Source of the DNA: a virus
IMG/VR virus record: IMGVR_UViG_3300031857_001190
Span: 1-26,240 of that record
Length of the DNA: 26,240 nt
Reading direction: 5' to 3' (one strand)
Shown: positions 1 to 26,240 of the stretch, piece after piece
Numbering within the stretch: the stretch's first letter is position 1
How the letters are laid out: each line of letters starts with the position of its first letter
Notes under the pieces: model-generated
Told to the model about the DNA's origin: nothing
Database searches by the model: none
What the model saw: the letters and a program-made list of their open reading frames with translations, nothing else
Program-made: the position numbers and the translations under genes

Positions 1-1
1 A

Positions 2-1414
2 ATGGCAGGGGGTATAGTTGGTTTAGGGTATACAGCCGCTAGTGGTGGTGATTTGAAGAAAGGCTTGATGGCTGGCCTTGGCGCATATGGCGGCGCTAGT
101 ATGTATGGCGCTATGAATCCTGCGGCTACGGCAACTGCTGGTGCAACACCTGTGCCTACAGCCACTACCGCGGTACCTGTAAATACTCCACCACCCATAA
201 CAAATTCTTCTATCCCCGGAATAACTAACACTGTTCCAGACGTAACGCAGTCGGTTATTACGCCGCAACCTGCGCCAATGAACCTTAACTCTTTATCATC
301 TAGCCCCATAACGCAAGGGCCAACAACTGCCCCAATTGGTAGCGACCTTACTCCATATGGCTCAAGCCAAGTAGGACTACCAAGAGCCACTAACCTTGCA
401 ACCACGGCAACAACACCTGCCTATACCCCCGCCGCTCAGTCGTTTGAAAGTTATGTTAAAGCTAACCCATACACTACTGCCGGAACTGCCGCAAGCATAT
501 ATTCTGGTTCTAAGGAAGAACCCAAGGCTCCAGACCCTGCCGACCCCGGCATGATTCGCCCATACACATATGAGCGCAATAAAAATGTTGACGCGTTCCA
601 AGATGCACCTACTAGCGGTTATGCACCGTTGAGTTCTAAAGAACGTAGATACTTCACTGATGACAAGTACACGGCTCTGACCCCATACAAAGCACCGGGT
701 CCTGAGTACAAAGCGGCTGGTGGTCCCGTAGAAGAAATGTCTAACAACGCGGCTATGGGTGCAAACACTATGTACCCAATGGCTAATACGGCAACGTCAT
801 CTTTTGCTACACCTTATCAGGCTCCTCAGTCTACAAACATGTTGGCTAACATGGTGGCTCCCTCTGGTGGCGGCGCAGTGGGTGCTATGTCTGGCGAACC
901 TAGTATGCAAGGTACCCGCATGGCGGGTGGTGGCGAAGTCCAACGTTTTGGCTTGGGTGGTATGAGTATTGACCCACAGAACGCGTCGGAAGGTGGTATT
1001 TTTGCACTGTTACGGCAGGCGATGGGGGCGGCAAGGCAGAAACAATCTGACCCACGCCAATACACCTACGACCCACAATCTCAACAATATAGCGAAATAC
1101 AGCAGGGTACCGCCGTTCCCGCGTTGGCTATGGGCGGTTCGTTGGGTGGCTACTCAGATGGTGGGCGTATGCTCAAGGGGCCGGGTGACGGCATGTCTGA
1201 CAACATTCCAGCAGTCATTGGTAAAAAACAACCTGCACGATTGGCAGATGGTGAGTTCGTAGTTCCAGCAGATGTGGTGTCACATCTGGGTAATGGCTCT
1301 ACTGACGCGGGTGCCAAGCAGTTGTACGCCATGATGGACAAGATTCGTGCCGCACGTACGGGCACAAAGAAACAGGGAAAGCAAATCAATCCCCGTAAAT
1401 ACATGCCAGCATGA
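2..1414 (+). CDS. Phage virion protein, 5'-partial (Gly/Ala/Pro/Thr-rich)
   Basis: The reading frame is open to the left edge and its first Met is probably internal, because the visible N-terminus is already a Gly/Ala-rich hydrophobic stretch of the kind found inside phage virion proteins and no ribosome binding site can be seen. The next 100 residues are Pro/Thr/Ala-rich and probably disordered. Residues 309-317 read GGGEVQRFG, a motif shared with the next two virion genes. The C-terminal 75 residues are the most protein-like part: GPGDGMSDNIPA, then a stretch around LADGEFVVPADVVSHLGNGS, ending in a basic tail. This C-terminal block recurs in structural proteins of aquatic phages as far as I recognise it. 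Its exact place in the particle (internal, ejected or tail) cannot be told. The stop overlaps the ATG of the next gene. Confidence 0.75.
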   Translation: MAGGIVGLGYTAASGGDLKKGLMAGLGAYGGASMYGAMNPAATATAGATPVPTATTAVPVNTPPPITNSSIPGITNTVPDVTQSVITPQPAPMNLNSLSSSPITQGPTTAPIGSDLTPYGSSQVGLPRATNLATTATTPAYTPAAQSFESYVKANPYTTAGTAASIYSGSKEEPKAPDPADPGMIRPYTYERNKNVDAFQDAPTSGYAPLSSKERRYFTDDKYTALTPYKAPGPEYKAAGGPVEEMSNNAAMGANTMYPMANTATSSFATPYQAPQSTNMLANMVAPSGGGAVGAMSGEPSMQGTRMAGGGEVQRFGLGGMSIDPQNASEGGIFALLRQAMGAARQKQSDPRQYTYDPQSQQYSEIQQGTAVPALAMGGSLGGYSDGGRMLKGPGDGMSDNIPAVIGKKQPARLADGEFVVPADVVSHLGNGSTDAGAKQLYAMMDKIRAARTGTKKQGKQINPRKYMPA

Positions 1415-1872
1415 CGTACGCTTTCACCGTAGAACGCTTCTCTGACACATACAGTGAACTCGAATCGCTGTACAGGCAACACTACGGGGAAATGGTCGAC
1501 AGGCTGGCTGGGCAGGGGATTACTTACTCACCCTATAACCCACGACTTGATGAATACGTCAAGGCAGGTGATGGTGGTTGGTTGCTGACATTTGTTTTGC
1601 GTTGTGAGGGGGTTGCTTGTGGGTATGCCAATGTGTATATCACCAACGACATGCACAACGGGGATTTGATTTCGCAGGAGGACACGCTTTTTGTACTAAA
1701 AGAACACCGCAACGGGGTCGGCAAAAAGCTTGTTCAGTTTGTACTCCAAGAGCTAAAATCTCGTGGCGTAAAACGTTTGATAGTGTCGGCAATGACCGAC
1801 TTGCGCGTTGCAAAACTTTGGGGCCGAATGGGTTTCAAAGAGGCTGCTACGCAAATGATTTACGAATTTTAA
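1411..1872 (+). CDS. GNAT-family N-acetyltransferase
   Basis: This 153-residue protein has the GNAT fold signature. Motif A, which binds the pyrophosphate of acetyl-CoA, is seen as HRNGVGKKL (residues 99-107), preceded by the beta strand DTLFVLKE and followed by helix LVQFVLQELKSRGV. The C-terminal half has strand KRLIVSAM and the motif B region with WGRMGFKEA (137-145). The acceptor substrate cannot be read from sequence; it could be a protein amine or a small molecule. The start codon overlaps the stop of the preceding virion gene (ATGA), so coupled translation is likely, and no strong Shine-Dalgarno sequence precedes it. Acetyltransferase genes embedded in phage structural operons are known, but their role is mostly untested; modification of a virion or host protein is an inference. 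Confidence 0.85.
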   Translation: MTYAFTVERFSDTYSELESLYRQHYGEMVDRLAGQGITYSPYNPRLDEYVKAGDGGWLLTFVLRCEGVACGYANVYITNDMHNGDLISQEDTLFVLKEHRNGVGKKLVQFVLQELKSRGVKRLIVSAMTDLRVAKLWGRMGFKEAATQMIYEF

Positions 1873-1881
1873 GGAACCGCT

Positions 1882-2862
1882 ATGTGCAGTCCAACACAAC
1901 CTACGCAACCTACTAACACGACGCAGACAACTACGACTATTCCCGAATACGCCAAGCCGTATGTCGAGAAGATGCTGGGTCAGACAGAAGCGTTATCTAA
2001 GACCCCATACCAAACGTATGACCGTGAACGCATTGCAGGGTTTTCCCCAATGCAACAACAGGCTATGCAAAATGCGCAGAACATGAACCCTGCACAACAG
2101 TTATCTCAAGGTAGCGGGTTGGCGTATGGCGCGGGGCTAGGCGGTCTGGGCATGGCGATGGGCGCGTCAAACCCACAGAACTTCCAACAAAATGTTGGCG
2201 GGTACATGAACCCATACTTGCAGATGTCTTTGGCACCACAGTTAGCAGAAGCAAACCGCCAGTACGACATTGGCGCTACCAAACAACAAAGCGCGGCTAC
2301 TCAGGCAGGTGCATTTGGTGGCTCACGCGAAGCGATTATGGCGGCTGAAAACGAGCGCAACCGTAACATGGGTTTAAACAGCATCATTGGTCAGGGCTAC
2401 AACACTGCGTTTAACAACGCACAGAACCAATACAACCAATCACAGCAACAAGCCTTACAAGGGTTAGGTGTCGGCTTGCAAGGTGCGAGTGCTTTGGGTC
2501 AGTTAGGTCAGACTCAGTACGGGCAGGAGATGGGTATTAACCAACTGCAAAACCAGTACGGTGGTCAACAACAAGCCCTAAACCAAAACATCTTGGGTCA
2601 GCAGTACCAAGACTTCCAAAACCAAGTCAACTACCCGTACAAGCAGTTGGGCTTCATGTCTGACATGCTTCGGGGTTTACCCTTATCTCAAGGTGCGTCT
2701 ACGATGTACCAAGCGCAACCCTCTATGGCGTCACAGGCTGTTGGCCTTGGCTTGCTAGGTAAAGGTGTGGGTGCGTTTGCCGAGGGTGGCGAAGTTGAAC
2801 AAGAAGATTACGCTGGCTTGCCAGCAGGTGCGTTAAACCGCGTCATGGGAGGAATGGCATGA
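1882..2862 (+). CDS. Phage virion protein, Gln/Asn/Gly-rich
   Basis: The 326-residue product opens with a Thr/Gln-rich leader, then IPEYAKPYVEKMLGQTEAL and YDRERIAGFSPMQQQA, patterns I recognise from internal or tail-associated structural proteins of podovirus-like phages. The middle (residues 70-265) is very rich in Gln, Asn, Gly and Ala and suits an extended helical or assembly protein. Near the C-terminus AEGGEVEQEDYAG (300-312) repeats the GGEV motif of the flanking virion genes. The start is supported by AAGGA at 1871-1875, which overlaps the stop codon of the acetyltransferase gene. Its end overlaps the next gene by 4 bases (ATGGCATGA). No enzymatic motif was seen. Function in assembly or ejection is inferred from composition and position. 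Confidence 0.7.
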   Translation: MCSPTQPTQPTNTTQTTTTIPEYAKPYVEKMLGQTEALSKTPYQTYDRERIAGFSPMQQQAMQNAQNMNPAQQLSQGSGLAYGAGLGGLGMAMGASNPQNFQQNVGGYMNPYLQMSLAPQLAEANRQYDIGATKQQSAATQAGAFGGSREAIMAAENERNRNMGLNSIIGQGYNTAFNNAQNQYNQSQQQALQGLGVGLQGASALGQLGQTQYGQEMGINQLQNQYGGQQQALNQNILGQQYQDFQNQVNYPYKQLGFMSDMLRGLPLSQGASTMYQAQPSMASQAVGLGLLGKGVGAFAEGGEVEQEDYAGLPAGALNRVMGGMA

Positions 2863-4463
2863 TTAGTCAATCACTAGCCCATTTAGGTATTGCCGAGTTG
2901 CAGAAGGCGGTGCTGGGTATGAACCCTGCCATCAAGCCGTACGCCGCGCTTGCCGCTTTGCAAGAGAAGGTTAAGTCTGAACAGATGCGACAAGGTCAAG
3001 CGATGCAGAACCCTGCACAGCCACCTGTGGCGCAACAGATGATGGCGCAAGCCCAGCAGTTAAGCCCTGCCCAAGTCAATAACCCATACATGGCATCTGG
3101 TCTGGGTGCCGTACCTGTGCAGTCTCCTGTACAAGCACCCACCGCTAACATGGCGTCGGGTGGCATCATCGCGTTTGATGAAGGTGGCGAAGTTCCACGC
3201 TTCCAAGTTGGTGGTGCTATGGAAGAAAGATTAAGAGAAAGAGAAAGAGAAAGGATTGCAAGAGAACAACTTAGAGAACAACTTTATAGCTTACCCTCTG
3301 GGGGAAAACCCGGCGGGTTTTATGCTATGAATGTACCTACTCCAACATCTACAATAAAACAAGAAGAAGCACCGCCTCAGTATTTATCATCGGGTAAAGT
3401 CAACCCTGCCTATACAGCATTTGCACAAAGAGATGCGGTACGTGACCGTGGTGTTGACTCGCAATCGTATAACCCCGCGATGTTTTCCAACGTAAATGCC
3501 CCTGTTGCACCTGCGCCAGAAATTACTTCACAAGTTGCCCCAGAAGCGCCTAAAGATAAAAAAGAAACTGCTCCCGCTAAAAAACCCGCCACAGGTAAAA
3601 AAACTAAAGAAGACCCCGTGGGTATTGCACAAGCCGTCACGGACGCAGACCGTTATAAGGTAGACACACAGTACAAAACTCTAGACGATTTTATGACGGC
3701 ACGCAAAGCCGCTGAAGCAAGCGCAGGTACGTTACCAGACGACGAATTTACCAAACTTCAACGGGAAAACCTTACTAAACGTGAAGCACGCTTGGCTAAG
3801 ACAGAAAAGAGTGGCGACCAACTAGCTTATCTACAAGCGGCAGGGTATTTCTTCGGTCCGGGCAACCTGTTGCAAAACGCACAGCGTGGACTACCTGCCT
3901 TTGCCGAAGCTAAGATAAAAGCCAACGCCACATTAGACGCCGCACAAGAAAAAGTTATGGATGCGCAAGATGCCTACGCACGCTATAACCAAGCACGTCA
4001 AGACGGTAACAAGAAAGATGCACGCGACGCGTTTGGGCAGTACAAAACGTATAGCAACGACGCTGAGAGATTAAGACTTACAGGCATACAACTAGCCGAC
4101 ACTGCTAAGTATCAACAGGCGCAGGCGTTAACAGGGGGGCGTATGGCTGATGCCGCTATGCTTGCCGCAAAGAATCGTGGAATTATGGGGGGTCAATACG
4201 CAGATAGACAGCGATTAGCCGAATTAAAAACCACACAAGATGGGCTTAATAAGCGATTAACGGAGTTAGGTCCAATGGCAATGCTTCCAGAAAATAAAGC
4301 TGAAGTTGCAAGACTTAAAAGAGAATTAAACATAGTTACCAACGAAATAGCTGGAATGGCAGGTATAGACTTTACAATGCCACCACCCCCCGCCCCCGGT
4401 GCTGGAAATCCAAACTTACCGCCTTTAAGTTCTGTAGCAAATCAGTTCTATACCTCAAAATGA
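2859..4463 (+). CDS. Phage virion protein with GGEVPRF motif and long charged helices
   Basis: The 534-residue product has three parts. Residues 1-90 form helices and a Met/Gln/Pro-rich linker. Residues 100-120 contain ASGGIIAFDEGGEVPRFQVG, the clearest copy of the motif shared by the virion genes upstream. Residues 121-140 are an Arg/Glu repeat likely to form a charged helix, followed by a Pro/Lys-rich linker (to about 265). The C-terminal half is alternately helical and charged, with likely coiled coils at about 275-400, and ends in a Pro-rich tail. GGAGGA at 2849-2854 positions the start 4 bases before the end of the previous gene. I see no catalytic motif. It is probably another internal or ejected virion component. 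Confidence 0.7.
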   Translation: MISQSLAHLGIAELQKAVLGMNPAIKPYAALAALQEKVKSEQMRQGQAMQNPAQPPVAQQMMAQAQQLSPAQVNNPYMASGLGAVPVQSPVQAPTANMASGGIIAFDEGGEVPRFQVGGAMEERLRERERERIAREQLREQLYSLPSGGKPGGFYAMNVPTPTSTIKQEEAPPQYLSSGKVNPAYTAFAQRDAVRDRGVDSQSYNPAMFSNVNAPVAPAPEITSQVAPEAPKDKKETAPAKKPATGKKTKEDPVGIAQAVTDADRYKVDTQYKTLDDFMTARKAAEASAGTLPDDEFTKLQRENLTKREARLAKTEKSGDQLAYLQAAGYFFGPGNLLQNAQRGLPAFAEAKIKANATLDAAQEKVMDAQDAYARYNQARQDGNKKDARDAFGQYKTYSNDAERLRLTGIQLADTAKYQQAQALTGGRMADAAMLAAKNRGIMGGQYADRQRLAELKTTQDGLNKRLTELGPMAMLPENKAEVARLKRELNIVTNEIAGMAGIDFTMPPPPAPGAGNPNLPPLSSVANQFYTSK

Positions 4464-4464
4464 T

Positions 4465-7400
4465 ATGGCAACATTCAACGCTGAAGCAGCACTAAAAGCC
4501 GGATACACAGAACTACAAATTGCAGAGTTCTTAGGGCAACAAAATAAATTTAATACTGCGGCGGCGTTGCAAGCGGGGTATGCCCCCGCTGACATCATTA
4601 AGCAATTAAGTGGGCCACCACCTACTACCTTTGGTGGGCAAACAAAAGAATTTTTCAAAGGTATCCCCTATGGGGCAGTTAATCTTCTTGAAAGTGCGGC
4701 TACTGGTGCGTCCGCATTGTTACCAGAGGATATGGAGAAGTCTGCACGCAAGACCATCTCTGAAACTGCCGCCGCCGCTAAGAAACCGTTTGAAGCCGCT
4801 AGAGGTTACGAAGAAACAATCCCCCGTAAATTAGGTGAATCGGGCGGCTCTACTTTGCCTTTCTTTGCGCTTGGCCCCGCAGGGTTGGCGGGACGTATTG
4901 GTGCTACAGGTTTGGGTGTAGGTGCTGGCGCAGGCGAAGCCCGTACCCGTGCGGAGCAAGAAGGCGCGACAGGTGGACAGCGTGCGGGGGCTACTGCTCT
5001 TGGTGCTGTAGTAGGTGTAACAGAAATGTTACCTGTGTTCCGCTTTATAGATAACTTAGCCAGCCCAATTAAAAAAGGCATCATGGGTACGCTTACCCGC
5101 GCCGCCGCTACAGGCGGTGCAGAAGGTTTGCAAGAAGCCGCCGCACAAATAGCGCAAAATTTAATTGCCAAAGGCGTTTACAAACCTGACCAAGCCATCA
5201 TTGAGCAAGTAGGTGAATCTGCCGCCTACGGCACAGCAACGGGTGCCTTGATTCAAGTTCTTACAGATATGGCATTGGGTCGCCGTGCTGGACAAGGAAG
5301 TTCTACACCCGCTGGTCAGGCTACAACAACCGAAGCAGAACAACAAGCCAAACGACTTCAAGTAGCGCAAGAGCAGATGGGCGTTAAGCAAGGGCGCGAA
5401 GCCCGTGCTGGTGAGAAGTTACTTAATGCTGAAGAGCGAAAAGCCGCTAAAGTAGAAGCCCTTGCACAAAAAGACCGCCTTGCTGAGATGGACCGCCTCA
5501 ATGCAGAGGCACGCACGCAACGCGAAGCCGACTTAAAGGCGGCGTTCCCAACCGACTATGCAGATGTGATGCAACGTACAGACAACTACGTTGAACTGAG
5601 CAAAGAGTTAGATGCAATTAGTGGTTCGCAAACCAAAGAAGCCAAAGCACGCCGTGGGCAAATCCAAGCACGGATGCAACAGATTGTTGAAGAAGATACC
5701 CGTGTACCCCGCGAGTTAAAGCGCATCCAAGACGACCAAGAACGCTTGGCTAAACAAGCTGGCTTTCCAGCAAAGAAGTCTGCCGCCGCATTTGAAGCCG
5801 CACCCCCACAGATGGAGATGCGCGAAGCGATGCTTGAGCCGGGGCAAGAGTTGCCACCACAGCGTGACTTGCAAGGAAACATCATTACACCAGAGGCACC
5901 CGTAGCGGAGCCTACTAAGCGTTTCCCCACATTTAAGACCGCAGAAGATGCGGCACGGGGCATGCAACGTGGTGAGGCGGCACTAGCCAAAGAAGCCACA
6001 GCCCTACGCAAAGAACAAGAAGCCGCTGGGCAGATGACGCTTGCGCCACGCGTTGAGCCAAAAGTAACCGAGCAGCCAGTTACCGAGCCTACGCTGGTGC
6101 AGAAGCCAGAACCCCTCACGCCTACAACTGTGCCAACCACCGTCACACCTGATGTGCTGGGTGCTTTGGGTATTGGTCGCACGGCAATCATCCGTAAGCC
6201 TGACCACGGCATCATGGGTAAAGATATTGCTGACCCTGCACAAGCCGCTGAAGTTAAGTCAATCCTCGAAGCCTACCGCCAAGGTCGTAGCGCACCCATA
6301 CAAGAAAAGATAGATGCATACCTTGCACGACCAGAATTCGAAGCAGTAAAAGGAGAGACAAATGCTAGACAAACTCAGCCACCCACAGATAGAAACGGCG
6401 TTCAAGTACCTGACCAAACCGGTGAAGGAAAGCCCGCCAGACGAACTCTCACAGCTAAACGAAATGGAATGGTTCCTCTTAAGCCGGATGCTAGACAGCC
6501 TGTTGTCAGAGAAGCTGAACAGTCCGCTCCAGTAGAAGAAACTAAAACCAAACATAAAACAACCTACGAAGGTAAACCCGCAACGGTAACTATCGTTCGC
6601 GATGCCTTGGGGAAAGTTGTTGATACAACAGTCAAAGTAGATGACGAAAAATTTGCTGCGGTAAACCTTGGGGCGCAGGGTGTAGTTACTGACGAACAAC
6701 TGCTCCAAAACCTGACTGACATAGGAACAATAGGGCAAGAAGAAACCGCTAAACCCCCAGAGGAGCCACCAGCACCCCCTGCCGAACCTAAGAAGCAGAT
6801 GGGTATGTTTGACCAGTTGGTACAGCCAGACGTTGCTGAAAAAGGTAAAGGCAAGAAAGCCGCGCCTGTTGAAGAGGAAGAAGCCCCTGCCGTAGAAGAA
6901 GTTAAGTTTGACCCGTGGGACAAAAAGAACTACCAAGGTCTGGCACAAGAAATTGAAAAAGGCACTACACGTAGCCCGCAAGAAGCCGCGCAAGATTTGG
7001 TAGATGCAAAGGCGGCAGACCGCGAAAGCAAGAAGTCCATCAAGGTTAAGTCTAAGCCTATACAAGAAGCTGTAGAAGAAGAGTCAACAGCAGAGAAAGA
7101 TGTACGTGCAGAGGCTACTGTTGCCGCTGTTAAGACCCTGACGGGTGCTGACAAGATGGTGCTGGCAAAGCACTACAAGCAACCCAAGTTCAATAAGGTT
7201 GCTGAGACATCGTTTGTTGACGACACCATCAAGGCTATTACTGACGGTATTGATTCCGTCTCTAAGGCAATCCACAAGTACGTTCGCAAGGCCATGTCTG
7301 GCATGCTGTCTGTGGCTTTGGTTATCAACCCAGCGTTTATGAGTTTGCCAGAAGCGGCGATTATCTCTAGCCCTGCTACCTACACAGTAGAGCAAGCGGT

Positions 7401-10400
7401 CAAAGCCACCATACCCGCAGAAGCCGCGAAGCTGATGTCGCCTGCCGCCAAGACTGCATACGAAACAATACTGCCTGCTATCAAAGCAGACTTACAAACA
7501 CGCGACAAACTATTCTTAATACACGACAAACCCTCGGCACGGACATTCTTGTTCACCCCTGATGGGCAGTTGTTGATGCAGTCCAAGACCTTGCAAGGGA
7601 TTGGCGTGGGGGACTTGTATAAAGGCAATAACGATATTGTTGCAAACCGCGTCACACCTGCTGGCCTGTTTACTATTGAGCAACGCGTTGGTGGTAAGAC
7701 TGCTGGTGAGTACGACTTTGGCAAGGTGTTTGGTATCAATGACACCGAAGCGTTTATCACCATCATGCACTCGGTCTGGACAAAAGAAGCCGATGCACCG
7801 CAACGACTGAAAGCGCTTAACAACGACTCAGCGGCGGACTCTCGCTATTCGTTTGGCTGTATCAATGTGCCCACTGCTACGTTCAAGCAGATGCTTGAGA
7901 AGCACGAAAACCAAATGAACGGCGCAAAGATGTTCATCGTGCCTGACAACCAAGCACGGGTAAAAGACTTTATTAGTGGTGACATAGCCAAGAACACAGT
8001 ACGCGAAGACAAACTCTTACGCCAATCAGTTGAGCCTGTAACTGAGAAAGTTACTAAGACTACATCAGGCGCTGGCAATGTACAGGCTGGAGTTGACCGC
8101 ACACTGTATGGCAAGCCAGAAGAAAGATTCTCTAGGCAAGAAGTCGTGCAAGGTCAAACCGTACAAGAGTTGACTGACGAAATTACAAAAGGTAAGGGTA
8201 TCCTTGCAAATGCTTTGCGCCGTATGGTGCAGTCTGGCAAAGTCAAACTTGAAGAAAAACATCCTAATGGAGAAAAGATTGGTGGCTATTTTGATGGCAA
8301 GACAATCACGCTATACGCTGACGGCATCCCATCGGGTGACGCAATGGCGGTTGCTCTACATGAAGTAGGCGCTCACTTAGGACTGAAGAATTTACTGGGT
8401 GTACAGCAATACAACAACGTCATTAAGCGCATCCAAGCGATGGCTAAAAGCAAAGAAGCTAGCCCAGCCCGCGCACTTGCACAGCGTGCGTTGTCACGCA
8501 TCCAGCAAGAAGATATTGTGCGTGGTGATGAAGTTATTGGTGATGAGTCAGTTGCGTACTTCATCGAAGAACTTGCCAAAGCGCAAGCGAAAGGTGAACT
8601 ACAAACTCTTGGTCCAGCCCGCGCTTTGTGGAATCAAATCAAAGCCGCTATCCAAGCAACTATCAATCGTGTGTTTGGCACCAACCTTGGCGTGGATGCG
8701 TTCACACCAGAACAGATTGGCTTACTGGCAAACGCCGCGTTTACAAGAGAATCGTTTACTGGAGTCAAAGAAGGTACGGCTGACCTTGCGTCCCGCACAA
8801 ATACCTTTACAGATGCATTCCGCAAATGGTTTGGTGATAGCAAAGTTGTAGACGAAGAAGGTAACCCTATTAGGGTTTACCACGGCACTACCCAAGATGT
8901 ATCAAAATTCAAAATGTCTCCAGATGGGGCGTTGGGCGCAGGCATTTACCTTACCCCCAACCCAGAGTTTGCTGGCACATATGCAGATACTTCAAACCTA
9001 GCGCGTAGTGACGCCGCCCTAGATGAGCAAGGCGGGCAGAACGTAATGCCGCTATATGCCTCTATAAAGAAACCGCTGGTACTTAGTGCCAAAGGTGACC
9101 CGATGGTTGACGCGCTAACCCAACTTGGGTTGACCCGCGAAAAAGCGGAAGCAATGGTTGAGAAAGCCTACGAAGAAAAAGGGTACATCGGCAAACAAGT
9201 GATGACCAGAGCGCAGGCCCAAGGCTATGACGGGCTGATGCAGTACCGCGATGGCAAACTGACAGAAGTAGTTGCGTTCTCAGCCAACCAAATTAAGTCT
9301 GCTACAGGTAACACAGGTGCGTTTGATATAAACAACCCTGACATACGTTTCTCTAGGGCGGAAGGGTATACCCCACAAGACTATGCCGAAGTAAATCGTA
9401 TTGCGAATAGTTATGGCCCTGCCGCCGCCCCTGCGGTGGGTGGTTTGCTAAACGACAGTTTAAAGGGGATGAATCGCGCCGCAGAAAATTCTGGACTACT
9501 TACCGCTTTCCGTCACAATCTTGTAGACAAACTAGCATCGGTGGAAGCTAAATTAACAAACAAGTTTTCTATGGGTGTGCGGGATTTCTTTGGTAATTTA
9601 AATCCCCTAGTTCTAGCGCGTCAGGCTGAAGACCACGGCAAAGTGTTTATGAGTTTTGTGTCCGACGGTGGGATTAAGATTAACAAAGAAGGTTTGGTAG
9701 AAACTTTTAAACAGCAAGCCTCAGTTGCACAAGCATTAAAAAATATACAAACATTTGGTCAAAACGCTGGTATTAGTTATGACGAAGCCAAAACATATAT
9801 ATCTAGCGTGCTAGAAGGTCACCGCGCTTACGACATCCAAGAAAACCATAACAAGCCATTAGAAGTATCTGCCGTTTTGTTAGAACAGCAAGGTAAGAAC
9901 AAAGAAGCCGACGCTGAACGCAAGAAGAAAATTGATTTGCACCTGACTGCGGCTGACATTGCTTCGCTAGAAGCGGTGTATCAAAAAACTCCTGCAATAA
10001 AAGAAATACAAACTACGTTTAATAAAACCCGTATGCATGTGGTTGATTTATTGGCGCAGTCAGGTCGTATCTCCAAAGAGACGGCTGATGATTGGAAAGA
10101 TAACTCTGCCTACGTGCCGTTTGACCGTGTATTTGAAGACCTTGGTGTTGACCCGTTACCACGCGGCAAGGGGCTTGGTGTAATGACCAAGACACCAAAG
10201 ATTAAAGGTTCACTTGACCGCCGTGTTAAAAATGTTGTTGACTCTTATATGGGTACGCTTGGCTGGATGGTCGAAGAATCCATGCGCCACAACGCCTCTA
10301 CCAAACTGTTAAATGAAATGCAGTTGGCAGGGTTTGCGGAGAAGCATCCAACAATCAATGCCGCCAAAAACAAAGAATTAGTAGTTCGCCTGTACGAAAA

Positions 10401-12051
10401 CGGCAAACCCGTGTTCTACGAAGTTCAGAACGAGTACGACTTACTGGCGTTTAAACAAGCGCCTGAGATGAATAATTTTTTAGTAAATAGTTTAGCCGCT
10501 ACATCTAAAATTTTACGGGTCAGCGTAACTGCAATGCCGCCATTCGCCATAAAGCAGGTTGTGGAAGATGCAACCCGCGCTGCGTTTTACTCTGGTGTAC
10601 AGCGCCCGCTAGTTGTGGCAATGAAAACTTTGTACAACTTACCCCGTGCGTTCTTTGGTGAAGTGACAGGGCGTAAATCCCCAGTCGCTAAAGTACTTGA
10701 ACAATTGGGTGTCATAGGGGATTACGATTTAAATATTTATGACCCTACTTCAATTGAAAAAGACATTGGCGCTAAAAAGCGCAATATGGCTGGCTCAATT
10801 TTTAATATATTAGAAAGCTTTACAAAAGCATCTGATCTTGCCGCTCGTATGGCTGTGTACGAAGAAACTATACAAGATACCAAATCCACGCAATACCCAG
10901 AAGGTGACAAAGTGTTAGCGCAAACCCGCGCACGCGAATTGATTAACTTCCAACGCCGTGGTTCTAGCGATTCAATGCGGGTGCTGACTCGTGTCATCCC
11001 GTTCTTTAACGCTTACGCGCAAGGTATGGATGTGCTGTACCGTAGCGCATCTGGTATTGACTCATCGTCTTCCATAGAACGTGGCGCGGCACGGCGCTTA
11101 TTTATGGGTCGCGTTGCTATGATGACTGCGATGGGTTTTGCTTACGCAATAGCAATGAGTGATGACGAAGGTTACAAAAATGCTACGGACGATAAGCGCG
11201 ATAACAATTGGTTGGGACCCAACGGCTTTAAATTACCATGCCCAAAAGAATTAGGGTTTATATTTAAAGTTATTCCAGAACGTATTGTTGAGTACTTCAA
11301 CCGTAGTGGTACGCCAGAAGAGCAAAGCGTAATGGCTGCGTTGTCTGGGGTTATGAAAGCGGGTTACTCCGCGTACTCAACACCCACCGCGATACCGTCG
11401 TATATCCGTCCAATTATTGAAAATGCAGCTAACTACTCAGTCTTTTTGCAACGCGAGTTGGAATCTGCTGACCAACGAAAAAAATTACCGGGCTACCGTT
11501 ATGAATCTGGTACATCTGAACTAGCAAAAAGTCTAGGTGAGGCAACTAATATATCGCCAATTAAAATAGATAACACGATTAAAGGTATGTTTGGTATGGC
11601 TGGGTCAACTACGCTGTTGATAACAGACGCTATGCTTAACCCAACGCGCCCTGACCGTCCAATTTCCCAACTACCGTTTGCCAGTATCTTTACTTACGAC
11701 ACAGTTGGTGGGCGGGCTAAGACTGAGTTCTATGACTTGCGTGAACGTGTGTCGCAAGCGGACTCTACGTTCAAAGACCTTCTGAAATACAACCCAGAAA
11801 AGGCGCAGAAGTTTTTAGAAGAGAACCAATCGCTTATTGCTATGGCGCCGCTAATTAACAAGAGTTTAAAAGACCTCAGTGAAACACGTAGTGTGCGTAT
11901 GTTCGTTGAGCAAGGCACCGAAGCCCAACTTGGTATAGATAGCGCAGAGCGCCGTAGACTTATTGACGAACTGCGGGGTTATGAAAACGACTCTCTCAGT
12001 TATGTGCGCGGCATTGAAAAGCAAATGCGCGATATGGATTTACTGCAATAA
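4465..12051 (+). CDS. Giant phage polyvalent protein: L,D-transpeptidase, zincin-like, ADP-ribosyltransferase and LPD38-type domains
   Basis: At 2528 residues this fills nearly a third of the window. In order: tandem AGY repeats (4-50); a Gly/Ala-rich hydrophobic region (about 115-200); long charged, coiled or disordered stretches (about 280-930); a hydrophobic segment (about 945-965); a YkuD-type L,D-transpeptidase (about 1005-1160) with TPAGLF, His1102 and SFGCINV around Cys1132; a zincin-like domain (about 1225-1440) with HEVGAH at 1299-1304 and Glu1361; an ADP-ribosyltransferase of the polyvalent-protein type (about 1455-1631) with His1473, Tyr1495 and Glu1601, ending NPDIRFSR; and a roughly 900-residue C-terminal region with FFNAYAQGMDVLYR, resembling large polyvalent protein domain LPD38. 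Such proteins are thought to be injected with the genome. The start lies one base after the previous stop and lacks a clear Shine-Dalgarno sequence, so translation may depend on coupling. Whether the chain stays whole or is processed is unknown. Confidence 0.85.
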   Translation: MATFNAEAALKAGYTELQIAEFLGQQNKFNTAAALQAGYAPADIIKQLSGPPPTTFGGQTKEFFKGIPYGAVNLLESAATGASALLPEDMEKSARKTISETAAAAKKPFEAARGYEETIPRKLGESGGSTLPFFALGPAGLAGRIGATGLGVGAGAGEARTRAEQEGATGGQRAGATALGAVVGVTEMLPVFRFIDNLASPIKKGIMGTLTRAAATGGAEGLQEAAAQIAQNLIAKGVYKPDQAIIEQVGESAAYGTATGALIQVLTDMALGRRAGQGSSTPAGQATTTEAEQQAKRLQVAQEQMGVKQGREARAGEKLLNAEERKAAKVEALAQKDRLAEMDRLNAEARTQREADLKAAFPTDYADVMQRTDNYVELSKELDAISGSQTKEAKARRGQIQARMQQIVEEDTRVPRELKRIQDDQERLAKQAGFPAKKSAAAFEAAPPQMEMREAMLEPGQELPPQRDLQGNIITPEAPVAEPTKRFPTFKTAEDAARGMQRGEAALAKEATALRKEQEAAGQMTLAPRVEPKVTEQPVTEPTLVQKPEPLTPTTVPTTVTPDVLGALGIGRTAIIRKPDHGIMGKDIADPAQAAEVKSILEAYRQGRSAPIQEKIDAYLARPEFEAVKGETNARQTQPPTDRNGVQVPDQTGEGKPARRTLTAKRNGMVPLKPDARQPVVREAEQSAPVEETKTKHKTTYEGKPATVTIVRDALGKVVDTTVKVDDEKFAAVNLGAQGVVTDEQLLQNLTDIGTIGQEETAKPPEEPPAPPAEPKKQMGMFDQLVQPDVAEKGKGKKAAPVEEEEAPAVEEVKFDPWDKKNYQGLAQEIEKGTTRSPQEAAQDLVDAKAADRESKKSIKVKSKPIQEAVEEESTAEKDVRAEATVAAVKTLTGADKMVLAKHYKQPKFNKVAETSFVDDTIKAITDGIDSVSKAIHKYVRKAMSGMLSVALVINPAFMSLPEAAIISSPATYTVEQAVKATIPAEAAKLMSPAAKTAYETILPAIKADLQTRDKLFLIHDKPSARTFLFTPDGQLLMQSKTLQGIGVGDLYKGNNDIVANRVTPAGLFTIEQRVGGKTAGEYDFGKVFGINDTEAFITIMHSVWTKEADAPQRLKALNNDSAADSRYSFGCINVPTATFKQMLEKHENQMNGAKMFIVPDNQARVKDFISGDIAKNTVREDKLLRQSVEPVTEKVTKTTSGAGNVQAGVDRTLYGKPEERFSRQEVVQGQTVQELTDEITKGKGILANALRRMVQSGKVKLEEKHPNGEKIGGYFDGKTITLYADGIPSGDAMAVALHEVGAHLGLKNLLGVQQYNNVIKRIQAMAKSKEASPARALAQRALSRIQQEDIVRGDEVIGDESVAYFIEELAKAQAKGELQTLGPARALWNQIKAAIQATINRVFGTNLGVDAFTPEQIGLLANAAFTRESFTGVKEGTADLASRTNTFTDAFRKWFGDSKVVDEEGNPIRVYHGTTQDVSKFKMSPDGALGAGIYLTPNPEFAGTYADTSNLARSDAALDEQGGQNVMPLYASIKKPLVLSAKGDPMVDALTQLGLTREKAEAMVEKAYEEKGYIGKQVMTRAQAQGYDGLMQYRDGKLTEVVAFSANQIKSATGNTGAFDINNPDIRFSRAEGYTPQDYAEVNRIANSYGPAAAPAVGGLLNDSLKGMNRAAENSGLLTAFRHNLVDKLASVEAKLTNKFSMGVRDFFGNLNPLVLARQAEDHGKVFMSFVSDGGIKINKEGLVETFKQQASVAQALKNIQTFGQNAGISYDEAKTYISSVLEGHRAYDIQENHNKPLEVSAVLLEQQGKNKEADAERKKKIDLHLTAADIASLEAVYQKTPAIKEIQTTFNKTRMHVVDLLAQSGRISKETADDWKDNSAYVPFDRVFEDLGVDPLPRGKGLGVMTKTPKIKGSLDRRVKNVVDSYMGTLGWMVEESMRHNASTKLLNEMQLAGFAEKHPTINAAKNKELVVRLYENGKPVFYEVQNEYDLLAFKQAPEMNNFLVNSLAATSKILRVSVTAMPPFAIKQVVEDATRAAFYSGVQRPLVVAMKTLYNLPRAFFGEVTGRKSPVAKVLEQLGVIGDYDLNIYDPTSIEKDIGAKKRNMAGSIFNILESFTKASDLAARMAVYEETIQDTKSTQYPEGDKVLAQTRARELINFQRRGSSDSMRVLTRVIPFFNAYAQGMDVLYRSASGIDSSSSIERGAARRLFMGRVAMMTAMGFAYAIAMSDDEGYKNATDDKRDNNWLGPNGFKLPCPKELGFIFKVIPERIVEYFNRSGTPEEQSVMAALSGVMKAGYSAYSTPTAIPSYIRPIIENAANYSVFLQRELESADQRKKLPGYRYESGTSELAKSLGEATNISPIKIDNTIKGMFGMAGSTTLLITDAMLNPTRPDRPISQLPFASIFTYDTVGGRAKTEFYDLRERVSQADSTFKDLLKYNPEKAQKFLEENQSLIAMAPLINKSLKDLSETRSVRMFVEQGTEAQLGIDSAERRRLIDELRGYENDSLSYVRGIEKQMRDMDLLQ
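4474..4614 (+). repeat. Tandem 25-residue AGY repeat at the N-terminus of the giant protein
   Basis: Residues 4-28 and 29-50 align with a period of 25: Phe4/Phe29, Ala12-Gly13-Tyr14/Ala37-Gly38-Tyr39, Ile19/Ile44, Leu23/Leu48. Each unit looks like a pair of short helices with an AGY turn, similar in look to small UBA-like helical modules. Comparable AGY motifs occur at N-termini of other phage polyvalent proteins as I recall them. A role in binding the particle or another virion protein is only a guess. Confidence 0.7.
6350..6355 (+). promoter_or_regulatory. Shine-Dalgarno sequence of the embedded gene
   Basis: AAGGAG lies 6 bases before the ATG at 6362, inside the coding sequence of the giant gene. 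It is closer to consensus and spacing than the sites before the acetyltransferase gene or the giant gene itself, which is the main argument that the embedded frame is translated. Confidence 0.65.
6362..6535 (+). CDS. Putative small gene embedded in another frame of the giant gene
   Basis: A 57-codon frame lies wholly inside the giant gene, shifted one base relative to it. It begins with ATG at 6362 after AAGGAG at 6350-6355, a 6-base spacer, the best ribosome binding site of the left block. The product starts MLDKLSHPQIETAFKYL, has a PPDELSQLNEMEWFLLSRML core and ends SPLQ; it is predicted helical, with Trp, Phe and Leu spaced as in a folded helical pair. In contrast, the giant protein over the same bases is Pro/Thr/Gln/Arg-rich and looks like a disordered linker, so the embedded frame appears to be the one under structural constraint. 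I have a weak memory of small phage proteins with this style of sequence but cannot name a family. The alternative is a chance frame, which the strong binding site makes less likely. Confidence 0.55.
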   Translation: MLDKLSHPQIETAFKYLTKPVKESPPDELSQLNEMEWFLLSRMLDSLLSEKLNSPLQ

Positions 12052-12055
12052 AAAA

Positions 12056-12078
12056 ACCCCCGATGATTAGTCGGGGGT
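12056..12078 (-). terminator. Intrinsic terminator for the leftward transcripts
   Basis: CCCCCG at 12057-12062 pairs with CGGGGG at 12072-12077, extended by A12056-T12078 and A12063-T12071. The seven A residues at 12050-12056 become a U run after the hairpin on the minus strand, so this is a good terminator for the replication block. On the plus strand the hairpin is followed only by TAATCC, so it should work poorly for the giant gene. It lies between the convergent gene blocks, and the A run overlaps the end of the giant gene. Confidence 0.85.
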
Positions 12079-12128
12079 AATCCAGTTAAGGAGAGACAAC
12101 AGCAACTGCTTGCTGCGGGCAAATGTTA

Positions 12129-12347
12129 TCACGCAACTCTCCATGCGCGTACACCCCACATGCCATTTTCTATACGCGCCCTGCACTGCACTTTCATATC
12201 GAAAGTTCTTGCTACAACGATGATGTGAGTAACTACAGCACGGTTGTCTAGGCAAGGCACAAAGAAGGACGAGCCTGTTATGAACTTGCCCCACTCTATG
12301 TTTACTTGTACGCCTTCAATCTCAAGCGACTTTGAGTGCGTCGTCAT
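12129..12347 (-). CDS. Small conserved-looking phage protein, unknown function
   Basis: A 72-residue frame that begins inside the 3' end of the primase-helicase gene (26-base overlap) and is the last gene before the leftward terminator. It has alternating strands and a helix, with VNIEWGKFITGSSFFVPCL near the middle and a basic end GVRAWRVA. The pattern (aromatic strand, short charged helix, aromatic strand) looks like a small folded protein. There is no strong Shine-Dalgarno sequence, so translation probably depends on coupling to the primase gene. I do not recognise a named family. A second frame over the same bases (12067-12294) is Cys/Arg-rich and less protein-like. Confidence 0.55.
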   Translation of the reverse strand: MTTHSKSLEIEGVQVNIEWGKFITGSSFFVPCLDNRAVVTHIIVVARTFDMKVQCRARIENGMWGVRAWRVA

Positions 12348-15168
12348 CAGTAGTCTTAGCGATGATTGAATCTACATCAAATACACTGCTAAGTGAGTCG
12401 TCTATCAGGATAGCGTTTACAGGTGGTGCTGCAACCATTAGACCTTTTGCCATACGTTTCTTCACAACCTCTACGCGTACGCCATCATTCTTTAGTGCAT
12501 TTAATGTTTCGTGGTAACTAACTTGGTTCTTTGAACACCAGTCTTTAAACGCACGTTGTACGAAGTACAAACACTTTGTATCCATATCGTATCGAATCAT
12601 CAACGCATTCATCGGGGTCATCAACGGCGCTTTGGGTAGCCCGTTGTCTGCAACCTTGTCGTGACCGACCAAGATGCTACGAATGTTGGAATTGATAAAC
12701 GAACCGATTGCAGAGATGCCGTCTATTGGGATAGCCTTGATGTCGGTACTACCCTTACGCAAGAACGCTATGAGCCACTTGAAGATGCGCTTAACGTCAA
12801 TATCAATCAAGCCCAAACGCTGGGCGATAAACCCGCCTGTGATGGCAACAGCACCAAGGCTAGACCAGAAGCGTTCACGCTGACCCAAGCCAGCCGCCGC
12901 ATCCAGTTTAAGTTGTACATCATGCAGAACTTCCAATGCTTCAGCGCGATTCTCTACAAGATACTTCATGTAGATTTCACCAGCCAGACCAAAGTTCTTG
13001 TGCAACTTGGCAAACAAAGCGTCAGTAAATTCCTTAGAGAAATTGGCATCGCGCTCAATCTTCAACTCAATGATACGCATCAACTCACCCTCTGGAAATT
13101 CCTTTAGGCTATACAGCTTGTCGTACAGGCTGGCGTTAGATGATGTGATTGCTATCAGTCGCCACATTGTGTTGTTGATACGTTCTGCGTTGACTTGTGA
13201 CTCCATGCGATTCTTGCCACGCCCTTGGGTTGTAGCGTAAGCCAACTGCGAAACGATGTCTTCGCGCATGTTTGTGATTTCGTCAATCGTCACAGGCAAG
13301 TTGTTCATCACCCCAAAGCGAAAAATCTTTGAGTTGTATGTATCGTCATTTTGTAGAAGTAAGTCAAACGGCTCACCCCAGATACTGTTGATTGCCATCT
13401 GCACAGTCGACTTGCCTGTACCAGAACTGCCACTCAGTAAGTTAACGATACCGCCCCGCACTTGTGTGAACTTCAGCAACGGTGTGCCAAAGCCCAATAG
13501 AAAAGCAAACGCTTGTGCTTCCATGCCGGGGTTGTCGTAGAAATTAACGACTGACTTCCACTCTGCCAAGTCACCCTTCTTACCCAGCAAACCGCAGGTC
13601 TGCAAGATGGCAGTTGAGGGTGGGCTGTACTTAACACCTGTCGGTGTGATTTCTCTATCGCCAAGAACAAATGTGTTCTCGTCTGTCCAGCCAAATTGTG
13701 TTCTAACTTTTTCTGCTTGTTCCATATTTTGTAACTCCTTTACCCAACGTGATACATAAAACATGAGTTCATTTACGCCTTTATCAAGGGCTACTACACC
13801 ATGTTCCCCAATCGCATCGCGAAATCGGTCTTTGGCGAGTGCCGCTGTAAGCGGTATCGAAAACTCCCTCACTCCATCTTTTGGCAGATGCAACCGCATC
13901 CACAACACTTCCCCTAAAGCTGGGTCAAACATTCGCTTGACCACATAAAAATCGTTCTCATAGACTAACTTGTCTTGCCCGTCTTCTTGGCCTGCATCTG
14001 CTTTGCGGTAGATGCCACCATACTTGCCACGAAAAAAGGGAAAGGGGTACGCGGGTATGTCGTACACCCGCTTTTCTTTTGTCTCTGCGTTAACTTGTTC
14101 TACTTTATTATCTGCTTCTGTTGCTGCTTCAATTTCTTTTCCCAACACGATGGGCGAACCAAACTTACCTTTGTGCTTGCATGACCCGCAAGTGTTGGGG
14201 TGTAGGGTATCAAACATACCGCATGTGTATGGACCCTTGGTCAGACTCGCCTTGTATTCTGTTTGCCCCCTATCGTATGCGGGGTGCATGTTGGAGATGT
14301 CGTGGATGGCGGAGTCGCGGTCAATGCAATGCTGTGCAACCGATAAGCCCGCACGCCACAAGGGTTCGTCTATGTTGGTTTGGTCTTCCAGTATGCGGTT
14401 GAGTTGCGGGCAACCCTCTGCTTTGAGGGCAATGATTTTCTGAAAGCGAAAGGTATTGTTCTTACCAATCAGGCTCTTGCTAGTCTCGTCTAGCCCTTCA
14501 GCTTTAAGGTGTTCTGGCACTTCAAAGGGTAGGCTGTCTGGGGCTTGGGCGGTTGTCGCACCCAAGGCTTTTGCAAACTCTATCAAATCAATCTTGCCAT
14601 CACCAGCGATGTATTCGACAGGTAACGGATTGGTTGGGTCTTTAAAGTGTGTAGTGTCTGGCACGCGCAAGATGCGGGCGGCATCTGTGGTGCATGACGG
14701 GTCAGCGTGTAGTTGCTTTTCTATGCAAACTTCTTTTAGGCGCTTCGCTACGGGAATCCAAATGTCTTTCTTTATTGCTTCGTCTAGCACCCAGTACGCA
14801 TGTAGTCCGTTGCCAGAGTTAATGCAGATGGGTTGTGGGAGATTAAGGTCAGCACAGAACTGACCGAGTGCCGCTATCGCATCGACCCGCGTAGGGTAGG
14901 CTTTTGTGGGTCCGCAATCTAGGTCAAGCCAGAACGACTTGATGACTGATACGTTCGCCGCCAACCTACGGGGTGGGTTGATTGCAGGGTCGAACGAAGA
15001 CATCGCAAAATACGCGTCTGCGCCAGCACCGTGGATAGTTTCAATCTCTGTAACGAGTGTGGGAATGTCATTTGTAAACCGTGTGCGAATCTTGCCTTGC
15101 ATTATTCCAACTGCGCAGTATGTGCCTGTATCGGCAAGCACTGCGGTTAGAAATTCTGTTTTTGTCAT
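12322..15168 (-). CDS. Primase-helicase: AEP-type primase fused to a DUF927-type ATPase
   Basis: This 948-residue protein should prime and unwind DNA at the phage fork. The N-terminal domain carries archaeo-eukaryotic primase motifs: FWLDLDCG with Asp82 and Asp84, INSGNGLHAYW with His123, and an acidic/basic stretch ending ARILRVPDTTHFKD (164-177). Cys316, Cys327, Cys330 and His332 could hold zinc between the domains. From about residue 370 (YPFPFFRGKYGGIYRK) the sequence resembles DUF927, a helicase-like ATPase family. Walker A is SGSSGTGKST (579-588) and Walker B LPVTIDE (624-630). No DnaB-type helicase is seen in the window, so this is probably the replicative helicase. The ATG at 15168 has no clear Shine-Dalgarno sequence. 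A strong site inside the gene precedes Met482 in frame and could give a shorter ATPase-only product. Confidence 0.9.
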   Translation of the reverse strand: MTKTEFLTAVLADTGTYCAVGIMQGKIRTRFTNDIPTLVTEIETIHGAGADAYFAMSSFDPAINPPRRLAANVSVIKSFWLDLDCGPTKAYPTRVDAIAALGQFCADLNLPQPICINSGNGLHAYWVLDEAIKKDIWIPVAKRLKEVCIEKQLHADPSCTTDAARILRVPDTTHFKDPTNPLPVEYIAGDGKIDLIEFAKALGATTAQAPDSLPFEVPEHLKAEGLDETSKSLIGKNNTFRFQKIIALKAEGCPQLNRILEDQTNIDEPLWRAGLSVAQHCIDRDSAIHDISNMHPAYDRGQTEYKASLTKGPYTCGMFDTLHPNTCGSCKHKGKFGSPIVLGKEIEAATEADNKVEQVNAETKEKRVYDIPAYPFPFFRGKYGGIYRKADAGQEDGQDKLVYENDFYVVKRMFDPALGEVLWMRLHLPKDGVREFSIPLTAALAKDRFRDAIGEHGVVALDKGVNELMFYVSRWVKELQNMEQAEKVRTQFGWTDENTFVLGDREITPTGVKYSPPSTAILQTCGLLGKKGDLAEWKSVVNFYDNPGMEAQAFAFLLGFGTPLLKFTQVRGGIVNLLSGSSGTGKSTVQMAINSIWGEPFDLLLQNDDTYNSKIFRFGVMNNLPVTIDEITNMREDIVSQLAYATTQGRGKNRMESQVNAERINNTMWRLIAITSSNASLYDKLYSLKEFPEGELMRIIELKIERDANFSKEFTDALFAKLHKNFGLAGEIYMKYLVENRAEALEVLHDVQLKLDAAAGLGQRERFWSSLGAVAITGGFIAQRLGLIDIDVKRIFKWLIAFLRKGSTDIKAIPIDGISAIGSFINSNIRSILVGHDKVADNGLPKAPLMTPMNALMIRYDMDTKCLYFVQRAFKDWCSKNQVSYHETLNALKNDGVRVEVVKKRMAKGLMVAAPPVNAILIDDSLSSVFDVDSIIAKTTDDDALKVA
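13735..13740 (-). promoter_or_regulatory. Strong in-frame internal Shine-Dalgarno sequence in the primase-helicase gene
   Basis: On the minus strand AAGGAG is followed after 9 bases by ATG at 13725-13723, which is Met482 in frame. Translation from here would make a 467-residue product with both Walker motifs and no primase domain. The annotated start of the gene has a much weaker site. Confidence 0.5.
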
Positions 15169-15236
15169 GGCTTGGGTTTTCGCAGGGGGTGTTTATCTTG
15201 AGCCAATGAAAGCTCGACTTTTGGAGGATGTATAGG

Positions 15237-15461
15237 TTACTGCTTTTCAAGGTACGCAAACACCTTGTCAGCAATTTTTTGTTTGGGGTTGAAGTCTCCC
15301 GCAAACCAACCGTACACCGCCACCGTACTTACCCCTGCTACTTTTGCAATCACTGATACTGGGATACCAAGTTTGATGCATTTGCGCCCGATACGCACGC
15401 CTGTCTGCTTTATGTCCGCTTGCTTGTTCTTATGAACTGTTGATAGTGAATAGCCAATCAT
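15237..15461 (-). CDS. Helix-turn-helix DNA-binding protein
   Basis: A 74-residue protein with one helix-turn-helix: VSVIAKVAGVSTVAVYGWF (residues 35-53) fits helix, turn, recognition helix, as in Cro/CI-like or resolvase-like domains. The rest is a short basic N-terminus and a C-terminal helix. AAGGA followed after 5 bases by ATG supports the start. It sits between the single-stranded DNA-binding protein gene and the primase gene, with a strong hairpin just before its ribosome binding site. It could regulate the replication operon or bind the origin; neither can be chosen from sequence alone. Confidence 0.75.
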   Translation of the reverse strand: MIGYSLSTVHKNKQADIKQTGVRIGRKCIKLGIPVSVIAKVAGVSTVAVYGWFAGDFNPKQKIADKVFAYLEKQ

Positions 15462-15476
15462 ATGATTCCTTGTGAT

Positions 15477-15494
15477 TGGGGGCCGAAGCCCCCA
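15477..15494 (-). other. Stable hairpin with UUCG tetraloop between two genes
   Basis: On the minus strand TGGGGGC (15494-15488) and GCCCCCA (15483-15477) form a 7-base-pair stem closed by a C(UUCG)G tetraloop, among the most stable RNA loops known. It begins 5 bases after the stop of the SSB-like gene and ends shortly before the AAGGA of the HTH gene. No U run follows on either strand, so it is not a standard terminator; it could protect the 3' end of the SSB message, slow polymerase, or affect translation of the HTH gene. Confidence 0.7.
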
Positions 15495-15499
15495 TAAAT

Positions 15500-16384
15500 T
15501 TACGCAGTGCCGTCGTCATCAGCCCATTCGTCGAGAACATTCGCTACGCTCTTTGTCTCAACTTTCTTAGTAGCAACTTTCGTTGGCTCTTTCACAGGCT
15601 CTGCAACAGCAGGTGTGGGTTTAGCGAAGGTCGCAGGCAACGCTGGCTTGGACTCGTCAGTGCCATCGACTTGAGCAACAGTCATAACAACTGCGTTCAA
15701 CGCATCAGGCGTTTGGCCTTGGGTCTTGGCAGTAGCCATCTCTTCAACGCTCAATGGGCGCACAGCCTTGAACGTCAACTTCGGTGTGGCGCTTGCTGTA
15801 TCGAAGCGCATCTCTGTCACAACCGCAGTCACAGGGATACCATGTCCACCCAAGAACTTGGCGTACTGCTGTAGTGGCATCTTGCCGTTGTCGCCTGTGC
15901 CAAAGATTGACTGGGCTGGCAAGGTGAGTTGGTACACATCACCATCGATGTTGTTCTCCAATACCAACGCAATGCGGTGGCTGAAGCGGCAAGCACGACT
16001 GTCGCCTTGACCAGAACCCTTGATGTTCTGTTGGCAGTTCTGGCAGTTAGTAGCCTGTGGGTTCTTTGCAGACTTGTCAGGTGCAACACCATCGTTAGAC
16101 CAACACACAGGCGCAGAGTTCTGACCTTCTGTGTAAGTGCCAGAGTAGTAACTGCGTGAGGTCTTCTCAGCAGAGCGAACCACAACTACGTTCATGGCGC
16201 GGTCGTCATTTTGTGCAACTTCTTTACCACCAACAATCATGCGGAATACACCGCCACGGATAGACACACGCTTACCGCTACCACCGCCACCCATCAGGGC
16301 TTTAGTTGTTGCATCGAGTTCCAAGTTTTGGAAGTGGGCTGGGAGGGCGTTACCGCCTTGAGAAAACAGAGTGAGTTCAGACAT
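15500..16384 (-). CDS. Putative single-stranded DNA-binding protein with zinc motif and acidic tail
   Basis: I place the start at 16384 (MSELTLF), because AAGGA lies 8 bases upstream on the minus strand; an earlier in-frame ATG at 16408 lacks such a site. The 294-residue product has a beta-rich core with four Cys (Cys94, Cys114, Cys117, Cys132) that could bind zinc, an Ala/Pro/Lys-rich linker (about 248-280), and an acidic end DEWADDDGTA. A folded core followed by a flexible linker and acidic tip is the layout of replication SSBs such as T7 gp2.5 and T4 gp32, where the tail recruits polymerase and helicase. Position between the primase and polymerase genes agrees. The assignment rests on layout and context and could be wrong. 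Confidence 0.65.
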   Translation of the reverse strand: MSELTLFSQGGNALPAHFQNLELDATTKALMGGGGSGKRVSIRGGVFRMIVGGKEVAQNDDRAMNVVVVRSAEKTSRSYYSGTYTEGQNSAPVCWSNDGVAPDKSAKNPQATNCQNCQQNIKGSGQGDSRACRFSHRIALVLENNIDGDVYQLTLPAQSIFGTGDNGKMPLQQYAKFLGGHGIPVTAVVTEMRFDTASATPKLTFKAVRPLSVEEMATAKTQGQTPDALNAVVMTVAQVDGTDESKPALPATFAKPTPAVAEPVKEPTKVATKKVETKSVANVLDEWADDDGTA

Positions 16385-16580
16385 TTGTTTGTTCCTTAAT
16401 GATGTCAATGTTCATGTTGAAGTGGCGAGAAAGTTCGCTAGCAAAGAATCGATAACTCTTGCCAACGCGAACATACGGGATACGCTTGACTGGGTCTTTC
16501 TCCCGAATCAAAGCGTGGATGGTTGACGGGGCGACTTGCAATAGCTTTGCCACCTGCGCCAACGTAAGTGCAGTTTCCAA
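16377..16580 (-). CDS. Excisionase/MerR-type helix-turn-helix protein, TTG start
   Basis: A 67-residue protein that is almost only an HTH_17-type winged helix: LTLAQVAKLLQVAPSTIHAL (6-25), then RIPYVRVGKSYRFFASEL as the wing. This fold occurs in phage excisionases and small regulators. The start is TTG at 16580-16578, since AAGGAG lies 7 bases upstream and no ATG or GTG fits. The TTG follows the stop TAA of the upstream gene with no gap, and the 3' end overlaps the SSB-like gene by 8 bases. No integrase is in the window, so regulation of replication genes is as likely as excision. Confidence 0.8.
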   Translation of the reverse strand: METALTLAQVAKLLQVAPSTIHALIREKDPVKRIPYVRVGKSYRFFASELSRHFNMNIDIIKEQTNV

Positions 16581-16970
16581 TTAAGCTCTCCTTACAGTAA
16601 CTGTGTATTTGTTATCTACGTTCAGACCTGATGGTAAGAGGTCTGGGTTTTCACGTAGGAAGTTTTTCATGCTGAGTTGCGATATGCGTCTCTCAACAAG
16701 GTCAAGTGCATCGTGGTCACGAATGAACTTATGCATAGCGCCCCAGTCACCTGTCCAATAGCGGGTACTCATTGAACGAATGGCTGTGCCGTGCGAGGTC
16801 TTGATGCTTTCAGCACCAGTCGTCTTGCAGATTTCAAGAAGGTTAGATTCAACCATCTCCATCTGTTCTTTTATTGCGTTGTCTTGCGCTTCATATGCGG
16901 CCTTGATTTCGGCACGCTTATCGCGCATTTTTATGTAGACCTTTACAAGTCTGTCTGCTGTTATATCCAT
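16581..16970 (-). CDS. Coiled-coil phage protein with Gam-like layout, unknown function
   Basis: The 129-residue product begins with a long charged helix (about 1-45, coiled-coil-like), then a Thr/Arg/Trp strand region SMSTRYWTGDW, a helical segment with FIRDHDALDLVERRI, and an ending NPDLLPSGLNVDNKYTVTV. This order (coiled coil, beta strand, helices, a Pro-Gly turn, final strand) resembles the Gam family of phage proteins that bind DNA ends and block host RecBCD or Ku-like access. That is a layout comparison only; the key residues cannot be confirmed by eye. It is the first gene after the promoter at 16998-17025, with AAGGA shortly before ATG. Confidence 0.7.
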   Translation of the reverse strand: MDITADRLVKVYIKMRDKRAEIKAAYEAQDNAIKEQMEMVESNLLEICKTTGAESIKTSHGTAIRSMSTRYWTGDWGAMHKFIRDHDALDLVERRISQLSMKNFLRENPDLLPSGLNVDNKYTVTVRRA

Positions 16971-16997
16971 GTCTTTCCTTTCGCTGTTTTTTGGTTA

Positions 16998-17025
16998 ATC
17001 ATACATCACAACTTTACTTTGTCAA
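16998..17025 (-). promoter_or_regulatory. Consensus sigma-70 promoter upstream of the SSB-primase operon
   Basis: On the minus strand a perfect -35 box TTGACA (17025-17020) is followed after 16 bases by TATGAT (17003-16998), one mismatch from TATAAT. Transcription would begin near 16991, about 20 bases before the ATG at 16970. The -35 box overlaps the TGA stop (17024-17022) of the SNF2 helicase gene. It is the only promoter-like pair I found between genes of this block. Confidence 0.7.
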
Positions 17026-18575
17026 GTCCTTTCTAATTCATCTTTATAAAGTTCCATTAAATTAAATTGTGCTTGCTCTTTACTATCAAGGGCTTTGTAC
17101 AACTTAGCTTCTACTGGACTACCCATTAGTTTTACAACTAAACATTTATTTGTCTGCCCCGCCCTATGCACGCGGGCATTTGCTTGGGCGTATGTTTCGT
17201 AGGAAGTGATAGGCGACCACCACACTACGGTATTCGCGGCGTGCAAGGTGACACCGTGTGATGCTGCTTGGGGCTGTATGACAAGCACCCGTGGGTCAGC
17301 GTCTTCTTGGAATCGTTTGAAGATGTCGGTGCGCCTGCCTGCGGGTACACCACCGTGGATAACTTCTACTGTGTAGTTATCTTTGCGTAGGTTGTCATAC
17401 AAAAGTTCAATCGAATGTCTGAACGGCACAAACACAAGTACCTTGTTAGTGGACTCATCGATTACTTCTTTCAACACCTCGATGCGATTGCTAGCATCGA
17501 ACGACACGACTTCATCGTTGTCTGTGTACACAGCACCGCAAGATATTTGTAGCAACTTATTTAACTTAGCCGCCGCGTTGACTGCCGTGATTTCTTCGCC
17601 TGCCGCTTGCACCGCCATGACCTTGCGTAACTTGTTGTAGTACTTAAGCTGTTGTGGGGTAAGCGGTACTTCTCGCTCGGTGTACAGCATGTCTGGCAAG
17701 TCAAGGCATTGGTCTTTGGTAAAGCGTATAGCGGGTTGCAGTAGTGAGTTAACCACTTGCTCTGCGTCTACCTTGGGCACCCACTTGAACTGAGTAATCT
17801 TGTGCATCACTTGGTCGCGATACATAGTAAAACTGCGTGGTGTTGCAGATGGGTTGAGTAGTTTGGCTAGACCGTATGCATCAAGGGGCGACTGCGAAGC
17901 GGGCGTACCCGTCAACATCCACAGCCACATGTTTGGTTTAAGTATGCGGTTGAGTACCTTCCATCGGGTTGTGGTTGCTGTCTTATATGCGTTGGCTTCG
18001 TCAATCACAATCATGTCAAAGCCTGCGTTTGCTATGACATCTTCAACCACAGCTACACCATCGAAGTTAATGATGACGAACTCAGCATCTGAGTTAATGA
18101 TTTGCGCACGCTTTTCTTTACTGCCGTAGGCGATGCCTACCCTGCGGTGCATAGCCCCTTTGAAGATGTCGTTCTGCCATGCGGCTTGCATGATAGATAG
18201 TGGGCAGATAACTAGCACGCGCTTGATGTGCTTGGTGTTCATCAAGTAGTCGCATGCCCATGTAACAGATAGCGTCTTGCCTGTGCCCGGCTCGTTAAAG
18301 CAGAACGCTCTGCGGTGCAGAGTAAAGAAGGCTGATGTTTGTTTCTGATGAGTGAACGGCTGGTAAATTCCCGGCCAACTGTACTTAGCCACGATGGGCG
18401 ATGGCACGTTTTTGATACGTAAGTTTTTAAGTACCTGTGCTTCTTCCAAACCCCAATGCACCATGACTGTACTAACGTCACCTTCTTCTAGCAATGCGCT
18501 CTTCGGGATTACGTTTAGCACCTTGTGCGGGTTACGTAGTTTTAGTTTTAATGCTTTACCTTCAATGATTTCCAT
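17022..18575 (-). CDS. SNF2-type DEAD-like DNA helicase/translocase
   Basis: The start is taken as ATG at 18575 because GGAGA lies 5 bases upstream; the frame stays open to a TTG at 18647 within a hairpin, with no ribosome site. The 517-residue product has superfamily 2 motifs: Walker A NEPGTGKT (94-101), motif Ia/Ib region VICPLSIMQAAW, motif II IDEAN (191-195; DEAN instead of DEAH), motif III LTGTP (221-225), and in the second lobe the SNF2-like motif VI QANARVHRAGQTN. Phage SNF2 proteins are DNA-stimulated ATPases thought to translocate on duplex DNA in replication, recombination or repair, but roles are mostly unproven. It is preceded by a 197-base untranslated stretch, the longest gap of the block. 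Confidence 0.9.
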   Translation of the reverse strand: MEIIEGKALKLKLRNPHKVLNVIPKSALLEEGDVSTVMVHWGLEEAQVLKNLRIKNVPSPIVAKYSWPGIYQPFTHQKQTSAFFTLHRRAFCFNEPGTGKTLSVTWACDYLMNTKHIKRVLVICPLSIMQAAWQNDIFKGAMHRRVGIAYGSKEKRAQIINSDAEFVIINFDGVAVVEDVIANAGFDMIVIDEANAYKTATTTRWKVLNRILKPNMWLWMLTGTPASQSPLDAYGLAKLLNPSATPRSFTMYRDQVMHKITQFKWVPKVDAEQVVNSLLQPAIRFTKDQCLDLPDMLYTEREVPLTPQQLKYYNKLRKVMAVQAAGEEITAVNAAAKLNKLLQISCGAVYTDNDEVVSFDASNRIEVLKEVIDESTNKVLVFVPFRHSIELLYDNLRKDNYTVEVIHGGVPAGRRTDIFKRFQEDADPRVLVIQPQAASHGVTLHAANTVVWWSPITSYETYAQANARVHRAGQTNKCLVVKLMGSPVEAKLYKALDSKEQAQFNLMELYKDELERT

Positions 18576-18627
18576 GTCTTCTCCAATAGCAAATCGCTCC
18601 AAACGCGAATGTCGTTTGAAGTTTGGG

Positions 18628-18646
18628 TGGTACCTTACGGGTACCA
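18628..18646. repeat. Inverted repeat TGGTACC / GGTACCA upstream of the SNF2 gene
   Basis: Seven-base arms (18628-18634 and 18640-18646) separated by TTACG. It could be an operator or an RNA hairpin in the leader of the SNF2 gene. It lies in the 197-base gap between the HNH and SNF2 genes (18576-18772); apart from this and the hairpin at 18741-18770 I see no gene, promoter or RNA in that gap. Confidence 0.5.
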
Positions 18647-18740
18647 ATCGACTAAATCACCTACTCGGAATACCGATAGAAAGGGGAATAGGCTTTAGCT
18701 GGTGGGGTTAAAAGGGTATCAAACTTTAACAAAGCGCCCC

Positions 18741-18770
18741 CGTAGTCTCACTCTCACCTTACAGACTACG
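18741..18770. other. Hairpin just after the HNH gene
   Basis: CGTAGTCT (18741-18748) pairs with AGACTACG (18763-18770) around a 14-base loop. It starts 2 bases after the HNH stop codon on the minus strand. No U run follows on that strand, but on the plus strand the stem is followed by AATTATTTTTT, so it would be a plausible terminator only for antisense (rightward) transcription. Confidence 0.5.
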
Positions 18771-18772
18771 AA

Positions 18773-19051
18773 TTATTTTTTCTTGGGTTTGTTCACCTTC
18801 ACAGTATGGTCGCTGTTGCGACTGAACGAACGATTGGCGGATGCCGACTTCAACTGCAAGTTGCCCTTGCCTGCGCTACCACCTTTACTAAGTGGCACCT
18901 TGTGGTCAATGTCTTTACCCTTGCGGTTTATACCTTCGCGGTCGTACAAGTCACGGGCGTTCTCACGCTTGCGTCTTGCAGGGGCTTCGCCCCTCTCAAC
19001 TTGCTGTGTGTATTCTTTTTTGTAGGGGCGGGGCTTATTTACGTAGGGCAT
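18773..19051 (-). CDS. Small HNH endonuclease
   Basis: The 92-residue product is strongly basic and has the compact HNH core: DIDHKVPLSKGGSAGKGNLQ (47-66), then SASANRSF. His50 is the likely general base, Asn64 and Asn73 the other motif positions; the last is Asn rather than His (H-N-N variant). Standalone HNH proteins of this size occur in phage genomes as nicking or homing enzymes or packaging partners. The ATG is directly preceded by the stop TAA of the Cas4/RecB-like gene, with AAGGA 5 bases upstream. Here it lies among replication genes, so a homing or repair role fits better than packaging, but this is inference. Confidence 0.85.
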   Translation of the reverse strand: MPYVNKPRPYKKEYTQQVERGEAPARRKRENARDLYDREGINRKGKDIDHKVPLSKGGSAGKGNLQLKSASANRSFSRNSDHTVKVNKPKKK

Positions 19052-19729
19052 TTATTTCCTTCCACAGTGAGCGCACTCGCTCACCCAACAGTAATTCTTG
19101 CACAAACCATTGGGCTTTGCATTCCAAACGCCCGAACTATATGCGCCTTCTAGCATGGTGATGGTAGGCATCCAGTTGCCCCAGTAGCGGTGCTGTTGTT
19201 GGGCTTCGTAAACGGACGGCACGAACTTGCCCTCAGTCAGAAATAACAACCCGCCCTTGACCTTAGTCACCTTGGGAAACATCTTGAACACAGCCAACGC
19301 CATGAGTTCCAACTGACCAACGTCAGCGTAACGGCTCTTGCCAAGTTTGTAGTCCACGACCCGCGCTTCGCCCTTCTCTTCGTCCACGATGAGCAAGTCG
19401 GCTACGCCACGAAACCAGCAGTCGGGTGAGAAGAAGTCGCACGGCTCTAACGCTTCGGTCAAAGCCATTTTGATTTCGCAATACTTGGTGCCAGAGATAC
19501 GCTTCAACGACTCAAGCGGTTCTTGCATGAAGTCAAACTTCGGGGGTATGGGTACATCGTCACGAATATATAACTCAGCGGCTGTGTGTGCTTCCTTGCC
19601 ATACATGGCGGCTTCGCCCTCTGGCTCTTTCACATCCTTAATTACCTTGGTGTGGTAATACTTCTTTGGACAAGTTGAAAAAGTTTTCAGACTAGAAAAC
19701 GACCATGCTGGAATCTTATTAGCAATCAC
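19052..19729 (-). CDS. Cas4/RecB-like PD-(D/E)XK nuclease
   Basis: I choose the GTG at 19729 because the family core begins a few residues later (IPAWSFSSLKTFSTCPKKYY) and an earlier start would read far into the polymerase gene. The 225-residue product has the usual order: FSSLKTFSTCPKKY with Cys20, an early helix with His48, then GVADLLIVD with Asp111, VVDYKLGK with Asp126 and Lys128, and a helix with Gln139. The C-terminus has four Cys (210, 214, 219, 222), like the cluster-binding Cys of Cas4/AddB nucleases, so an iron-sulfur or zinc site is possible. It is probably a DNA exonuclease for recombination or recycling of host DNA. It overlaps the polymerase gene by 11 bases. Confidence 0.9.
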   Translation of the reverse strand: MIANKIPAWSFSSLKTFSTCPKKYYHTKVIKDVKEPEGEAAMYGKEAHTAAELYIRDDVPIPPKFDFMQEPLESLKRISGTKYCEIKMALTEALEPCDFFSPDCWFRGVADLLIVDEEKGEARVVDYKLGKSRYADVGQLELMALAVFKMFPKVTKVKGGLLFLTEGKFVPSVYEAQQQHRYWGNWMPTITMLEGAYSSGVWNAKPNGLCKNYCWVSECAHCGRK

Positions 19730-21623
19730 CGTATGACATCCCCATCCCGCTTTCGCAGTTGACTGGTAACCCTTCAGCCCATGATGGTGTCCAACGCATG
19801 CAGGATTCCACATAGGCTCGTGCCTCATCTGCTTCTTCTTGCCGCGCAACAATACCGATAGCATCGTGTACTGTAAGTACAACCTTGTACCGCTTGGCAA
19901 TTCGTAACATTTGTTCACCAATGATACACCGAGCGATTGCCTGTGTGAAGTTTTCTACAACCTTTCCACCATAAATTTTATTGATGCCCTTGCGGGTGGT
20001 GTACTGGAATTGGCGTTTACCCTCGCCATCCACAACCTCGACTAGCCCGCTATAGAACACATACAACCCGTTGGGTAAGCGGATGCGCCCACCACTCGGA
20101 CCAGCGTCTACAGTTAGCAAGCCGTTGCGACCCAAGTTCATGGTCTGCCCACGCGCCATACATCTCAGGGCTTCTTGGGATTCACGCCAGAGTTGCGGTA
20201 TCTTGGGGTACGTCTGGCGGTAAGTATCAATAATACGTTTCGCCTCATCATCTTCAATCTCCGTGCCAAGTGTTTTGAGTTGTAGTTGAAACTTCGGGCC
20301 ACCCATGCCGTACCCCGCGCCGAGAATCGTTGTCTTACCGACGAACCGTTCGTCTTTGCTAATCTTATCAACCGACTGGTTGTAGATAACAGATGCCATG
20401 ATTTTGTATACGTCCTCGCCATTTGCAAATGCCCCCACTAAATCGTCTTGCTCGGATTCCCACGCCAATGTGCGGGCTTCAATTTGTGATGAGTCAGCAT
20501 CGATAAACACATAGCCCTCTGGGGCAAGGATGGCTTGCTTGAGTTTGGGTGGTGGTTCGTCTTGCTTTTGGCGGGGTAAGTTCTGTAGGTTCACAGAGTC
20601 CGTACCACCCCACCGCCCTGTGTGTGCGGCGTAGTACTTCAACGGTACTGGGAATAACCCTCGCTTGGCGATGTCGATGAATCGTTGGGTGCGAGTCTCT
20701 TCAATCGTTGACTTTGTACCCAGCCTAGCCGCGACCAACGCTTGCACCCGTTTGTCTTCATGCTCTAGCAAATCTTGTAGGGCAGCATCTGTCTTGGCAA
20801 ATGCAAACGTCTCTTTGCCTGTGGTCATGCTTATCTTTAATGGGGGCGATACGCCTATAGACTCAAGCATCTTGGCAAACTTGGGGTTGCTCATTAACGT
20901 TTTGCGTACACCTGCCTTTACCTCTTCGTCACCCAGTATGTGTTTGACGGCTAAGTCTTTGTGGCCTACAGCTTGCAGTGCGTTGACCAAGTGGTTGGTC
21001 TTTTGCCCGACAGTCTCAGCAAGGTGTTGCTCTAACAGCACGCTATCGAGGCGCAGTACTGGGTCGATGAACATGCGTAGAGTCAGGTCAATCAGCTTTA
21101 GTTCTGACTTGGGAAACTTGCCCATCATTTTGTTAAAGATGTCGTAGGTTAACTGCACATCGTTCTTGCAGTACTCGCCATACTGGGCAAGTTCGGGCGC
21201 GGTGAACTGTACCAAGCGTTTGCCTTTGGCATCGTCCACCTCAGTACCCTTATGCCCCACGCCATATTGAACGGCAATGTTCTTGAGAGATACGCTTTGT
21301 TCTACGCCATGCAAAGCACGCGCCATCGACTGTGTATCGAGCCAGCCCATAGGTTTGATGCCATACCGCCAAGACAGGATAGACCCATCGAACATGGTGT
21401 TGTGTGCCAGTACAAGCGAGTCCGCCCAAGGCAGTTGGTCAAGTGCCGCCGCTACTAGCAGTTCGCTACCTGATACCCACTTGGGTGGTGCGTCATCTAT
21501 CTTGTAAGCAAAACCAATCGTCTGAAACAAACCAGCCCGCACATACTCTTCAGTGCTTATCTTGCTAAGGCTGTAGTCTTGGTCGTAGTAAGTTTCAAAA
21601 TCTATTGTAATTAGGTGAGTCAT
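19719..21623 (-). CDS. polA: Family A DNA polymerase with 3'-5' exonuclease domain
   Basis: The 634-residue enzyme copies phage DNA. The N-terminal DEDDy exonuclease has DFET (Asp8, Glu10), HNTMFDGS (Asp79) and YCKND (Tyr151, Asp155). The polymerase domain has TGRWGG (335-340), motif A FIDADSSQIEARTLAW (373-388), the O-helix RFVGKTTILGAGYGMGG (426-442) and motif C VLTVHDAIG. Aligning the O-helix with E. coli Pol I places Lys430 at Lys758, Tyr438 at Tyr766 and Leu434 at Phe762. No 5'-3' exonuclease domain is present, as is usual in phages. AAGGA lies 10 bases before ATG, and the gene overlaps the upstream unknown gene by 29 bases. Confidence 0.95.
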   Translation of the reverse strand: MTHLITIDFETYYDQDYSLSKISTEEYVRAGLFQTIGFAYKIDDAPPKWVSGSELLVAAALDQLPWADSLVLAHNTMFDGSILSWRYGIKPMGWLDTQSMARALHGVEQSVSLKNIAVQYGVGHKGTEVDDAKGKRLVQFTAPELAQYGEYCKNDVQLTYDIFNKMMGKFPKSELKLIDLTLRMFIDPVLRLDSVLLEQHLAETVGQKTNHLVNALQAVGHKDLAVKHILGDEEVKAGVRKTLMSNPKFAKMLESIGVSPPLKISMTTGKETFAFAKTDAALQDLLEHEDKRVQALVAARLGTKSTIEETRTQRFIDIAKRGLFPVPLKYYAAHTGRWGGTDSVNLQNLPRQKQDEPPPKLKQAILAPEGYVFIDADSSQIEARTLAWESEQDDLVGAFANGEDVYKIMASVIYNQSVDKISKDERFVGKTTILGAGYGMGGPKFQLQLKTLGTEIEDDEAKRIIDTYRQTYPKIPQLWRESQEALRCMARGQTMNLGRNGLLTVDAGPSGGRIRLPNGLYVFYSGLVEVVDGEGKRQFQYTTRKGINKIYGGKVVENFTQAIARCIIGEQMLRIAKRYKVVLTVHDAIGIVARQEEADEARAYVESCMRWTPSWAEGLPVNCESGMGMSYGDC

Positions 21624-21945
21624 TAACTGTTTGTCCTTTTTCGTATTCTTCTATTAGTTTTCTTTTGTCGTTTTTTCTTGGCTCAAGCGCATCGCCAGAA
21701 ACGATTTGCTCTAGCATATGTTTATGCATATCTTTAAGATATATGGTTCGATAGGTTGCTAGTAGTACGTCAACCTCTTCTTTAGACAAAGCCCAAAGCG
21801 CACCATAGCGTCCACCTCTTGCTACTTCTTGCAACGCTTCTATAAGAGTTTCCCAACGACCTCTGGGACTGTAGTGCATGAACTCTTCGGGGTTAGTTTG
21901 CATGCGGGCTAACACCAACTGGGTGTAATCAGAAAAGCTTTCCAT
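21595..21945 (-). CDS. Unknown phage protein next to the polymerase
   Basis: The 116-residue product begins with two amphipathic helices with aromatic residues (FSDYTQLVLARM, HYSPRGRWETLIEAL), then a helical middle with LLATYRTIYL and a Lys/Glu-rich, probably flexible C-terminus ending NDSPNYNRF. No motif is recognised. GAGGA lies 6 bases before ATG. It overlaps both the VRR-NUC gene (17 bases) and the polymerase gene (29 bases), suggesting coupled translation and a replication-related accessory role. Confidence 0.7.
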   Translation of the reverse strand: MESFSDYTQLVLARMQTNPEEFMHYSPRGRWETLIEALQEVARGGRYGALWALSKEEVDVLLATYRTIYLKDMHKHMLEQIVSGDALEPRKNDKRKLIEEYEKGQTVNDSPNYNRF

Positions 21946-22243
21946 ATAAATCCTCTATCTTCATCAGCCATTCTTTCAACTGGCCTACGTTTGTTTCGTT
22001 GATGACCCACGCTGTGCCGTGTGCCTTGCGTATCTTGGCAATCTCGCGCTCTTGCAAGACTGTTGTTACACCCTTACCCGCTTTGCACTCGATGGCTATG
22101 AAGTGCCCATCAAGACAGCAGATGATGTCGGGTATGCCTTGTCTGCCGTAGCCGTTGGCGGGCGGGCAGAAGTAATAGACACCATGCTCATCGAGTATGG
22201 TGCGTACCGCGTGCTTGACCTTGACTTCAGGTGTCTGAGCCAT
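21929..22243 (-). CDS. VRR-NUC domain nuclease
   Basis: The start at 22243 (MAQTPEV) is chosen because GAGGA lies 8 bases upstream and the remaining 104 residues match the usual VRR-NUC size; longer starts would read into the DUF3310 gene. The fold is seen as an N-terminal helix with KVKHAVRTILDE, then GIPDIICCLDGHFIAIECKAG (37-57) with Asp39, Glu52 and Lys54 as the PD...(D/E)XK centre, and TVLQEREIAKIRKAHG after it, with Gln64. VRR-NUC nucleases cleave branched DNA; phage members are thought to resolve replication or recombination intermediates. It overlaps DUF3310 by 17 bases. Confidence 0.9.
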   Translation of the reverse strand: MAQTPEVKVKHAVRTILDEHGVYYFCPPANGYGRQGIPDIICCLDGHFIAIECKAGKGVTTVLQEREIAKIRKAHGTAWVINETNVGQLKEWLMKIEDLYGKLF

Positions 22244-22514
22244 ACGCCAATTCCTCATCAAGTTTTTGCATGTAGTGCCTAGCCTTGCCAGCATCGTCAC
22301 TACCGTTTTTGCGACCAGCACGCATGCTGTACTTGATGATGTTGCCTTTTAGAAAGCCAAGGAATTCGTCACGGGTTAACACAGCTTGCATGACAGCCCA
22401 AGGTTGTACAGGCATATCTTTGTAGTGATTGCCACTTACTTGTAAGTCATCAGCACGCGTGCCGTTGAATCGTTGTTCCATTAAAGTCTCAGGGAAAAGT
22501 TCCATCTGTTGCAT
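22227..22514 (-). CDS. DUF3310 protein (related to phage T7 gp1.7 nucleotide kinase)
   Basis: The start at 22514 (MQQMELF) has GGAG 7 bases upstream. The 95-residue product has the DUF3310 pattern: VSGNHYKDMPVQPWAV (26-41) and GNIIKYSMRAGRK (57-69), then a helix KARHYMQKLDEEL. T7 gp1.7 carries this fold and acts as a nucleotide kinase on dTMP and dGMP; whether this small version has the same activity is unknown. A role in deoxynucleotide supply near the polymerase gene fits. Confidence 0.85.
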   Translation of the reverse strand: MQQMELFPETLMEQRFNGTRADDLQVSGNHYKDMPVQPWAVMQAVLTRDEFLGFLKGNIIKYSMRAGRKNGSDDAGKARHYMQKLDEELAYGSDT

Positions 22515-22516
22515 AG

Positions 22517-22744
22517 TTATCTCCAAAATCGGTTGAGGTTATCGGTTGTAAAAGTTTTTTGGTATTCTGTTTGTTTGGGTTCTGTCAGTCGTTTCTTACT
22601 TGGCAAAGCACCCGCGAATACTTCTTCTTTGGTTTTGAAATTACAGAAACAAAGTTTGCAATACCTTCTGCGGTAAGTGAACTCTTCGTTCTGTATCGTT
22701 TCGACAATAGCTATCTTGTCGCCCTCGCACTTGGGGCACTTCAT
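22517..22744 (-). CDS. Zinc-ribbon protein, NrdR-like N-terminal domain only
   Basis: The 75-residue product has one zinc ribbon with Cys3, Cys6, Cys29 and Cys32: MKCPKCEGDK, then YRRRYCKLCFCNFKT. The triple Arg before the second Cys pair and the following Phe-Lys-Thr look like the DNA-binding ribbon of NrdR, the repressor of ribonucleotide reductase genes, but the ATP-cone domain of NrdR is missing. It may be a small transcription regulator. The ATG overlaps the TGA of the upstream small gene (ATGA). Confidence 0.7.
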   Translation of the reverse strand: MKCPKCEGDKIAIVETIQNEEFTYRRRYCKLCFCNFKTKEEVFAGALPSKKRLTEPKQTEYQKTFTTDNLNRFWR

Positions 22745-22908
22745 TCCTCTCTCGCTTTTAGCATTGCGTCTGCTAGTGTGTATGCGTCAAGTGCAATAAC
22801 ATCTGCTGGCGTATCTTCGTAATCTTGCCTGCTGTTCATTGATTGCATAGCATAAGCCGCGAAGTAATCGCGCAAGGTAATCGCGGAAATCATTTCATGT
22901 TCGTCCAT
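22741..22908 (-). CDS. Small phage protein, 55 residues (LRDYFAA...ADAMLKARE type)
   Basis: A 55-codon frame filling the gap between the zinc-ribbon gene and the small membrane protein gene. GGAGG lies 5 bases before its ATG, the best site of the block. The product reads MDEHEMISAITLRDYFAAYA, then a variable middle, and ends with AYTLADAMLKAREE; small phage proteins with this two-helix pattern are common, though I know of no function. Its stop overlaps the next ATG by one base (ATGA). Confidence 0.8.
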   Translation of the reverse strand: MDEHEMISAITLRDYFAAYAMQSMNSRQDYEDTPADVIALDAYTLADAMLKAREE

Positions 22909-23010
22909 CTAGTCCTCCGAACTCAACATAAAAATTGCCACGGCAACCGTCACTACCACCACCCCACCAAGGCACATTAGTAACACTATCCACGCGATTG
23001 TTTCAAGCAT
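22909..23010 (-). CDS. Very small single-pass membrane protein, 33 residues
   Basis: A 33-codon frame with AAAGGA 9 bases before its ATG, overlapping the end of the 387-residue gene by 8 bases and abutting the next small gene with no gap (TAG then ATG). The product is almost one hydrophobic helix (about residues 4-29: IAWIVLLMCLGGVVVVTVAV plus six more) with acidic ends, so it should span the inner membrane once. It has no signal-peptide cleavage site or catalytic residue. It could be a holin- or antiholin-like factor, a superinfection-exclusion factor, or a membrane anchor, but no evidence picks among these. Confidence 0.7.
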   Translation of the reverse strand: MLETIAWIVLLMCLGGVVVVTVAVAIFMLSSED

Positions 23011-24166
23011 ATTGTTTTTCCTTTCTGTTAGTTTCTTCTGCGTCTGCCAATAGTTTGGCTACCTTACTTAAGTACACAACCTTCTCTGTGTTTTCCTCGT
23101 CTATGTAGTCCGCGCCTGTTGTGAATGTTGCTGATGTTTTACTGTCGAGTTTGGGAGACACCACTTTGCACTGGTAGCCAGCCCAATCAAAATCTTGTAG
23201 CCCACGGATGTGTTCTTTGACAACAGTTGTTTTGTTGATGTACTTTCTTTCGTGCTCTTTTACATAGTGCACGATCTTCTTGGTTTGCCCTGTTGCTGTC
23301 TTGATACTCTTGTCTCTATCCTTGAAGAATTGTGCTGTCTGGTCGTTGTTCACACCAAAGGTAACGCGGTCGCCGTTCTTCTTGACTACCACATTCCAAC
23401 GGCTATCACGGGTTGACCACCACTCGTGCATGTTGGCAAATAAATTTCTAACCACTACTCTGCTTTCCTCTATTGTTCTTGCATCGTCTTCAAGGAACTG
23501 TGCTGGCATCCAACCTTTTGTGACATAGGTTTTAGAACGCCCACTTGTTTTGCGTGCGTGGGCATTGCGAATAGGTATGACATGCGTGTTAACTCGCAAC
23601 TCATCACAGAACTTGATCTCGCCTGTCTTTCTGTTAACTGTGAGATACATGTGCAGCCAAAAGAGTTTGCCCTCCATATCAAACGCCATGCCAAACTGAT
23701 AGGGCGCACCCACTTGATAGGACACATGCCACGGCAACTTCTTTTGTTTTGTTGCAAACATTATTTTTGGGGATAACTTGCCTTCGATTTGATCGTTGTA
23801 TTTGGATGCACCGCTCACGCACATGATGGCGGGTAGTGGTTTGGTTATATCGACTGTCGTTGTCTTCTTATCCCAATACATCAGCCAAGGGTTAGGTACA
23901 TGAACACCGAGTTTCTTTAACCCAATCACGGAATCTTTATCCAACCAAGACTCGTTCATGGTTGGCAGTTTTACTGCTTGGAATGTGTGGTCAAGGTGGT
24001 CTAGTAGTTCTGATAAATTCTGCGCTTTCTCCTTGTTGTACTTGCGCGGGATGCGCGGTTCAGCTTTTGTTTTATCTACTACGTCTGTTATTGGTTGGAC
24101 AGGTTTCAAGAATCTGGTAACAAACAACAAAACTTTATTTACAAGTAAGCGTGCAAATGCAAACAT
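23003..24166 (-). CDS. Unknown protein of 387 residues with hydrophobic N-terminal helix
   Basis: The product has a hydrophobic, basic helix at residues 1-20 (FARLLVNKVLLFVTRF), possibly membrane-associating, then a flexible linker (to about 48) and a mixed alpha/beta body rich in Lys and Trp. Patterns include LPWHVSYQVGAPYQFGMAF (about 145-165) and FWLHMYLTVNRKTGEI. No nucleotide-binding or nuclease motif was found and I do not recognise the family. GGAGA lies about 6 bases before the ATG at 24166, 1 base after the stop of the upstream gene. Confidence 0.7.
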   Translation of the reverse strand: MFAFARLLVNKVLLFVTRFLKPVQPITDVVDKTKAEPRIPRKYNKEKAQNLSELLDHLDHTFQAVKLPTMNESWLDKDSVIGLKKLGVHVPNPWLMYWDKKTTTVDITKPLPAIMCVSGASKYNDQIEGKLSPKIMFATKQKKLPWHVSYQVGAPYQFGMAFDMEGKLFWLHMYLTVNRKTGEIKFCDELRVNTHVIPIRNAHARKTSGRSKTYVTKGWMPAQFLEDDARTIEESRVVVRNLFANMHEWWSTRDSRWNVVVKKNGDRVTFGVNNDQTAQFFKDRDKSIKTATGQTKKIVHYVKEHERKYINKTTVVKEHIRGLQDFDWAGYQCKVVSPKLDSKTSATFTTGADYIDEENTEKVVYLSKVAKLLADAEETNRKEKQYA

Positions 24167-24167
24167 T

Positions 24168-24374
24168 TTATTTCTCCAGTTCTAGCAGTTTTTCTTCCAG
24201 CCTACGAATGCGCTGACGGTTGTAGTCAACAACACTGTTTGCATACTCAAGCGATTTCTCTGCTTGCATCTTTGATAGGGTTGCATCACGCATTTCAATG
24301 TCAATGATTTCTTTTAGTGTGCGTGGTCGCAACATATCTCTTATAAAGGCTACTATGGTTTCTCGTTTAGTCAT
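24168..24374 (-). CDS. Small helical/coiled-coil protein, unknown
   Basis: I place the start at 24374 (MTKRETIVAFIRDML), with GGAG 7 bases upstream and 1 base after the oxygenase stop; the longer frame would read back into that gene. The 68-residue product has an N-terminal amphipathic helix and a C-terminal coiled coil (about 35-68: NRQRIRRLEEKLLELEK at the end). It may be a dimeric adaptor. No function recognised. Confidence 0.65.
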   Translation of the reverse strand: MTKRETIVAFIRDMLRPRTLKEIIDIEMRDATLSKMQAEKSLEYANSVVDYNRQRIRRLEEKLLELEK

Positions 24375-24375
24375 T

Positions 24376-24954
24376 TCAATACTCCATCCATCCAGTAATA
24401 ATGTACTTGTCGTTAGACAAGGGCGGGTTCCCACGATGTGTGTGCGTGTATGACGCAGGCCACATGACTAGCGTACCTTTGGTAGGTTTATACCTCTTGT
24501 GTTGATATAAAAATTCTGTTTCGCCACCTTCATGTACATCGTTCAAGTAGTACATGAACACAACCAGTCTATTTGAGTTGTTTCTACTACTATTCTCAAA
24601 GTGCCACCTGTGGTAACCCCCACCTATCAAAGTTTTCTGTACCCTTAAACCGTATACGCTGTGAGACTGCGCTTCCTTTAGACTCGCATAGACAGAGACA
24701 TATTCTTCATATTTTTCACTTAACACCTTCATAGAGTCTAAAGCGTGAGGGCTGTCATTTTTTAAAAAAAGATCCCAACCATTGTGAACAAATAAAGTCT
24801 CGTCATCTTTTTCAAGCGCAGTGCCATCATTTAGCTGTCTCCTTGTAAGTGTCCTATTTATTTTTTTAGTCATCTCAAAATAGTCTATGCAATAGGTACA
24901 TGCTTCAGGTGGCAATGCGTTTTCAAATATAGCGATGTGGTCTTCAATCTTCAT
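24376..24954 (-). CDS. 2-oxoglutarate/Fe(II)-dependent dioxygenase (prolyl-hydroxylase-like)
   Basis: The 192-residue enzyme has the double-stranded beta-helix metal site: GGGYHRWHFE (111-120) with His118 and Glu120 (HxE in place of HxD), then THTHRGNPP with His173 as the distal ligand, and Lys183 ten residues later for 2-oxoglutarate. EGGETEFL (142-149) is the usual family loop. It would hydroxylate or demethylate an unknown substrate (protein, nucleic acid base or small molecule). 2OG oxygenases of this kind are common in aquatic phages and their substrates are mostly unknown. The start overlaps the stop of the upstream gene by ATGA. Confidence 0.9.
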   Translation of the reverse strand: MKIEDHIAIFENALPPEACTYCIDYFEMTKKINRTLTRRQLNDGTALEKDDETLFVHNGWDLFLKNDSPHALDSMKVLSEKYEEYVSVYASLKEAQSHSVYGLRVQKTLIGGGYHRWHFENSSRNNSNRLVVFMYYLNDVHEGGETEFLYQHKRYKPTKGTLVMWPASYTHTHRGNPPLSNDKYIITGWMEY

Positions 24955-25670
24955 CTTTTACCCTTAAAAAATAAATCCAAGTAGGACTTGCTCATCTTGT
25001 ATAACTCTGGCAAAGATAAGTTCTTTACCCGAAACTTTACCCCTGTGCAGGCGCGCATTAGCGTGAGTAGTTCTTCTGTGCATTCAACGCGTTCAAGAAC
25101 AACCTTTTCATCATTCTTAGGTTTGAACCGCACAAAAAACAGAGGGTCTCCTCGGTTAATGATTGTTGGTTTGCTAACGTCTTTTTGCATAAACGTGAAA
25201 TCGACTGGGCGTACCCAACGGCCTATGTCATAAGAACCGGGGATGACTAATGCATTATTTAATGATGGGGAGTCCAACAAGAACACCGGTAGAAGTTCCA
25301 TCTCTACGGATTCGTGTGCGTAGAAAAGATATCTAGGTGGGTAAGTCATAGTCCCATCCTCACGCACATAACAAAAGTTATCGTGGAAGTCTTGTGACCA
25401 ACCAAACCCTTGCACCTGCATAGTTATACCGCCTTCTATCGTAGGTACTATGGACGCAGTGCCACTTATAGGCGCGGATATAACAAATGTGTTTTTTAGG
25501 TACGTTTGCGTAGCGGGACATCCTATAAACTCTCGCCCCTTGTGTCTGTCTACAACTTCTTTGAGTAGCGGTTTAGGGTCATCCATCAGGATGTATGACT
25601 CGTTTGAGGGAGGTATTGCGGGGTGATGCGTGAAGTTCAGAGGCATCGGTGTCCAATATACTGTTGTCAT
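24951..25670 (-). CDS. Unknown protein paired with the oxygenase gene
   Basis: The 239-residue product is beta-rich with many aromatics: VYWTPMPLNFTHH at the N-terminus, FIGCPATQTYLKNTFVIS (about 48-65), GGITMQVQGFGWSQDF, and GRWVRPVDFTF. No catalytic motif is recognised. AAGGAG lies 8 bases before ATG. It overlaps the oxygenase gene by 4 bases (ATGA), and I have a recollection of similar proteins beside phage oxygenases, so the two may act on the same substrate; that is inference. Confidence 0.7.
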   Translation of the reverse strand: MTTVYWTPMPLNFTHHPAIPPSNESYILMDDPKPLLKEVVDRHKGREFIGCPATQTYLKNTFVISAPISGTASIVPTIEGGITMQVQGFGWSQDFHDNFCYVREDGTMTYPPRYLFYAHESVEMELLPVFLLDSPSLNNALVIPGSYDIGRWVRPVDFTFMQKDVSKPTIINRGDPLFFVRFKPKNDEKVVLERVECTEELLTLMRACTGVKFRVKNLSLPELYKMSKSYLDLFFKGKR

Positions 25671-25858
25671 GTGTTTTTCTCCTTTAATGCTTGTTCAATC
25701 GCTTTAGCATAATCAATCGCGCTGTGCGTTATCGTCAAATGCAATAGTGCGTTACGCTCCTCAGCCGTCAACCCAACCCAAGGTCGCTTGTAGTCTTGGA
25801 TGTCATCGTCATCATCTACTCTGCGGTGTGGCACTGATATACCTATGTGTCTAGTCAT
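25667..25858 (-). CDS. Small unknown phage protein
   Basis: Start placed at 25858 (MTRHIGISVPHRRV), 6 bases after AAGGGG; the longer frame reads back into the upstream gene. The 63-residue product has a basic N-terminus, an acidic DDDDD stretch (residues 16-20), and a C-terminal two-helix part with GLTAEERNALLHL. No family recognised. It overlaps both neighbours by 4 bases. Confidence 0.65.
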   Translation of the reverse strand: MTRHIGISVPHRRVDDDDDIQDYKRPWVGLTAEERNALLHLTITHSAIDYAKAIEQALKEKNT

Positions 25859-26196
25859 GCTTGTCCCCTTGCTCTGATTGCTTTTACGTAAGCCAACAAC
25901 ATTTCTGCAACCCAACTCTGCATTGCTGGGTTATCTTTTAGTCCACCTAAGTCTGTTGTTTCTAATAACTTTGCACACGCCGCACGCTCGGCTTCTATCG
26001 CGGGCTTGAGCATATCTATCGCTGTCTCATGCAACTTTTGTTGTATCTCTAACATCTCTGTCAACTTGGCAATCTGTTCTTCGTGTGTCATGCTATTTTC
26101 CTTTCTTGGCAACGGATGTCCCGTTAGTCTGTAGACTTCATCACGCCATATCTGTGCGCGTTGTTTGTGGTATTCACAGGTAGGGCAGTCAGCCAT
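25855..26196 (-). CDS. Small protein with CxxC N-terminus and helical body; possible two starts
   Basis: Start taken at 26196 (MADCPTCEYHKQRAQIW), with AAGGAG 8 bases upstream. The 113-residue product has a CPTC pair with a charged helix (1-30), a linker PLPRKEN, and a mainly helical body MTHEEQIAKLTEMLEI to the end. A second in-frame ATG (26091) has its own AAGGA 7 bases upstream, so the body may also be made alone, as 78 residues. It could be a fusion of two small genes. The single CxxC is too short to bind zinc alone unless paired in a dimer. Confidence 0.65.
   Translation of the reverse strand: MADCPTCEYHKQRAQIWRDEVYRLTGHPLPRKENSMTHEEQIAKLTEMLEIQQKLHETAIDMLKPAIEAERAACAKLLETTDLGGLKDNPAMQSWVAEMLLAYVKAIRARGQA
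26099..26103 (-). promoter_or_regulatory. Internal Shine-Dalgarno sequence before an in-frame ATG
   Basis: AAGGA on the minus strand, 7 bases before ATG at 26091-26089, within the gene at 25855-26196. It suggests a second translation start giving a shorter helical product. Confidence 0.5.
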
Positions 26197-26240
26197 TGTT
26201 CTTCTCCTTGAGTTTGGCTTCAATGCCTCTGAAAAATTCA
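26189..26240 (-). CDS. C-terminal end of an upstream gene (partial)
   Basis: A minus-strand frame enters at the right edge and ends at TGA 26191-26189, reading EFFRGIEAKLKEKNNG. It has the look of a charged C-terminal helix and overlaps the next gene by 8 bases, with that gene's AAGGAG inside it, matching the spacing of the other genes in this block. Only 16 residues are visible, so no function can be given. Confidence 0.35.
   Translation of the reverse strand, partial: EFFRGIEAKLKEKNNG

What the first reader, a model, noticed from the sequence alone, without database searches (positions are those of the whole stretch)
6362..6535. Embedded gene overprinted on the giant polyvalent gene
Seen: a 57-codon frame, one base off the giant frame, with AAGGAG and a 6-base spacer. 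Its product looks folded (helical, with Trp and Phe in regular spacing), while the giant protein here is a Pro/Thr/Gln/Arg-rich linker. Inference: a separate small protein is made from inside the largest virion gene, or an older gene was captured and the giant frame extended through it. Either is rarely reported in phage structural genes, and the frame is too short for usual gene callers.
Basis: partly seen in the sequence, partly recalled or inferred. Interest (0 to 1): 0.75.

Follow-up and report, generated by a model that had tools for sequence, protein, structure and literature searches.

The report
Hidden gene inside a giant phage gene
A real, evolutionarily conserved 57-residue protein is encoded one base out of frame inside a phage's largest gene (for a giant protein probably injected into the host), and several unrelated small genes are hidden the same way in the giant genes of other phages, including cultured ones whose records do not list them.

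Summary
ORF 6362-6535 (57 codons, AAGGAG plus 6-nt spacer, ATG) lies wholly inside giant ORF 4465-12051 (2528 aa; ART-PolyVal and LPD38 domains), in its +1 frame. In the window alone this is only modestly unlikely (about 3% of synonymous shuffles). Comparison decides it. All 80 relatives kept from IMG/VR lie inside a giant ORF, always in the same relative frame; 60 of 62 distinct ones have a Shine-Dalgarno-like motif (background 7%). Across the overlap the giant's third codon positions freeze (0.022 differences per site, against 0.33-0.39 in the flanks); the small frame has dN/dS about 0.13. The giant frame stays open in 62/62, although random synonymous recoding would leave it open about 6% of the time, so both frames are selected. 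More divergent relatives (about 21% identity and up) are also nested; no free-standing copy was found. The ORF appears ancestral, with about three changes on the giant's tree. At least two further unrelated families (124 aa; 120-138 aa) are nested in the same frame of other polyvalent giants, one of them in cultured Vibrio, Pseudomonas, Serratia, Klebsiella and Ruegeria phages, unannotated. Function is unproven; I favour a small helical partner of the giant ejection protein.

The parts
6362..6535 (+). nested gene (57 codons plus TAG), +1 frame of the giant; two-helix protein with conserved core EWFLLSRMLdsLLxEKxxSPLQ
6350..6355 (+). Shine-Dalgarno AAGGAG, 6-nt spacer to ATG 6362
   Evidence: SD-like motif at 60 of 62 distinct homologous starts against 7.1% background
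4465..12051 (+). giant polyvalent protein gene (2528 aa) that hosts the nested gene; occupies the slot after an ejection-protein-like gene and a 534-aa gene
   Evidence: synteny with HTVC034P gp47-gp44
6361..6534 (+). stretch of the giant frame read in both frames (giant residues about 633-690): disordered-type Pro/Thr/Gln/Arg linker
4597..5304 (+). Gly/Ala-rich N-terminal domain of the giant (residues 45-280), used to trace relatives with and without the nested gene
8851..9324 (+). ART-PolyVal ADP-ribosyltransferase domain of the giant
   Evidence: Pfam PF18760, E 7e-29
11164..11682 (+). LPD38 domain of the giant
   Evidence: Pfam PF18857, E 4e-26

Best explanation
Positions 6362-6535 are a genuine, ancient overlapping gene. 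During late expression of the ejection cassette, ribosomes start internally at AAGGAG-ATG 6362 on the giant's mRNA and make a 57-residue two-helix protein, while other ribosomes read through the same DNA in the 0 frame as an unstructured linker of the giant polyvalent protein. The linker is the tolerant partner: it only has to stay open and hydrophilic, and the small protein dictates the sequence. SHOWN (comparatively): the gene is real, conserved, has its own start, and both frames are selected. INFERRED: internal SD-driven initiation and late timing. MOST LIKELY FUNCTION (inferred, about 0.35): a small helical accessory partner of the giant (chaperone, loading or ejection cofactor), made in more copies than the giant because it has its own ribosome site. 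Such nested genes recur in polyvalent giants because their long hydrophobic-poor linkers have few T-second codons and hence few +1 stops. The confidence given is for the gene being real, not for the function.
For: All 80 kept relatives sit inside a giant ORF in the same relative frame with GGAG-type sites. SD-like motif 60/62 against 7.1%. Overlap: small-frame dN/dS 0.13-0.15 in pairs 80-100% identical, giant-frame 1.4-2.1. Giant position-3 differences 0.022 in the overlap against 0.331 and 0.386 in 300-codon flanks; giant dN/dS 0.28/0.35 in the flanks, 4.15 in the overlap. Giant frame open 62/62 against a mean of 5.7% under synonymous recoding. Divergent homologues (to about 21% identity) still nested in the same frame. 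50/50 contigs with a hit carry exactly one copy. Presence needs only 3 changes on the giant N-domain tree against a shuffled mean of 20. AF2 two-helix model, pLDDT 81. Recurrence: 124-aa family and 120-138-aa family, 39/39 nested, in six cultured phages. T in second codon position is 0.143 in the overlap against 0.243 in the rest of the giant.
Against: No translation evidence (no Ribo-seq or proteomics); all homologues of this family are uncultured IMG/VR contigs (no match in isolates). 24 of 72 scorable giants of one clade lack a recognisable copy, so it is not essential to every such giant. The partner function has no direct evidence: no Pfam, PHROGs, PDB or Foldseek match of weight. Many compared sequences are related, so counts are not independent.
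Confidence: 0.93

Rival explanations
1. Chance open frame with a chance SD; no product is made.
For: The window alone is only P about 0.03 under synonymous shuffles. Hydrophobic-poor linkers naturally have long +1 frames.
Against: Start, SD, length and protein sequence conserved in 80/80 kept relatives; dN/dS 0.13 in the small frame; collapse of giant synonymous change to 0.027 in the overlap.
Confidence: 0.02
2. The conserved stretch is an RNA or DNA element (packaging, recombination or regulatory site), not a coding frame.
For: It is the best conserved stretch of the giant's variable middle region.
Against: Substitutions follow codon periodicity of the small frame (most at its position 3, fewest at its position 2), indels keep its frame, and protein similarity persists at about 21-35% identity.
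Confidence: 0.02
3. The small frame is the C-terminal tail of a frameshift product of the giant, not an independently started protein.
For: Some homologues have an open small frame upstream of the start.
Against: In several loci an in-frame stop lies 0-4 codons before the start; the start codon and SD are conserved at 60/62. No shared slippery site was apparent by eye; it was not searched for systematically.
Confidence: 0.03
4. The gene is real but arose as an older free-standing gene between two structural genes that was overrun when they fused into the giant (as proposed for hepatitis B virus S within the P spacer), rather than de novo on a linker.
For: In the overlap the small frame matches the host gene's synonymous codon usage better than the giant frame does, in 42 of 62, Wilcoxon p 8e-6; the review PMC8227390 describes this criterion and the HBV model.
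Against: No free-standing copy in 99 whole contigs, in cultured phages or in bacterial genomes; giants exist without it. Old overprinted genes also acquire host-like codon usage.
Confidence: 0.35
5. The small protein is an immunity protein or antitoxin that shields the producing cell from enzymatic domains of the giant while it is being made.
For: The window's giant carries an ADP-ribosyltransferase domain; small nested protective genes would be logical.
Against: The same small family occurs in giants with no detectable ART domain (L093, L098, L119, L128), while the effector region changes around it. Most domains of those giants are unrecognised, so this is weak.
Confidence: 0.12
6. The small protein acts on the host (takeover or counter-defence), as many overprinted viral proteins do.
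For: General pattern for de novo overlapping genes of eukaryotic viruses (PMC8227390); amphipathic two-helix form.
Against: Strictly bound to the giant's lineage and never found outside it; late cassette position.
Confidence: 0.25

Closest known systems
Out-of-frame nested phage genes (phiX174 E in D and B in A; Rz1 in Rz; from own knowledge; Parlo's embedded spanins, PMC6606913)
   Same: A complete gene in another frame of a larger gene with its own ribosome site; both frames used.
   Different: Here the host gene is a giant polyvalent protein, the nested protein has no signal peptide or lipobox Cys (P0001 has no Cys), and the host frame in the overlap is an unconstrained linker.
Lambda Nu3 within gene C (own knowledge)
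   Same: Small product from an internal start in a virion gene.
   Different: Nu3 is in frame with C; this gene is in the +1 frame and shares no residues with the giant.
Hepatitis B virus S gene overlapping the polymerase spacer (PMC8227390)
   Same: A structured protein overlaps a disordered spacer of a multidomain protein.
   Different: Unrelated virus and proteins; there the small gene is the envelope protein.
Polyvalent proteins of phages and conjugative elements (Iyer et al. 2017, PMC5512222)
   Same: The host gene is one: ART-PolyVal and LPD38 domains in a 2528-aa protein.
   Different: A search of that paper for overlapping, nested, embedded and alternative frame found no mention of genes nested in polyvalent genes.
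Pelagibacter phage HTVC034P ejection cassette (tubular B, GNAT, internal virion protein B, gp45, gp44)
   Same: Same gene order as the window.
   Different: Its giant (1229 aa) is shorter and has no member of this small family.

Membership tests
overlapping (nested, out-of-frame) gene | complete ORF inside another coding sequence, different frame | tested here: met
overlapping (nested, out-of-frame) gene | own conserved start codon and ribosome site | tested here: met
   60/62 against 7.1% background
overlapping (nested, out-of-frame) gene | purifying selection in the nested frame | tested here: met
   dN/dS 0.13-0.15
overlapping (nested, out-of-frame) gene | suppressed synonymous change in the host frame, confined to the overlap | tested here: met
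   giant dS 0.027 in the overlap against 0.59/0.74 in the flanks
overlapping (nested, out-of-frame) gene | host frame translated through (kept open by selection) | tested here: met
   62/62 open against a mean of 5.7% expected; flanks dN/dS 0.28-0.35
overlapping (nested, out-of-frame) gene | product detected | not testable with these tools
   no Ribo-seq or proteomics available
polyvalent protein (host gene) | very large multidomain phage protein with ART-PolyVal or LPD domains | tested here: met
   PF18760 and PF18857 above their cut-offs
Rz1-type nested o-spanin | signal peptide with lipobox cysteine, nested in Rz | tested here: not met
   no Cys in P0001; host gene is not Rz
frameshift product of the giant | small frame joined to the giant upstream without its own start | tested here: not met
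   in-frame stops 0-4 codons upstream in several loci; conserved start and SD
NblA-like two-helix adaptor (weak Pfam lead) | significant match to PF04485 | tested here: not met
   2 of 69 members, best E 0.0035, none for the window protein

The most novel reading that the evidence does not exclude
Giant polyvalent ejection genes are recurrent hosts of nested genes: their disordered linkers have repeatedly acquired unrelated, conserved +1-frame genes (57-aa, 124-aa and 120-138-aa families, plus 65-aa and single-genome candidates), whose products are dedicated partners of the giant and whose presence, not the linker's own sequence, is what selection keeps there.
Probability: 0.4. Interest if true: 0.85.

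Novelty: new variant of a known kind. Interest (0 to 1): 0.74.

Why it matters
Nested genes are missed by ordinary gene callers, and here whole families, one of them in cultured phages of common laboratory genera, have gone unannotated in the records seen. They sit in the gene for the giant, probably injected effector protein that many phages use against host defences, so they may be part of that machinery. They give a clean natural test of gene birth in disordered linkers: which frame is older, why always +1, and how long such overlaps last. The cultured family makes the claim directly testable at the bench.

Tried and rejected
Free-standing homologues were sought in INPHARED phages, bacterial and archaeal genomes and 99 whole virus contigs: none found. 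The weak hit in G024 (E 0.001, with a stop inside) was not followed. A bacterial host for this phage group via the giant's N-domain in genome contigs: nothing. Family and structure look-ups gave only weak leads (phrog_5825 E 0.0016, NblA E 0.0035, MarR E 0.88, no Foldseek match below E 3), which I treat as chance. A link to the ART domain was rejected as necessary because other carriers lack it. Common ancestry of the nested families: hhalign finds none. AF2 of the 124-aa family was poor (pLDDT 56). Literature searches for genes nested in polyvalent or ejection genes found no report in the held library, which lacks most subscription papers.

Full report
OBSERVATION. Read alone it proves little: 142 of 5000 synonymous shuffles of the giant give an alternative-frame ATG+SD ORF at least as long.

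CONSERVATION. A scan of IMG/VR with the 57-aa protein found 96 confirmed relatives (80 kept), at 53-98% identity. In all 80 the small ORF overlaps a long giant-type open frame, in the same relative frame (one is cut by the contig end), usually with a GGAG-type site before an ATG or GTG. Among 62 distinct sequences, 60 have an SD-like motif at the start; start codons in the same frame elsewhere in these giants have one in 7.1%. The protein core EWFLLSRML is invariant in a 30-member alignment.

SELECTION. Classing each substitution by its effect in both frames gives small-frame dN/dS of 0.13-0.15 for pairs 80-100% identical, and giant-frame values of 1.4-2.1. In 45 pairs the giant's third codon positions differ at 0.331 and 0.386 in the 300 codons before and after, but at 0.022 in the overlap; giant dS falls from 0.59/0.74 to 0.027. 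The giant itself is a normal coding gene outside the overlap (dN/dS 0.28, 0.35, 0.23). It stays open through the overlap in 62/62, while random synonymous recoding of the small protein would leave it open 5.7% of the time on average. So both frames are under selection: the small one for its sequence, the giant one for remaining open. The giant residues there form a Pro/Ala/Gly/Val/Thr linker. The sequences are related, so these counts are not independent draws; the effect sizes are nevertheless very large.

THE HOST GENE. The giant has an ART-PolyVal domain (residues 1463-1620) and LPD38 (2234-2406), a conserved Gly/Ala-rich N-terminal region, and a variable middle in which the nested gene is the best conserved stretch. 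The order GNAT acetyltransferase, ejection-protein-like gene (phrog_4287 E 2e-19), 534-aa gene, giant matches the HTVC034P cassette: tubular B, GNAT, internal virion protein B, gp45, gp44. The giant therefore probably occupies the slot of the third ejection protein (T7 gp16 position); this is inference from synteny.

DISTRIBUTION. Giants fetched by their N-terminal domain reveal much more divergent small ORFs (about 21-50% identity to the window), again always inside the giant and in the same frame. In 50 whole contigs with the gene there is exactly one copy each; of 49 contigs whose fetched stretch showed none, 47 have none anywhere, one (G013) has a copy just outside the stretch, and one (G024) has only a weak hit with a stop inside that was not followed. 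On a tree of the N-terminal domain, presence needs only 3 changes (shuffled mean 20), with carriers spread around an absent clade: inherited with the giant and lost, or diverged beyond recognition, in one main clade. It is not tied to the ART domain: four other carriers show none. No copy was found in cultured phages or in bacterial or archaeal genomes.

THE PROTEIN. AF2 on 69 homologues gives a two-helix form (helices 7-18 and 34-53, pLDDT 81, pTM 0.56). No convincing relative by sequence or fold. It has no Cys and no evident signal or membrane segment.

RECURRENCE. Following the giants led to unrelated nested genes in the same +1 frame. (i) A 124-aa family, 66-100% identical in 18 contigs, conserved ATG and upstream GGAG, small-frame dN/dS 0.2-0.3. 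(ii) A 120-138-aa family M[YHQF]QVP..[IV]WN found first in Vibrio phage D274; its relatives in Vibrio phage 1.232.O, Pseudomonas phage Skulduggery, Serratia phage Parlo, Klebsiella phage ZX1 and Ruegeria phage 45A6 lie under annotated giants of 3292-3912 aa (DarB-like, PLxRFG, methylase-like; 3162 aa in D274) and all are in the +1 frame. A scan of IMG/VR gave 39 loci, 39/39 nested in +1, 33 with an SD-like motif, small-frame dN/dS 0.25-0.38 and giant-frame about 1.05-1.27. None of these six isolate records lists a nested CDS there. (iii) Weaker: a 65-aa family in 3 contigs and single-genome candidates in Aeromonas phiARM81mr, Achromobacter CF418P1 and Planktothrix Pag-Yong1. hhalign shows no kinship between the main families. 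A simple reason for +1: a +1 stop needs T in the giant's second codon position, that is, hydrophobic residues; T is at 0.143 of such positions in the overlap against 0.243 elsewhere. This is partly circular, since the small frame must be stop-free.

ORIGIN. The phylogenetic criterion (restricted small frame, no free copy) favours de novo overprinting. The codon-usage criterion favours the small frame as older or long dominant (42 of 62, p 8e-6). The review PMC8227390 notes that old overprinted genes come to resemble the genome in codon usage, and describes an engulfed-gene model for hepatitis B virus. I leave this open, about 65:35 for overprinting.

MECHANISM. Most likely, ribosomes initiate internally at the nested SD on the giant's late mRNA. 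The small helical product is made in excess over the giant and, since it is found only with the giant lineage, most plausibly helps the giant (folding, loading into the capsid, ejection). Host-directed and immunity functions remain possible. The existence of the gene is shown comparatively; its translation and function are not shown.

Noticed in passing
L323-L340, e.g. L323:6001-6372 (+): Unrelated 124-aa nested gene MFKPVIVAKKSWWVPE...NWEDFLT, +1 frame of giants up to about 4000 aa, conserved ATG and GGAG, small-frame dN/dS about 0.2-0.3.
   Followed up: yes
L351:5127-5519, L353:7001-7393, L354-L357 from 9001, L358-L396: Unannotated 120-138-aa nested gene M[YHQF]QVP..[IV]WN in the +1 frame of DarB-like/PLxRFG giants of cultured phages (Vibrio D274 and 1.232.O, Pseudomonas Skulduggery, Serratia Parlo, Klebsiella ZX1, Ruegeria 45A6) and 39 IMG/VR contigs.
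   Followed up: yes
L320-L322:6001-6195: 65-aa nested ORF with IPLTRENYLELAYPE and AGGAG site, +1 frame of giants, three contigs only.
   Followed up: partly
L347:3840-4034, L349:7578-7784, L352:2122-2331: Protein-like nested +1 ORFs with SD in giants of Aeromonas phiARM81mr, Achromobacter CF418P1 and Planktothrix Pag-Yong1 (the last with AGGAGGAG); no divergent relatives found for the two that were searched, so selection untested.
   Followed up: partly
window 1411-1872: GNAT acetyltransferase inside the virion cassette, just upstream of the ejection-protein genes; the same placement occurs in HTVC034P, Skulduggery, Parlo and Klebsiella ZX1.
   Followed up: partly
window 6152-6313: A 53-codon ATG frame just upstream in the same +1 frame as the nested gene; conservation not tested.
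   Followed up: no
window 12322-15168 (-): DUF927-domain protein (948 aa) convergent to the giant, probably start of the replication module.
   Followed up: no
clade of L174-L237 without the nested gene: A clade of giants has lost (or never had) the nested gene; whether a different nested gene replaces it was only crudely scanned.
   Followed up: partly
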